DNA of 64,000 bases from positions 186,001 to 250,000 of the forward strand of contig CANQOO010000001.1 in assembly GCA_947625515.1 (NCBI GenBank). The letters are read 5' to 3'. The position numbers and the translations under genes were made by a program. Positions 1 to 64,000 of this stretch are shown piece after piece (the first letter of the stretch is position 1; each line of letters starts with the position of its first letter). Source of the stretch: an uncultured Clostridia bacterium (GTDB lineage: Bacteria; Bacillota; Clostridia; Christensenellales; UBA1242). The notes beneath the pieces were generated by a model. The model searched no databases. It was not told where the DNA came from and worked only from the letters and a program-made list of their open reading frames with translations.

Positions 1-1233
1 GCAAATTCCATTCCGCTTGGGCTTGACCTTGCGGGAGGTATTTCTGTTGTTTATGACTGCTCTTTGCCAGAGGGAAGGCAGCAGCAAGATTTGGACAAGG
101 CTATTGAGGCCACCAGACAACGTCTTGAAGACGTGATTGGGGAAGAATATTCTGAGGTAACCATTCAAAGGCAAGGGGCGACACGCCTTCGCATTGAGGT
201 GCCTTCCGTCACTGACAGCGAACAAATTTTCGCACTGATTGGTGAGCCAACCCCGCTTTATATGACTCTGACCGAAAATCAATACAACGCCGAAACGGAC
301 ATCGCAGGTGCAGACATTGACGACGTTTTTGTTTCTTATCAGAATGATGAATATGGCGTGACTGTCAGATTCAACTCGGATGGTGCCAAGAAGTTTGCTG
401 CCCTCACCGGCAGTGCCGCCAGTGGCAATCAAAAAATTTATGTCTATCTTGGCGATGTCAACGCCGACAACCTCTTCCAGGCACTGACTTGCGAAAGCCA
501 AATCATTGGCGGCAGCACATTCATTTCGGGTGGCTTTGACGACATTGATGCGGCAGAAGAATATGCTCTCAAAATCATGAGCGGAACTTTTAACGCCGAA
601 CTTGAACTGCTGGAAAGCTCTGTCATCTCCGCAACGCTCGGTGCCGACGCATTGAAATTCTGCCTCATTGGTGGCTTTGTTGGGCTTTTGCTTATCATGG
701 CAATCATGTGGTGGAGATATGGCGACTTCGGCTTGCTGGCGTCATTCGCTCTTGTAATCTACATGATTTTGATGATTTTCTTCTTGCAGGCAATTTCATT
801 TGTTCAGCTCACGCTGCCGGGACTTGCGGGCATTGTGCTTTCAATCGGAATGGCAGTGGACGGAACAGTCATCATCTTCGAACGTGTGCGGGAAGAATAT
901 CGTTCCGGCAAAAAAATTCCACTTTCTGTCAAGGGTGGCTTCAAACGTGCGTTCTGGCCAATCTTTGACAGCAACATCACCACAATCATCACCGCTGTTG
1001 TGCTTTACATTCTTGGCACGGCGTCCATTCAGGGCTTTGCAATCACACTTCTCATCGGCATTTTGCTGTCCATGTTCATGAACTTGGTGATTTTGAGGTT
1101 CTTCGTGAAGTGGTATTTGCCGTTTAACAGCGTCAAGGGCAAAAACTTGCACCTGCCAAAACAGGAAAGACAGGCCAAGGATGTTGCTCACGAGAACGTG
1201 GTTGAAGGGGGACTTGCAAATGAACAAATATAA
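1..1233 (+). CDS. secD: Protein translocase subunit SecD (5'-truncated by the window edge)
   Basis: Frame 1 is open from base 1 (ANSIPLGLDLAGGISVVYDC...). SecD-type GLDLAGG motif, C-terminal RND-like TM region (AGIVLSIGMAVDGTVIIFERVREE), followed by secF. Confidence 0.95.
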   Translation, partial: ANSIPLGLDLAGGISVVYDCSLPEGRQQQDLDKAIEATRQRLEDVIGEEYSEVTIQRQGATRLRIEVPSVTDSEQIFALIGEPTPLYMTLTENQYNAETDIAGADIDDVFVSYQNDEYGVTVRFNSDGAKKFAALTGSAASGNQKIYVYLGDVNADNLFQALTCESQIIGGSTFISGGFDDIDAAEEYALKIMSGTFNAELELLESSVISATLGADALKFCLIGGFVGLLLIMAIMWWRYGDFGLLASFALVIYMILMIFFLQAISFVQLTLPGLAGIVLSIGMAVDGTVIIFERVREEYRSGKKIPLSVKGGFKRAFWPIFDSNITTIITAVVLYILGTASIQGFAITLLIGILLSMFMNLVILRFFVKWYLPFNSVKGKNLHLPKQERQAKDVAHENVVEGGLANEQI

Positions 1234-2392
1234 GAAAAACAAAAGGTTTTCCCTTGACCAAGCCATCGAAAACTCTAAATTTGATTTTGTCAAAAATTTG
1301 AAGTGGTTTTTAATCGCACCACTTGCCATCATCCTGGTGGGTGTAATCTTGCTTAGCACAATTGGCTTCAACCTTGGCATCGACTTCACGGGCGGGTCCA
1401 ACATGACCATCTTCGTGGACGGCGAAGGCGAATTTTCTGAACAAATTTTCGATATCGACAAAGATTTGGGCAAAATTGAAGCAAAAGTCAACGCCGTCTT
1501 GAGCGACTTTGGACTGACCGTTTCCACCATTCAGAAAACCACAATCAACAGCACTGAACTTGGCATTTCGGAAGGGGATGCTGTGATTGTGAAATATCAA
1601 AACGACAACTCCCTCAAAACTGCCGAAATTGAGGCGACCAACGAAGAAATTCGCCTTGCACTTTTGCAGGAATTTGGCTTCGTGGCAGAAAAAAATCCGC
1701 AGAACCCACAGGATAAGTGGACGGTTGACGACCTCGAGGACTTGGAAAACGCCGGGCTTGTCACCAATGGTGGCGTCACAACAGCCAGTGCAAGTGCTGA
1801 ACTTATGATGAAATCGTTCATTGCTCTTTTGGTGGCGATTGTTTTGATTTTGATTTACATCGCATTCCGCTTTGAGCTGACCAGCGGACTTGCTGCCATT
1901 TTGGCACTGTTCCACGATGTGCTTGTCACCGCCTCTGTGATGCTCATTTGCCGAATTCAAATCAATGTGGCATTCATTGCTGCACTCATCACCATTTTGG
2001 GCTACTCCATCAACAACACAATCATCATCTTTGACCGCATGCGTGACGACCTGAAGATGGCTCGTAACACCAACGCCAAAGTGGACAACAACCTTGTGGC
2101 AAATCGGGCGGTTAAGGACACCATGATGCGAAGCGTGCTGACAATGGCCACAACTTTTGTTATGATTTTCTTCATCACTGTCATCGGCGTGCCGGACATC
2201 CGAGAGTTTGCTTTCCCAATCATGGTCGGCATCTTGGCGGGATTCTATTCCTCCGTGTTCCTCACACCGGGCTTGTGGGCAATCGCATATAGGCCAAGAA
2301 AGCGTAAAAAGAAATCAACCCCATCCACTATCAATGGCAAACAAATCAATGAAGGCGTGGTGGTGGACCAGCGTCCAGAAGTGACTGAATAA
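1220..2392 (+). CDS. secF: Protein translocase subunit SecF
   Basis: GIDFTGGSNMTIF and LGYSINNTIIIFDRMRDDL motifs; overlaps the secD end; ATG at 1220 fits better than the ORF-track start. Confidence 0.94.
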   Translation: MNKYKKNKRFSLDQAIENSKFDFVKNLKWFLIAPLAIILVGVILLSTIGFNLGIDFTGGSNMTIFVDGEGEFSEQIFDIDKDLGKIEAKVNAVLSDFGLTVSTIQKTTINSTELGISEGDAVIVKYQNDNSLKTAEIEATNEEIRLALLQEFGFVAEKNPQNPQDKWTVDDLEDLENAGLVTNGGVTTASASAELMMKSFIALLVAIVLILIYIAFRFELTSGLAAILALFHDVLVTASVMLICRIQINVAFIAALITILGYSINNTIIIFDRMRDDLKMARNTNAKVDNNLVANRAVKDTMMRSVLTMATTFVMIFFITVIGVPDIREFAFPIMVGILAGFYSSVFLTPGLWAIAYRPRKRKKKSTPSTINGKQINEGVVVDQRPEVTE

Positions 2393-2464
2393 GAATTTTG
2401 CATGGAAGGAATTTCCTGCAAGATAAAATTTGCAGCAGAATGGACTTGCAGCATAAAGAATGTT

Positions 2465-2497
2465 AAAAAAATCGTCAGTGTTTTGACGATTTTTTTT
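2465..2497 (+). terminator. Rho-independent terminator downstream of secF
   Basis: aaaatcgtca-gtgttt-tgacgatttttttt stem followed by a T-run. Confidence 0.8.
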
Positions 2498-2610
2498 ATG
2501 AATTTTTATTTTTTTTGAAAAGGTTTTAAGTTGATTTTTCTATTATTTCCCTTATTTAAAGTTTGCTCATATTTGGCAGGATTTTGCTTCTGCAATATCC
2601 ACTTATAACC

Positions 2611-3579
2611 TCATTCTTTTTCCTTCGCAAGTGTTTTTAAATTGTTTGAAACATTTGAAGCTTTTGTGTCCTCAGAACCAGTCGAAATTTTTGCATTGCC
2701 ATAAATGTTTGCAAGTTCCGTTATGTCATCAAGATGTTTTTGTATGTATGCGGTTGAGGATTGTTTTGGTGGCTGAAAATGGAATTGCCCTTTTGATGGC
2801 TCGTAATAATAGCTTGACACAAGTTTGAGAAAATCGTTGTTGCCGGTCATGTCCATCAAGTTCAAAATTTCATCTACTGAGAAATATTCCTCACAGCCAT
2901 GGACAATGTTGAGTAGCAGTGCCAATCCTTTCGTGTTGCCGTGTATGGCTCGCACAACTTTTCGGCATGCTGACCCCACGCCAGCGGTGGTCAGATTGTC
3001 GCTGTCATGTGCGACTTCTCTCCTCGTCATTCCTTCGACAACAACCTTCCAAAAGATTTTGTTGTTTTTCTCTCCGGCACCATATTTTTTCAGAAAGTTT
3101 TGAAACTCTTTCCAAACAATGTTTTTAAGTGCAATTTCCTCTGGAGTGTTCAGTGTCTTGTAAATTTCGTCGTTTAATTGATAGTCCACCAGACCATTCT
3201 GCTGCTCGGCCAATTTTTGCTTGTTTTTCAATTCTTCAACAACAATATTGGCGATAAAGCCGCTGTAATCGACAAATCTATGACAGCATGCCGCTTCTTT
3301 CAAAGTCCTCTTTCTTGATGTGTATCGCATGTTTGCTTTCAGTTCACACAAAATTTGGCAGGCCTCCTGCAAAGCTTCGGCAAAATCTCCATGCAGAATG
3401 TGGCGTTCAAACGCCTCGGCCACCACGTCATATGCATAAAAGCAACTCAGCGTAAAAAGTTTTTCATATGCTTCTTGGTTGCCAGCGATTATCTGTTTTT
3501 GCAGTTTTATAAAAGTTTTTTTGTCCAGCATTTCACCGTTGGGGTTGTAATATTCTTTGATATATTTTTGATAATTCAT
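2611..3579 (-). CDS. Hypothetical protein with sigma-70-like segments (region-2-like N-terminus, helix-turn-helix-like EGMTRREVAHDSDNLTTAGVGSACRKVVRAIHG)
   Basis: Long ORF with a consensus promoter and RBS (GGAG) before ATG at 3579; similarity to sigma factors judged by eye only. Confidence 0.55.
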   Translation of the reverse strand: MNYQKYIKEYYNPNGEMLDKKTFIKLQKQIIAGNQEAYEKLFTLSCFYAYDVVAEAFERHILHGDFAEALQEACQILCELKANMRYTSRKRTLKEAACCHRFVDYSGFIANIVVEELKNKQKLAEQQNGLVDYQLNDEIYKTLNTPEEIALKNIVWKEFQNFLKKYGAGEKNNKIFWKVVVEGMTRREVAHDSDNLTTAGVGSACRKVVRAIHGNTKGLALLLNIVHGCEEYFSVDEILNLMDMTGNNDFLKLVSSYYYEPSKGQFHFQPPKQSSTAYIQKHLDDITELANIYGNAKISTGSEDTKASNVSNNLKTLAKEKE

Positions 3580-3598
3580 TTTTCGCTCCATTTGTTTT

Positions 3599-3627
3599 AT
3601 TATAGCTCTTTCTGGAGGGCTTGTCAA
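3599..3627 (-). promoter_or_regulatory. Consensus sigma-A type promoter (TTGACA-N17-TATAAT) for the sigma-like gene
   Basis: Reverse complement TTGACA AGCCCTCCAGAAAGAGC TATAAT. Confidence 0.75.
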
Positions 3628-3943
3628 GACCCAATTTTGATGTTTTTGTCATATTTTCTGGGCGGCGAAGTCGTTTTTCTTGCTGGGTGTGGGCAGGGGC
3701 GATTTTGTTGGGAGAAGATTTCTGTTTTGTGTCAGGTGGATGCGTTTTGTGTCAGGGTGATGTATTATGCGAAATGTGGAATGAGTTTGAAAAACTTTAC
3801 AAGAAGACAATTTGCATTTTGGGAGGATGTCGCTATGGTGGCTCAGAAACTGCTGATAAGAAAACGCCCATTCTGCTTCATCCGCTTTTCATTTGGTGTT
3901 TCGCATTGAAATGTTATATAATTGAAGCGTGAAAGGGGCTTTT

Positions 3944-5098
3944 ATGCAAAAAGCACAAAACAACATAATCAAGTTTGAGAGCAAATATCAGCCTGCCGAG
4001 TTTGACGCGTCCGGCTCTGACCTGAAAGATGGCGAGGTTATTAGGCTTTCTCAGCAGAAACTTTTCAAGAACGCTTCTTTGGTGGACATCGGGGCGGGAG
4101 TATCTGCGGTCGTGGATATTTTGGTTCAGGGCGACAAAATTGTCAAGATTGCCAAGAAAATTGCCTCAACTGCGGAAATGGAAGTCCACAATTTGGATGG
4201 CGACTTTGTGCTGCCAGCGATGTGGAACTTCTATGCCCATTTTGACAGCCTTGTCGGGACAATTCAGCCTGCCGAAGACAATGCAAAATTTCGCAGAATG
4301 TTTGCCGAGGCGTGCAAGATGAAAAATCTTCTGTGCGGAAACGTCAACACCTTTCCGGTGCCTGGCAAAGAGGTTTGCTTGCTGGAAAACATCCAAGATT
4401 TGGACGAGAAGGATTTGGAACGGCTCAGCGACGACGCCGCGAAACACAGAAAACGCGTGGTGCTGCATGTTGGGCTGACGCTGGATGAACTTGGCAGCGT
4501 GGAGAAAAAATTTGGCAAGCCGCTTGTGTCTGTTTTGGAGGACTTTGGCTTTCTGGATAGGCCGTTTGCACTTGTGGGAGGGAATTGCCTTGAAAAAGAC
4601 GATTTTCAGACGCTTGCTCAGTATGACGGCAGAGTTGTGATTTGCCCCATGGAGGATGCCCAACTTGGGAGAAGAACGCTGAACATTCAAATGCTGAAAA
4701 ATTTGGGAATTGAGGTCGTGCTTGGCTCTGGCAGTGCGATTGATGCGGACTTGTTTGAGGCAATGCGTCAGCTTCTAAGCACCCAAAGAGCCCTTTTTGA
4801 GGACGCCGCAGCCCTTTCGGAGGCAGATGTGCTGAAAATGGGCACATTCGGATATGAAACCCTCAAAGAGGGCATGCCAGCCGACTTTATTGTGCTGCTC
4901 AACAAGCCCACAATTTTTGAAAATCTGCTTTCATATCTTGTTTGGGACGGCTCCAAAAGCGGCTGCCTGTTTACGGTTAAGGACGGCAGCATAGTGCAGG
5001 CGGGAGGATATATCAACAACTATCGCCTCAATCTGAATTATTATGATGTGCTTGGCATCTTGAATGCCATGAAAAAAGGAGAAAAAAATGACAATTGA
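3944..5098 (+). CDS. Amidohydrolase-fold protein, MtaD/SahH-deaminase-like, predicted inactive
   Basis: Collinear with MtaD-type amidohydrolases (FGKPLVSVLEDFGFL, LKNLGIEVVLGSGSAIDADLFEAMR, EGMPADFIVL) but metal ligands replaced; RBS gaaagggg before ATG 3944. Confidence 0.7.
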   Translation: MQKAQNNIIKFESKYQPAEFDASGSDLKDGEVIRLSQQKLFKNASLVDIGAGVSAVVDILVQGDKIVKIAKKIASTAEMEVHNLDGDFVLPAMWNFYAHFDSLVGTIQPAEDNAKFRRMFAEACKMKNLLCGNVNTFPVPGKEVCLLENIQDLDEKDLERLSDDAAKHRKRVVLHVGLTLDELGSVEKKFGKPLVSVLEDFGFLDRPFALVGGNCLEKDDFQTLAQYDGRVVICPMEDAQLGRRTLNIQMLKNLGIEVVLGSGSAIDADLFEAMRQLLSTQRALFEDAAALSEADVLKMGTFGYETLKEGMPADFIVLLNKPTIFENLLSYLVWDGSKSGCLFTVKDGSIVQAGGYINNYRLNLNYYDVLGILNAMKKGEKNDN

Positions 5099-7244
5099 AG
5101 AAAGACTTTCCAGCGAATTTGGACTTCGCACGGATTACACGCAAAACATTATCAACCTGATTGATGAAGGAAACACCATTCCGTTCATCGCACGCTATCG
5201 AAAGGAAATGCACGGCAGTTGTGACGACCAAGTGCTGAGAAACTTTGCCGACAGACTTAAATATCTTCGCAATTTGGATGACGAAAAGGCAAAAGTGCAA
5301 AAAGTCATTACCGAACAGGGAAAGTGGACGGACGAACTCGCCGCGGCTCTTGAAAAAGCCCTGACACTCACTGAGGTGGAGGATATCTATCGTCCATACA
5401 AGCCAAAGCGTAAAACGCGTGCTTCCGTTGCAATCGCAAAGGGACTGGAACCTCTTGCGGACATCTTGCAGGCACAACAAGCGGGCGTTGACATCAGAGC
5501 GAAGGCAGAAAAATTCATCACCGAAGAAGTTCCAACCGTCGAGGACGCCATTGCGGGGGCAAAAGATATCATTGCCGAGCGAATTTCAGACAGTGCCGAC
5601 CTTAGAAAAGAGTTGCGAGAAATTTTGGCGACAAAATCTTTCATTGTTTGCACGCTGCTTGAAAACGAAAACAGCCCGACATATGAAACCTACTCTGGCT
5701 TCAAGCAAGAGGTGAAAAATCTGCCAAGCCACCGAATTTTGGCAATCAACCGCGGGGAGAAGGAAAAATGTTTGAAGGTGGAAATTCAAATTGACGAAAA
5801 ACTGACCATTCCTGTCATTGAAAAAGAGTTCAAGAAAAACTGCGAGCAGACCAACGCCTTGATGGACGAGGTCATTGCGGACGCATATGAAAGACTTTTG
5901 TTCCCATCGCTTGAACGCGAATGCCGCAACAATTTGACGGATGCGGCAAACGAGCAGGCCATAAAGATGTTTGAGGTGAATTTGAGGCCACTGCTTTTGG
6001 AAGCACCGCTGAAAAACAATGTCATCATGGGCTTTGACCCTGGCTATCACAACGGCTGCAAAATTGCCGTCATTGACCGCAACGGAGCCGTTTTGGACAC
6101 AACGGTTGTGTATCCAACTCCGCCAAGAAGCAAAACGGAAGAGGCTCTTGAAAAACTTAAAAACATGATTGACAAAAACAAGGTGGACATCATCGCAATC
6201 GGCAACGGCACCGCAAGCAAAGAAAGCGAAATTTTTGTTGCGGAACTTATCAAGCATTGCAATCATCCTGTCAGCTATGCTGTCGTTTCGGAAGCGGGTG
6301 CGTCCGTTTATTCTGCAAGCAAACTGGCTGCGGAGGAATTTCCGGAATATGATGTCAATTTGCGAAGTGCCGTGTCAATCGCACGCCGCCTTCAAGACCC
6401 GCTTGCGGAACTTATTAAGATTGACGTAAAATCCATTGGCGTGGGGCAATATCAGCACGACATGCCGCAAAATCGACTGACCGAAGTGCTGGAAGGCGTG
6501 GTGGAGGACTGTGTAAACAGCGTTGGCGTGGACTTGAACACCGCCAGCCCGAGCCTGCTGTCTTATGTTTCTGGGCTTAACATGGGCATTGCAAAAAATA
6601 TTGTGGAATTTAGAAGCAAGGTGAAGGGCTTCAAGTCACGTGAGCAACTCTTGTCAGTGCCAAAACTTGGGCCGAAGGCATACGAGCAGTGTGCTGGCTT
6701 CTTGCGTGTAGTTGGCGGCGAAAATGTGCTTGACAACACCGCTGTGCATCCAGAAAGTTATGACGGGGCAAGAAAACTTTTGCATCTCTTCAACCTCAGC
6801 GAGGAGGATGTGAAAAATGGCAACCTCATTTTGTTGCCAAAATTGGTGGAGGACAAAGGGCAGGCGAAAGTCGCCGAGGAGTGCGGCATTGGCGTGCCGA
6901 CCCTTGTGGACATTGAAACCGAACTTCTTAAACCTGGCCGTGACATCCGCGAAAGCATGCCAAAACCTGTGCTTAGAAGCGACGTCATCCATATGGAGGA
7001 CCTTAAAGAAGGCATGGTGTTCTCGGGCGTTGTGCGAAATGTTGTCGATTTTGGAGCGTTTGTGGACATCGGTGTGCATCAAGACGGGTTGGTGCATATC
7101 TCTCAACTTTCGGACAGTTTTGTGAAGCATCCAAGCGATGTCGTGAAAGTGGGGGATGTTGTTGACGTCAAAGTGACGGCAGTTGACCTTGCAAAGAAAA
7201 GAATCTCTTTGACCATGAAAGGCATTGAAAAGGAAGAAAAATGA
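5088..7244 (+). CDS. tex: Tex family RNA-binding transcription accessory protein
   Basis: Tex_N, YqgF-like (IMGFDPGYHNGCKIAVID), HhH (LNTASPSLLSYVSGL) and C-terminal S1 domain (GMVFSGVVRNVVDFGAFVDIGVHQDGLVHISQLS). Confidence 0.95.
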   Translation: MTIEERLSSEFGLRTDYTQNIINLIDEGNTIPFIARYRKEMHGSCDDQVLRNFADRLKYLRNLDDEKAKVQKVITEQGKWTDELAAALEKALTLTEVEDIYRPYKPKRKTRASVAIAKGLEPLADILQAQQAGVDIRAKAEKFITEEVPTVEDAIAGAKDIIAERISDSADLRKELREILATKSFIVCTLLENENSPTYETYSGFKQEVKNLPSHRILAINRGEKEKCLKVEIQIDEKLTIPVIEKEFKKNCEQTNALMDEVIADAYERLLFPSLERECRNNLTDAANEQAIKMFEVNLRPLLLEAPLKNNVIMGFDPGYHNGCKIAVIDRNGAVLDTTVVYPTPPRSKTEEALEKLKNMIDKNKVDIIAIGNGTASKESEIFVAELIKHCNHPVSYAVVSEAGASVYSASKLAAEEFPEYDVNLRSAVSIARRLQDPLAELIKIDVKSIGVGQYQHDMPQNRLTEVLEGVVEDCVNSVGVDLNTASPSLLSYVSGLNMGIAKNIVEFRSKVKGFKSREQLLSVPKLGPKAYEQCAGFLRVVGGENVLDNTAVHPESYDGARKLLHLFNLSEEDVKNGNLILLPKLVEDKGQAKVAEECGIGVPTLVDIETELLKPGRDIRESMPKPVLRSDVIHMEDLKEGMVFSGVVRNVVDFGAFVDIGVHQDGLVHISQLSDSFVKHPSDVVKVGDVVDVKVTAVDLAKKRISLTMKGIEKEEK

Positions 7245-7387
7245 ACAAAATTTGCCCAAAATGTGGCACAAGTGTGACGGAAATTTTGGAAACGGGTTTT
7301 GTCGGGTGCGAAAAGTGCTATGACATGCCTGAAATTAAGTCTGCCGTGGACAAAATGTTTGGCGGCAAACGCCATCCAAAAACTTAA
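7241..7387 (+). CDS. Minimal McsA-like zinc-finger protein (48 aa), not in the ORF track
   Basis: ATGA overlap with tex; MNKICPKCGTSVTEILETGFVGCEKCYDMPEIKSAVDKMFGGKRHPKT*; CxxC...GxxGCxxCY...GG...H pattern of a McsA zinc finger; directly upstream of mcsB. Confidence 0.8.
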   Translation: MNKICPKCGTSVTEILETGFVGCEKCYDMPEIKSAVDKMFGGKRHPKT

Positions 7388-7399
7388 AAAGGAGCATTC

Positions 7400-8410
7400 T
7401 TGAACGAAGAGTTTGAAAACATTGCAATTTCATCTCGAATAAGGCTGGCACGAAATGTCTCCGGCTTCAATTTCTTCACGAAATTGGACAGCGTGGACGA
7501 CGCAAATTACATCGTGTCATCCGTCTCTTCCGCTCTTTCCAAATTTGGGGACTTTGACATTTTTTCGCTTAAAAATTTGTCCCTTAACGAATGCAACGCA
7601 CTTTTGGAACGACATATCATCAGCAAGGAGTTGATTGAAAACAAAGATATTGCTGCCGTCGCACTTTCGGGCGACGAGCATTTCATTGTCATGCTGAATG
7701 AAGAGGACCACATTAGGGAACAATGCATTGTGAGTGGCTTCAACCTGTTTCGGGCTTATCGGGAAATTAAAGAGTTGGACGATGCACTTCTTCGCGAGGT
7801 GGATGTGGCTTACTCTTCCGATTTCGGCTTTCTCACTTCCAGCCCGGCTAACCTTGGCACCGGCATGCGAGCCAGCGTGATGCTTTTCCTGCCAGCACTT
7901 GAACGCACGGCGGACATTGACCTTGTCTTGAAAGACGCTCGCACGGAGGGGATAACCGCTCGCGGGCTTTATGGCGAAGGCACGGAAAATTTTGGATTTT
8001 ATCAAATTTCCAATCAAAATTCGCTTGGGCTTTCCGAGCAGCAAATTTTGGACAAGGTGTCGGAGAATGTTTTTTCCATTTGCCAGATGGAACTTTCGGC
8101 ACGCGAGGACTTGCTTGCAAGAGAGCATGAACAGTTGCTTGACGAAATTTTCCGGGCATTTGGGGTGCTGGAAAACTGCCACCTGCTTTCCGAAAAAGAG
8201 ATGATTGAAAAACTTTCCCTTCTCCGCTTTGGTCAGGCGTTGGGCTTTTTGCAAATTGCCGACCAAAAGGCGTTTGAAAAACTTTTTGTGGATGGTTGCA
8301 GTGCCAATTTGAAAGAACTTGAAAATTTTTCGCTTGCTGACAAGGAAAATCGTGTCAGGAGTGAGTATATAAATAGGAAAGTGAAAGAACTTGTCAAAAA
8401 AATGGGATAA
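7400..8410 (+). CDS. mcsB: McsB-type protein-arginine kinase (phosphagen kinase fold), Cys-to-Ser at the active-site position
   Basis: SSRIRLARN, MLNEEDHIREQ, LGTGMRASVMLFLPAL, RGLYGEGTENFGFYQISNQ motifs; TTG start; followed by clpC. Confidence 0.93.
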   Translation: MNEEFENIAISSRIRLARNVSGFNFFTKLDSVDDANYIVSSVSSALSKFGDFDIFSLKNLSLNECNALLERHIISKELIENKDIAAVALSGDEHFIVMLNEEDHIREQCIVSGFNLFRAYREIKELDDALLREVDVAYSSDFGFLTSSPANLGTGMRASVMLFLPALERTADIDLVLKDARTEGITARGLYGEGTENFGFYQISNQNSLGLSEQQILDKVSENVFSICQMELSAREDLLAREHEQLLDEIFRAFGVLENCHLLSEKEMIEKLSLLRFGQALGFLQIADQKAFEKLFVDGCSANLKELENFSLADKENRVRSEYINRKVKELVKKMG

Positions 8411-8433
8411 GTGGCGATTTTTGGAGGTGAAAA

Positions 8434-10869
8434 ATGGCATTAAACAGCGGACTTTTTTCGGACAGCATTGAAAAAGTCATCAAAAACGCAAGCAAAATTG
8501 CACTTCGTTTCGGCAGCAACTTGGTTGGGACGGAGCATATCCTGTATGGGCTTGTCAGCGTGTCGGATTGCACAGCATCCAAGATTTTGGCGTCCTACGG
8601 CGTCACCGAAAATGCACTTTTCGAAATTTTTGAAGAAAGTGCCAGCGGAGTTTCGCTTTTTGGTAGCGTGGAACTCACGCCGCGGACAAAAGAACTGTTT
8701 CAAATTGCTCAAACCATCGCGATGGACCTTGGGCATTCTTTCATTGGCACAGAACATCTTTTGCTGGCAATTTTGTCAAACAGAAGTTGCTACGCCACAA
8801 GGATGCTGGAAAACTTTTTCAATCTGAATGTTGACGATGTGAAAAACAAGGTGCTTTCTTCCATGCAAATCTCTTCCGGCGAGCCAAAAAACAAAAAGGT
8901 GGACGAGGGCTCTTCAAGCGGCTCGCAAATGGCAAGTGCGTTGCCAGAAAAACTTTTGGAGATGGGCAGCGACATCACGCTCAAAGCCCGTCAGCACAAA
9001 CTTGACCCTGTGATTGGACGCGAAGAAGAAATTCAGCGTGTGATTGAAATTTTGTGCAGAAAGACCAAAAACAACCCTTGCCTTATCGGCGAGGCGGGCG
9101 TGGGCAAAACCGCTGTGGTGGAAGGCTTGGCTCAGGCGATTGCAAGCGGAGACGTGCCGGACGAAATTAAGGATAAAAGCATTTTTGCACTTGAAATTGG
9201 CGGGCTTATGGCAGGCACAAAATATCGCGGTCAGATGGAAGAAAAATTGAAAGACACCATCGAGACTATCATCCAGAACGGCAACATCATTGTGTTTATT
9301 GACGAAATTCACACGCTTGCACAGGCTGGGAGCGAAAAAGGCGAAACCAGCCCGGCAGATATGCTTAAACCATATCTTGCACGCGGCGAACTGCAAACAA
9401 TCGGTGCCACCACCACGGACGAATATCGCAAATTCATCGAAAAGGACAAGGCTTTGGAACGTCGTTTTCAGCCGGTGATGGTTAATCCGCCATCCGTTGA
9501 GCAGACCATAGAAATTTTGAAGGGCTTGAAGGACACATATGAGGCGTTCCACAAGATTAAAATCACCGACGAGGCCATATCTGCCGCGGCAAATCTTTCG
9601 GACAGATACATCACCGACCGCAGCCTGCCAGATAAGGCGATTGACCTTATTGACGAGGCGTGCAGCCGTGCCAAAGTGAACTTCACGCTCAAACCTCAAA
9701 AAGTGAGAGAACTGGAGGACAAAATCAAGTCCATCTCAGCAAGCCGCGACGAGGCAAGTTTGCAGCGAAATTACGAAAAAGCGGCGAAATTGCAGTCCGA
9801 AATCATCAATTTGGAAAACGAACTGAAAAGCCAAAACGACACCATTGTCAAGAAAAAGGGCAGCGGGCAGATTGGCGAGAATGAAATTGCGGAGGTTGTT
9901 TCCAAGTGGACAGGCATCCCTGTGACAAAACTCACGGAAGGCGAAAAGGAAAAACTTTTGCACTTGGAAGAGATTTTGCACAAGCGTGTTGTGGGGCAGG
10001 ACGAGGCAATCAACGCCATTTCCAAGGCCATTAGGCGGGCACGCGTGGGCTTGCAAGACAGCAAAAGGCCGATTGGCTCTTTCCTCTTTATGGGCCCGAC
10101 GGGCGTTGGCAAGACGGAACTTTCAAAGGCTATTGCCGAGGCACTTTTTGACAACGAAAACAACATCATTCGCATTGACATGAGCGAATATATGGAAAGT
10201 CACACTGTGTCTAAGCTTATCGGGGCACCCCCGGGATATGTGGGATTTGACGATGGCGGCCAGCTGACCGAACAGGTGCGTCGCAAGCCATACAGCGTTG
10301 TGCTTTTTGATGAGATTGAAAAGGCTCACCCAGAGGTGCTTAACAGTTTGCTTCAAATTCTGGATGACGGCCGCCTGACCGACAATCAGGGCAGAACGGT
10401 GTCTTTCAAAAACACCGTCATTATCATGACCAGCAACATTGGTGCCAGCGAAATTCGCTCACAAAAGCAGCTCGGCTTTGGCAGCGAAAGCGGCGAGAGG
10501 GCAAACGAGCGTGAGATTTACATGGACGCCCTTAAAAAGAAATTTAAGCCAGAGCTTATCAACCGCATTGACGTGATTTGCATTTTTGAGAGTTTGTCAA
10601 AACAAGACCTCCTCAAAATTGCCCACATTATGCTTGACGGCATGAACAAGCGTTTGAAGGGGCTGAGGGTGGAGGTGAAACCGGAAGCTCTTGAATTTAT
10701 TGTCGCCAAAGGCAGCAACCTCATTTATGGGGCAAGGCCGTTGAAGCGATTTATGGAACAAGAAATTGAGGACCGCATTGCAGAAAAAATTTTGCTTGGC
10801 GTCCTGCCTGAACATGGCACAATTGAAGTGGGCTTGGACGGCACACAACTCAGTTTCACCGCAAAGTGA
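8434..10869 (+). CDS. clpC: ATP-dependent Clp protease ATP-binding subunit ClpC
   Basis: Clp N domain, two AAA+ modules ([35 protein letters not shown]), UVR/M-domain between them. Confidence 0.96.
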
Positions 10870-11010
10870 GAAAATCTAAGTTTCCTGAATATGACGGGGC
10901 AAAACGGACTGCGATGATAATTTCAGCATTTAAGTTAAAATCATTTGGAAAATTTGCAAAATTTTGATATGATTTGTCTATCAAAACCTTGTGGGTTAAA
11001 AGGAGAAAAT

Positions 11011-11535
11011 ATGAAAACCACATTTGTTGAAAATAAATACAAAATTTCAAAACGCTTTAAGGATGTGATGACCGAAAAGCTTGACAGGCTGGACAAATAT
11101 TTTGGCGAAACTGCCTCCGCACGCGTTGTTTGCTCCAAGCAAGGCAAGACGGAAAAATTGGAAGTGACCATCACAAACAAGGGGCTGCTGTATCGCAGTG
11201 AAGTTTCCAGCGAAAATAACTATGACAACATCGACCTGGCTCTTCCAAAACTTGAAAAGCAAATTGTTCGCAATCGCGAAAAACTTACGGACAAAAAACG
11301 CAGCACAAAGAACTTGGGCTTTGAATTTTTGGACGAGATGCCAGAACTTAAACTGCCTGACATCTATCGCAAAAAGACGTTCGACCTTGAACCTATCATG
11401 CTGGAAGAAGCCAAGGACGCCATCGAGCGTTTGGGTCACACTTTTTACGTGTTCCTCAATGCTGAAAGCGGCAGGGTGAATGTGCTCTATCGTCGCAATG
11501 ATGGCAAATTTGGGCTGATTGAAGTGAATTATTAA
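11011..11535 (+). CDS. hpf: Long-form ribosome hibernation promoting factor HPF
   Basis: RaiA/HPF N-domain and C-terminal dimerisation domain (MLEEAKDAIERLGHTFYVFLNAESGRVNVLYRRNDGKFGLIE); RBS aggag before ATG 11011. Confidence 0.92.
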   Translation: MKTTFVENKYKISKRFKDVMTEKLDRLDKYFGETASARVVCSKQGKTEKLEVTITNKGLLYRSEVSSENNYDNIDLALPKLEKQIVRNREKLTDKKRSTKNLGFEFLDEMPELKLPDIYRKKTFDLEPIMLEEAKDAIERLGHTFYVFLNAESGRVNVLYRRNDGKFGLIEVNY

Positions 11536-11617
11536 TCCCCAAAAATGTCACGCAATTTGTGCTGTGGCGGGGTGAAAGCAAAACATATTAAAATCAGTTA
11601 AAAATTAAATAATGAAG

Positions 11618-11648
11618 CAAAAAAGCCGATTTTTTCGGTTTTTTTTCT
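11618..11648 (+). terminator. Rho-independent terminator downstream of hpf
   Basis: aaaaaagccga-tttt-tcggtttttttt. Confidence 0.7.
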
Positions 11649-11671
11649 TTTATTTTGCACAAAATAGACAC

Positions 11672-12349
11672 ATGAAAAAATGTTTTATAAATATCCTTGA
11701 AGGAATGAAAATAAATTTCAGAAGCGGCAAGGCGGGGCAAGACACGCTTGTTAGGCCAATTGAATTTCACCATTCCGATTTTCCTTCTAGGTCCGGCGGC
11801 GGGCGGTGCGTTGTGCAAACAGCAAAAATTTTGGCAAAAAGAGGCGTTTTGCTCTTTCTTTGTGCCTGCTTTTGCTTGCTGTCCGCTGGGTGCACTGACG
11901 CAACAAAACTTACGGTCGCACATATAAGTGACATCACTGGGGCCCTCTCGACGGACTATGCCATCAAGGTTGTGCTGGACGAGGACGACCGTGTCAAGGA
12001 CAAATTTGTTGGGATGCAAATCATGAGCAGCGTGGAAGGACTGGCTTTAAAGTTCGGCGAAGAACTGGGCGACGACTATACGCTGCTGTTTCCCAAAAAA
12101 GATTATTGGTATAATCTCACCTATTTGATAAGTCAAACAAATGGAGTTGGCAAAGAGGCGGGATATTTGGGATATGAAGAATATGGCGACCGCGTGTTCA
12201 GATTTTCAGCAAATGAAAATGCCGAGCTCACATTCCGCATGGTGGCGGGGCAAACCAAGAAAAATAAGGATACAAATGAGGAAATTTTAGTGCTTTCCGA
12301 ACCGATTTCGGACGAGGTGAAAATTGAAATTAAAAAAGCAGAAAAATAA
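11672..12349 (+). CDS. Putative lipoprotein of unknown function
   Basis: Hydrophobic segment with lipobox-like LLSAGC; exact start uncertain (ATG 11672 or 11706). Confidence 0.65.
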   Translation: MKKCFINILEGMKINFRSGKAGQDTLVRPIEFHHSDFPSRSGGGRCVVQTAKILAKRGVLLFLCACFCLLSAGCTDATKLTVAHISDITGALSTDYAIKVVLDEDDRVKDKFVGMQIMSSVEGLALKFGEELGDDYTLLFPKKDYWYNLTYLISQTNGVGKEAGYLGYEEYGDRVFRFSANENAELTFRMVAGQTKKNKDTNEEILVLSEPISDEVKIEIKKAEK

Positions 12350-12469
12350 AAACTGAAAATGCTATTTATTAAAATGCAATTTCTTTACTGTTTGAATTTG
12401 ATTTTTACATTTTCATGGCAATTAGAAAAATAAAAGTGAAAATGAAAACAAAAAAAATAAAATTGCAAC

Positions 12470-12497
12470 AAAAAAGCGGCTTTTTTGGCCGTTTTTT
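12470..12497. terminator. Rho-independent terminator-like hairpin
   Basis: aaaaaagcggc-tttttt-ggccgtttttta-type inverted repeat with A/T flanks. Confidence 0.55.
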
Positions 12498-12540
12498 AAT
12501 TTTTTTTATTTTTTGCAGTTTTTACGCTCGCTAATTTTTA

Positions 12541-12660
12541 TTTTCAACAACTTACTTGCTTCTCACAAACTTATTCATCTTCAACAAGTGCTTGCTTCTC
12601 ACAAACTATTTCATCTCCAACAAATTCTTATTTTTCACAAACTTTTATCTTCAACAATTT
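12541..12660. repeat. About 3.5 degenerate tandem copies of a 34-37 bp unit
   Basis: CAACAA...CTTGCTTCTCACAAACTTATTCATCTT unit; CAACAA recurs at 12545, 12582, 12618 and 12652. Confidence 0.7.
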
Positions 12661-13305
12661 TTACTCTTCAATAACCTTGCCGTGTTCAAAATAAATTTTG
12701 CGTTTGCAAAGCTTTTCCGCAATTTCTGGGCGTGTGCATGCCACAATCAAGGTGGTGTCAGGGCCCTTCAATTTCTTGATCATGCTGAGAATGGCATCCA
12801 CATACACATCCGAAATGTCGTCAAAAATGTTGTCAACCAGCAGCAGATCCAGCGGGCGGAAGGTGAGGCGGATGAGCGACAAAACGTATTTATCTTCCTT
12901 GCGGATGTTCTTGATTTTTTCGTCACGAATTTTTTCCAGAGAAAAGTCGATGATGGCATTGTTTATCATCTTCTCTGCTTCACCCGGCTTGATGCCTTTT
13001 TTAAGCAAAAGATAGCGAAAATTTTCATAAACGGTCTTGTTTTCCAAAAAAACGGGGCAATAAGGCACGTAACCCACGCTGAGGTCGGTTTTGAAATCCA
13101 CCTTTTTGAGCGGGATTTTGTTGATGTAAACTTCTCCGCTGTCAGGCTCTTCCAGTTTGGCAATCACACGCAGGAGGGTGGTTTTTCCGCTGTTAAGCTC
13201 TCCGACCAGTGCCACGCTTTCGCCCACTGCAACATCAAAACTAATGTCTTCAAGGGCATAGAACTCTTTCGTGTATTTGAGATTGAGATTTTTGATTGAT
13301 AACAT
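12661..13305 (-). CDS. ABC transporter ATP-binding-like protein with degenerate motifs
   Basis: Walker [28 protein letters not shown]; overall ABC layout; signature, Q-loop, Walker B Glu and H-loop not conserved. Confidence 0.8.
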
Positions 13306-13613
13306 ATAAACTCCAATGTCGTCAAATTTTTTCAAATATATCTTATCATATTTTGCAAAAAAATAAAAATGATTTGCCGAAACAAATCACAAAAACTGAA
13401 CTTGCCTTCCATTTTTAAAAAACAAATTTTATTTTTTTTGTTTAACAATCTAAATTTATACCTTGCTTTCAAACAACTGAAAATTTGTCATTTTTGGGAA
13501 AATTGTGAAAATTTTGTAACTTATATATAATTTGAAAGCATTATTGATAAATTAAATATAATTTCAACTTGAAAGCAATTGATATAAAATGTAAAACAAT
13601 TTCATTTGAAGGC

Positions 13614-14198
13614 TCACATTTCTTCAAAATCGTCCGAACTGTTTGAGTGAATTTTTTTTGGCTCCTCTTTTTTCTGAGAAAGCATTTTGGAAAGAGTCTC
13701 CACCATAACGGGGTTTTGATTCTTAAAAACTCCGCTGGCAAGCATGGTGGAAAGCAAATCTTTTTGAGAGCCGTTTTTCATGAAATTCATTATTTTTTCA
13801 ACATTTATGCCGCTTTTTGGGGCATTTTTTGAATTTATATTTTCAAAATCAGCATTGGAATTTTGCCCATTTTCATTGCTTTGAATTTCAATTTGGCCAA
13901 ATCCTTGCGAAAATGGACTATTTTGAAAAATAAAATTGTCGTTTTGCGTATGTTTTTGCGTTTTTTCGCCATTTTTTGCCATTTTTTCGCTATTTTTTTC
14001 AATATTTTTAGAAAAATTTGGCTCTAAATATGAAAAATCTTGCTGAAATTGAGAAAGGTCAGTTGCATCAAAAAGCTGTGGCTCTGGCTGAGCGTGCGAA
14101 AATGTTTGAGTAATAATCATGTCGGGATAATATGCCTGTGCCCGATTTTCGTTGTTTCGTGAATTACCCCTATGATTATTGAGTGGGAAAGTGTTCAT
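13614..14198 (-). CDS. Hypothetical Asn/Gln/Lys-rich protein
   Basis: ORF from ATG 14198 (MNTFPLNNHRGNSRNNENRAQAYYPDMIITQ...); divergent to the next gene. Confidence 0.55.
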   Translation of the reverse strand: MNTFPLNNHRGNSRNNENRAQAYYPDMIITQTFSHAQPEPQLFDATDLSQFQQDFSYLEPNFSKNIEKNSEKMAKNGEKTQKHTQNDNFIFQNSPFSQGFGQIEIQSNENGQNSNADFENINSKNAPKSGINVEKIMNFMKNGSQKDLLSTMLASGVFKNQNPVMVETLSKMLSQKKEEPKKIHSNSSDDFEEM

Positions 14199-14277
14199 GT
14201 GATATTTATATGTCTGTTTGTGCGTTTTTAGTGTAAATTTTTTGCCTGAATTCATATATTGGGTTGAAGGAGGAAAA

Positions 14278-14664
14278 ATGAAACTCAGTGAAATGCCAAA
14301 GGGCTCCAATCCGCATTGTGATGCTCGAAATGTAGCATGTGGCAACACTTTTCAAGGTGACACATCCATCAAATCTCGCCAAGGGAAAGTGTGCAATGAC
14401 GCTCGCCAAAACAGGGCAGCTTTTGATGCCCGCCAAAATAAGGCAAGCGATGCTTCATCCAAGGATGTGATGCAGGCTTATCAAGAATTGCAAGGCTGTT
14501 CAAGTGACGAACTGATGAATCGCCTTGCCAGCGAAGTGCGAATGCAGAAAGAAAATGGCACTTTTGATTTTGACGGACTGAAAGATTCTGTGGAAAAAAT
14601 GAAAGGATATTTGCCCGACGCGACATATCAAAACATGATTCGCATTATTGAAACTTTGCGGTGA
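14278..14664 (+). CDS. Hypothetical 128-aa protein with DARQN repeats
   Basis: Strong RBS (gaaggagg) before ATG 14278; NDARQNRAAFDARQNKASDA repeat. Confidence 0.65.
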   Translation: MKLSEMPKGSNPHCDARNVACGNTFQGDTSIKSRQGKVCNDARQNRAAFDARQNKASDASSKDVMQAYQELQGCSSDELMNRLASEVRMQKENGTFDFDGLKDSVEKMKGYLPDATYQNMIRIIETLR

Positions 14665-14930
14665 ACGAAGTGAAAAGTAAAACGAAGGGTGTGCAAATAA
14701 AAACACGATAAATTAAACTAAAAAAATTACGCAAATAACTGCAAAAACTTGCAAAAAACGGGCAAAAATGGCGGTTTTTTGTAAAAATTAATTTTTTTCT
14801 TAAAAAATACTATATATTTTGTAATTAAAAAGTGAAGTTTTTTTATAAAGAAATTTTGAGAAATTAAAAAATATCGTCTTGAGCAATAAAAACTTTTAAA
14901 AATATTGGTTTGAGCAATTAAGGTTCTTAA

Positions 14931-16070
14931 ATGAATATTGAAAAAATTGATTGGAAACTTCTCCGGCAAATTGAAATTCTATCGGCGGAGAAAGCGGTGC
15001 CGTGTTTTGTGCATGCAAACAATTTTGACCGCACGCGAGAAGTTTTGAAAAGCAAAAAAATACATATTTTGGGTGAATATTTTTTCATTAAAACTTTTTT
15101 GTGCCGTGCCAGCCAAAAAGAAATTTTTTCGCTTTCAAATGTTGAGGTCGTGGACTTCATTTCGTCGCTTTCGGTGGCAAGCACAATGATGTATGTTTCC
15201 AAAAAAATTCTCTCCACAAAAGACTTGCATCTGTTTGGCGAGGGCGTTGGCGTGGCGTTTATTGACACCGGAATTTTTCCTCACTGTGATTTTTTGATTG
15301 GTCGTCCGCGGGTGGAAATTTTTAAGGATTTTGTGCAGAACAGGACGCAGCCGTATGACGATAATGGTCACGGCACTTTTGTCAGCGGAGTTTGTTGCGG
15401 CAGCGGGGCACTTTCCAATTTCAGATTTTCCGGCGTGGCCCCAAAAGCCTCTATTTTTGCCCTTAAAGCCCTAAACGCTCAGGGCGAGGCAAGTGCCAAC
15501 AAAATTTTGGATGCAATGGAGTGGGTTTTTGACCATCACAAACGGCTGGGGATTAAGGTTGTCTGCATGAGCTTTGGCAGCGAGCCTTTGGGGCATAACG
15601 ACCCAATCATGCTTGGGGCGGATGCACTTTGGAAGGACGGAGTGGTGGTTGTGGCGGCGGCGGGCAACAGTGGACCGGAATATCAGACGATTAAATCTCC
15701 TGGAATAAGCGGGCATATCATCACGGTGGGCGGCATTGACGACAATCGCTATGACAACGCCACTTTTAATAAGAAATATTTTGAAATCGCCGATTTTTCT
15801 TCTCGTGGGCCAGCATTTAGGAACTTTAAGCCGGATGTCGTTGCCCCAAGCGTGGACATCATTTCGTGCGGGACGAGGACGCCATACACAACTCTCAGCG
15901 GCACATCAGTCGCCACGCCAATGATTGCTGGTCTTGCATGTTTGCTGCTTGAAAAACACAAAAACGCCACGCCCAATCAGATTAAAACAATGCTTATCCG
16001 TGCCTGTCAGCCGCTGGGATTTGAGCGAAATCTTGAAGGGTTTGGCGTGCCAAGCAATTGGGCGACATAA
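14931..16070 (+). CDS. Subtilisin-like S8 serine peptidase without an evident signal peptide
   Basis: Catalytic motifs VAFIDTGI, NGHGTFVSG, LSGTSVATPMIAG. Confidence 0.92.
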   Translation: MNIEKIDWKLLRQIEILSAEKAVPCFVHANNFDRTREVLKSKKIHILGEYFFIKTFLCRASQKEIFSLSNVEVVDFISSLSVASTMMYVSKKILSTKDLHLFGEGVGVAFIDTGIFPHCDFLIGRPRVEIFKDFVQNRTQPYDDNGHGTFVSGVCCGSGALSNFRFSGVAPKASIFALKALNAQGEASANKILDAMEWVFDHHKRLGIKVVCMSFGSEPLGHNDPIMLGADALWKDGVVVVAAAGNSGPEYQTIKSPGISGHIITVGGIDDNRYDNATFNKKYFEIADFSSRGPAFRNFKPDVVAPSVDIISCGTRTPYTTLSGTSVATPMIAGLACLLLEKHKNATPNQIKTMLIRACQPLGFERNLEGFGVPSNWAT

Positions 16071-16281
16071 AAACCGTGCCTGCCCTTAAAATTTTCTATA
16101 TCTTTCTGGACAAGCCTAATTGATGTCAATGCACGCAAATTTGAAAGTGTGTTCTAATTTTTTTCTTGTCCAAATATGATATATTGAACTTTTCGACATG
16201 ACTAGACAAAATCTCCGATTTCTGGACAGTTTTAGCCTTGTCCGCAAAGCTACCTTTAAATAAAATAAAAGCGAGGTTTGT

Positions 16282-17046
16282 ATGCGTTTCTGCGTAATCA
16301 AATCCAGAACAATCAAAATTTGCATTGCAATGGCAATCGTAGCGGTGCTTTTGTCACTGTCGGTGGGCGGGGCAACTTCGGCTGAGGTGTATTTTGGCTA
16401 TTCCACACGCAAGGTGCCAATCTACAACGTCGAAACGGAAGAGAAGCAGGTGGCCATCACTTTTGATGCCGCTTGGGGTGCCGACAAGACTCAAGGGATC
16501 TTGGACATTTTGCAAGAGTTTGACTGTCGTGCAACATTTTTCTTGGTCGGCTTTTGGGTGGACGATTTTCCACAGATGGTCACTGCCATTGACCAGGCGG
16601 GCATGGAAATTGGCACCCACTCAAACACGCATCATGACATGGCGAAGCTTGACAAAGACACCATCGCACAAGAACTTGAAACCTCTTCGTCCAAAATCAA
16701 GGCGGTGACAGGCAAGGATGTGGAACTTTTCCGTGCACCATATGGCAGTTATGACAACGACCTTCTGGATGTGGCGGAAAGTTTGAACTTAAAGACCATT
16801 CAGTGGGATGTGGACAGTTTGGACTGGAAGGGGCTTTCGGCAAGCGACATCTCGGAGCGTGTTTTGTCCCGCGTCAAGAACGGCTCCATCATTTTGATGC
16901 ACAACAACTCTGACCATGTTTTGGATGGGCTTAGATTGATTTTAAATCACCTCAAAACTCAGGGCTACAAAGTGACAGCAGTTGGGGATTTGATTTATCA
17001 TCAGGATTATACAATCGACAGAAACGGCGTGCAACACAAAAATTAA
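16282..17046 (+). CDS. Polysaccharide deacetylase, PdaB-like
   Basis: N-terminal TM/signal; VAITFDAAWGADKTQGIL, EIGTHSNTHHDM, RAPYGSYD, QWDVDSLDWKG. Confidence 0.85.
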   Translation: MRFCVIKSRTIKICIAMAIVAVLLSLSVGGATSAEVYFGYSTRKVPIYNVETEEKQVAITFDAAWGADKTQGILDILQEFDCRATFFLVGFWVDDFPQMVTAIDQAGMEIGTHSNTHHDMAKLDKDTIAQELETSSSKIKAVTGKDVELFRAPYGSYDNDLLDVAESLNLKTIQWDVDSLDWKGLSASDISERVLSRVKNGSIILMHNNSDHVLDGLRLILNHLKTQGYKVTAVGDLIYHQDYTIDRNGVQHKN

Positions 17047-17061
17047 AGTGAGGAAAAATTT

Positions 17062-17748
17062 ATGAATTACGAAAAAAACAAAGACGAAAACAACAATGTT
17101 GTGCTATTGGCGGGAGCGGTGCATGAGTCGCCAAAAAAATCGCACCAAATTGACGGGGAAAATTTCTTTGAATTTTCTGTCAGCGTGAAGAGGCTTTCCG
17201 GGCAGTTGGACATCATTCCTGTCACAATCTCCGAACGCATTCTGATGGACATTCATCTGGACGTGGGAACTTTTGTTGAGGTGCGTGGGGAATATCGAAG
17301 TTACAATCGGCTGGAAGGGCAAAAAAGCAAACTTATCTTGCATCTTTTCGCCAAAGAATTTAAAATTTTGCCAACCGAATGCAACGAAAACGAAATTAAA
17401 CTTTTGGGCTTTATTTGCAAAGAACCTGTCTATCGCAAAACGCCATTTGAGCGGGAAATTTGCGATGTGCTGCTGGCGGTGAATCGGGCAAATTATGGCA
17501 AGTCAGATTATATCCCTTGCATCCTTTGGGGACGGAACGCACGCTTTATGGCGGAGCAGGGCATAGGCTGCAAAATTGAACTGACGGGCAGAATCCAGTC
17601 CCGCGAATATACCAAAAAATTTGAAAATGGGCAAAGCGAGGTTAAAACTGCATATGAAGTTTCCTGCCAAAGCATTGCCGTGCTTTCCAATGTCACAAAA
17701 CTTGAAGAGCAGAAAGAGGAACCAAAAATTGTGGCTGTGAATAATTGA
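17062..17748 (+). CDS. Single-stranded DNA-binding-like protein with two OB-fold-like halves
   Basis: Two segments each resembling an SSB OB fold (VVLLAGAVHESP...; IKLLGFICKEPVYRKTPFEREICDVLLAVNRANYGKSDYIPCILWGRNARF). Confidence 0.7.
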   Translation: MNYEKNKDENNNVVLLAGAVHESPKKSHQIDGENFFEFSVSVKRLSGQLDIIPVTISERILMDIHLDVGTFVEVRGEYRSYNRLEGQKSKLILHLFAKEFKILPTECNENEIKLLGFICKEPVYRKTPFEREICDVLLAVNRANYGKSDYIPCILWGRNARFMAEQGIGCKIELTGRIQSREYTKKFENGQSEVKTAYEVSCQSIAVLSNVTKLEEQKEEPKIVAVNN

Positions 17749-17900
17749 ATTTGAAGAAGAAAAAGTTGAAGAATTTTGTTAAATTTTTTCTTCTCATTTT
17801 TAAAAAATGTCACAACATTTCAAACATATTTGCAGCAACTTTAAACAGATTTTGTAATGAAATATAAAGAAAATTTAGAACTTATTTTTCAAAATATATC

Positions 17901-17930
17901 AAAAAAAACGCCATTTTTGGGCGTTTTTTG
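17901..17930. terminator. Rho-independent terminator-like hairpin
   Basis: aaaaaaaacgcc-attttt-gggcgttttttg. Confidence 0.7.
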
Positions 17931-18110
17931 AATTTTTAATTTTATTTATTATTTTTAATTTTGTTTTTCACTTGTTTTTCTACTTAAATTTTTGTTTAAA
18001 TTTTCGTTAAACTTTTGTTTAATTTTTCATTAATTTCTTGATAATTCAGTTTGTTTTTAAGACAAAAATTCCGGAAAAATTTTTTATTTTAAAGATTAAT
18101 TTTCACAAAT

Positions 18111-19613
18111 TTAAAACAGTGGCTCGTCGAAAGTGCTTGGGCGTTCAATATCCATAAGTTTCAAAACGGTTGGGGCGATTGCGGCGAGGGATTTATTCTT
18201 CTTCAATTTTGCGGACTTAAATTTTTCACTGACCAAAATCACCTGAACAGGGTTTGTGGTGTGAGTGGTCAATTTGTTGCCATCGTGGTCGAACATCTCT
18301 TCTGCGTTTCCGTGGTCGGCGGTTATGATGCAGTCGCCACCAACCATAAGTGTGGCAAGGGCGACGGCGTAGGCATCCTTTTCCACACATTCAATCGCCT
18401 CCTTGGTGGCGTTGAAATTGCCGGTATGTCCAAGCATGTCCGGATTGGAAAAGTTGACAAGCACAAAGTCATATTTTTGGCTGGCAATGGCATCGAGAAC
18501 TTCTTGTGTGATTTCATTTGCTCGCATTTTTGGATATTCCGAAAAGTCCTTCACATTGATGCTGTCAATAAGTTTTCGCTCCTCGCCAGGATATGGCTTT
18601 TCAATGCCGCCGTTGAAGAAGAAGGTGACGTGAGCATATTTTGTCGTTTCAGCAATGTGAAACTGAGTTTTTCCGTTTGCTGCCAGAACCGCTGCCAGAT
18701 TGTCCTCCACCACTTTTGGAGGATAGGCGGTGTTCAGGTGTTTAAGGTCGTCCGCATATTGCGTCATGGCAGTGAAAAGAAAGTTTTTTGGATTACGCGT
18801 CTTGAACTCCTGGAAATTTGGGTCGGTGAGTGCATATGAAATTTCACGAGCACGGTCGGAGCGATAGTTGAAGAAAATCAGGCTGTCGCCATCTTGCAGG
18901 CGAGAGTTTGGGTCAATGATGGCGGGCTCGCAATATTCGTCATAAATGCCCGCGTCATAACTTGCCTGCACAGCACTTGCAGCGTCCTTCGCCTTGCTGC
19001 CTTGCCCGTCCACCAGCATTTTGTATGCTTTCTCCACGCGGTCATATCTTTTTTCGCGGTCCATGGCATACACCCTGCCAATGATTGTGCCAATTTTGGC
19101 GTTTGTCCCGGCAATTTTTTCCTCCGTCTGCTGAACAAATTTGATGCCGTCACGGATGCCGGTGTCGCGGCCATCAAGAATGGCATGGATATATATGTTT
19201 GGGATGTCAAAATTTTTTGCCATGTCAAGCAGGGCAAACATGTGCGAAATCTCAGAGTGAACGCCGCCGTTGGACAATAAGCCCATAAGGTGAAGATTGG
19301 CATGATTCTTTTCAGCATGATGCATCGCCTTCAAAAGCGCGGCATTTTGAAAGAACTTCTCGTTGGCAATTTCGCTGTCAATCGGTGCCAAGTCCTGCAA
19401 AATTTTGCGTCCCGCTCCAAGTGTGAGATGCCCAACTTCGGAATTGCCCATCACGCCTTTTGGCAGGCCCACAGCCTCGCCACTTGCCTCAATCAGGGTG
19501 TGAGGATATTCTTTTTTAAGTTTGTCTAGGTTTGGCGTGCCTTGGCTTTTGATGGCATTGCCAAATTTTTCTTTCTTTTCACCAAATCCGTCCAAAATCA
19601 CGAGTGTGACCAT
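18111..19613 (-). CDS. gpmI: 2,3-bisphosphoglycerate-independent phosphoglycerate mutase
   Basis: VILDGFGEKKEKFGNAI, MGNSEVGHLTLGAGR, ADHGNAEEMFD. Confidence 0.96.
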   Translation of the reverse strand: MVTLVILDGFGEKKEKFGNAIKSQGTPNLDKLKKEYPHTLIEASGEAVGLPKGVMGNSEVGHLTLGAGRKILQDLAPIDSEIANEKFFQNAALLKAMHHAEKNHANLHLMGLLSNGGVHSEISHMFALLDMAKNFDIPNIYIHAILDGRDTGIRDGIKFVQQTEEKIAGTNAKIGTIIGRVYAMDREKRYDRVEKAYKMLVDGQGSKAKDAASAVQASYDAGIYDEYCEPAIIDPNSRLQDGDSLIFFNYRSDRAREISYALTDPNFQEFKTRNPKNFLFTAMTQYADDLKHLNTAYPPKVVEDNLAAVLAANGKTQFHIAETTKYAHVTFFFNGGIEKPYPGEERKLIDSINVKDFSEYPKMRANEITQEVLDAIASQKYDFVLVNFSNPDMLGHTGNFNATKEAIECVEKDAYAVALATLMVGGDCIITADHGNAEEMFDHDGNKLTTHTTNPVQVILVSEKFKSAKLKKNKSLAAIAPTVLKLMDIERPSTFDEPLF

Positions 19614-19738
19614 TTTATTCTCCTTGCAATGAATGTGCATGCATGATTTTTATGCATAAATTTTTCTGCACAAATTTTTCACAAAACAATATTACATTTT
19701 TCTTGCATAAAAAGCAAACGTTTGAAGAAATTTTTCGC

Positions 19739-20329
19739 TCACTTTTGGCTGAGATGCTCGTCGAAAAGAGAATTTTGGGCAGTGTCCGCATCGGCGGGGG
19801 AGAAGAAGTTGTCCGGCGTGTTTCTGGGCGTGTCGTGCAAAGACTGTGCAAACTGTGCACCTTGCTCTTGAACGGCGTGATTTATGCGAAATTCTTGCAA
19901 ATTCTCAAAATGCACTTTTTGTGGTGCAGAAGAAGACGCGGCCGTTGCGTGCGTGCCCACCTGCTCTGCTGCCGCCTCAACATTTGCATAGGCGGGGCGG
20001 GCCTGCTGAATTTTTTCAGCAGGGAATGCTTCCATTTCCGCCGCCGCTTCTCTTTCCGCCCCACTTTCCTTTGCAGTCGCTTTTTCTGTTGCCTTTTCCT
20101 CTTTTCCCTTCTTTTTCTTTCTTTCCCAAATTTTGAAGGTGCCTTTGTTGATGATGACACGCAAAATCAGATATACGGCTCCCAGCCCAAAGAGGACGTA
20201 GAAAATCCGCGACATAATTGCCGCTTGAAAGCCGAAAAATCCAGCGATGAAGTCATATTGCAACAGTCCAATCAAAAGCCAGTTTACGCAGCCTGCCACT
20301 GTCAGCAAAAAAGAAAGAAATGTCAGCAT
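19739..20329 (-). CDS. DUF378-like two-TM membrane protein with long Ala/Glu/Lys-rich C-terminal tail
   Basis: VAGCVNWLLIGLLQYDFIAGFFG...SRIFYVLFGLGAVYLI core; low-complexity tail. Confidence 0.7.
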   Translation of the reverse strand: MLTFLSFLLTVAGCVNWLLIGLLQYDFIAGFFGFQAAIMSRIFYVLFGLGAVYLILRVIINKGTFKIWERKKKKGKEEKATEKATAKESGAEREAAAEMEAFPAEKIQQARPAYANVEAAAEQVGTHATAASSSAPQKVHFENLQEFRINHAVQEQGAQFAQSLHDTPRNTPDNFFSPADADTAQNSLFDEHLSQK

Positions 20330-20479
20330 ATTTTTGCTCCTTTTTGTTTAGTATTTTTAAATTTGCAATTTTCTTGCATAAGAAAATGAATTTGTTTGTT
20401 TTGAAAATAGCATTAAGAAAAAGACGCAATTTTCCCAAAAGATGCAGCGGCAACCAATTTGAATTTTTTTGAAAATTTG

Positions 20480-20508
20480 TTGACTTTTTTGGAAAAAGTG
20501 AATATAAT
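20480..20508 (+). promoter_or_regulatory. Sigma-A type promoter upstream of greA (TTGACT-N17-TATAAT)
   Basis: ttgact tttttggaaaaagtgaa tataat. Confidence 0.75.
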
Positions 20509-20528
20509 ATAGGGGTTGAACACAAAAG

Positions 20529-20566
20529 GAAAGTGGATAGGTGTGTCCACTTTCGTGTGTTTTTTT
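20529..20566 (+). promoter_or_regulatory. Terminator-like hairpin in the greA 5' leader (candidate attenuator)
   Basis: GAAAGTGGA-taggtgtg-TCCACTTTC then gtgtgttttttt, between promoter and greA ATG. Confidence 0.6.
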
Positions 20567-20589
20567 CAATTGTAATAAGGAGATTTGTT

Positions 20590-21060
20590 ATGGAAAAACA
20601 TTATCTTACGCCAGAAGGGAAAAAACTACTTGAAGAGAAACTAAATCTCTATAAAACTGTAAAACGTCCGGAAAACGCAAAGCGTATTGGCGTGGCTCGC
20701 GAGTTTGGCGATTTGTCCGAGAATGCAGAATATGATGCCGCCAAAGACGAACAAGCACAGATTGAAGCCGAAATTGCCGAGATGGAGAGCATCCTTTTGA
20801 GTGCCGAGGTGATTGACACAACAAAAATCAACGGCAATGTCATCTCTGTTGGCTGCAAAGTTAAACTCTATGACGAAGAATTTGACGAAGAAGTGGAATA
20901 TCGCATCACAGGTTCAAGCGAAAGCGACCCTAGAAACGGCATAATCAGCAACGTTTCGCCAGTCGGGAAGGCTCTTATTGGGCATAAAAAAGGGGAAACT
21001 GTCACTGTGCAAACGCCAGGCGGGGCAATTTCTTACAAAATCGTTTCCATTGTCGTTTGA
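20590..21060 (+). CDS. greA: Transcription elongation factor GreA
   Basis: YLTPEGKKLLEEKL, AREFGDLSENAEYDAAKDEQ, GKALIGHKKGETVTVQTPGG; RBS aaggag. Confidence 0.96.
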   Translation: MEKHYLTPEGKKLLEEKLNLYKTVKRPENAKRIGVAREFGDLSENAEYDAAKDEQAQIEAEIAEMESILLSAEVIDTTKINGNVISVGCKVKLYDEEFDEEVEYRITGSSESDPRNGIISNVSPVGKALIGHKKGETVTVQTPGGAISYKIVSIVV

Positions 21061-21210
21061 TTTTTTTGATATTTTTGCAACTGCGACGAGGCATTTTTTG
21101 CCAGAAAAAATTGTGCTGCGGCATAAATTTCAATTATTTTCAAAAAAAACTGAAATTTGCTTTTGAATTTGCCTATCTTTGTGATATGCTATAACTAGGT
21201 TTGATTTGAT

Positions 21211-22128
21211 ATGATGTTTTTATATTCTCTGAAACTTTTGGGTTCAAGTTGGGTGAAGGCTCTCAAATTTTTCCTCTATTATGTGGTTATTTGGGGGATT
21301 TGTGTTGCCCTGCTTTTGCCGTGTTTCTTCGAATTTAAAACTTTGCTCTCTGCGGGGCTTGCCGACATTGGCAGCTCCCTTGGCGGCGTGTTCACAGGCG
21401 GGCTGGGTGTGGGACTTCACAACTGCATTCTTGCCGTCGCTGACACTTTCGTGAAAGCAATTCAAACAAATGTCGGGCTTGTTGTGTATGGGCTTTTGGT
21501 GCTTTTCATTTTGGTCCCATTTTTGATAAACATTGGTAAATACGCGTTCTGCCAAATGCTTTATTCCTATATGACCAGCAAAAACAAGGTGGGCTTTTTC
21601 AGTGCTCTTGTCAAGGGGCTGAGGCGTTCGGTGTTTTTTGCTCTTTTCAAAACACTCTTTGCCGACCTATTCATTGTCCTGACGCTTGGCTGCGTGTATG
21701 GACTTGCCCTCGTAAGCGACCCAACTTTTGTGGCTCACATTCTGCCTTGGGCACTTTTTGCCAGCATGGTGCTGCTTTTCACCTTGCACGAGGTCTCCAT
21801 TTTGGGCTGGCTGCCGGCATCCATTGTGTTCAACTGCAATGCCTTTCTTGCTTGGCACAAGGGCTTCAAAGCGGTGAAAAGACATTTTTGGCCGACTTTT
21901 GGCACAACGATGCTGTATTTCATTCTGTTCTGGGCGTTGACGCTTGTGTTTGGCATCTATTGCCTTGTTGTGCTGATTCCATTCGTCACAATCATGCTGT
22001 GCTTCTATAACATGGTGATGTTCTTCTTCAGTCAGGGCATGCGATTCTATTACAACGAAAACAACATTCTCACTCCAAAAAAATTGGAAGAGGTTGACAA
22101 ATTCAGCAACGCAATCTCTTTGCTGTGA
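21211..22128 (+). CDS. Multi-pass membrane protein of unknown function
   Basis: Several predicted TM segments; no recognised motif. Confidence 0.75.
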   Translation: MMFLYSLKLLGSSWVKALKFFLYYVVIWGICVALLLPCFFEFKTLLSAGLADIGSSLGGVFTGGLGVGLHNCILAVADTFVKAIQTNVGLVVYGLLVLFILVPFLINIGKYAFCQMLYSYMTSKNKVGFFSALVKGLRRSVFFALFKTLFADLFIVLTLGCVYGLALVSDPTFVAHILPWALFASMVLLFTLHEVSILGWLPASIVFNCNAFLAWHKGFKAVKRHFWPTFGTTMLYFILFWALTLVFGIYCLVVLIPFVTIMLCFYNMVMFFFSQGMRFYYNENNILTPKKLEEVDKFSNAISLL

Positions 22129-22138
22129 GAGGTTTTTT

Positions 22139-22183
22139 ACATACAAATTTGACGACTGTCACTTTCTTTTTGTATGTCTTTTT
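22139..22183 (+). terminator. Terminator-like hairpin between membrane protein and rnjA
   Basis: ACATACAAA...TTTGTATGT followed by cttttt. Confidence 0.55.
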
Positions 22184-22237
22184 GGGCGATTTACAGCCCT
22201 CAATTTTTTGTGGATTTTTTAAGGAGTATTAAATTTT

Positions 22238-23893
22238 ATGAACAACAAAGTGAAAATCACCTTCTTGGGCGGAGTGGGTGAAATTGGAAAAAATATGACC
22301 GCCTTTGAAATTGGCAATGAAATTATTGTCGTGGATGCAGGGCTGACTTTTCCGGGCGATGACTTGCCGGGAATTGACGTTGTCATTCCGGATTTTACGT
22401 ATCTTATCAACAACAAGGACAAGGTGAAAGCCATCATCCTCACGCACGGACACGAGGACCACATCGGTGCCATTCCGTTTTTGTTGGAGCATATCAACGC
22501 ACCAATCTATGGTTCCAGGCTGACTTTGGCACTTGTGGAGAACAAGATGCGAGAGCATCCGAAAGTGAAATATAAGGCGGTGACAGTTAAACCTAAAAAT
22601 GTTCTCAAAATTGGACAGTTTGCCGTGGAATTTATCAAAGTTTCGCACTCCATTGCCGGGTCCTTGGCACTTTGCATTTCCACGCCGGCGGGCAACATCA
22701 TTCACACGGGCGATTTCAAGATTGATTTCGAGCCGATTGATGGCGTCATGACCGACCTGCAACGCTTTGGCGAACTGGGCAAAAAGGGCGTAAATCTTTT
22801 GATGTGTGAAAGCACAAACGTCTGCCGAAAGGGCTATTCAATGAGCGAAAAGAATGTTGGACGTGCCCTCGAGGAGATTTTTAAGACTCACGCACAAAAT
22901 CGAATTTTTGTGGCTACATTTGCCTCAAACATTCATCGCTTGCAGCAAATTCTGAATTTGGCAGAAAAATATGGCAGAAAGGTTGCGTTCACTGGACGCA
23001 GCATGATTAACATTGCGGACGTTGGCCTGAAAATTGGCGAAATTCAATTCAACCGCAACAATCTTGTGGACATTGACAAAATTGACAAACTTGCTGACAG
23101 CGAACTTGTGATTGTCACCACCGGCAGCCAGGGCGAGCCGCTTTCTGCACTCACACGCATGGCGGCGGGCGACTTTAAGCAAATCAAAATTGGGCAAAAT
23201 GACCTGATTGTGTTCTCATCTTCGCCAATCCCTGGCAATGAAAAGAGTGTGTATAACGTCATCAACTCGCTTTTCTCCAAGGGTGCGGATGTGATTTATG
23301 ACGAACTTTCTGAGGTTCATGCGTCCGGGCATGCTTGCCAGGAAGAAATCAAGACAATTCACGCCCTCACCAAGCCAAAATTTTTCATTCCAATCCATGG
23401 CGAATATAGGCATCTTCGCATGCACAAACAACTTGCCATGGCTCTTGGCATGGACGAACGCAACATCATTCTTCCAATTCTGGGTGCCCAAATTGAGCTG
23501 ACGCCAAACTCTATGAAAAAGGTGGGCTTCACCACCGCCGGACAAAGGCTGATTGACGGCTATGGCATTGGCGACATGGACAGCAACGTGCTTCGCGAGC
23601 GAAAACAACTTTCCGAGGACGGCATTTGCGTGCTTGTTATGACAATCAACAACGTAAGCGGCGATGTTGTTGGCGACCCGTTCATCATCACGCGAGGGGT
23701 GGTGTATCAAGACGAGGCGGAAGCGTTTGTGCAGGACACCAAAAACATGATTATTGCCTCTTTGAAAGAACAAGATTTGCGGGGCTGCGACCCAGCGGTG
23801 ATTAAAAACACAGTCCGCCGCAATGTTTCAAACTTCATTTTCAAACGCACCAAGCGTCGCCCAATGATTTTGACCATCGTCATGCTTGACTGA
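22238..23893 (+). CDS. rnjA: Ribonuclease J
   Basis: Metallo-beta-lactamase motif LTHGHEDHIGAIPF; beta-CASP region SSSPIPGNE; ASGHACQEE; IPIHGEYRHL. Confidence 0.95.
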   Translation: MNNKVKITFLGGVGEIGKNMTAFEIGNEIIVVDAGLTFPGDDLPGIDVVIPDFTYLINNKDKVKAIILTHGHEDHIGAIPFLLEHINAPIYGSRLTLALVENKMREHPKVKYKAVTVKPKNVLKIGQFAVEFIKVSHSIAGSLALCISTPAGNIIHTGDFKIDFEPIDGVMTDLQRFGELGKKGVNLLMCESTNVCRKGYSMSEKNVGRALEEIFKTHAQNRIFVATFASNIHRLQQILNLAEKYGRKVAFTGRSMINIADVGLKIGEIQFNRNNLVDIDKIDKLADSELVIVTTGSQGEPLSALTRMAAGDFKQIKIGQNDLIVFSSSPIPGNEKSVYNVINSLFSKGADVIYDELSEVHASGHACQEEIKTIHALTKPKFFIPIHGEYRHLRMHKQLAMALGMDERNIILPILGAQIELTPNSMKKVGFTTAGQRLIDGYGIGDMDSNVLRERKQLSEDGICVLVMTINNVSGDVVGDPFIITRGVVYQDEAEAFVQDTKNMIIASLKEQDLRGCDPAVIKNTVRRNVSNFIFKRTKRRPMILTIVMLD

Positions 23894-23923
23894 CGCAAAA
23901 TTCTGAAGTTGACGGGATATAAG

Positions 23924-24538
23924 ATGAAAAAAGAAGAACTGCAAGGCGTGGGCAATTTTGAATATTTGCCCATGATAAGGCCACAGACGCAAAAACTTTT
24001 GGTGGACTTAATCACAAAATATAAGCCGGCACGGCTGCTTGAAATTGGGACTTTTTTGGGCTACAGCAGCGGCGTTTTTTTGGAGACAGACCCAAATTTG
24101 ACCGTCACAACTCTTGAAAAAGAGGAGGCAAATGCCAAGTTTGCCGCCAAAAATCTGGAAAAATTTGGCAGCCGCGTGCAAATTGTGCAGGGGGATGCCT
24201 ATGACTTCTTGCAGAAGGCGGCATTGCTGGTGCGAGAGGACAAAGACGCCACTTTTGACTTCATTTTTTTGGATGGCCCCAAGGGGCAATACATCAAATA
24301 TCTGCCGCTGCTGAGAGAATTGCTCTCACCCGGCGGCTTGCTTGTGGCGGACGACATTTTGTTCCACGGAATGGTGGAGCAGGACGGGTTTGTCAAACAC
24401 AAACACCGCTCCATCGTCCAGCATCTGCGGGATTTTCGCGAGGCGTTAAGGCAGTACGAAGATTTTGAAACGCAGTTTTATGATTTTGAGGACGGCGTTT
24501 CGGTCAGCGTCAAAAAAACTAAAAACATTGCAAAATAG
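23924..24538 (+). CDS. O-methyltransferase (class I SAM, family 3-like)
   Basis: LLEIGTFLGYSSGVFLE, VTTLEKEEANA, DFIFLDGPKGQYIKYLPLL. Confidence 0.85.
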   Translation: MKKEELQGVGNFEYLPMIRPQTQKLLVDLITKYKPARLLEIGTFLGYSSGVFLETDPNLTVTTLEKEEANAKFAAKNLEKFGSRVQIVQGDAYDFLQKAALLVREDKDATFDFIFLDGPKGQYIKYLPLLRELLSPGGLLVADDILFHGMVEQDGFVKHKHRSIVQHLRDFREALRQYEDFETQFYDFEDGVSVSVKKTKNIAK

Positions 24539-24584
24539 GGCAAAATTGTTTGTAATTTTGTCTTTTTTTGTTAAAATAAGGCGT

Positions 24585-25172
24585 ATGGAATTTGAACTTA
24601 GAATTATTGAATTTTTGCAGGCGGGCAGAACTCCCTTCTTTGACACTTTTTTCCAACTGATTTCAGTGCTTGGAAGTTTTGTGGGAGTGATTTTTCTTTG
24701 CGTGCTGCTGTTGATTTTCAATCGGTCTTTGCTGCCGTGGTATCTGGGCTCATATGGCTTGGTGCTTGGCGTTGTCAGGCTGCTGAAATTTTTGGTCAAG
24801 CGTGTAAGGCCATATAACGCGGTGGACAGCATCGTCAGCATAGGCGACGTTGTGCAGGATTATTCCTTCCCAAGCGGACATGTGGCGTGTGCCACGGCAA
24901 TCGCCATTTTCCTTGGGCTGTTTCTCTTCACCTATTTCAAAAAGCGAGGAGAACGCACGCTGGTGGTTTTGTCCTGCGGGGCGTATGTGGCACTGGTGGC
25001 ACTTTCCAGGATGTATCTTGGCAAGCATTATCTGACAGACATAATTGGAGGCTTTGCAATTTCCGCCGTCATTTGCGTGGCGGGCATTGTTGCGATGCTG
25101 TGTTTTATGATTCACAAATTGAAAGAGGCAGGCTTGATTGACGGCATTGAATGGCGTAGGAGGCGAAAATGA
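24585..25172 (+). CDS. PAP2 superfamily phosphatase
   Basis: KFLVKRVRP, SFPSGHVACATA, SRMYLGKHYLTDIIGG. Confidence 0.9.
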   Translation: MEFELRIIEFLQAGRTPFFDTFFQLISVLGSFVGVIFLCVLLLIFNRSLLPWYLGSYGLVLGVVRLLKFLVKRVRPYNAVDSIVSIGDVVQDYSFPSGHVACATAIAIFLGLFLFTYFKKRGERTLVVLSCGAYVALVALSRMYLGKHYLTDIIGGFAISAVICVAGIVAMLCFMIHKLKEAGLIDGIEWRRRRK

Positions 25173-25618
25173 AAGTTAAAATGGAAGTGTCAAGTCTTGG
25201 GCAGTTGGCGGAACTTGGCAAGGCGTTTGCTGCGGCTCTGCAAAAGCCGATGATTGTTGTGCTTAAAGGCGACCTTGGGGCGGGCAAGACAACTTTTGTG
25301 AAAATGGTTGCAGCCGCACTTGGCTGCTTTGAAGAGGTGACCAGCCCCACTTTTGCACTTCTGAACACCTATCACACGCCAAAATTTCCAATCTATCACT
25401 TTGACATGTATCGGCTGGAAGGCGTAGAGGCCGCTCGGGAACTTGGCTTTGATGAATATTTCGATAAGTCTCGCTTGGACGGAGTTGTGTTTGTGGAGTG
25501 GCCGGAAAATGTGGAGGGGCTGATTGGCGAGGCGGATTTTGAAGTTGAAATTTCTAAAATTGACGAACGCAAACGTCTTTTTGTCATATCCCCTGCAAAG
25601 AAAGAAAAGCAAATTTGA
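25169..25618 (+). CDS. tsaE: tRNA threonylcarbamoyladenosine biosynthesis ATPase TsaE
   Basis: LKGDLGAGKTTFVKMVAAALG, VTSPTFALLNTYH, YHFDMYRL. Confidence 0.93.
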   Translation: MKVKMEVSSLGQLAELGKAFAAALQKPMIVVLKGDLGAGKTTFVKMVAAALGCFEEVTSPTFALLNTYHTPKFPIYHFDMYRLEGVEAARELGFDEYFDKSRLDGVVFVEWPENVEGLIGEADFEVEISKIDERKRLFVISPAKKEKQI

Positions 25619-25745
25619 AGTAGAATTGATGCAGTTGATTTATAAGATGTTTAAAAAAGATAAAACGATGCTAGAAATCTATTCAACAAATTAAAGAACG
25701 AGAAAAATAACAAGATTGATGAGAGAAGATTAAAGAGGTGAATTG

Positions 25746-26414
25746 ATGCTGGTGATAAACACTGCATTCATGCAGGCAAACTTGGCACTCTCGACGCCGG
25801 ATGGGCGAGAGTTTTTTTGCGATTTGGACGCAAACACGAAACACAGCGAAAATGTGCTTAGGCTGATTGACAAACTTTGCCAGGACGCAAAAATTGACGT
25901 TTTGGATGTGCAGGATGTGTCGATTGTGATTGGTCCAGGGTCGTTCACAGGGCTGCGTATCGGGGCGGCAATTGCCAAGGCTCTTGCATGCGTAAACAAA
26001 AACTTGCGGCTTATTCCAATGTCATCCTTGGAACTTATGGCATATATTCATTGCAAGCAAGCGAAAGTGCCAGGCGATTTTGTTTGTGCTTTAAATGCCC
26101 TCTCAAATTTATATTTCGTGGCATATTTTGACAAAAATGGAATAAAATTGAAAGAAGCACAGTTGGTCAAGGGTGAAGAGTTTGAGAAAATTGCTTGCCA
26201 AAAGGTGATTTTGAAGGGCGATTTGTCGCCAAAAGAGGTGAGAAATTGTGCCGAAGTTGAAATCACTGGCAAGACGCTTTTGGAGTTTGCACAAAAGCTG
26301 GCGGCGGAAGGCGTGTGCTGCGATGTGGGGCAGTTGAACCCAACTTATCTAAGACTTTCACAGGCGGAGGACCAGCTGTTAAAAAAGAATGAAAATTTTC
26401 CGCAAAACAGTTGA
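25746..26414 (+). CDS. tsaB: tRNA threonylcarbamoyladenosine biosynthesis protein TsaB
   Basis: N-terminal ASKHA (VINTAFMQANLAL), VIGPGSFTGLRIGAAIAKALA, C-terminal NPTYLR. Confidence 0.9.
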   Translation: MLVINTAFMQANLALSTPDGREFFCDLDANTKHSENVLRLIDKLCQDAKIDVLDVQDVSIVIGPGSFTGLRIGAAIAKALACVNKNLRLIPMSSLELMAYIHCKQAKVPGDFVCALNALSNLYFVAYFDKNGIKLKEAQLVKGEEFEKIACQKVILKGDLSPKEVRNCAEVEITGKTLLEFAQKLAAEGVCCDVGQLNPTYLRLSQAEDQLLKKNENFPQNS

Positions 26415-26466
26415 CAAATAAGTGCGATATATGTAAAATGCCAAGAGAAAAAAGGAGAAAACTTTT

Positions 26467-26997
26467 ATGCGAAAACCAGTGTATATCAGATGCCCGCGAT
26501 GCGAGCTGAATTATATTGAGAAAAAGGACAAACTTTGCAGTGTTTGCAAGGCGGAACTTTCTGCCAAGAAGGATGAGTTTATTGGCGACCTTGACCTTGA
26601 ACTTTGCCCAATCTGCAAGACGAACTACATCCAGCCGGATGAGATTATGTGTGCCACATGCTTGCGTGACCACCAAGTGGACGATGACGACATCTCAAAC
26701 GACTGGGATGAATATATGAATCGCGACGAAGAGGAAGTGATTTATGACGACGAAGAAACGGGCGACATGGCGTCCGTTACGGATTCGCTGGAAGATGAAG
26801 TTTTGGATGACGACATCGACAGCGGCATTGGCTTTGACGACTCTTTGGATGACACCAGCCTTGACGATGACGACGCCGAAGAGGACGATGACCTTGATGA
26901 AACGGTAGACGATCTTGATTTGGATGATGACCTAGGCGATTTGGACGACGTGGACGACGATGACGAAGAAGATGACGACGACGATGATGATTTTTAA
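26467..26997 (+). CDS. Double zinc-ribbon protein with very acidic poly-Asp C-terminal tail
   Basis: CPRC...CSVC and CPIC...CATC pairs followed by about 100 residues dominated by Asp/Glu. Confidence 0.75.
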   Translation: MRKPVYIRCPRCELNYIEKKDKLCSVCKAELSAKKDEFIGDLDLELCPICKTNYIQPDEIMCATCLRDHQVDDDDISNDWDEYMNRDEEEVIYDDEETGDMASVTDSLEDEVLDDDIDSGIGFDDSLDDTSLDDDDAEEDDDLDETVDDLDLDDDLGDLDDVDDDDEEDDDDDDDF

Positions 26998-27012
26998 TCA
27001 TCATCTTTTTTT
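26983..27012 (+). terminator. Rho-independent terminator overlapping the 3' end and stop codon of the acidic protein gene
   Basis: GATGATGA-tttttaa-TCATCATC-ttttttt; loop contains the TAA stop. Confidence 0.75.
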
Positions 27013-27138
27013 GTTTTTAATTATGTTTCTTATTTTAATTTTAAAATTTGATTTGTTTAGATTCTTGTTTTATTTAAATATGTAAATTTTTAACTAATTT
27101 TTATTTTTTGTGCTTATATTTTTGCCATGATGCAAAAG

Positions 27139-27188
27139 AAAAAAGCCAAACGCTCTTTTCTGCCATGTGGCAGGGTGTTTGACTTTTT
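27139..27188. terminator. Two-part bidirectional terminator-like hairpin downstream of the large surface protein gene
   Basis: aaaagcCAAACgc..CTGCCA-tg-TGGCAG..gtGTTTGacttttt. Confidence 0.6.
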
Positions 27189-27259
27189 ATGAAATTGATT
27201 GCTGCATTAATTTTTTTTGTCGTTTTTCAACGCTTCTTTGCAGTTTTTATTGCTTTCTC

Positions 27260-30200
27260 TTATTTTTTGTCGCTGCTATTGTTTGCTGTTTTTTGAGCCT
27301 CTTTTTTGGAATCTTTCTGCATTTTCCTGCGTTGACTTTCTTGTTCGGCGTAGATTTTTCTTTCAAGTGAAAGCAGGTGTTCGGCAGATTTTGTTTCGTC
27401 AATTTGCTTGTTCAGCACTTCAAGTTTTTCAGCAATTACGGTGCGTTTCTTCGCAAAAATCTTGAACTCTTTGTCTGTTTCTTTCGAAACTGCACCTTTA
27501 TCCTTTTCGCGAAGTGCCACAACTTTGCTCTTGTGGGTGCTTTCAAGAGTTGCAAGCTCCTGTTCATATTTTGCCTTGGAAGTTTCAAGTGCGTTCAATT
27601 CTTCATCTCTTGCTTGTGCAGCCTTGCGTTTGATGAGGTCAACATTTGCACTTGTCTTGCGGTCGTAACTGCTCTTACGCTTGATTTGAATTTTCTTGAT
27701 TTTCACTTTTCTCAGGAAATATCCCACAACTGCAATCACAATTGCAAGTGCGGTGATGAGAGTTGGAATAAGCAGCCAGTTGAAGCTCTGATTTGCGTTT
27801 TCCGCATCGCTGCTGTCGTCTGTGGTCTCATCCTCATCTGGAACGGAGTCATCCGCCTCGCTGGCAAGCACGCAGGATTCGTTCACATCATATGCCTCGT
27901 CATTTGTTGCAGTCTGTGCCTCGTTAAATTCGTCCTCAGTGCTTTTTGAAAGGACAGGGGCATAGATAGCAGCCGAGCCAGAAGTTCCTTCGCCGCAAAT
28001 AAGTGCCATATAAAGTTGGGTTGATGTGGCGTTTTCTGAATTGAAGATGATTTTATATTCCTTAAATTCTTTGTCAGAAACAATGTTGGCGATATATTTA
28101 AATCCAGTCAAGCCCAAAGTTACGCCATATTCCGACTCTGTTTCGTCATTAAGGATGTTGAAATGCGTCTTCACTTTGAATGTCAAGGCATAATATGTGC
28201 CGGCTTCCAAATCGATGTTGAAATTGGACTGGATTGTGTAAGCACCTGCTCCGCCGACTGACATAAAGAAGAAGTCGTCATCTTGTGCATCCTCAACATA
28301 ATACAAGCTGCTGCCTTTTTCGAAGTTGAAGCCCTTGACAATTTCGCCGCGAACGGTGTTGCCATCGCTGCTTGTCACACTGCCCTTAAATGGAGTGGAG
28401 GTGCTTTGGTCGCCAAGTTTTTGGAAGTTTTCGTCAAGATTAAGCCCAAAATTGGTCATGTCCACAACGTTTTGTGGGTTAGATGGGAGGGTGACGTCGC
28501 TTTGCACATCAAATCTGTCAAGATAAACAACGCCAGTTTTTCCTTCGCTTTGCGTGCCAAAATCAATTTCGACATACACCTTGCTTGCACCTGGGAAGGA
28601 TTTGAAATAAACCTCATCTTCTTTCCAATTAGCGGAGGAAATGTCCTTCTTTTCAAACAGCTTCATTCCGCTTTCTTCAAAGAGGGTGATGTTGAAACTG
28701 CCCTGTGTGCCGGTCTTGAACATGAAGGAAAGTTTATGAATTGGGTCGGACGCACCATTGTATGCGGAATTTGCGGAGATGTCAAAACTTTCTGACCTTA
28801 ATTTTTGCCAAGTTTTTGAAACGTTGCCCAGCACAAGCACATTTTCTGGGTTCTCGTCGCCGAAACTGTTGCCCGGGTTTTGATATGTTGTCCAATAATA
28901 TGGATTTTGTGAATCAGGGCATTTTGTTTCTGCCTTGTAGTCGTCAAATTTGGCACGATACTGCTTATAATATTCCGATGCTGTGTTGACAACGCCATTG
29001 AAGAGGTTGCCAGAGCCGTTTGTGATTGTCCAATTTTGAGGGGCATATAAGCCATGCTCTTCGCCGGTTGTGGTCACATTGTCAAATTCGCCATTCGCCA
29101 GTGTGGAAGAGCCTGCCGCGGTGCCAAGTTGCACTTTGTTTGTGGCGTTTTCATATTCGGCAGAGGTGGCAGTTTCCACTTTCACATTGTCGAACACAAT
29201 GCAGCCGGTGGAAGATTCACTTGAATTTCCAAGCCCAAGACCGATGTTGATGGCACTATCCACAAGTGCGTTGCCCTTCACATAAAATTCAGCCGTTGCA
29301 TAGTTGTTGAGGAAGTTGTCGGATGTGCTTGTTGAAAGTGCACTGCTGGTGGCTTCTGAGGCGAGGGTGTATGCCTCGTCGTCCACAAGGTCTTTCACAA
29401 GTGCGTCACTTTCTTTGATGAACATATATGCGTTGCCGCTTGTAATTTCGGAAACCTTATATCTCGCCGAGATTTTGTAGATTTTTTGGCGTTCAATCTT
29501 GATGTCTTGTGAAAGCACTTTCACACTGTTATTGTCTGTCCAAAGTGCCAGCACACGGCCGTTTTCTGTGGATGTTTTCACTTTCAGGCGAGGGGTGTCC
29601 TCATCCGTCTGTTCAAGTTCGACATCATATGAAAGGTCGGAGCCGACAAAATCATATCCGGTGATGTTTTTAAAGGTTGGAGCCGCTTGGATGTCAAACA
29701 CGCCAGCATTGCCCGCACTTCCATGCTCTTTTGTCCAAAATTCCAGGCCGCCCGAGGCGGAGCCTTTCTCGAAATTGAAATCAAATTCGGTTGTCGTATC
29801 CGTAAGGCTTAAATCCTTTGCGGAAAGTTCTTTTGACGTTCTAAAATCGCAGAATTGTGTGCAATTTTGATGTGTTGTTGGGGCGTTGGAGTAAGTGATA
29901 TCGTAGGATTTGTCGAAATCGTCGTTATATGTTTTCCAGAAGGCGTTTTCGCTATATTTGCTTACTCTCACATTGTCAAAGAACACCACGCCGCTGCTGA
30001 CTGACGACTTTCCGCCCAGCCAAAGTTCAAGATTGACTGTTTGGCTTTGGTCGCCGGTTGCCACAAAGAAATTGAAGGTGACCCAATCTTTGGATGTGAC
30101 GCCCGTGAATTCTGCTTTGACAGTTTTGCCGTCTTTGTCTTTAAGCCCGTTCAGATAAATTGAGCCGCGAGAATCTGTGTTGAGCGGGTTTGAAGTGGTT

Positions 30201-31162
30201 TTGGCGTTGTAGTATGCAGTTTTTGGTGCAACTTTATAGACGCCATGAACATTGTCGGATGAAGAAGGCTCAAAGGTGATGTTTTTGCAAAGATATGCAT
30301 TTGCACCGTTTTTGATGTCCACCTTGCCGTCCTCTTTTGTTGGGTCGGTGATGTCAGTTTTGTTGACATACACTGGTTGTCCATTATACATAAAGCCGAC
30401 AAAATTGTCGTCCTCATAAAAAATGTTGATGTCTTTCAGGTCGCTTTCATCTTCCATCGTGCTTGAAATGACGGTTGGATTTGTTTTGTCGAGAGTTTTG
30501 AGAAGATAGAACGAACTGCCTGTGCTGAGGGTGAAAGAAATGTATTCATCCAAAACATTGCCGTCCTCATCCACTTTGAAAGGCTTGGAAGCGAACGCAT
30601 TTTTTGTGAGCTCAACATGCTCTTCATCACCTGTGCTGCCAGCTTGCTCGTAGGTGGTGATTCTTTCATAGTTTGCTGCCGACTTGAATACCACCTTGAA
30701 GGAATAGTAGGAATTTGCGTCCAAGGTGACGGAATTGGAACGGAAGCCTTGTTTGGCGGCGGAATAATCTCCGGATTTTTTTGTGCGGGAATTAATCATC
30801 AGCACCTGAGAATCTGCCCCACTTGTGCCAGGATTTTTGGACAAATAAAAAGAACTGGTCATGTATCTTTGGAAAGAACTTCCAGTGTTGATGACGCCAG
30901 CGGTTGTGTTGTTGTCCGAAACTTGTTTTGCCCAGCCAGTTGGGGATGTGAGCAGTGTGCTTGAAGAGGTTGAATTGAAATTGCTGTTTGAGAGCGTCAC
31001 TTGTTCAACATAGCTCTTTTGATAGGTTGTGGAACTTGTCGCTGCATGGGCAGGAAGAATTTCAACTGCTGTGCTGATTGCACCTGTCGTTGCCATTGGG
31101 ATGACCGCTGCCAGCGTCAGCAATGCAAGTTTTGAGTTCTTTTTGTTTTTGACTTTTTTCAT
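27260..31162 (-). CDS. Large (1300 aa) surface protein: signal peptide, repeated carbohydrate-binding-like beta-sandwich modules, TM helix, cytoplasmic coiled coil
   Basis: N-terminal KKNSKLALLTLAAVIPMATTGAISTAVE...HAAT; repeated module ends GVVFFDNVRV, GCIVFDNVKV, GVVYLDRFDV; TM LLIPTLITALAIVIAVVGYFL followed by charged helical tail. Confidence 0.8.
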   Translation of the reverse strand: MKKVKNKKNSKLALLTLAAVIPMATTGAISTAVEILPAHAATSSTTYQKSYVEQVTLSNSNFNSTSSSTLLTSPTGWAKQVSDNNTTAGVINTGSSFQRYMTSSFYLSKNPGTSGADSQVLMINSRTKKSGDYSAAKQGFRSNSVTLDANSYYSFKVVFKSAANYERITTYEQAGSTGDEEHVELTKNAFASKPFKVDEDGNVLDEYISFTLSTGSSFYLLKTLDKTNPTVISSTMEDESDLKDINIFYEDDNFVGFMYNGQPVYVNKTDITDPTKEDGKVDIKNGANAYLCKNITFEPSSSDNVHGVYKVAPKTAYYNAKTTSNPLNTDSRGSIYLNGLKDKDGKTVKAEFTGVTSKDWVTFNFFVATGDQSQTVNLELWLGGKSSVSSGVVFFDNVRVSKYSENAFWKTYNDDFDKSYDITYSNAPTTHQNCTQFCDFRTSKELSAKDLSLTDTTTEFDFNFEKGSASGGLEFWTKEHGSAGNAGVFDIQAAPTFKNITGYDFVGSDLSYDVELEQTDEDTPRLKVKTSTENGRVLALWTDNNSVKVLSQDIKIERQKIYKISARYKVSEITSGNAYMFIKESDALVKDLVDDEAYTLASEATSSALSTSTSDNFLNNYATAEFYVKGNALVDSAINIGLGLGNSSESSTGCIVFDNVKVETATSAEYENATNKVQLGTAAGSSTLANGEFDNVTTTGEEHGLYAPQNWTITNGSGNLFNGVVNTASEYYKQYRAKFDDYKAETKCPDSQNPYYWTTYQNPGNSFGDENPENVLVLGNVSKTWQKLRSESFDISANSAYNGASDPIHKLSFMFKTGTQGSFNITLFEESGMKLFEKKDISSANWKEDEVYFKSFPGASKVYVEIDFGTQSEGKTGVVYLDRFDVQSDVTLPSNPQNVVDMTNFGLNLDENFQKLGDQSTSTPFKGSVTSSDGNTVRGEIVKGFNFEKGSSLYYVEDAQDDDFFFMSVGGAGAYTIQSNFNIDLEAGTYYALTFKVKTHFNILNDETESEYGVTLGLTGFKYIANIVSDKEFKEYKIIFNSENATSTQLYMALICGEGTSGSAAIYAPVLSKSTEDEFNEAQTATNDEAYDVNESCVLASEADDSVPDEDETTDDSSDAENANQSFNWLLIPTLITALAIVIAVVGYFLRKVKIKKIQIKRKSSYDRKTSANVDLIKRKAAQARDEELNALETSKAKYEQELATLESTHKSKVVALREKDKGAVSKETDKEFKIFAKKRTVIAEKLEVLNKQIDETKSAEHLLSLERKIYAEQESQRRKMQKDSKKEAQKTANNSSDKK

Positions 31163-31281
31163 GTTTCACCTTTTGTTGTAAGAATTTAACCAAAGAATTA
31201 TAACACATAAATTTATAATAATCAAGTAAAGTTAAATATTTTCTTCAAATTTCTTCCATACTAAACCCAAAATCAAGCGGA

Positions 31282-31812
31282 GTGGAATGGAGGGGAAGAG
31301 TGCTTAAAAGTGATGCCGCACCAAAAGCGGGGGAAGGCAAAATCGTGAAAGCAAAAGTGGCGGGAAAGAATGCGGAGTCAAAATCGGCGAAAGAAAAGGC
31401 GGCGGAGGCAAAAGAAATGGAGGCAAAATCGGCGAAAATTGACACGGAAAAATTGTCCGGAAAGCAAGTTTTTTTGCTTTGTTTTTGTGGGGCGTTGATT
31501 GGGCTTGTCAATGGATTTTTTGGCGGCGGCGGCGGAATGATTTGTGTTCCCTTACTTGAAAGGCTGTTGCATTTGCCAAGCAAATATTCTCATGCGACAG
31601 CAATCGTCATAATTCTGCCAATTTCTTTTGTCAGTGCAATCATCTATTTTTTGAACGGGAATTTGCAAACGGTGCCATTTGTGACGGTAGGCAGCGGCGT
31701 TGTGCTGGGTGGCATCGTTGGCTCCTTTTTGCTGAAATTTTTGCCAGCAAAAGTCATAAAAATCATCTTTGTTCTCATCATGCTTGCGGGCGGAATTCGT
31801 TTGCTGTTTTAG
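31282..31812 (+). CDS. Half-length TauE/SafE-like membrane protein with Lys/Ala/Glu-rich N-terminal extension (start uncertain)
   Basis: LIGLVNGFFGGGGGMICVPLL motif; about four TM helices. Confidence 0.7.
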   Translation: MEWRGRVLKSDAAPKAGEGKIVKAKVAGKNAESKSAKEKAAEAKEMEAKSAKIDTEKLSGKQVFLLCFCGALIGLVNGFFGGGGGMICVPLLERLLHLPSKYSHATAIVIILPISFVSAIIYFLNGNLQTVPFVTVGSGVVLGGIVGSFLLKFLPAKVIKIIFVLIMLAGGIRLLF

Positions 31813-32239
31813 AGAAATCAAATGTGATAAAAAATAAAATTTTTTGCAAAAAAGCCCGTTTTTTTTTGCGTTTTTTTGTTATTGTTTTAATTTCTTACTT
31901 TAAATTTTTCGTGAGCGATTTCTTATTTTTCTGATTGATTTTAATATTTTTTTTGAGTGGGTTTTTATGCGTTTTTGAGAGATGTTTATGCTTTTTTGCA
32001 ATATTTTGCGTTGATTTCATTTTAGTTCTTGTGTTTTTTGTAAAAATATTTATTGTTTGCTGCGTTTTAATTTTTTGTTTTTTTGCAAATTTGCTTGTTT
32101 TTGCCGCATTTTTGCGGGTTTTTTGTGCTTTTATTTTAATTTTAAATTTTTTGCAAAATTAATTGCATTTTGAGGCATATTATTTTTGACACATTCCTGA
32201 CGCATTGCCATGGTTTGTGACGACAACAGTTGAGGGCTT

Positions 32240-32611
32240 TTGGTGATTTATTTTTTGTATTGTCTGGCAGGATTTGTTGCGGGGATTTTTGGCGGGCTGG
32301 GTATGGGCGGAGGAACGCTGCTCATTCCCATTCTGACAATTTTTCTCAATTTCGACCAAAAACTTGCCCAAGGAATCAACCTGCTCAGCTTTCTTGTCAT
32401 GGCAATTTTCTCCATTTATATCCACCACCGTCATGGATTTATTGTGACCAAAAACATTCATTGGATTATCATTTTTGGGGTGGTGTTTTCGGTGGTGGGG
32501 GCACTGTGCATGTCTTTCCTGCCGTCCCAAATTTTGAGAATTGGTTTTGGGGTGTTCTTGATTGTGCTTTCCATTATTGAATTTGTGAAGGTGATAAAAA
32601 ATAAAAATTGA
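32240..32611 (+). CDS. Half-length TauE/SafE-like membrane protein
   Basis: GFVAGIFGGLGMGGGTLLIPILTIFL motif; about four TM helices; TTG/GTG start. Confidence 0.75.
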   Translation: MVIYFLYCLAGFVAGIFGGLGMGGGTLLIPILTIFLNFDQKLAQGINLLSFLVMAIFSIYIHHRHGFIVTKNIHWIIIFGVVFSVVGALCMSFLPSQILRIGFGVFLIVLSIIEFVKVIKNKN

Positions 32612-32903
32612 TGACCAAAAAACTTTGCAACTGATATAACTTTGCAGCCTAATAAAAAATTGAAAGTGATAAAAAATTGCAACCTGATAAAAATTGAAAA
32701 TGATATTAAAATTAAAGTGATAAAAATTGATGCTGAAAAACATAAAGCATTATTTGGGGTGAAAATAAAATTGATGTCAATATGAAGAAAAATTTTAAAT
32801 GCCAGAAAAAAAATAGAAAAAAGAATGGGAAAAATAGTGGACAAATCCTCTTCAATTATGTTATATTATATCTTGAATAAAACAAAACATATGAGGTGAG
32901 GTT

Positions 32904-33080
32904 ATGGTCAACAAAAACAAATGTATCTCCTGCGGGACTTGCGTGGCAATTTGTCCAGTGGGGGCAATATCTTTCGGCGAGGACGGGAAGGCACAGATTG
33001 ACAAGACAAAATGCATTCATTGCGGTGCTTGCCAAGCAAGCTGCCCGGTTGAGGCCATAGATTTGGACGCAGAAGAATAG
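32904..33080 (+). CDS. 2[4Fe-4S] ferredoxin, 58 aa (not in the ORF track)
   Basis: MVNKNKCISCGTCVAICPVGAISFGEDGKAQIDKTKCIHCGACQASCPVEAIDLDAEE*; two CxxCxxCxxxCP clusters; RBS gaggtgagg. Confidence 0.95.
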   Translation: MVNKNKCISCGTCVAICPVGAISFGEDGKAQIDKTKCIHCGACQASCPVEAIDLDAEE

Positions 33081-33087
33081 TTTGCAA

Positions 33088-33113
33088 GTGCGACATTTGA
33101 AAAATGTACGCAC
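33088..33113 (+). other. Strong hairpin without T-run between ferredoxin and Ppx-like genes
   Basis: GTGCGaCATTT-gaa-AAATGtaCGCAC. Confidence 0.55.
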
Positions 33114-33155
33114 CGCGTGTGACAAATTTAAACAATTTAACATTTTGAGGAAATT

Positions 33156-34637
33156 ATGGAAAATATCGCTTTTATCACTCTTGACGACAAGAAACTTAGG
33201 CTTTTGATTATTCAAAGCCGCAACGGGAGATATCGCATTTTGGAGCAAATCGAAAATTCATATGATTTGACCAACGATATCCTGAAAGAATGTTTGTTCA
33301 GCCCAAAATCCAAATCGGATATTTTGAAAATCCTGAACATATATCGCTACACCATTGAAACATTTAAGGTGTCAAAAATGGTGGCTTATGCCGCAAAAAT
33401 CGTCGTTAAAGCAAGAAATTATCGGGGATTTTTGGATGAAATCTACACCAACACCGGCATGAACTTCTTAATCGCGAATGACGACGAAGTGGTGAAAAAT
33501 GTTTACAGTGCCTGCATGGTGAGGATGGACACCTCAAAAGGCTACATCATCAATGTGGGGGCATATGACACACACATCATCAAGTTCAATCGCAGAAATG
33601 TCGTTGATTTTGACACCATCCCATATGGGCACAGCAACCTGTCCAGCGAGGACGTCCCGTTTGCAGAAAAAGTTGCCATGGTGAAGAAAGAACTCAAAAA
33701 ATGCCCGCTTGTGAAAGCGTTTGATGATGATGCTGTGCTGGGCTGCGGCTCTGCGTTCATTGATATCGCCAGAATTGCAAAAAAATTGACGAGATATCCA
33801 ATTGATATCGACAACAATTTTGATTTGTCAAAAGAAGCACTTGATAAGGTGGCGGACTTTGTCGGCAGTTTGGATGCTCAAAAAATCAAAAAAATCAAGG
33901 GCATGGGTGCGGACGGCAGAGAGAGCATTGACGGCGGCTTGGCAATTTTGACGGCAATTTATGACTTGTTTAAATCTAAGGATATCACCATTTGCTCTGC
34001 AAGTATGCTTGAAGGCGTTGTGCTTGCCAACCTGGTCGGCGTGGCAAATGAAAAATATTCCGACCTGTTGCAAAACAGCTTGGATGCGTATTATGAATTT
34101 AAGAAAGAGGGAATGGCAATCAACACCCAGGTCTATGAAATGGCAATTTTGCTGTTTAAACAACTGAAAGTTGTTCATAAACTTCCTCGTGCATATGTGA
34201 AACCGCTGAAAATCGCTTCTTATATGTATGACTGCGGCAAGTTTATCAGTTTTAATGACAATCATAAGCACGCCTATTACGCCATTCTGAACTCCAACAT
34301 TGCAGGGGCGTCACAAAAAGATATCTTGCTGGGGGCACTTGCTTGCTCTTGCCAAACTTTGGACAACTTTAATTTGGCAGAGGTGATGAAATATAAAGAC
34401 ATCCTCTCGGAAGAAGATGTGGATGCCATCAGGAAAATTGGCATGCTTGTCAACTTGGCTGTCAGCCTTAACGCGTCGAGGAAGAACGTCATCAACGACA
34501 TTGTCTGCGACATCTTGGGCGACAGCATCATCATGAAAACCGTGGTGAACGCGGACCCGTCTTTTGAGATTATTGAAAGCATGAAAATGGCAGATGATTT
34601 CAGAAGGACTTTCAAGAAAAGTTTGCAGGTCATCTGA
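33156..34637 (+). CDS. Ppx/GppA phosphatase family protein, predicted inactive
   Basis: Collinear with Ppx/GppA (ETFKVSKMVAYAAKIVVKARNYRGFLDEIYTNTGM; CGSAFIDIARI; C-terminal YDCGKFISFNDNHKHAYYAILNSNIAGASQKDILLGAL) but active-site motifs altered. Confidence 0.7.
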   Translation: MENIAFITLDDKKLRLLIIQSRNGRYRILEQIENSYDLTNDILKECLFSPKSKSDILKILNIYRYTIETFKVSKMVAYAAKIVVKARNYRGFLDEIYTNTGMNFLIANDDEVVKNVYSACMVRMDTSKGYIINVGAYDTHIIKFNRRNVVDFDTIPYGHSNLSSEDVPFAEKVAMVKKELKKCPLVKAFDDDAVLGCGSAFIDIARIAKKLTRYPIDIDNNFDLSKEALDKVADFVGSLDAQKIKKIKGMGADGRESIDGGLAILTAIYDLFKSKDITICSASMLEGVVLANLVGVANEKYSDLLQNSLDAYYEFKKEGMAINTQVYEMAILLFKQLKVVHKLPRAYVKPLKIASYMYDCGKFISFNDNHKHAYYAILNSNIAGASQKDILLGALACSCQTLDNFNLAEVMKYKDILSEEDVDAIRKIGMLVNLAVSLNASRKNVINDIVCDILGDSIIMKTVVNADPSFEIIESMKMADDFRRTFKKSLQVI

Positions 34638-34720
34638 GCAACTTAGGGGTGCAAAAAACCTTTGCCACATTTGGGAGCATTTCCCACTCGGGCAAATTTT
34701 AGGAGATGTGAAAAACAAAA

Positions 34721-35893
34721 ATGAATGCACAAACAAAAAATAGCAAAAGGTTGTGGTGGGGCATCGCGTTGACTGTGTTGGCCATACTTTTGTGCTATAT
34801 GTTTGTTGCCATTTATTTTTTCTTCATCAGCCCAAACAACATTTCTTTAAAACTTACAATTTGGCCTTTTCTTTCCAATCAGGCGGTCGCCGACTTGTGC
34901 CTTGACGCCACTGTGGAGGTTCGTGTCAGCAGCAATGATTTGCAATCAGAGCAGCGTCAACTGATTGGCGTCAATGTTCGCGAGGACGGCTTTGTGCTTG
35001 TGCCTTTTCATCAACTTGATGGCATGGAGAAAATTCAGATTTACGCCAACTCTGGCAAAGTGTATGACGGACAGACTGTTTTTTGTGAAGAAAATTTTGA
35101 CCTTGCAATTTTGAAATGCATCGACGCTGACGGCAGTGCGGTCAAAATGCCATTTGTCAAAATTTCGTCCGCGGATTTTAAGAAGGACGAGGCCGCCATT
35201 TCCATTGCTTCTCCGCTTGTGGAGAACAATGTTTGGCTTGGAAGTGTCAGCCGCTGTGATGTAGATTTTGCCATTGACGGAACTTTTGAAGATTTTGCAA
35301 AGGTTGATGTGGTGGTTGAAGACGGCTGCATAGTTGATGTTGGCACTGCAAATGCTTTTCAGGACGGTGCGGTGTTTGACGGCCGCGGAAATTTGATTGG
35401 ATTTTCTTTTGCCAAAACGCAACAAGGCAGCACTTTTTCCGTTTTGCCTGCAAAATTTGCAAATTTGTTTTTTGACGATGCCGTTGCGGCATATGCCAAA
35501 GATGAGCAATATGAAAACGTCCTTGTCAAGAGTTTTCAGGGCTTGGACAAAGTGGAACTTAAAAAGCATCTTGAAATCTCTGCAACCTCTGGTGGGCGAG
35601 AAAACTCTTTCTTCTTTAAGGGTCGCTGGGAGGACTATTCCACGGCATTGAGCGATTTTGAATCCGCTGTTTTCCCGGGATTCTTCATGATGGAGCATGC
35701 TGTTTTTGAGAATGGAACAATCCCAGCCGAAAGCGTTATCATAAGTGCCACACTTGGCAGAAGATTTATTGAAATTGCCAGCAAAAACGATTTGTTCAGC
35801 CTGCTTTACGACTCTGTTCACGGTCAGGTGATTGATTTGGAAGTGATGGCCATGGACGGCATGCGAACAAGCACGGTGCGAATTGTTGTCTGA
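34721..35893 (+). CDS. Membrane-anchored HtrA/DegP-like protein (trypsin fold plus PDZ-like), predicted inactive
   Basis: N-terminal TM; GVNVREDGFVLVPFHQLDG, FDLAILKC, GRGNLIGFSFA; PDZ-like C-terminus; catalytic Ser motif absent. Confidence 0.6.
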   Translation: MNAQTKNSKRLWWGIALTVLAILLCYMFVAIYFFFISPNNISLKLTIWPFLSNQAVADLCLDATVEVRVSSNDLQSEQRQLIGVNVREDGFVLVPFHQLDGMEKIQIYANSGKVYDGQTVFCEENFDLAILKCIDADGSAVKMPFVKISSADFKKDEAAISIASPLVENNVWLGSVSRCDVDFAIDGTFEDFAKVDVVVEDGCIVDVGTANAFQDGAVFDGRGNLIGFSFAKTQQGSTFSVLPAKFANLFFDDAVAAYAKDEQYENVLVKSFQGLDKVELKKHLEISATSGGRENSFFFKGRWEDYSTALSDFESAVFPGFFMMEHAVFENGTIPAESVIISATLGRRFIEIASKNDLFSLLYDSVHGQVIDLEVMAMDGMRTSTVRIVV

Positions 35894-35910
35894 AATGATG
35901 TGGAGGAAAC

Positions 35911-36912
35911 ATGAAAAAAATCAAATATGCCATTGAAATGGGTGGCGGAAACACCTGCATTTATGTGAAGGGTGAGGGGTTGGCACTCAAAGAGCCAACG
36001 CTGATTGCTGCCGAGCCAAGTGAAGAAGGCTATCGCGTGATTGCCATGGGTAATGACGCCAAAAAATTGGTGGGAAAAACAAAAGAAAACGTGGAAATTT
36101 TCACTCCAATTGCAAGCGGCGACCACTCCAATTTCGAATATTCTGTGGTGCTTTTGAAGCATTTTCTCAGCAAGGTCGGCTTTCGTCCGTTTGAGGACAA
36201 CGCAATTTTCATTGTGCCTTGCGGCTTGACCCCGCACGAGAAGGAGAATATTCTCAATGTCTGCGAGGCGGTCAACTTGGGCTATGTCGCACTTGTGCCG
36301 TCCGTGATTTGCTCTTGCGTTGGGGCGGGCAGAAATGTGGACAGCTCTAAGGTGAACATGGTTGTTGACATCGGTGGAACAGGAACCGAAATTGGCGTCA
36401 TCAACATTTCCTCAATCATCAAAGGGGCAACGCTGGGCATCGGCGGCAAAAATATGGACGCCTCGATTGTCAACTTCCTTGCATATTCTCAGGAATTTGT
36501 GATTGGCTTGTCCACCGCCGAGACACTCAAAAATGATGTTGGCAGTTTGTATGCTAATGACACCCTCAACATGGAAGTCACCGGGGTGGATGCCCGAACA
36601 AAGACCCCTTGCCAAAAAATTGAGTTTTCTTCCGACTTGATGCGTGCAATCGAGCCATTTTACAGCGAAATTGTGCGTGCAATCGACACCACAATCAACA
36701 CTCTTCCTCCCGAAATTGTGGCGGATATCGTCAATAATAAAATTTTGATTGTCGGCGGGGCATCAAAGATTCAGGGGTTGGAGGACTATTTCCGAAAGCA
36801 CCTGAATTATCCAATTGAATTTGCTCAGGATGTGGACAATGTCACCATTTTGGGTGCGGGGAAATTGCTTTCCGACCCGCAACTTTTGGAAGGTATCCTG
36901 AAAAAACTGTGA
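35911..36912 (+). CDS. MreB/Mbl family actin-like protein (divergent)
   Basis: AIEMGGGNTCIYVKGEGLALKEPTLIAAE, VVDIGGTGTEIGVINISSIIKGATLGIGGKNMDASIV, LIVGGASKIQGLEDYF. Confidence 0.85.
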   Translation: MKKIKYAIEMGGGNTCIYVKGEGLALKEPTLIAAEPSEEGYRVIAMGNDAKKLVGKTKENVEIFTPIASGDHSNFEYSVVLLKHFLSKVGFRPFEDNAIFIVPCGLTPHEKENILNVCEAVNLGYVALVPSVICSCVGAGRNVDSSKVNMVVDIGGTGTEIGVINISSIIKGATLGIGGKNMDASIVNFLAYSQEFVIGLSTAETLKNDVGSLYANDTLNMEVTGVDARTKTPCQKIEFSSDLMRAIEPFYSEIVRAIDTTINTLPPEIVADIVNNKILIVGGASKIQGLEDYFRKHLNYPIEFAQDVDNVTILGAGKLLSDPQLLEGILKKL

Positions 36913-37124
36913 TTTTTTAGGGGAATTTAATTTTAAAAATTGAACATCTTGTTTGGGACGAAATGAGTTTTTGAAAAAATGGTGTTTTTGTTTTAGGCAA
37001 TAATTTTATTGTAGCAAAGTTTAAATTTCAAAAAAATTAAAATCAGACCTAATTAAATTTGATTTTATTGAAAATTTTACATTCCATTTGGAAAATAAAT
37101 TCTATTTATAAATAACGGTGTTAA

Positions 37125-37150
37125 AAGCAGGCACGACCGCCTGTTTTTTT
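37125..37150 (+). terminator. Rho-independent terminator between mreB-like and minD
   Basis: GCAGGC-acgacc-GCCTGtttttttt. Confidence 0.7.
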
Positions 37151-37242
37151 TGACAAAACCAGACAAATTTTTCACCTTTTTGCCATGGCGGAATTTGGCA
37201 AATGAAGTGCCAAGAGGCTACAATTTAAATAAAGGAGTTTCT

Positions 37243-38034
37243 ATGGCACGAAAAATTGTTGTGACAAGTGGAAAAGGTGGGGTGGGAAAATCGACTGTCT
37301 GTGCCAATTTGGGCGTCTATCTGTCAAGGCTGGGCTTTCGCGTGCTGTTGATGGACGTGGACATTGGGCTGAACAATTTGGATGTCATCATGGGACTGGA
37401 AAGACAGGTGATTTTTGATGTGACCGATGTTGTTTCTGGCAAATGTCGCGTCAGGCAGGCGATGATTCAGGACCCGAATTTTCCGTCGCTATATCTTCTT
37501 CCATCCGCCCACACATATTCTTCCAGCAAAATCACAGGCGAGCATATCAAAAACATAACCGACATTGTGGACCATTCTTTCGACTACATTCTCATCGACT
37601 GCCCAGCGGGCGTGGAGGCGGGCTTTCATCGGGCAGTTTTCCCAGCAAACGAGGCTCTGATTGTTGTCACGCCGCACCTTTCATCCATTCGCGATGCGGA
37701 CAAAGTGGTGGGGCTTTTGGGGGAATATCAAATTGAAAGCAAGGGGCTTGTCATCAATCGGATGCGTGGGGACTTGCTGCTTTCCGGCGAAATGATGGAC
37801 ATTGAAAGCATTGTCAAGGCGATGGGTGTGCCATTGCTTGGGGTTATTCCGGAGGACGACGATGTTGGGAAAATGTCCTGCGACGGCAGAATTATGACCG
37901 ACTGCGAAAGTGCCAGGGCATTTACGCTGCTTTCGGAGAATGTCCACAACGGCAGCAAGAAAATTTTTGACTGCACCTACAAATATCGCGGCCTCATGGG
38001 CTATTTGAAGCGGAACATAAAGAAACATTGCTAA
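37243..38034 (+). CDS. minD: Septum site-determining ATPase MinD
   Basis: VTSGKGGVGKSTVCANLG, MDVDIGLNNLDVIMGLE, C-terminal amphipathic GLMGYLKRNIKKHC. Confidence 0.94.
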   Translation: MARKIVVTSGKGGVGKSTVCANLGVYLSRLGFRVLLMDVDIGLNNLDVIMGLERQVIFDVTDVVSGKCRVRQAMIQDPNFPSLYLLPSAHTYSSSKITGEHIKNITDIVDHSFDYILIDCPAGVEAGFHRAVFPANEALIVVTPHLSSIRDADKVVGLLGEYQIESKGLVINRMRGDLLLSGEMMDIESIVKAMGVPLLGVIPEDDDVGKMSCDGRIMTDCESARAFTLLSENVHNGSKKIFDCTYKYRGLMGYLKRNIKKHC

Positions 38035-38143
38035 GTGCATGGAAAGGCACTGCCAAAATGTGATTGGAAAAGAAATGCTGAGACATGATTGGAATGAAAA
38101 ACGTGAATGAAAAAATATTACCAAAAAAGTGAGGAGGCGAATT

Positions 38144-38356
38144 TTGCAAAGAATAAATGAACTTCTTGTGAAAGACAAGTTTACAAATTTGGAGGAGGTC
38201 GCCCAAATTTTGGAGCGTGAAATTTCGCCAATTTGTCGAAATTTTTTTGAGATGACCACCCAGCCTGTCGTCAGATTCAGGCGAGATGGAGAAAAATTTG
38301 TGTTTGATTTGCAGATTGAGGCGACACGCATCAAGCCGTTTGGTGTTCGTTTTTAA
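38144..38356 (+). CDS. MinE-like topological specificity factor
   Basis: Short ORF immediately after minD (EEVAQILEREISPICRNFFEMTTQPVVRFRRDGEKFVFDLQIEATRI); TTG 38144 after GTGAGGAGG RBS (ORF track uses 38129). Confidence 0.6.
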   Translation: MQRINELLVKDKFTNLEEVAQILEREISPICRNFFEMTTQPVVRFRRDGEKFVFDLQIEATRIKPFGVRF

Positions 38357-38431
38357 AGGCTCAATTCAGGAGAAATAAATTTTGCTTAGTTAAATGTTCA
38401 GCCGAAAATGCTTCGACGTTTTTTTTCGAAA

Positions 38432-38467
38432 ATAAAAATAGAAATGACTGCCCATTTCTATTTTTTT
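38432..38467. terminator. Bidirectional terminator between minE-like and degV-like genes
   Basis: aaaaatagaaatg-actgcc-catttctattttttt. Confidence 0.75.
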
Positions 38468-38533
38468 AAATTTCAGCAAATGTTGATTTTCAAAAAGTGC
38501 TAAATTATTGCAAATGTTAAAATTCAGCGAATG

Positions 38534-39367
38534 TCACATGAAATACACCATTCCGTAGCAGTGCGGGCCAGCGTGGGTGCCCACAACGCAGCCAATTTCG
38601 TGAATTGGAGTGGTTTGAGGGTCAACATCCAAAGCGATGGCGTATTTTTTCAAGAAGTCGTCAATCAATTTTGGCTCAGCAGAGTGGCCGAAATAGATTG
38701 GATAGTTGCGATTGCGTTTGTTGGCAAGAGAGACCATGAATTCGTTGGCTTTTTCGCCCACTTTTTTGGCAACGATGCTCACTTTGCCACCATCAAGGGT
38801 GATGATTGGCTTAATTTTCAGGGCACTTGCCACAACATAACTTGCAGAGCCAAGACGGCCGCCCATTTTGAGATATTTCAAATCGCCTATCGCTGCCACA
38901 AGATGCACGCTTGCTTTCAGACGTTCAAGTTCTGTGATAACCTCGTCAGGTTGGGCGTCAGGGTGCGACTTGATATATTTGACAATCTCCACAATCAACG
39001 CACCTTCCGCGAATGTGGTGACGCGGCTGTCGCAAACATAGACATTTTTCATGCCCAGATTTTCCACGGCATTTTTCGCCTGAGAGATTGTGCCAGCAAG
39101 GTCGGACGAAATGACGATTGTCAGAACAAACCAATCCTCTTTGTTGACATATTGTTCAAAGGCACGCTCGAATTTATATTGATTTGGTTGGCTGGTTTTT
39201 GGGATGATGCCAGTTTTCAGTTTTTCATAGAAAACATCATTTGGCAAGCCCTCAGGATAAAGCTCTCCGTTGAAATTGACCTCGATTGGCAAAATTGTGA
39301 TGTCATTTTCATCGCTGAATGCCTTTGGCATGTCAACCGATGCTTCCGTAACAATTTTATATTTCAT
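38534..39367 (-). CDS. DegV family fatty-acid-binding protein
   Basis: YKIVTEASVDMP, TSQPNQYKFERAFEQ, VISSDLAGTISQAKNA, LKYLKMGGRLG. Confidence 0.93.
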   Translation of the reverse strand: MKYKIVTEASVDMPKAFSDENDITILPIEVNFNGELYPEGLPNDVFYEKLKTGIIPKTSQPNQYKFERAFEQYVNKEDWFVLTIVISSDLAGTISQAKNAVENLGMKNVYVCDSRVTTFAEGALIVEIVKYIKSHPDAQPDEVITELERLKASVHLVAAIGDLKYLKMGGRLGSASYVVASALKIKPIITLDGGKVSIVAKKVGEKANEFMVSLANKRNRNYPIYFGHSAEPKLIDDFLKKYAIALDVDPQTTPIHEIGCVVGTHAGPHCYGMVYFM

Positions 39368-39480
39368 AGAAAACTCCTTTGCTATAAATATATCAAAATT
39401 CGTCGAAAATTCAAAACAAATGATATGATTTTCAAAAAATAATTAAAATTGTTGAAGTATTATCAAAGCAGAAAACGGGG

Positions 39481-41160
39481 TTAATTTTTCTTGAAGAGTT
39501 GATTTGTGAAGTTATACAAAAGCACAACAACCACAACATAATATGCAAGCGAGATGAAGAAATTCCCGTTTGTGTAAAGTGTGGTCTGCAAAAAGCCAGC
39601 GTGCATGCTGCCGCCACCAAGAAAGGCAGTCAGGTCTGTGTGCATGAATGGGAAAAGGCAATACACCAAAAACTGATTCAAGAAGAGGTTGCACACCACC
39701 GTTGCAGCAAAAATGAGCAGGGCAATAGCAAAAGTCAGTTCAAATTTTCGCGAGATGTTCATCAGGAAAATGGTCACAACTGCCCAGAAAATCACCTGCA
39801 ATTCAATGCCTACAAATTTCAGCAAAAGAAAGAGTATTGGGCTGATGATGTATGGTGTTGTGAGATTGAACACTGCCAAAATGCCTGTTGTGATGGTTGG
39901 ATAGAAAAGCATCGACCACAAAAGCGACAGCAGCAAGAAGACGGCGAGGGCGAAGGTTGTGCAGAAGACGATTGCCAAAAATTTGCCGGCAAAAACTTGA
40001 CCATATGGCACATTTTGAGACAGGATGATGTCAATCTTACCATTGCGTCTGTCGCGGCCAAACAGTTTGTAGGCACAAAAGATGCCAAAAATGACGGCCA
40101 AAAATCCAACAATGGCAAGGACTAAATAGGACTGGTCAAATGCCGTGGTGATGCTGGAAGAAGTGTTGAAGTTCAGCGGTTCCTGCCACTGGGAGCAATA
40201 TAAACTCTCCTCCGAAAGCAGAAAAGTGGCCTTGGTAATATCCTGACGCAAGTCTTCTTGGTCGCCAATTTTTGTGTAACCATAAATTTTATCCAAATCC
40301 CCAAAATGGGCGGTCATGGCAATTTTAAGCTCGTTTTTCACCACAAAATTGCAATATTGGCAGGTGAGTTTATAACTTAAAATCAGGTCCTGAACCTTTT
40401 GGGCGGAGTCGCTGGTCTGGTTGGCAAGATTTGCATATTTCTCCATTTCTGAATAGATGGCGTCTGCCTTCGCGGTGGCATTGGTGACAATTTCTTGCAG
40501 TTTATCAAGCTTCTCAGCGTCTATCTGCCAGGTTGAAACGAGGGCAGACGGTGAAAAGAGGGTGAATTTATCTTTGTTTTGATATATATCAAGCACAATT
40601 TCGCGAACGCTTTTGCCGCTTCTTGTGATGCCAAAAAAATAGTCCGACACCTCTTTAAGAGTCTCAAAATTCTTGACAGTGAAAACAGCCTTGCATTCAA
40701 ATTCTTGCAAAATTTCATAAGCTGAAACAAAATCTGCAAGGTCAATGGAAGCCTGTGCAATTTCTTTAATGCTGTTGGCCTGTATGTATTTCGGCTCGCG
40801 AATCTCAATCGGAATGTCAAATTCTTCTTTGATATTGTCAAATTCAGCCTTGATTTGCAAAAGTTTGTCATATTGTGGGCTTTTTTCTTGCATAACCTGC
40901 AAATAAGTTTGGCTGTCTGTCAAAAGGCTGTGCAATCCCTTTTGCGTGTCGATTTTTAGATTCGTGGAATTGAAATTTTGAAAAATTTCTCTGCCCGTGC
41001 TTCCAATTGTGACGGCGGTGGCACTCTCTTGCGGCGGAACGGAGTAGGTTACGCCAAAAATGAGGCAGCCAATCATCAAAATCCCCATGATAATCATGGT
41101 GATTGGGTTTAGCATGATGCGGCGGAAGTCGTAGGCGGCAATTTGAAGGATTTTTTTCAC
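39481..41160 (-). CDS. ABC-2 type transporter permease
   Basis: N-terminal and clustered C-terminal TM helices; IFCAYKLFGRDRRNGKIDIILSQNVPYGQVFAGKFLAIVF; overlaps ATPase gene by 4 nt. Confidence 0.85.
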   Translation of the reverse strand: MKKILQIAAYDFRRIMLNPITMIIMGILMIGCLIFGVTYSVPPQESATAVTIGSTGREIFQNFNSTNLKIDTQKGLHSLLTDSQTYLQVMQEKSPQYDKLLQIKAEFDNIKEEFDIPIEIREPKYIQANSIKEIAQASIDLADFVSAYEILQEFECKAVFTVKNFETLKEVSDYFFGITRSGKSVREIVLDIYQNKDKFTLFSPSALVSTWQIDAEKLDKLQEIVTNATAKADAIYSEMEKYANLANQTSDSAQKVQDLILSYKLTCQYCNFVVKNELKIAMTAHFGDLDKIYGYTKIGDQEDLRQDITKATFLLSEESLYCSQWQEPLNFNTSSSITTAFDQSYLVLAIVGFLAVIFGIFCAYKLFGRDRRNGKIDIILSQNVPYGQVFAGKFLAIVFCTTFALAVFLLLSLLWSMLFYPTITTGILAVFNLTTPYIISPILFLLLKFVGIELQVIFWAVVTIFLMNISRKFELTFAIALLIFAATVVCNLFLNQFLVYCLFPFMHTDLTAFLGGGSMHAGFLQTTLYTNGNFFISLAYYVVVVVLLYNFTNQLFKKN

Positions 41161-42098
41161 TGATTGCCCTCCTTTTCTTCAGGGTCGTCCTTGAAAAACG
41201 GAATGAGGCTGGCAAAGACTTGCTCTGCCTTCTTGGAGAACAATCCAGCACTATATATGGCCAGTTTCTTTTCGCTTAAAAATTGAACAACTTTGGCGGT
41301 CTCGGTTTCATCGCCTTCAAAAAGCACTCGCTGACCAAAAATTTTGACAAGCACGCCAAAATTGTCCATGATGAGCTTGCCGGCATAGTGCGGATATTTC
41401 ACCTTGACAAATGCAAAAGTTGGACCGCCAAGAATGTCCTCCACCTCATCCAATGTCAGGATTTTTTTAATCACTCGGTCCTCCATGAAAATGTATCTGT
41501 CGCAGGTGGTGGAAACTTCTTCCAGAGTGGTGGAGGTTATGATGATGCTTGTGCCGTTCAGGCGAATTTGATGGATGGCATCCTTGACAAGTTTCAAATT
41601 CTCTGGCGGCAGATTTTTGAATGGCTCATCCAAAAGCAGCAGCTTTGGATTTGTCAAAAATCCCAGGGCAAGACCCATCATCTTTTTTTCGAAATAGGTC
41701 AATTTTTTGACTTTTGTATTTGCTTTGTTTGCAATGTGGAAGCGGTCAAGGGCTTTAAGGATTTCCTTCTTGCTGTGGGAGCCGGCCAGCGAGGAAAGAT
41801 ATTCCATGTTTTGCATCACGGATTGATATTTGAAGAAAATTGGTGGGTCAAAACAGGTGCTGACGTCAGAAAGGACCTTCTTGTTGAGGAAAATGTCGTG
41901 CCCGTCAAGAAAAACTTGCCCAGCCCCAATTGGCAAAGAGCCAGAAATGGCCTTGATAAGGCTGGTCTTGCCGCTCTTGTCCTGACCGATGATTGCCACG
42001 CATTCCCCTTTATTAAGTGTAAAAAATGCATTTTTGACCAAAAATCTGTCCTTAATCAGCACGGACATGTTGTTTACTTCCAACAAAACTTCACTCAT
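41157..42098 (-). CDS. ABC transporter ATP-binding protein
   Basis: VAIIGQDKSGKTSLIKAISG, LLLLDEPFKNLPPENL; signature motif divergent (KKLTYFEKK). Confidence 0.88.
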   Translation of the reverse strand: MSEVLLEVNNMSVLIKDRFLVKNAFFTLNKGECVAIIGQDKSGKTSLIKAISGSLPIGAGQVFLDGHDIFLNKKVLSDVSTCFDPPIFFKYQSVMQNMEYLSSLAGSHSKKEILKALDRFHIANKANTKVKKLTYFEKKMMGLALGFLTNPKLLLLDEPFKNLPPENLKLVKDAIHQIRLNGTSIIITSTTLEEVSTTCDRYIFMEDRVIKKILTLDEVEDILGGPTFAFVKVKYPHYAGKLIMDNFGVLVKIFGQRVLFEGDETETAKVVQFLSEKKLAIYSAGLFSKKAEQVFASLIPFFKDDPEEKEGNQ

Positions 42099-42537
42099 GT
42101 ATTTATTATATCAAATATATCATCTTTTGTAAAGACCTTTTTAAATTTTTTTTGAAAGCGATTTTTAGAAGCAAAAATGCGAAATTTTTGATGAAAATTT
42201 TTGATGCTTAAATTCCAAGAAACTTTTGAGATGCAAAAAGCTGAAATTTTTAGACGTCTGCTGCTGCAAGAACCAGAAAGTTTACAAAAAAAACTTGTGC
42301 AAAGCAACAAAATTAATTTGTTTTTTGAGGGGAATGTGATAAAATGAAAGAAGGTTTGACTTGCCTTGCGAGGAGATTTTGCAATTTTAGGACGGCTTTT
42401 GCTGAAAAAAATCGCTTAAAGTAGGGCGAAAAATTAAAAATCTAAGTTTGCCGAATATGTGTGAAGTGGAAATTAAATTTCAAAAAAAACGCCAAAAATG
42501 CGGGCTTTTTGCAATAAAACTGGAAAATGGAGAGGTT

Positions 42538-43383
42538 ATGGAAACAAAAAACATTCTTGAAGTGGAAAATCTTGTCATCGACTTGAACGACATTTTGACC
42601 GGGAAATTTTTTGATTTGAAGCGTAGGCTGGAAAAATTTCTGGCGTCCTTGACGGAATGCGAAGATGTGCTGGATTTTTTGGCGGATTGTCTTGTTGGCT
42701 TCAACGAAGAGGATGCAATGGCGAAAACTTTCTCGTTTGACCGAAAAAGCGGCATGACAAAAATCTCTTTGCCAAGTGATGACAAAGAGCGTTTAGCACT
42801 TTCCATCACCATTTTTGACAATATTGCCAGCGACAAAATGAACGCCAATCAACTTTTGGAAACTTTTTTTCAGGACGGCAAAATGACGCCAATCCAAAAC
42901 TTTTTGGACAAGATTGTGCGACCATTTCGCGATGCAATTTGCAAGCATTTTGAAATTGCCTCAGACATTTCTGTTATGGACGTGAAAAAGCATGAGCAAG
43001 AACTGAAACAACTTGAAAAGCAGGAAGAGTTGGAGCCTGAGACAGAGCAGGAAGAATTGCCGCATCAAGGCGAACTTTTTGAGGAAATAAAGAAAAACTG
43101 CCAGCAGATTTTGGGGCTTTTGAGTTTTGAGAAAAAACGTGATGACTTTTTGGACGATGTGGAATTTGTCACCAATGCCATCATGAAGGCGTGCGAAAAT
43201 GGCGACCTGATGACGGTGAACGCTTTGGTGATTGGGCTGAATTACATTTCCAAAAAGTTCAAAAATGCCCGCCATATTGTGGAAGAAATGAAATCCTTGA
43301 TTTTGGATTATTATGATTTTCTTGCTCAGCCTGCGGAGAATGCAGATTTGGCAGAGGAGGATTTTGGAGGTGAAGATGGCTGA
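42538..43383 (+). CDS. Hypothetical protein, helical, acidic
   Basis: RBS agag before ATG 42538; overlaps the DUF4364 gene by 8 nt. Confidence 0.7.
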   Translation: METKNILEVENLVIDLNDILTGKFFDLKRRLEKFLASLTECEDVLDFLADCLVGFNEEDAMAKTFSFDRKSGMTKISLPSDDKERLALSITIFDNIASDKMNANQLLETFFQDGKMTPIQNFLDKIVRPFRDAICKHFEIASDISVMDVKKHEQELKQLEKQEELEPETEQEELPHQGELFEEIKKNCQQILGLLSFEKKRDDFLDDVEFVTNAIMKACENGDLMTVNALVIGLNYISKKFKNARHIVEEMKSLILDYYDFLAQPAENADLAEEDFGGEDG

Positions 43384-43918
43384 AAAAGACTATGACGCCG
43401 TCACCAACAAACTGATTGTGCTTTATTGCATGGAGCAAATGGAGATGCCTCTGACGGAAAGTTCAATCACCGAAATTTGCTGCGTGCGAAACGACTGGGT
43501 GAACTATATGGACTGCCTCGATTTGCTTTATCAGCTTTCTGAGGCGAAACTCATCTATAAGACAGAATGCAAAGAGGGGGAAATGAGATACACTCTCACT
43601 TTTGAGGGGCGAGAGTGCCTTTCATATTTTTATAAAAAAATCCCAAATGCATTGCGGGAGGAAATTGCTGCCTATGCCAAAGCGAACCGTCTTTTGGTGA
43701 AGCAGTCGCAAGAATATTATGCCAATTATGTTGATGCCGATGACGGCTCTTATTTGGTGACATTAAGGATTTATGAGAGCCTAATCACGCAGCCGCTTTT
43801 TGAAATCAAAATCAAGGCACCAACGCGGCAAGCGGCGGAAGAGGCGTGCAAAAAGTGGAAAAAATCCGCACCTAATGTCTATGAAAACATTTTTGAAACC
43901 TTGATTGACACCGACTGA
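43376..43918 (+). CDS. DUF4364 family protein
   Basis: NKLIVLYCMEQMEMPLTESSITEICC...YFYKKIPNALREEIAAYA. Confidence 0.8.
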   Translation: MAEKDYDAVTNKLIVLYCMEQMEMPLTESSITEICCVRNDWVNYMDCLDLLYQLSEAKLIYKTECKEGEMRYTLTFEGRECLSYFYKKIPNALREEIAAYAKANRLLVKQSQEYYANYVDADDGSYLVTLRIYESLITQPLFEIKIKAPTRQAAEEACKKWKKSAPNVYENIFETLIDTD

Positions 43919-44048
43919 AAAACACAACAATCATGCACAACAAAACGCATAAATTATGCCATAATACAACTTAACGAAATAGGAAAAATTATAGCAAATT
44001 GTCGATGTTTTTTTTCTTTAAAAAATAGCTTCTTAAATAAAAACCAAG

Positions 44049-44079
44049 CAAAAAAGCCGCATTTTTTGCGACTTTTTGT
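44049..44079. terminator. Rho-independent terminator-like hairpin
   Basis: aaaaaagccgc-attttt-tgcgactttttg. Confidence 0.55.
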
Positions 44080-44422
44080 TTTTTTTCTGTTTAATTGCTT
44101 TGCTCAGGAATGATAGGTGAGCCATTTCTTTGCATTTTTCTATATTTTTTGCAACTTTCTTTGAAATTTGTTTATTTGATTTTTTAATTCGCTTTTCAAA
44201 AAAAAATACGCTTTTTTTTCCGCATTTTAGCGTTTTTTTATTTGTAATTCGATTTTTAATAATTGTTGGAAAATTTTGCAATTTTGCCGCATTTTTGCGT
44301 GTTTTTGAGATTTTTTGTGCCTCAAATCCCTAATTTGTTGATGCATTCAATCCTTAAATTGTTTTCCAGTTCCCAAATCTCGTGCATTTGCTCAAAATTT
44401 TTATGCTTTCACTCCCAAATTT

Positions 44423-45157
44423 TTATATATCTAGTCCCAAATTTTCGCTGACGGTGCAAAGTTCGAAGCCCTTTTCTTTGAGAGTTTTGATTATGCGGTC
44501 AAGGCTGTCGCGGGTGGCTTGGGTGGGGTGCATAAGCACAAAATCTCCGCCCTTGCAATTTTTGATGGCATGCTGGAAAACCCATTCGCAGTCTGTCTTG
44601 TGGTTCCAATCCACAGTGTCGCGGCCTTCCGTCCACATGATTGTTTTATAGCCAAGTTCATTTGCCACTTCCACGGTGCTTTTGTTGTAACTTCCGCTTG
44701 GCGGGGCAAACAGGTTCATTTCCACGCCGATTAGGCTTTTGACAAGATTGTGAGTGTTGGAAATCTCTTCCCGATTTTTCTCCAACGACTTCTTGCCTTG
44801 GTCAAGGTGATAATATCCATGATTGCCAATTTCGTGACCGGCGTTGTAGATTTTTTCCAGCATTTCACTCTCTTTCACCGCCCACGTTCCGCCAACAAAA
44901 AATGTGGTCTTGACATTGTTCTCTTCAAAAGTTTTCAGCATGTCGTCAAGATATTCCGTTCCCCAATAGACGTTCACCATCAGGGTGATTTTGTTGGATG
45001 TCTCTTCGCCACTGTAATACACGCCGTTATACATCTTGGCACTTGTCGCCAAGTTTATCCCAAGCCCAGCCGTCACGCTGACGGCGGCAAGCATCATCAA
45101 AATAAGAAGGTTGCACACCGCACGCCTGCCATTTATTGCCCAAATTTTCGTTCTCAT
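44423..45157 (-). CDS. Polysaccharide deacetylase family protein (YlxY-like NVYWG variant)
   Basis: ITLMVNVYWGTEYLDDML, EIGNHGYYHLD, FAPPSGSYN; N-terminal TM; ATG at 45157. Confidence 0.85.
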   Translation of the reverse strand: MRTKIWAINGRRAVCNLLILMMLAAVSVTAGLGINLATSAKMYNGVYYSGEETSNKITLMVNVYWGTEYLDDMLKTFEENNVKTTFFVGGTWAVKESEMLEKIYNAGHEIGNHGYYHLDQGKKSLEKNREEISNTHNLVKSLIGVEMNLFAPPSGSYNKSTVEVANELGYKTIMWTEGRDTVDWNHKTDCEWVFQHAIKNCKGGDFVLMHPTQATRDSLDRIIKTLKEKGFELCTVSENLGLDI

Positions 45158-45484
45158 GCTATACAATATGACCGCTTTGTCCAAAAATGCTTGTTTCGGC
45201 TCTTTTCGCGAAAAATTCTCTGCAAAAAGTCGTAAATCCGTTTGCCATTTTCGTTTGAATGGTGCTATACTTATCTTGTCTAATTGGACTTGTTTATATT
45301 TTAATATAAAAAATCGCAAAAAGAAATGCAAAAGCATTAAGATACGCAAAAAGATCGCAAAACTGAAACAAATATTCTCCTTTGAAGCAAGCAGGTTCTT
45401 TTGAGGCACGCGGGGTGGACGCTTGCAAGTTTGACGAAAAATTGCTGTTTTTTTTGCGACGAAGCAGAAATTTTTGGAGGTGTT

Positions 45485-48400
45485 ATGGCAGTATATAGGC
45501 TCAGCTCAAAGAAAAAAAATCAAGGCACGCACAACGTCAAAAAAATTGTTGGCTTCTCCATGATTGTGGTTGCGTCGCTTGTGTTTTTGTTTCTGACAGG
45601 CATCTTTGAACCGCTGCAAACATTTTTGCTGGGCGTGTTTGGCGTGTTTGGCTTCCCGCTGTGCGTGGTGATGTTTGTGGTCGGTTTGGCACTTGTCAAC
45701 AACAGGCGATATGTCATGTCCGTCAAATACACTATCTGCCTGGCACTTGCCGTTTTCTTCTTGCTGTGCATCCTTCAACTTGCCATTGTCGGCTCCAACA
45801 AGGTGGACGGGCAAACGCTCAGCCTGGGGGACTATATGGCGAAAAATTATCTCCAAAAATGGACGGCTGGCGGGATTGTTATTGGGCTTTTTTCCTCGCT
45901 TCTGCTGTATGCCGCGTCTTGGGGAGCTTACATCATATTCTCGCTGGGATTTATCATCTGCGTGGCACTGCTTCTTGACAGCCTCAATCTTTTAAGGCGG
46001 GATAAGAAAGAAAACGAGCCCGCCAAACTGCAACTTAAAGGCAAGGGCGTGCAAAACGCGGAGCCTGTGCAGGTGGCAAATTTGGAAAATAAGCAGGTTC
46101 AGACGGTTGCCAGGACGGAAGCCGCTTTGCAGGAACAGCCAAACGTGGTGCTTGCTGGAAATTTGAAAGAAGAGCAAGCCAAAGAACAAGCCGCGAAGGA
46201 AAAAGCTTTGCAAGAGAAAAAACCGCTCACGGCAAAACAAATTTTGGGCTTGGATAAAAAACGCAACGCCGCTTTCGAATTTGACCGCGACGCCGAGAAA
46301 AACTACCCTTCTGCTGCGGAAGGCAGCCGTGGGACGACCGCACGACTGTATGACACGCCAAAAAGCGTGGAGGCGAAATCGTGGAAAGATGACCCAGTGC
46401 GTCAAAAGACGATTAAGGAAATCATCCTAACTCCGCCGGAGGTCAATCTGGACGAATTTTTCAAGGAAGAACGTCAAAAGGCGGAAATCCCAACCAAGGA
46501 AGAGGTGATAAACAACATCACCGCTCTTAAAGACGAGGGTGAGCCGTCGCAGATTTTCCATGAGGACGAATTCCGCATGGATGCCACGCCGTTCATTCGC
46601 CGCACTTTGCCTCAAAAGCCAAGAGCGGAGGACCTTGTTGCTCGTGCGGACGACATTCTTCGAAGTGCCATCGCCGAAGAGAAGAGCGAAAATCCTGAAT
46701 ATTATGAAAACTTGACTGATAAGGCGGATGCTCTGACAAATGAGGAGAAAAACTCTAACTATTCTGAAAGTTCTGCCAATCAATCCGAAAACTCCTTCAA
46801 TCGGGCAGAAAATTTGGCGGAAAGCCAGACGGAAAGTCATTCCAATTATTCTGAGAAATCTGACAATTCAAATGCGTCGTCCGAGAAATTTTCTCCGCTT
46901 GACAACCTGCCACAGCGAGATAATTCCGGAAGACTGAGCTCGGGCGATGAAGAGAAAAATGACGACGACAGCGTGATTGACGGCTTGCTGCGGGATGTGC
47001 ACACTTTTGACGAGCCTCAAACGCCTGATGCAGACAATTTTTCTTCCAGAAACGACTTCTCTCGCGGGGGCTTCTCGCGGGATGGAGAGTTTGGTCGCAG
47101 AGATTTTTCTCGCGAGCGGGAAGCGTTCAATCAAAGTTTGCGTGCAAGGGAGGACAGAACGCTTTCGCAGGACGACCGCGATGCTAGGGCAGCATTCCAT
47201 CGTGAAAGCGAGCGAATGAACATGAGAAACGGCGGCTTGTCCAGAGAGATTGAGCCAATTCCAGAAGAAGAGCCGGAAGTGGTTGAGCCATACGAATATG
47301 AAATTCCGCCAATCGACCTTATCACCACGCAAAGTGTGGACCTTTCCACTCTTAACGAGGACGTTGCTCAGAAGCGTTTGATGCTGGAAAACACCCTTGA
47401 CTTGTTTGGCGTGCCTGCCAAAGTGCAGGGGGTTGTGATTGGCCCTGCCGTGACAAGATATGAACTTGAAATGCCGCAGGGCATCTCGGTGCAAAAAATC
47501 AAAAATCGTGCCGACGACATCGCTCTTTCGCTTGCCGCCGAAGGCACCATCCGCATTGAGGCACCTGTGCCAGGCAAAAGTGTTGTGGGCATTGAAGTGC
47601 CAAACGCTTCCATCGCCACAGTTTCTTTGAAAGATGTGCTGATTTCGAAAGAATTTCAGCAGGCAACCTCTCCGCTGACTTTTGCACTGGGCAAAGACAT
47701 CACCGGCAGAATTATTTGTGCCGACATGAGAAAACTGACGCACCTTCTTGTTGCGGGCAGCACTGGCTCCGGCAAGAGCGTCTGCCTGAACTCCATCATT
47801 CTTTCCATCATATATAAGGCCTCGCCGGAGGACGTGAAAATCATCCTCATCGACCCGAAACGTGTGGAATTTGCTTCATATGAGGCGTTGCCGCACCTGA
47901 TTATGCCGCAAATTGTTTGCGACACTCAAAAAGCCATCAACACTCTCACATGGGCAGTGAACGAAATGGAACGCCGCTTTGACGCAATGGGCAAAGCGAG
48001 GGTGAGAGAAATCAGTGAATTCAATCAGTGCCCAGATGTGCTGGAAGGGCGAGTGAAGAAAATGCCATATCTTGTCATTATTGTTGACGAGCTTGCCGAC
48101 CTTATGATGACCGGCAAAAAGGAAGTTGAAGAAAAAGTTTGCCGCTTGGCTCAAAAAGCACGTGCGGCGGGCATACACTTGATTTTGGCGACCCAAAGAC
48201 CGTCCACCGATGTCATCACGGGGCTGATTAAGGCAAACTTCCCATCCAGAATTTCCTTCGCCGTTGCAAGTTCTTTTGACAGCATGACCATTTTGGACCG
48301 TGTTGGTGCCGAAAAATTGCTTGGAAAAGGCGATATGTTCTATTTCCCAAATGGTGCAAAAGACCCATCCCGCGTGCAGGGCTGCTTTGTAACCACCAAC

Positions 48401-48748
48401 GAAATCAACCACATTGTGGATTATTGCAAAGACAACAATCGCCCAATTTTCGACCCAGAAATTGAGCAGCAAATCAACAATCCAAATAAAGGCAATGGCA
48501 ACGGTGGCCCGGGCTATAACAACGAGATGGACGAACTTTTGCCGCAGGCTCTGAAAGTGTCCATCGAATGCGGGCAGGCGTCTGCAACCATGATAAGACG
48601 AAAGTTTGCCATCGGCTATCCGCGTGCCGCAAGAATCATCGACCAAATGGAGACGGCGGGATATATTTCAAGTGCGGACGGGCCGAAGGGACGCACTGTC
48701 TATACCACCGAAGAGGAATTTAAAGAACTTTTTGGAGATATTGACTGA
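45485..48748 (+). CDS. ftsK: DNA translocase FtsK/SpoIIIE
   Basis: N-terminal TM helices, acidic linker, GSTGSGKSVCLNSIILSI, C-terminal gamma domain (SATMIRRKFAIGYPRAARIIDQMETAGYI). Confidence 0.95.
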   Translation: MAVYRLSSKKKNQGTHNVKKIVGFSMIVVASLVFLFLTGIFEPLQTFLLGVFGVFGFPLCVVMFVVGLALVNNRRYVMSVKYTICLALAVFFLLCILQLAIVGSNKVDGQTLSLGDYMAKNYLQKWTAGGIVIGLFSSLLLYAASWGAYIIFSLGFIICVALLLDSLNLLRRDKKENEPAKLQLKGKGVQNAEPVQVANLENKQVQTVARTEAALQEQPNVVLAGNLKEEQAKEQAAKEKALQEKKPLTAKQILGLDKKRNAAFEFDRDAEKNYPSAAEGSRGTTARLYDTPKSVEAKSWKDDPVRQKTIKEIILTPPEVNLDEFFKEERQKAEIPTKEEVINNITALKDEGEPSQIFHEDEFRMDATPFIRRTLPQKPRAEDLVARADDILRSAIAEEKSENPEYYENLTDKADALTNEEKNSNYSESSANQSENSFNRAENLAESQTESHSNYSEKSDNSNASSEKFSPLDNLPQRDNSGRLSSGDEEKNDDDSVIDGLLRDVHTFDEPQTPDADNFSSRNDFSRGGFSRDGEFGRRDFSREREAFNQSLRAREDRTLSQDDRDARAAFHRESERMNMRNGGLSREIEPIPEEEPEVVEPYEYEIPPIDLITTQSVDLSTLNEDVAQKRLMLENTLDLFGVPAKVQGVVIGPAVTRYELEMPQGISVQKIKNRADDIALSLAAEGTIRIEAPVPGKSVVGIEVPNASIATVSLKDVLISKEFQQATSPLTFALGKDITGRIICADMRKLTHLLVAGSTGSGKSVCLNSIILSIIYKASPEDVKIILIDPKRVEFASYEALPHLIMPQIVCDTQKAINTLTWAVNEMERRFDAMGKARVREISEFNQCPDVLEGRVKKMPYLVIIVDELADLMMTGKKEVEEKVCRLAQKARAAGIHLILATQRPSTDVITGLIKANFPSRISFAVASSFDSMTILDRVGAEKLLGKGDMFYFPNGAKDPSRVQGCFVTTNEINHIVDYCKDNNRPIFDPEIEQQINNPNKGNGNGGPGYNNEMDELLPQALKVSIECGQASATMIRRKFAIGYPRAARIIDQMETAGYISSADGPKGRTVYTTEEEFKELFGDID

Positions 48749-48751
48749 TGT

Positions 48752-48826
48752 TAATCAAATGAAAATCGGCTGACATTATTCAATCAAATGAAAATCGACC
48801 GTTAATTTCAATCAAAGGAAAAAACA
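48752..48826 (+). repeat. Three short direct repeats upstream of rimO
   Basis: AATCAAATGAAAATCGGC / AATCAAATGAAAATCGAC / AATCAAAGGAAAAAAC, starting at 48753, 48782 and 48810. Confidence 0.75.
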
Positions 48827-50152
48827 ATGAATGAAAAACTGAAAAACAAAAAGATAAGTGCCATAAGTTTGGGCTGCGACAAAAATCGTGTTGACCTCGA
48901 AAAAATGCTTTTCCGTCTCAGGGACAACGGCTTTGAGATTGTTGATGACCCTAGCGATGCCAACATTGTGATTGTCAACACGTGTGCCTTCATTTCTCCC
49001 GCCAAAAAAGAGGCTCTTTCAAACATCTTCGACATGTGCCTATTGAAAAACAGCGGAAAACTGGAAAAAGTGCTTGTGTCGGGGTGTTTGGCACAGCGTC
49101 ATCGCGAGGCACTGCAAAAGGAAATCCCAGAGGTGGACTTTTTCCTCACGGCAAAAGACAACGAACGCATCTGCGAAATTGTGCATCAAGTCTATGGGCT
49201 GAAAGAAGAAAAAATTAAGCCGCATTTTGGAAGAATTTTCACCAGTCGAGGAAGCTATGCTTACTTAAAAATTGCCGAAGGGTGCAGCAACGCTTGCTCT
49301 TACTGCACAATCCCACGCATTAAGGGCAGATATGTGAGTTTTGACATGGACGCCATCGTGGACGAGGCGAAATATCTTGCCGAAAACGGAATTAAAGAAC
49401 TTGTGCTGGTCGCTCAGGATGTGACGCGTTATGGCGAGGACCTCTATGGACAGAACAAGCTGATTGAACTCTGCAAGAAACTATGTAAAATTTCTGGCAT
49501 TGAGTGGATTCGGCTGCATTATGCTTATCCAGAGCGAACAAGTGACGAACTTCTCAATTTCATAGCCAGCGAAAAGAAGATGTGTAAATATTTGGACATC
49601 CCGCTTCAACACATCGATGACCGCATTTTGAAGAGCATGCGAAGGCACCTTGATGAAGAAAAAACGCGAGACCTTGTGACAAAACTTAAAACAAAATATC
49701 CACAAATTGCCCTTCGCACAACATTTATTGTGGGCTATCCAACCGAATCGCGTGCCGATTTTTCCAAGCTCTGTCAATTTTTGACGGAAAGTCAGTTTGA
49801 TTATGCCGGCTTCTTTCCATATTATCGCGAAGAAAACACTCCAAGTTATTTCATGGACGGTCAGGTGCGAGAATTTGTCAAAAAAAGACGGCTCAAAAAG
49901 GTGCAAAGAATTCAAAACAAAATTGCAACTTCGCACGCGAAGGAAAAAGTTGGGCAAGAATTTTTGGCTTTGGTGGATTTTTTTGACGAAGAAAAGGGCG
50001 TTTTTGTTGGACACACAGAATTTCTTTCTCCAACAGTTGACTTTGGCGTGGAAATTGTGGATAATGGAAATATAAAGGCGGGCGAGTTTGTCAAAGTCCG
50101 CTTCACCGACTTTGACGGTGAAAATTATCAGGCGACAGCCCTTGAAAATTAA
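48827..50152 (+). CDS. rimO: Ribosomal protein S12 methylthiotransferase RimO
   Basis: SLGCDKNRVDLE, VNTCAFI, radical-SAM GCSNACSYCTIPRIKG, C-terminal TRAM domain. Confidence 0.93.
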   Translation: MNEKLKNKKISAISLGCDKNRVDLEKMLFRLRDNGFEIVDDPSDANIVIVNTCAFISPAKKEALSNIFDMCLLKNSGKLEKVLVSGCLAQRHREALQKEIPEVDFFLTAKDNERICEIVHQVYGLKEEKIKPHFGRIFTSRGSYAYLKIAEGCSNACSYCTIPRIKGRYVSFDMDAIVDEAKYLAENGIKELVLVAQDVTRYGEDLYGQNKLIELCKKLCKISGIEWIRLHYAYPERTSDELLNFIASEKKMCKYLDIPLQHIDDRILKSMRRHLDEEKTRDLVTKLKTKYPQIALRTTFIVGYPTESRADFSKLCQFLTESQFDYAGFFPYYREENTPSYFMDGQVREFVKKRRLKKVQRIQNKIATSHAKEKVGQEFLALVDFFDEEKGVFVGHTEFLSPTVDFGVEIVDNGNIKAGEFVKVRFTDFDGENYQATALEN

Positions 50153-50162
50153 GGAGAACAAC

Positions 50163-50807
50163 ATGAATCTTCCAAACAGAATCACAATTTGCCGAATTTT
50201 GCTTATTCCTATTTTCGTCTTTTTCTATCTTGCCACATTCATTCCATATGGCAAATTGGTGGCACTTTTGCTTTTTGCACTGGCGTGTCTGACCGACTTT
50301 TTGGATGGCTATATCGCACGCAGCCGCAATCTTGTCACCACACTTGGCAAGTTTTTGGACAGCATTGCCGACAAAATTTTGGTCATGAGTGGCATCGTGC
50401 TGCTTATTGCCGTGCCAATCGTCCCAAATGTGGGCGGGGCGATGGAGCCTGCCATCTATCCAACCTATCTTGGTGCAACTTTTGGAATTATCATCATTGG
50501 AAGAGAGTTGATGATGTCCGCTCTGAGGCAAATCGCCGCAGCAAAAAGTGTCATTCTTGCTGCTGACATGAGCGGAAAAGTGAAGGCAGTCTTGCAGTTT
50601 ATCACGCTGATTTATTATTTTGCTTATGCTTTCGTTGTCACAGAATTTTATTCCAGCATTGGCTCGAGAGTGAACATGATTTTGTCAATCATTGGATATG
50701 TGTTGCTTGCGGCAACCACAATCTTGACGATTTTCTCTATTTTGAACTATTTCACCAAAAACAAAGATGTTTTGAAGGAAGCAAAGGCAAAAAAACATGG
50801 AAAATAA
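50163..50807 (+). CDS. pgsA: CDP-diacylglycerol--glycerol-3-phosphate 3-phosphatidyltransferase
   Basis: NLPNRITICRILLIPIFV, CDP-OH motif DFLDGYIARSRNLVTTLGKFLDSIADK. Confidence 0.95.
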   Translation: MNLPNRITICRILLIPIFVFFYLATFIPYGKLVALLLFALACLTDFLDGYIARSRNLVTTLGKFLDSIADKILVMSGIVLLIAVPIVPNVGGAMEPAIYPTYLGATFGIIIIGRELMMSALRQIAAAKSVILAADMSGKVKAVLQFITLIYYFAYAFVVTEFYSSIGSRVNMILSIIGYVLLAATTILTIFSILNYFTKNKDVLKEAKAKKHGK

Positions 50808-51750
50808 AGTCATTGTTTTCACAGGAAATCAAAATTGCTGCATAGAACGGGTGGAAAAATGCCTGCTTGGTTTGGGGCATTTTGATTTTTCTGTCATTGT
50901 CTGCCATACGCTGGACGACTGTATCGCTCAGTGCGGACAGGAGTTCGATACTGGAATTGTGATTTGCGATAATCATGACCTGGACAGAATTTTGGAGGGC
51001 GTCAAAAAAGAGGACGACACTCTGGAACTTTTGCACGAGCAGGCAGTTTCGCTTAGGCATGGTGCAAAGAAGATGCTTTTCCTGCCGCTTGGCGTGAAAT
51101 TGGAGATGTTCTTTAAAGAGTTTTTGGGGGATTTTGGTGCCATTGTTCACTCTGTTTTTGGCAAAAGCGTGGGATATGTCCAGAACATTTTCAGTTCGGT
51201 TAGATGTGATTATAAAATCATAACAAAAACTCCAATATTACATACTGTTTACTGCTCCACAACTGTCAATCCGGAAATTTTGAAGAGTGCGTTGGGTGAG
51301 AATTTGTTTTCGCTTGAAGACGAAAATATCGCCTCCGCATGTGCAAGCGTTTTGGCTGCAAGCGGGCAAAGCGTGGCCATTGCTGAGCAGGTCAGCGGAG
51401 GGTTGGCGTGCGGGTCGCTTGCTCGAGAGCGTGATTGCAAGTTCATAAAGTCCGCTGCCGTGCTTAGGACGGACGCCGATTTTGAAAAATATGGCATCAG
51501 TGCCGAATTTTTGCAAGAAAAAAAAGCGGCAAGCCGAGAAACGGCGTTTGAGCTTGCCAAGAATTTAATTAAAACCACCGAGGCAGACATTGTCATGGCG
51601 ATTGTGGGGGAAGATAACAAGTTTTTTGTAGCAATAGGAAACAAACAAGAGATTCACGTCTTTTCCACCTCTTTTGACGGTCAGCATCGCGAAAATATTG
51701 ACAATCTGGTGGACTTTGCTCTGTTCAGATTGATGCGGGCAGCGATGTAG
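50797..51750 (+). CDS. CinA-like protein, degenerate, at the canonical cinA locus (pgsA-cinA-recA)
   Basis: Position between pgsA and recA; C-terminal GQSVAIAEQVSGGLACGSLARE resembles the CinA ESCTGG region with key residues changed. Confidence 0.65.
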   Translation: MENKVIVFTGNQNCCIERVEKCLLGLGHFDFSVIVCHTLDDCIAQCGQEFDTGIVICDNHDLDRILEGVKKEDDTLELLHEQAVSLRHGAKKMLFLPLGVKLEMFFKEFLGDFGAIVHSVFGKSVGYVQNIFSSVRCDYKIITKTPILHTVYCSTTVNPEILKSALGENLFSLEDENIASACASVLAASGQSVAIAEQVSGGLACGSLARERDCKFIKSAAVLRTDADFEKYGISAEFLQEKKAASRETAFELAKNLIKTTEADIVMAIVGEDNKFFVAIGNKQEIHVFSTSFDGQHRENIDNLVDFALFRLMRAAM

Positions 51751-51774
51751 GGTGTGTTTTGTCGCCGAAATGTT

Positions 51775-51802
51775 TTGAAGTTTTGGATAAGTCTGATATA
51801 AT
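51775..51802 (+). promoter_or_regulatory. Sigma-A type promoter upstream of recA (TTGAAG-N16-TATAAT)
   Basis: ttgaag ttttggataagtctga tataat. Confidence 0.55.
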
Positions 51803-51855
51803 GAAAATGAATAATCTGAATGAAAAGAGAAAATTTGAAAAATTAGGAGAATGAA

Positions 51856-52911
51856 ATGGCAGAAAAAGATAAAAAAGACCCTCGCGTTGAAGCACTGGAA
51901 CAGGCACTTTTGAAAATTGAAAAAGACTATGGCAAAGGTGCAATCATGAAGTTAGGCGACAGACCATATCAAAAAGTGGAAGTCATCTCCACTGGTTGCC
52001 TTACGCTGGACCTTGCTCTTGGCATTGGCGGCGTGCCTCGCGGCAGAATCATCGAAATCTATGGCCCGGAAAGTTCTGGAAAAACCACCGTGTCTTTGCA
52101 TATTGTGGCAGAGGCTCAAAAAAATGGCGGACGTGCCGCATTTATTGATGCAGAGCACGCTCTTGACCCGTCATATGCGGAAAAACTTGGCGTTGACACC
52201 AAGGCACTCTATGTTTCTCAGCCGGATAATGGCGAGCAGGCACTCAACATTTGCGACACGCTGATTCGCTCGGGTGCGTTTGACGTGATTGTTGTTGACA
52301 GCGTCGCTGCACTCACTCCAAAGGCGGAAATTGATGGCGAAATGGGTGACAATCATGTTGGACTTCAAGCCCGCATGATGAGTCAGGCCCTTAGAAAAAT
52401 GACTTCTGTCTCCTCAAAAAGCAACACTGCGGTCATCTTCATTAACCAACTTCGCGAGAAGATTGGCGTCATGTTTGGCAATCCGGAAACGACAACCGGC
52501 GGAAAGGCACTAAAATTTTATGCCAGTGTCCGACTTGATGTTCGCAAAACGGACACCATCAAGGAAGGGCAGAACATCATCGGCAACCGCACCAAGGTGA
52601 AGGTTGTCAAAAACAAAATGGCTCCGCCATTCAAGGTGGCAGAATTTGACATCATGTACGGTCAAGGAATTTCCAGGTCGGGCTGCGTGCTTGACATGGC
52701 CATTGAACTTGGACTTATCAAAAAGAGCGGGGCGTGGTTCTCTTATAATGACGAAAAAATCGGTCAGGGCAAGGAGAACACAAAACTCTATCTCGAAAAA
52801 AATCCTGAGGTGCTGCAAGAACTTGAAACAACAATTCGCGAGCAAATTGTCGGTGGAAATGTTCAGGCAGAAGGCGACACGGATGACTCCGCTCCGGACG
52901 ACGAAGAATAA
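51856..52911 (+). CDS. recA: Recombinase RecA
   Basis: [57 protein letters not shown]. Confidence 0.98.
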
Positions 52912-52916
52912 TTGCT

Positions 52917-52947
52917 TAAAAAAACCGCTTTAAACGCGGCTTTTTTG
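52917..52947 (+). terminator. Rho-independent terminator downstream of recA
   Basis: aaaaccgcttt-aaacgcggcttttttg. Confidence 0.75.
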
Positions 52948-53143
52948 TTTTTTTATTGAATTACAAAATGGTTTTTAATTGACTTTGTCAAATTTTTTTC
53001 TTAATTTTTTCAATTTTTTATTGATTATGTCAGTTTTTTTTGTGTTTAGGAAAACATATCAAATTTTTGTGTTTGAATTGATTTTAATAAATTTTTGTGT
53101 TCGATTTTGTAATTTTTTTGTTTCAAATGTCAGGCATTGCCTG

Positions 53144-54169
53144 TCAAATGAGTTCCGCTTTCAGTTTGTTAGCAATGGTGTTGTCAACGATTGTTGCCCA
53201 ATCCGAACGCGAAGCAATGGTTTTGTTGAATTCCAGAATGTCCATCAAAGTGTCAAACGCTTCTTCGGTCAAAATCATGTCTTTCGACCATGCCTGAATG
53301 CTGCGATATTGTGCGACAGAGTTTTCCAGCTCTTTCAACGTTGTGCCGGCAAACGATTCTTCCAGCGATTTCGCAACTGTGGCATCTGTGTTGTTGTCGA
53401 TGAATTTCGTTGCACGAAGGACGGCTCGCATGAACTTCTCTGCAACATCGCCGTGATTTTTGAGATAACTTTCGCGGGCGGCAAAGCAAGTGTATGGCAT
53501 GCGGTCCTCCAAAAGTTCGCCAAGGCTGGCAACGATGGAATATGACGGATTTTCTTTGGTCATGTTTGTGGCAACTGGCTCAAACAATGCACAAAAATCT
53601 ATACTGTCGTCGCTTGCCCAAACAGATGCGGTGTTGTTGAAATCCACGTCAGAACGCACATACACTTCGTCAACGCCGCTGCCAATGTTGATGTGTTCCT
53701 TATTGAGAATGTAGTTCAGCGTCATCGCCGGCATTCCGCCCGGTCGTCCACCGATGATGGATTTTCCTTTCAAGTTTTCCAGCGTGAAGTCTGGGATTGG
53801 CGTCTTGGACACGATAAACGACCCGTCACAGGTGGTCAGTTGGCCAAACACCTTCGGGGCGTCAGCAACGTGCTGGGTGTAAACAGACGTCTCCGGGCCA
53901 GCCAGGATGATGTCGGCAGAGCCGTTGAGAAGAGCGTTCATGGACACATTGGAGCCGCCACCATTTGTTAACGAAACGGTCAATCCCTCGTCCTTGAAAT
54001 AGTTGTTGTTCATTGCCACATAAAGTGGTGCGTAGAAAATGCTGTGTGTGACTTCGTTCAACTCAATTTTGTTCCAGTCGCGTTCGCCGCATCCGAATGC
54101 AAGCACGGCAGTGGAGCAAATCATCAGAAGTGCCAGGCAGCAAATTCCGAGTTTTTTCCAAATTTTCAT
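53144..54169 (-). CDS. ABC transporter substrate-binding lipoprotein (SsuA/NMT1-like)
   Basis: Lipobox VLAFGC; VTHSIFYAPLYVAMNNNYFKDEGLTVSLTNGGG; LKGKSIIGGRPGGMPAM. Confidence 0.88.
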   Translation of the reverse strand: MKIWKKLGICCLALLMICSTAVLAFGCGERDWNKIELNEVTHSIFYAPLYVAMNNNYFKDEGLTVSLTNGGGSNVSMNALLNGSADIILAGPETSVYTQHVADAPKVFGQLTTCDGSFIVSKTPIPDFTLENLKGKSIIGGRPGGMPAMTLNYILNKEHINIGSGVDEVYVRSDVDFNNTASVWASDDSIDFCALFEPVATNMTKENPSYSIVASLGELLEDRMPYTCFAARESYLKNHGDVAEKFMRAVLRATKFIDNNTDATVAKSLEESFAGTTLKELENSVAQYRSIQAWSKDMILTEEAFDTLMDILEFNKTIASRSDWATIVDNTIANKLKAELI

Positions 54170-54281
54170 TTTTCCTCCTTACAAAATTCATCATATGCAA
54201 GGCTGATTTTTTTGTGTTTTACCAAAAATGGACGCAATGTTGGGCTGTGTCTGAGCAATCAGGAACCAAAATATGGAATAA

Positions 54282-54307
54282 AAAAAGAAGTGGCAAACTT
54301 CTTTAAG
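54282..54307 (-). terminator. Rho-independent terminator of the 54329..54730 gene
   Basis: Reverse strand AAAGAAGT-TTGCC-ACTTCTTTTTTT. Confidence 0.7.
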
Positions 54308-54328
54308 TTCTGTTGCTCACTGTGGCGT

Positions 54329-54730
54329 TTATCGTCGAAGGATTGGAGATGAATTATGTGAATGCTTTGCCCAACTTGCCGCCCTGAACAGCCCAAGAGA
54401 GGTCTCTTCGTCAAAGTTGAAGCCGGTGACGCACAATGTGTCAGAATTTTTGTCAAGTCCACTCTTTTCGCCCTGGCGAAGGCTGGTTTTGCTTGTTGGG
54501 AAAGACGAATCGCTTGGCAGGTGTGCCACTTTAAGTGCGTTTTCTGTGTTTAATTTTTTAAGCAGCTGCTGTGCAGATGTTTCAAATTCAACTGGATTGG
54601 AACCATATTTGTCAATCAGCGTGACGATGGCATTTGCAAGGTCGAAGTCCTCTTCGTTAAGCATCGACAGGCCGTTTAGAATGGCATGATAATATATGTT
54701 CAACCCTTTCCAAATGTAGTTTTGCTTCAT
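54329..54730 (-). CDS. Hypothetical protein
   Basis: ORF from ATG 54730 with RBS (aaaggagc) upstream. Confidence 0.6.
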   Translation of the reverse strand: MKQNYIWKGLNIYYHAILNGLSMLNEEDFDLANAIVTLIDKYGSNPVEFETSAQQLLKKLNTENALKVAHLPSDSSFPTSKTSLRQGEKSGLDKNSDTLCVTGFNFDEETSLGLFRAASWAKHSHNSSPILRR

Positions 54731-54998
54731 TGTATGCTCCTTTTTGGATTTTTCGCATGGCATTATATCACAAATTCCTTTGTTTGTCAATAGGGCAGGC
54801 GGCGAAAGTTGTGTGTGAATGTTTCAGGCAAAATTGGCGAGGCGGCGGGCGAGAGATTGGAGATAATTTTGCGAAAGCGGCGTTGAATTTATGTATATTT
54901 TCCAAATTTCAAAAAAGTGCGTCGTTGAGGCAAAAAATCTTGCTTTTCGGCAAAAAAAGTGATATCATTAAGAGAATTTATTTTTAAAGGTGAAAAAT

Positions 54999-57413
54999 AT
55001 GCTTGATAATAAATATAATTTTTCGGAAAAAGAAGAAAAATGGGAAAAGTTTTGGCAAGAAAATGGGGTGTATAAGTTTGACGAAAAATCAAACAAGCCT
55101 GTTTTCTCAATTGACACGCCTCCTCCAACGGTCAGCGGACATCTGCACATGGGGCATATTCTAAGTTTTTCGCAGGCGGATATGATTGCTCGCTATCAAC
55201 GGATGAAGGGCAAAAATTTGTTCTATCCGCTTGGCTTTGACAACAACGGCCTTCCAACCGAACTTTTGGTGGAAAGAGAGAAAAAAATCCGTGCTCACAC
55301 CATTCCAAGAGAGGAATTTACGCAAATTGCTCTTGACCTCGTGGCGAAATATAATCAAAGTTATCGCGACCTTATGGTGCGTGCGGGGCTGAGTTGCGAC
55401 CTTTCGCTGGGATATAACACCATCGACCAAAGAAGCCAAAAAACCAGCCAAAAATCTTTTATTGAATTGGCAAAAAGAGGGATTGCATATCGCGAAGAAA
55501 AGCCGTCACCATGGTGCTGCAAATGTCACACAAGTGTGGCATCGGCAGAACTTGAAGACAAAGAACTTTCTTCCGTTTTCAATTTTCTTAATTTCCGCTT
55601 GGCGGACGGCTCTGGCACCATTCCGATTGCAACCACAAGACCAGAATTTTTGCCTGCCTGCGTGGCAATTTTTGTCAATCCAGAGGACAAAAGATATGCT
55701 CACCTTGTTGGCAAAAAGGTGAAAGTGCCTCTTTTTGAAGAGAACGAGGTGACTGTGCTTGCCGACAGCAAAGTTGGCATTGATAAAGGCACAGGCATTG
55801 TTATGTGCTGCACTTTTGGTGACCAAACTGATGTGGAGTGGTGGAAGGAATATCATCTTCCGCTCAAATGTGCCATCGACGACGGCGGACGCATGACCGA
55901 AATTGCCGGCAAATACGCTGGCATGAAGTCCATTGAAGCACGACAGGCGGTGATTGAGGACCTCAAAACTGCCGGATATATCTTCAAGCAGGACCCAATT
56001 ATGCATGCAGTTAAGGTGCATGAAAGATGCGAAGAGCCAATCGAGTTTTTATCCAAAAAACAGTGGTTCATCCGCACATCCACGCCGGAACTTAAACAAA
56101 AGTGGCTGGAACTTGGCGACGAACTTGAATGGCATCCAGAAAGCATGAAAGCAAGATATCTTGCCTGGGTGAAAAATTTGAATCAGGATTGGTCCATTTC
56201 ACGTCAAAGATATTTTGGTGTGCCGTTTCCTGTTTGGTATTGCAAAAAGTGCGGAAAGCCAATTTTCGCTCGCGAAGAGGACTTGCCGGTCAATCCGCTT
56301 TCCAGCATGCCAAAAGAAAAATGCGAATGCCGGTGCAGCGAGTTTGTGCCTGAAAGCGATGTGATGGACACATGGGCGACGTCATCCATAACGCCACAAA
56401 TCAACTGCGGCTGGGTGGAGGACGAAAAGGCGTGTGCAAAGCGTATGCCAATGGATATGCGTTTCTGCGGCCGCGACATCATCACCACATGGAGTTTGCG
56501 AACCATCATCAAGGCATATTATCATCAAGGCTGCCTGCCTTGGAGATCTTTGATTGTCAATGGCTGGGTTATGGCGGACAAGGGCGTCAAAATTTCTAAG
56601 CACCTATCCAATTCCAAAATGGGCCCAACTGAGATGATTAACGAATACAGTGCGGACGTCATCCGCTATTGGTGTGCCATCGGGGCGTATGGCAGAGATG
56701 TCTATTTGACGGACGACGGCTTGAAGGACGGCTATAAACTTCTCAACAAATTGTGGAACGCATCCAAGTTTGTCCTTTCGTTTATGGAAGATTATCAGCC
56801 TAAAATGCCGCAAAAAATCCTGCCAATGGACCGCTTCATCATGCACAAATTCAACGAGGCTTTTGACAGGGCGTGTGCTCAATATGAAAATGTTGAAATG
56901 GGCTATGCAAAAGCGGAAGTGGAGAAATTTTTCTGGAATTTCTGCGATAATTACATCGAATTGGCAAAAAATCGCCTATATAAGCCGGAAGTGTATGGTC
57001 AACAGGCAAAAGAATCCGCACAGTGGGCGTGCTATAACGTGCTGCTTGGCATCATCAAACTTTTCGCCATCACAATGCCGCACATCACTGAGGAGATTTA
57101 TCAAAGCTTTTTCCGTCAGTTTGTGGGGGAAATTTCTGTGCATTTGACCACTCTGCAAAAAATTGAATTGCCGCAAGAGCAGGACATCTTGCAAAACGGC
57201 GACGATGTGTTTGAGGTTGTTGCACGGGTGCGAGCATTTAAGGGCGAGAAAAAAGTGAGCATGAAAACTGAGATTGACCAAATGACCATTGTCGCACCAA
57301 AACTGGAATTTCTCAAAGAGTGCGAGCCGGACATTAAGGCTGTGACCTCAGTGCGTCAAATCAATTTTGAAGTTGGCGATTTTGACGTGAAAATTGGCAA
57401 TCCAATTTTGTAA
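54999..57413 (+). CDS. valS: Valine--tRNA ligase, archaeal/rickettsial-like short type
   Basis: SIDTPPPTVSGHLHMGHILSFSQADMIARYQRMKG, GFDNNGLPTE, TFGDQTDVEWWKEYHLPLK, DTWATSSITPQI. Confidence 0.92.
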   Translation: MLDNKYNFSEKEEKWEKFWQENGVYKFDEKSNKPVFSIDTPPPTVSGHLHMGHILSFSQADMIARYQRMKGKNLFYPLGFDNNGLPTELLVEREKKIRAHTIPREEFTQIALDLVAKYNQSYRDLMVRAGLSCDLSLGYNTIDQRSQKTSQKSFIELAKRGIAYREEKPSPWCCKCHTSVASAELEDKELSSVFNFLNFRLADGSGTIPIATTRPEFLPACVAIFVNPEDKRYAHLVGKKVKVPLFEENEVTVLADSKVGIDKGTGIVMCCTFGDQTDVEWWKEYHLPLKCAIDDGGRMTEIAGKYAGMKSIEARQAVIEDLKTAGYIFKQDPIMHAVKVHERCEEPIEFLSKKQWFIRTSTPELKQKWLELGDELEWHPESMKARYLAWVKNLNQDWSISRQRYFGVPFPVWYCKKCGKPIFAREEDLPVNPLSSMPKEKCECRCSEFVPESDVMDTWATSSITPQINCGWVEDEKACAKRMPMDMRFCGRDIITTWSLRTIIKAYYHQGCLPWRSLIVNGWVMADKGVKISKHLSNSKMGPTEMINEYSADVIRYWCAIGAYGRDVYLTDDGLKDGYKLLNKLWNASKFVLSFMEDYQPKMPQKILPMDRFIMHKFNEAFDRACAQYENVEMGYAKAEVEKFFWNFCDNYIELAKNRLYKPEVYGQQAKESAQWACYNVLLGIIKLFAITMPHITEEIYQSFFRQFVGEISVHLTTLQKIELPQEQDILQNGDDVFEVVARVRAFKGEKKVSMKTEIDQMTIVAPKLEFLKECEPDIKAVTSVRQINFEVGDFDVKIGNPIL

Positions 57414-57490
57414 ATTGCAATGCGAGCATAAATGTTTGAAGAGGTTCGCCAGGTTGCGGCTTCTTCATTTTTTCCAATCAAGGAGGAAGA

Positions 57491-58267
57491 TTGAAAAGAA
57501 CAAAAGATGATTTTTTCGAGGACGACAAAGTTCTTCGTGTGGTGCGAAAAATAAACTCGCAGCAAAATGAAGAAAAACGGCCCAAAATTTTTCAAAAAAG
57601 CACATACAAAAATTTGTATGGCAGCATTTCTTATGCAATCAAGCCGTTTCTCATTTTTTTGTGTGTGCTTGGCGTCACATATTTTGGAAATCAACTCTTG
57701 TTCCGCCTCACTGGTGCCACGGGCGGCAGTGCATATCCGCATATCCCGCTTGACGACCAAATCCCGACACTCCCTGGGTTTGTTTATCCATATTTTCTCA
57801 CCTTTCCGCTGGGGATTGTCACATTTTTCTATGTCGCTTACGCCAACAAAAACGCTTTTCGCTTGATTTATCGCACTCTTCTTGTCAGTTTCGCCATCTC
57901 AGGACTGATTTATCTTTTTGCACAAACATATTTTGTCAAGCCGGACTTTGTGCCTCAGACTTTTACTGAAAAATTTATGGTAGGCACATGGCACTCCACC
58001 TATCCAATCAACTGCTTTCCAAGCCAGCACGCCTTCATGGCGATTGCCATAATCATCGGCTGCCTTACATCCGGCAAGGGGATGAAGGTGTGGTTTAAGG
58101 TGGTGGCAATCATTCTGTCAATCCTCATCATTCTTGCCACATTTTTCCTTAAGCAGCACTTCTTCTTGGACTGGGTGGCTTCGCTTGGGATTATGCTTGT
58201 CACATATTTATTCTTTTGGCTTTTTGAACATATCAAAGCAAAGAAATTGCTTTTAAAGCAGGATTGA
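57491..58267 (+). CDS. PAP2 superfamily membrane protein (inositolphosphotransferase-like)
   Basis: INCFPSQHAFMAIAIIIGC, FLKQHFFLDWVASLGI; TTG start after aggagg. Confidence 0.82.
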   Translation: MKRTKDDFFEDDKVLRVVRKINSQQNEEKRPKIFQKSTYKNLYGSISYAIKPFLIFLCVLGVTYFGNQLLFRLTGATGGSAYPHIPLDDQIPTLPGFVYPYFLTFPLGIVTFFYVAYANKNAFRLIYRTLLVSFAISGLIYLFAQTYFVKPDFVPQTFTEKFMVGTWHSTYPINCFPSQHAFMAIAIIIGCLTSGKGMKVWFKVVAIILSILIILATFFLKQHFFLDWVASLGIMLVTYLFFWLFEHIKAKKLLLKQD

Positions 58268-58380
58268 TGATTGCTAAAAAATCATTAAAAATTTGTAAAA
58301 AATATTGCAATACTTGAACTTGATAAAAACTTTAATATTATACTTTCATTTGTGTTTTATACGAAGTTTTAAAATAAAAA

Positions 58381-58404
58381 AACTACGCCAAAGCGTAGTT
58401 TTTT
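58381..58404. terminator. Bidirectional terminator adjacent to tRNA-Leu
   Basis: aactacgc-caaa-gcgtagttttttt. Confidence 0.8.
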
Positions 58405-58485
58405 GGTGCGGATGAGAGGGGTCGAACCTCCACGGTTTCCCACTTGCCCCTTAAACAAGCGCGTCTGCCATTCCGCCACATCCGC
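58404..58485 (-). tRNA. tRNA-Leu, anticodon read as AAG, CCA encoded
   Basis: Reverse strand GCGGATGTGGCGGAATGGCAGACGCGCTTGTTTAAGGGGCAAGTGGGAAACCGTGGAGGTTCGACCCCTCTCATCCGCACCA; 7-bp acceptor, T-loop GGTTCGACCCC, anticodon stem CTTGT/GCAAG with loop TTAAGGG. Confidence 0.9.
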
Positions 58486-58789
58486 AAATTTTCTTTCCAG
58501 CAAATTCATTTAAAGCTTTTTCATTTTACATCACCCGCACAAAAATGTCAACTGTTTTGGCAAAAAAAATCAGTTTTTTGAAAATAATTTGCAGATAAGT
58601 GTTGCCAAACGGCATTTTTCAAAGATATAATACTATTACGATTTTTCAATAAAGTTTCAAGTGCTTTGTTTGGGTTGCATTTGGAAGATTGGGTGCTGAA
58701 ATTTATTGCGAAATTGGTGATTAGGCATGAAAAAAATTTGTGCTGAGTGGCTCATTTTCCCCAAAAATATTTAAACTTTGGCGGATGCG

Positions 58790-58819
58790 TTGATTTTTTA
58801 AATATATATGTGTTATAAT
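58790..58819 (+). promoter_or_regulatory. Sigma-A type promoter (TTGATT-N18-TATAAT) immediately upstream of the subtilase ATG
   Basis: ttgatt...tataat ending 6 nt before ATG 58826. Confidence 0.55.
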
Positions 58820-58825
58820 ATACAT

Positions 58826-61800
58826 ATGAAATTGTTTGGAAAAGGGTTGAAGTGGATTTTTTCTTGCACACTGATGTGTGCAACGCTTTTGCTCTTTTTC
58901 CCTTGCAACATTGCGTCCGCCGAGGAGGCAACGCAGGATTTTGACGCATTCCAGGCTGCGATTGTAGACATGGTCACAAATTTTGAAAATGAAGATGTGC
59001 TGCTTGACGACGAAGAATATGTTGTCGAAGATGGCAAGGTTCTTGTCAGCGAAAATGCCATTCAAAAATATGACCTCAAAAAAGCGGACGCTCAGGTGCA
59101 AGCCACCGCGGGCAGCGTGGCGGGGCAAATTGTGCCTCAAAGATTTTTTGCTGTTGAAAATTTGAAAGAAAAAAATGGTCAGGTTGTTGCGGGGACGCGA
59201 ATAAATCGTCTGATTGTAAACTGCCCGTGGGATGTGGACACTTTTGGTGCAGTGGCCGTTGCACAGTTCAACGATTGGCACATCTTGCAATATGAATCTC
59301 ATCAACAAGCCCAGGCGGCATATGAACATCTTTCCAATTCCAACATTGATGTTTGCTTCGATTTTGAGGTGACTGCCAGCGATTTTGAGGTGGACGAGCA
59401 AAGTTTTGTGGCAACTTCTCAGGCAGTTTCGACCCACAACTCCTGGGGTGAAGAATTTGTGGGCTATGACAGTTTTTCCAGCACCACCCTTATGATGCAC
59501 AGTCAGTCCGCTTTGCCGCAGATTGTGGTGGCGGTGATTGACAGCGGCATTTTTGCCGACCATCCGATGTTCGCTGGCCGCATCCTCACCAGCCGAGCCA
59601 AAAACTTCAGTGATGAAAAAAAAGCCACATCATATGAATATGAAGATTTAAACGGTCACGGCACGCATGTGAGCGGCACGATTTGCGAGTTCACTCAATC
59701 AAACGTGAAAATTCTTCCGCTTAAAGTGCTAAACTCGGAAGGAAAAGGGCAGGGGGCGTCAATTATTGCCGCTCTTGAATATGCCACCACATTGAAGGCG
59801 GCTGGCGTGAACATAGTTGTGGCAAACATGAGCCTTGGCATTGAACTTGCACAAAGCCAGGTCGCAACAGGATATGCCGCCCTTACGCTTGCCGTGCGTC
59901 AGGCGAACAACAAAAACATCATTTCGGTGGTCTCCGCCGGAAATGAGAGCCAAAACACCATATATTGCACGCCTGCCAGTGTGAGCGAGGCGTTCACGGT
60001 TTCGGCTCTAAGGCGAGTTGCCAACTCTTCAAATGGATATGATGTGCAGTTTGACTCTTCTTACAGCAACTTCGGCACCCATGTGGATTTTTCCGCACCT
60101 GGCACTTACATCAAAAGTGCGGCGTGGCAGGACGAAAAAGACCCAAGCGGAAATGTCATCCGCAAAATTCCGGGATACATTCAAATGAGTGGCACATCAA
60201 TGGCGGCTCCGCACGTCGCGGCGGCTGTGGCACTGGTGCTTTCCAATCCGTTCTATTCCAATCTCACTCCCGACCAAGTGCATGCACTTTTGGTGGAAAA
60301 TGCTGTTGATTTGGGGGAGAATGGCAAGGATGACCTGTATGGATATGGCTGCATCAACATTGCAGGAATTGGATGCAGGCAGGAAGGCGAGGTAACTTTC
60401 AGCGAAAGCGAAAAAAATCACTCGACAGACTTTATGCTTTCCCTTCAATTTGGCTCAAACGCGAACATCTATTACACATTTGAAGAAGCCGCTTTTGTGG
60501 ACTCCTCAAATGGCACACTTTACACCGGTCCAATCCAAATGTCGCAGACGGTGAGGGTGTTTGCCATGGGTTACAGAAAAGATGTTGCAAACAAGACGCT
60601 GATTAAAAGCAAACTCTCTTCGGCTTCTTATTATTTTGACAACATGGACTATGTGGACAACTTTAAGTTCACTAAGGTTGGCGACGACAGCTATGAAATT
60701 TCCCGCTATTATGGCACTGAACTGACCACGCTGCAAATTCCAGCAACATATAATGGCGGCAAGATTGTCAGCATTGGCCCATATGCTTTTTCCAACTCGC
60801 CAGTTGAGGTGATTTATTTGCCGCAATCTTTGCAGACAATTGGACAATCGGCGTTCAGTGGCGACACAGCTCTCAGAGAGGTGCACTGCAATTCGGATGA
60901 AATTGAAATCGGCGGATATGCTTTCTCTCGCTGCCAAAATTTAAGCATTTTCGACGTCCAGAATGTGACCAAAGTGGGAAGTTATGCTTTTGCATACTGC
61001 TCCAAATTGACCACGCTTGACCTTATGAATGCAACACAGATTGACAGCCAAGCGTTGACTGGTTCAGGCATCAAAGAGCTCTATCTCGGAGACAAGGTCT
61101 CCATCGGACAGCAAAGTGGGCTGGCATTGAATTGTGTGCATGGCTTTGCGGGGGCAGCCGCATTGTCGGATGCCGAAAGACTTGCAGCGGAATTTGGCGG
61201 AGAATTTGAGGATTTAACACTGAAAATTACTGAAAATTTGAACGCCACAGTGATTGTGCATTCGGGCGAGTCGGCAAGCTTTGGCATGAACTATTCTGGC
61301 TGGAATGTCTCTTACAATATCCTCTTGAACGGCTCCTATTACACCGGCAGCCACGTTGTTGTGCAAACGATTGGTGACGGGCTTAACAAGTGGATGATGA
61401 TGCGTGTATCCGGTGGGCTTAACAGCGGAACAAACACTTTTCAGGTTAAGCTTTCGGACGGCTTTGGCAACAGCATAACAAGTCGCGTGATGCAAATTGT
61501 GGTGGTGCAGGACGAGCAGTCCACGTTTGCCATCAATCGCATCGGGAGCAACTTCACCTTGTCAGTGACCGACGCGAACGGTCAGGTTGTGACTGACTCG
61601 CAATATTTCTTTAAATCCGGCACTTATTTGTTGGAAGTGCGTCCTGAGGATGGATACATGTTGCAGGATGTTGTGGTCAGCGAAGGCTCTTCGGTGTTCC
61701 CTGTGCTGGAACAGCGAGAGGACTACGCCAAAATTGCACTTTCCGGAGTGACACAAGATGTTCAGGTGGTTGTGATTGTAAATCAAAAATCCACGCTGTC

Positions 61801-62401
61801 TGTGCAGTTCGCCGTGCAGGACGGTGGCAGTGTTTTGCTTTCCGGACAGCCGGTGCAGGGCAATGTGGGCGTTCAAAATGGCGGCACGCTGGAATTTGAC
61901 GTTCGGGTGGATGTCGGCTTCGAGCTTAGGCGGGTGCTTGTGGACGGGGAAATTATGGAAGGAATCACGCCGACGCATTTCCGCATTTCCAACATAAGAA
62001 AAGACACGCAAGTTATTGTGCTGTTCAATGAAATCTTTCACAATGTGACAGTTTCCAGTGGAAAGGGCGGAAGCATCTCCACAAGCGGCGGACTGGAGGA
62101 CAAAATCTCCTATGCGGAAAAAAGAGAATATCACATCTCCGCCAGTGACGGATATGTCATTGACTCTGTGACCGTCAACGGCGAAAAGGTGGATGTTGTC
62201 AACGGCAACTTTGTTGTGCAAAATCAACTTCAAGACTGCGACATTGTTGTTTCGTTTAAAAAAGCAGGCTCATCCTTGTTTGAAAGCAGTTCGGTTTGGA
62301 TGGTGTATTTCTTCATTTTCATCGCACTTCTGTTTATCTTCATCCTTGCCAAAATAATTTTGGCGGTGATAAGAAAAAATAAGAAAAAAGACTTGTCCTG
62401 A
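58826..62401 (+). CDS. Secreted/membrane-anchored subtilisin-like multidomain protease (S8 + BspA-type LRR + Ig-like/InlB-like repeats + C-terminal TM)
   Basis: Signal peptide; VVAVIDSGIFADHP, LNGHGTHVSG, MSGTSMAAPHVAA; LRR segment IVSIGPYAFSNSPVEVIYLPQSLQTIGQSAF; C-terminal TM and KNKKKD. Confidence 0.9.
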   Translation: MKLFGKGLKWIFSCTLMCATLLLFFPCNIASAEEATQDFDAFQAAIVDMVTNFENEDVLLDDEEYVVEDGKVLVSENAIQKYDLKKADAQVQATAGSVAGQIVPQRFFAVENLKEKNGQVVAGTRINRLIVNCPWDVDTFGAVAVAQFNDWHILQYESHQQAQAAYEHLSNSNIDVCFDFEVTASDFEVDEQSFVATSQAVSTHNSWGEEFVGYDSFSSTTLMMHSQSALPQIVVAVIDSGIFADHPMFAGRILTSRAKNFSDEKKATSYEYEDLNGHGTHVSGTICEFTQSNVKILPLKVLNSEGKGQGASIIAALEYATTLKAAGVNIVVANMSLGIELAQSQVATGYAALTLAVRQANNKNIISVVSAGNESQNTIYCTPASVSEAFTVSALRRVANSSNGYDVQFDSSYSNFGTHVDFSAPGTYIKSAAWQDEKDPSGNVIRKIPGYIQMSGTSMAAPHVAAAVALVLSNPFYSNLTPDQVHALLVENAVDLGENGKDDLYGYGCINIAGIGCRQEGEVTFSESEKNHSTDFMLSLQFGSNANIYYTFEEAAFVDSSNGTLYTGPIQMSQTVRVFAMGYRKDVANKTLIKSKLSSASYYFDNMDYVDNFKFTKVGDDSYEISRYYGTELTTLQIPATYNGGKIVSIGPYAFSNSPVEVIYLPQSLQTIGQSAFSGDTALREVHCNSDEIEIGGYAFSRCQNLSIFDVQNVTKVGSYAFAYCSKLTTLDLMNATQIDSQALTGSGIKELYLGDKVSIGQQSGLALNCVHGFAGAAALSDAERLAAEFGGEFEDLTLKITENLNATVIVHSGESASFGMNYSGWNVSYNILLNGSYYTGSHVVVQTIGDGLNKWMMMRVSGGLNSGTNTFQVKLSDGFGNSITSRVMQIVVVQDEQSTFAINRIGSNFTLSVTDANGQVVTDSQYFFKSGTYLLEVRPEDGYMLQDVVVSEGSSVFPVLEQREDYAKIALSGVTQDVQVVVIVNQKSTLSVQFAVQDGGSVLLSGQPVQGNVGVQNGGTLEFDVRVDVGFELRRVLVDGEIMEGITPTHFRISNIRKDTQVIVLFNEIFHNVTVSSGKGGSISTSGGLEDKISYAEKREYHISASDGYVIDSVTVNGEKVDVVNGNFVVQNQLQDCDIVVSFKKAGSSLFESSSVWMVYFFIFIALLFIFILAKIILAVIRKNKKKDLS

Positions 62402-62608
62402 AACTCTCTTTGAGACATCTGACAGGTCTTTTTTTCAAATAATATTTTTCTTAAATGTTTTAATGTTTTCTTAGATGTTTTTATGCTAATTTGATTGGCT
62501 TCTGCTTTTAAATTTTTTTGTTTAGGTGTAACCTATTCTTGATAATTTTCCTTGTCCTCGAAATTTTTGTGTCATTTTTCAATTTTTAAGGTTGTGCCTT
62601 TGAAAAAA

Positions 62609-62630
62609 ATCTCTTAATAAGAGACTTTTT
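62609..62630. terminator. Terminator-like hairpin between the subtilase and Cys-rich genes
   Basis: tctctta-a-taagagactttttg. Confidence 0.55.
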
Positions 62631-62645
62631 GTTTTAAGAGCGTTC

Positions 62646-64000
62646 TCAATGTGCCACAACGGGTGGGTTGAAATCGTCTTCCTCCGCACGTGGCTTGAAA
62701 GCGGCGACAAAGGGCTTTTTGTTACACTTCCCTTCTGTCTTGCATGCTGAAAGCAAGGCGTTTGAATCGTCACAATGTTCACACTTTTTCAAAGGCTCCT
62801 TGCATTTTTCTGTGCCTTCAAAACTTTCATCAGTGCTGCAATCTTCGCAGTTTTTTTTATCCTCGCAATCTTGGCAGTTTTCAGGGCTTCCCTGCTCTTC
62901 TGCTGAGCTGCAATCTTCGCAGTTTTCTTCATCCTTGCAATCTTGGCTGTCTTCGCATTTTTCTATGTCGTCTGAGCTGGCATCTTTGCAATTTTCACAA
63001 TTTTCTTCATTCTCGCATTCAGGGCATTCGGTGTTCTTGTTCTCTTCTTCATTTTTATCGTCGATGAGGGTTGTGTTAACTTTCGTCAGTGGCTTCTGGG
63101 AGTTTTGCACCACAGGCTTCGCTATAAGACGGCTGCCGGGACGATATGTGTCAATGTTCCGCACAAGCGGGGCATATGTGTCGGTGTTTCGATTTGGGTT
63201 GAATCGCGAAAAATTGATGTTGTTGCCATTCATGCCGCCATAAGCATAAGGCGTTCCGCCATAGCCGTAGCCATACATGCCGTTGCCGGCGATGCCATAA
63301 GGGGCGTTCCCGCCGAAAATCGGCCCTGCACCATAGCCATATCCTCCCATTGTGCCATATCCGCCAGCTGTGCCGGCACCGTAGCCGCCCATGCCATAGC
63401 CGTAGCCGCCCATGCCGCCATACATGCCATAATATGGGGCGTAGCCGCCATATGGCAGGTTCATGCGATTGAGATTGTTGGAGTCATACTTGAAGTATGG
63501 ATTGTTTGCAGAGACGCCCGTCTGTGTCCCGGCGTTCTGCAAAATTGGAGAAGCAATTTGCGAGCCGCCATTTTGCAAAATGCCCTGCGTGTCATCATTT
63601 TGCAAGTTTTGTGATGCTCCGCCGCTTTGTGTGCTGTTTTGTGTGTCATTTTGTGAAGTTTTGTTTTGGGATGTGATATCCGTGTTGTCACCATCTTCAT
63701 GGATGTTTTGATTGTAATTCTCTCCGCCTGGCTCGCTGCCCACCTGTCCAGGCTGTTGCGATGCGTCTTCTTGCGGGAATTCTTGCGAAATGTTGAGATA
63801 ATTCTCAATTTGATTCAACGTCAGGAGAATGTTCTCATAAAACGACGAGCGGGCATTTGAGTTGCAGGCGAGGCGATTGAGTTTCGCGTTGATTTTGTCT
63901 GAATTTTTGTCCACATTTTTTTTCAGAGAAGAAATGTGCTTGACCGTGCTTGACATCTCGTTTTGTGTGTATGCCACCGAATTGGTGTATTTTTCAAGGC
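62646..64000 (-). CDS. Low-complexity protein: coiled coil + Asn/Gln-rich + Gly/Tyr-rich + Cys/Glu-rich C-terminus (5' end beyond window)
   Basis: Frame stays open to the window edge (LEKYTNSVAYTQNEMSS...); GGYGYGMGGYGAGTAGGYGTMGGYGYG and ENCENC/ENCEDC/ENCQDC/KNCEDC repeats. Confidence 0.75.
   Translation of the reverse strand, partial: LEKYTNSVAYTQNEMSSTVKHISSLKKNVDKNSDKINAKLNRLACNSNARSSFYENILLTLNQIENYLNISQEFPQEDASQQPGQVGSEPGGENYNQNIHEDGDNTDITSQNKTSQNDTQNSTQSGGASQNLQNDDTQGILQNGGSQIASPILQNAGTQTGVSANNPYFKYDSNNLNRMNLPYGGYAPYYGMYGGMGGYGYGMGGYGAGTAGGYGTMGGYGYGAGPIFGGNAPYGIAGNGMYGYGYGGTPYAYGGMNGNNINFSRFNPNRNTDTYAPLVRNIDTYRPGSRLIAKPVVQNSQKPLTKVNTTLIDDKNEEENKNTECPECENEENCENCKDASSDDIEKCEDSQDCKDEENCEDCSSAEEQGSPENCQDCEDKKNCEDCSTDESFEGTEKCKEPLKKCEHCDDSNALLSACKTEGKCNKKPFVAAFKPRAEEDDFNPPVVAH

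Follow-up and report, generated by a model that had tools for sequence, protein, structure and literature searches.

A serine-type McsB in a genus of small-genome Clostridia: a probable protein-arginine kinase that has Ser at the position of the active-site Cys

Introduction

A Cys-to-Ser form of McsB serves as a kinase-dead control in studies of protein-arginine phosphorylation. The window analysed here, a stretch of 64,000 nucleotides from an uncultured Clostridia bacterium, carries an mcsB gene in which this same replacement is the natural state. The original prediction for the locus left two options, a Ser-dependent McsB or a McsB that has become a non-catalytic adaptor for ClpC, and the question is which of them better fits the gene, its relatives and the content of their genomes. 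In the open-access papers that were searched, no previous description of a naturally occurring Ser-type McsB turned up.

Results

The gene stands in an operon of the order Tex, 48-aa mini-McsA, McsB, ClpC, with the following features.

5088..7244, + strand: tex, the upstream neighbour, overlapping mini-mcsA by 4 bases (open reading frame and domain match)
7241..7387, + strand: mini-mcsA, 48 aa, a single C4 zinc finger resembling the second finger of McsA (weak matches to McsA chains)
7400..8410, + strand: mcsB, 336 aa, putative Ser-type protein-arginine kinase (PF00217; 6fh1 by sequence and fold)
8434..10869, + strand: clpC, 811 aa, with both GTEH motifs, the pArg-binding Glu positions, in the N-domain (profile matches)

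The mcsB reading frame opens with a TTG start codon and has an AAGGAG site upstream. Domain, fold and gene order all identify its product as a homologue of McsB. The ATP:guanido phosphotransferase domain PF00217 is matched with E 1e-51 (175.3 bits, cut-off 22.4), and McsB crystal structures match by sequence, PDB 6fh1 being the best (E 1e-56). An AlphaFold2 model (mean pLDDT 91.9) has a TM of 0.92 to 6fh1_A over 337 columns, the predicted fold spanning the whole length including the dimerisation domain. The NCBIfam equivalog cut-offs for McsB are missed (314.5 of 385 and 266.9 of 500 bits), a failure that reflects divergence, since the Cys-bearing genus relative L035 also falls short with 329.6 of 385 bits. 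No second PF00217 gene was found in the 1.11-Mb assembly, a draft of 11 contigs that is 80.7% complete; in the control for this search a related Bacillus genome was matched and the B. subtilis genome went unmatched, the stretch there perhaps being masked.

The residues on which the argument turns are these.

7436..7453, + strand: Arg13, Arg15 and Arg18 (B. subtilis R29, R31, R34), invariant in the genus
7700..7717, + strand: Glu101, Glu102, His104 and Arg106 of NEEDHIR (B. subtilis E120, E121, H123, R125), invariant in the genus
7841..7843, + strand: Ser148 (AGC), equivalent of B. subtilis Cys167 (alignment, free of gaps around the motif)
7847..7849, + strand: Ala150, two residues after Ser148; Thr or Ser in Cys-type McsB (B. 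subtilis T169; alignment)
7961..7978, + strand: Arg188 and Glu193 of RGLYGEG (B. subtilis R207, E212), invariant in the genus
8345..8359, + strand: Glu316, Asn317 and Arg320 at the former pArg-receptor site (B. subtilis R337, D338, R341; alignment)

The Ser148 motif reads GFLTSSPANLGTGMRASVML and aligns with C167 of B. spizizenii and B. subtilis, so the predicted Ser at the active-site Cys position is borne out, and the other kinase signatures (SSRIR, NEEDHIR and RGLYGEG) are all present, as had been said. The pArg-receptor motif RDxxRA is changed as well, with E316 and N317 in the window protein and R320 kept. Because both this motif and the hallmark Cys are replaced, we call the protein a Ser-type variant of McsB.

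Homologues of McsB were aligned, 192 in all, and residue 167 (B. subtilis numbering) was compared. McsB was found in 98 of 101 sampled genomes of the window's genus, and on the question whether Ser is fixed in the clade, which the original prediction had proposed to settle in this way, the 91 aligned genus proteins have Ser in 85 cases, Cys in 5 and Asn in 1. All six Ser codons (AGT, AGC, TCG, TCT, TCA, TCC) occur at the site, which rules out the recoding of one codon; codon reassignment was rejected on these codons and on the relatives. A sequencing, assembly or annotation artefact might be suspected in a draft of 11 contigs and 80.7% completeness, but with Ser in 85 genus members from many assemblies, spelled by six codons, it is refuted by the relatives and we give it practically no credence. 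Two further observations concern individual members. In a near relative (91-93% identical) mcsB lies on two contigs with overlapping ends (L034 and L037), most probably because the assembly, not the gene, is broken there. The single Asn (AAT) belongs to L142 of genome G155, which keeps its other catalytic residues and has a 98.8% identical sister, L146, with Ser (AGT).

Beyond the genus, Ser also occurs in L004 and L015 from other genera of the family, both with their catalytic residues intact. Outside the family, Cys was found in 82 of 83 sampled class-level McsB; the lone Ser (L358, genome G374), from a different family of the class, has further catalytic residues damaged and is apparently an independently degraded type.

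In a tree built with residue 167 excluded, the McsB of the genus group together in a single clade with strong support. The five Cys rows of the genus sit at three nested places (L035; L182 with L184; L179 with L186), and a tree forced to unite them is rejected (p-AU 1.9e-9). The history that needs the fewest changes turns Cys into Ser once, at the base of the genus, and back into Cys three times, parsimony leaving the direction uncertain. The AGY and TCN Ser codons interchange within the genus; such an exchange needs a double change or passage via Cys or Thr, and Thr was never seen at this site. The dN/dS of Ser-type McsB is 0.015-0.077, and purifying selection was rejected as a means of telling active from dead forms, degraded McsB being conserved too (0.03-0.25).

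The remaining catalytic positions R29, R31, R34, R125, R176, R207, E120, E121, E212, H123 and N170 (B. subtilis numbering) are invariant in 91 of 91 genus McsB, in an alignment with 63 of 349 columns invariant overall. Lys mutants of R29, R31, R34, R125, R176 and R207 are inactive in B. subtilis McsB (PMC7235348). The C167S mutant of the same enzyme is also reported to be kinase-inactive, as is R337K, and C167S to keep its adaptor role (PMC7235348). These mutants speak for a McsB pseudokinase in the window that binds ATP and ClpC and acts as an adaptor only, as is thought for B. subtilis C167S, and so does the Glu found at the R337 position in 91 of 91 genus McsB. The Cys-bearing members of the genus have that Glu too, and about 33 of 54 Cys-type family members likewise have another residue in place of R337; nearly all of these possess the phosphatase described below. 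Three nested returns to Cys would be unexpected for a dead enzyme.

Two other positions were considered. At residue 169, almost every Ser type has Ala or Ser instead of Thr (Thr stands there in 27 of 34 Cys rows and 1 of 87 Ser rows). A coupling of 167 with 169 was rejected, the counts being suggestive and the independent changes too few (independent pairs, median p 0.5). Cys65 (7592-7594; B. subtilis position 85) is invariant in 91 of 91 genus McsB and rare elsewhere. It was rejected as a Ser-specific substitute for the catalytic Cys, because its equivalent is shared by Cys-bearing genus members, by Cys types of genus g21 and by degraded types of genus g12, and is absent from the Ser proteins L004 and L015.

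Degraded McsB proteins (L020, L022, L028, L030, L031, L285, L286, L288, L289, L291, L296 and L298-L317) occur in sister genera. They have Asn, Asp or Ser at 167 together with further catalytic losses, at E121, R29, R176, R207 or E212, and nearly all adjoin ClpC in genomes that lack the LMW phosphatase. From the degraded residues and the missing phosphatase they are likely pseudokinases. L020, L022, L028, L030, L031 and L303-L317, for example, resemble the window McsB in belonging to the same family, adjoining ClpC and having lost Cys167, but they have also lost several more catalytic residues and lack the phosphatase, whereas the window McsB has none of its other catalytic residues missing and is accompanied by the phosphatase. 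The retention of damaged McsB beside ClpC in sister genera counts for the pseudokinase explanation; against it, the Ser type keeps all the catalytic residues that the damaged types lose.

YwlE reverses the action of McsB, and Thr in its CxGNTCRS loop marks it as an arginine phosphatase. The window's own genome encodes an LMW-phosphatase (PF01451, E 1.8e-17) with a CTGNTCRS loop, adjoining rpiB, which is YwlE-like by its domain and by the Thr in its loop. An LMW-phosphatase is present in 96 of 101 genus genomes, and the phosphatases of the family mostly have the CTGNTCRS loop. In 198 family genomes, McsB was sorted into classes on residue 167 together with seven catalytic positions, and each class was set against the presence of PF01451. 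The phosphatase accompanies intact Ser-McsB in 20 of 20 genomes, intact Cys-McsB in 52 of 54 (G019, with a McsB truncated where its contig ends, being counted as intact Cys), degraded McsB in 1 of 32 (G235, which is 7% contaminated) and absence of McsB in 8 of 91, with the weak-match genome G261 left out. By Fisher test Ser-intact differs from degraded (p = 1.7e-13) and not from Cys-intact (p = 1), with the qualification that 18 of the 20 Ser-intact genomes come from one genus. They are not independent cases, and the counts overstate how many separate events there were; three genera (g1, g30, g33) supply the support. Genus g21 has three members whose catalytic residues are damaged, one each with Ser, Cys and Asn at 167; the phosphatase is missing from all three and present in nearly all their relatives. 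Since one of these damaged members has Cys, the phosphatase tracks catalytic integrity and not Cys itself, and this genome-content test suggests that Ser-type McsB scores as active. Among draft assemblies of the genus, three genomes with no detected McsB still have the phosphatase and the Cys-bearing G068 is without it; the phosphatase could serve another substrate than the products of McsB. Taken with the intact residues and the returns to Cys, the contrast of 20 of 20 with 1 of 32 makes a pseudokinase in the window unlikely. The adaptor option of the original prediction is therefore not supported for this protein and better fits the degraded McsB of the sister genera, where kinase residues and phosphatase are missing together.

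The 48-aa mini-McsA has weak matches to the second finger in McsA chains of known structure (8wtb_B, E 0.0068; 8gqd_E, E 0.044), and the first zinc finger and the C-terminal region of McsA are missing. Its C5, C8, C23 and C26, spaced CxxC-14-CxxC, are invariant in nine aligned relatives, and throughout the genus McsA is 46-73 aa long with one C4 finger where the gene was recognised. In S. aureus the second finger of McsA contacts a loop of McsB and orients the catalytic Cys, touching the loop before Cys157 (PMC12467219). The retained finger corresponds to the part that makes this contact, and would thus position Ser148. The S. aureus McsA-McsB complex (8gqd) has the same kind of C4 finger, with 14 residues between the cysteine pairs; in the window, by contrast, the finger is the entire McsA and the residue to be positioned is Ser.

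ClpP is present. The Glu residues of the ClpC N-domain were rejected as a discriminator of active from dead systems, being kept in nearly all McsB classes. No ctsR was found at the window operon, and CtsR was detected in 0 of 61 genus genomes that keep McsB and ClpC (a related Bacillus genome served as positive control; the B. subtilis control was unmatched, perhaps masked). Loss of CtsR was rejected as an explanation of Ser, because the Cys-bearing G068 is also without CtsR and its absence therefore does not track Ser. A kinase that is active with shifted chemistry or substrate (very slow, acting on free guanidine, or with phospho-Ser148 replacing the charge of the thiolate) would accord with the changed pArg-receptor residues, the one-finger McsA, the absence of CtsR from 61 genomes and the Ala or Ser that almost all Ser types have two residues further on. 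Against such a shift, the ClpC and phosphatase partners are kept and the 167-169 coupling is not significant on independent pairs, and we regard it as quite improbable.

Discussion

Our results make it likely that the window McsB is a working protein-arginine kinase that uses a Ser hydroxyl in place of the Cys thiolate, with a one-finger McsA as activator; that the protein is catalytically active, that the hydroxyl takes this part and that mini-McsA activates it are what we infer from the comparisons above. The Ser-dependent option of the original prediction is thereby supported, with the other catalytic residues kept in 91 of 91 genus proteins, the phosphatase retained and several changes between Ser and Cys.

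In arginine kinase, the guanidinium is held in place through hydrogen bonds from Cys and two Glu (PMC11075012). By analogy, the Ser hydroxyl could still form the hydrogen bond, though it would lack the charge, and would assist the two catalytic Glu in binding the substrate guanidinium and positioning it to receive a phosphoryl group from ATP. The one-finger McsA of 48 aa would activate this Ser-type McsB and seat the Ser-bearing loop, phospho-arginine marks would direct proteins to ClpC-ClpP, and the YwlE-like phosphatase would take the marks off again. Such a kinase is possibly slower than the Cys type. Ser would be insensitive to thiol oxidation, and any relevance of this for these bacteria is speculation.

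With McsB of B. subtilis and Geobacillus stearothermophilus (6fh1, 6tv6) the window protein has in common the domain, the predicted whole-length fold (TM 0.92), the catalytic Arg and Glu residues and the placement between McsA and ClpC. It differs in having Ser for Cys167, Glu for Arg337 and Asn for Asp338, and its system differs in that no CtsR was found and the activator is one zinc finger. The eukaryotic arginine kinases share the catalytic domain, and their Cys271 mutants (1sd0 is C271A) are partially active, going by the title of Gattis 2004 as cited in PMC12467219 and PMC11075012. Calling the Cys essential thus goes too far where the superfamily is concerned; in B. subtilis, on the other hand, C167S is reported to lack kinase activity (PMC7235348). 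Those mutants were made in the laboratory in a kinase of free arginine, whereas the change seen here arose in nature and has become fixed across most of a genus.

Taken as a whole, the genus is probably a natural clade of thiolate-free protein-arginine kinases, with a Cys-to-Ser change at its base that removed the catalytic Cys of the phosphagen-kinase superfamily, at least three restorations of Cys, and a one-finger McsA. If the Ser type is active, the Cys may be replaceable in nature in a whole genus of small-genome gut bacteria. The genus, with three lineages back at Cys, would then offer a natural series for what Cys adds to arginine phosphorylation and for which residues permit Ser. Since the family also holds McsB that are likely pseudokinases and lack a companion arginine phosphatase, genome content would separate active from inactive forms.
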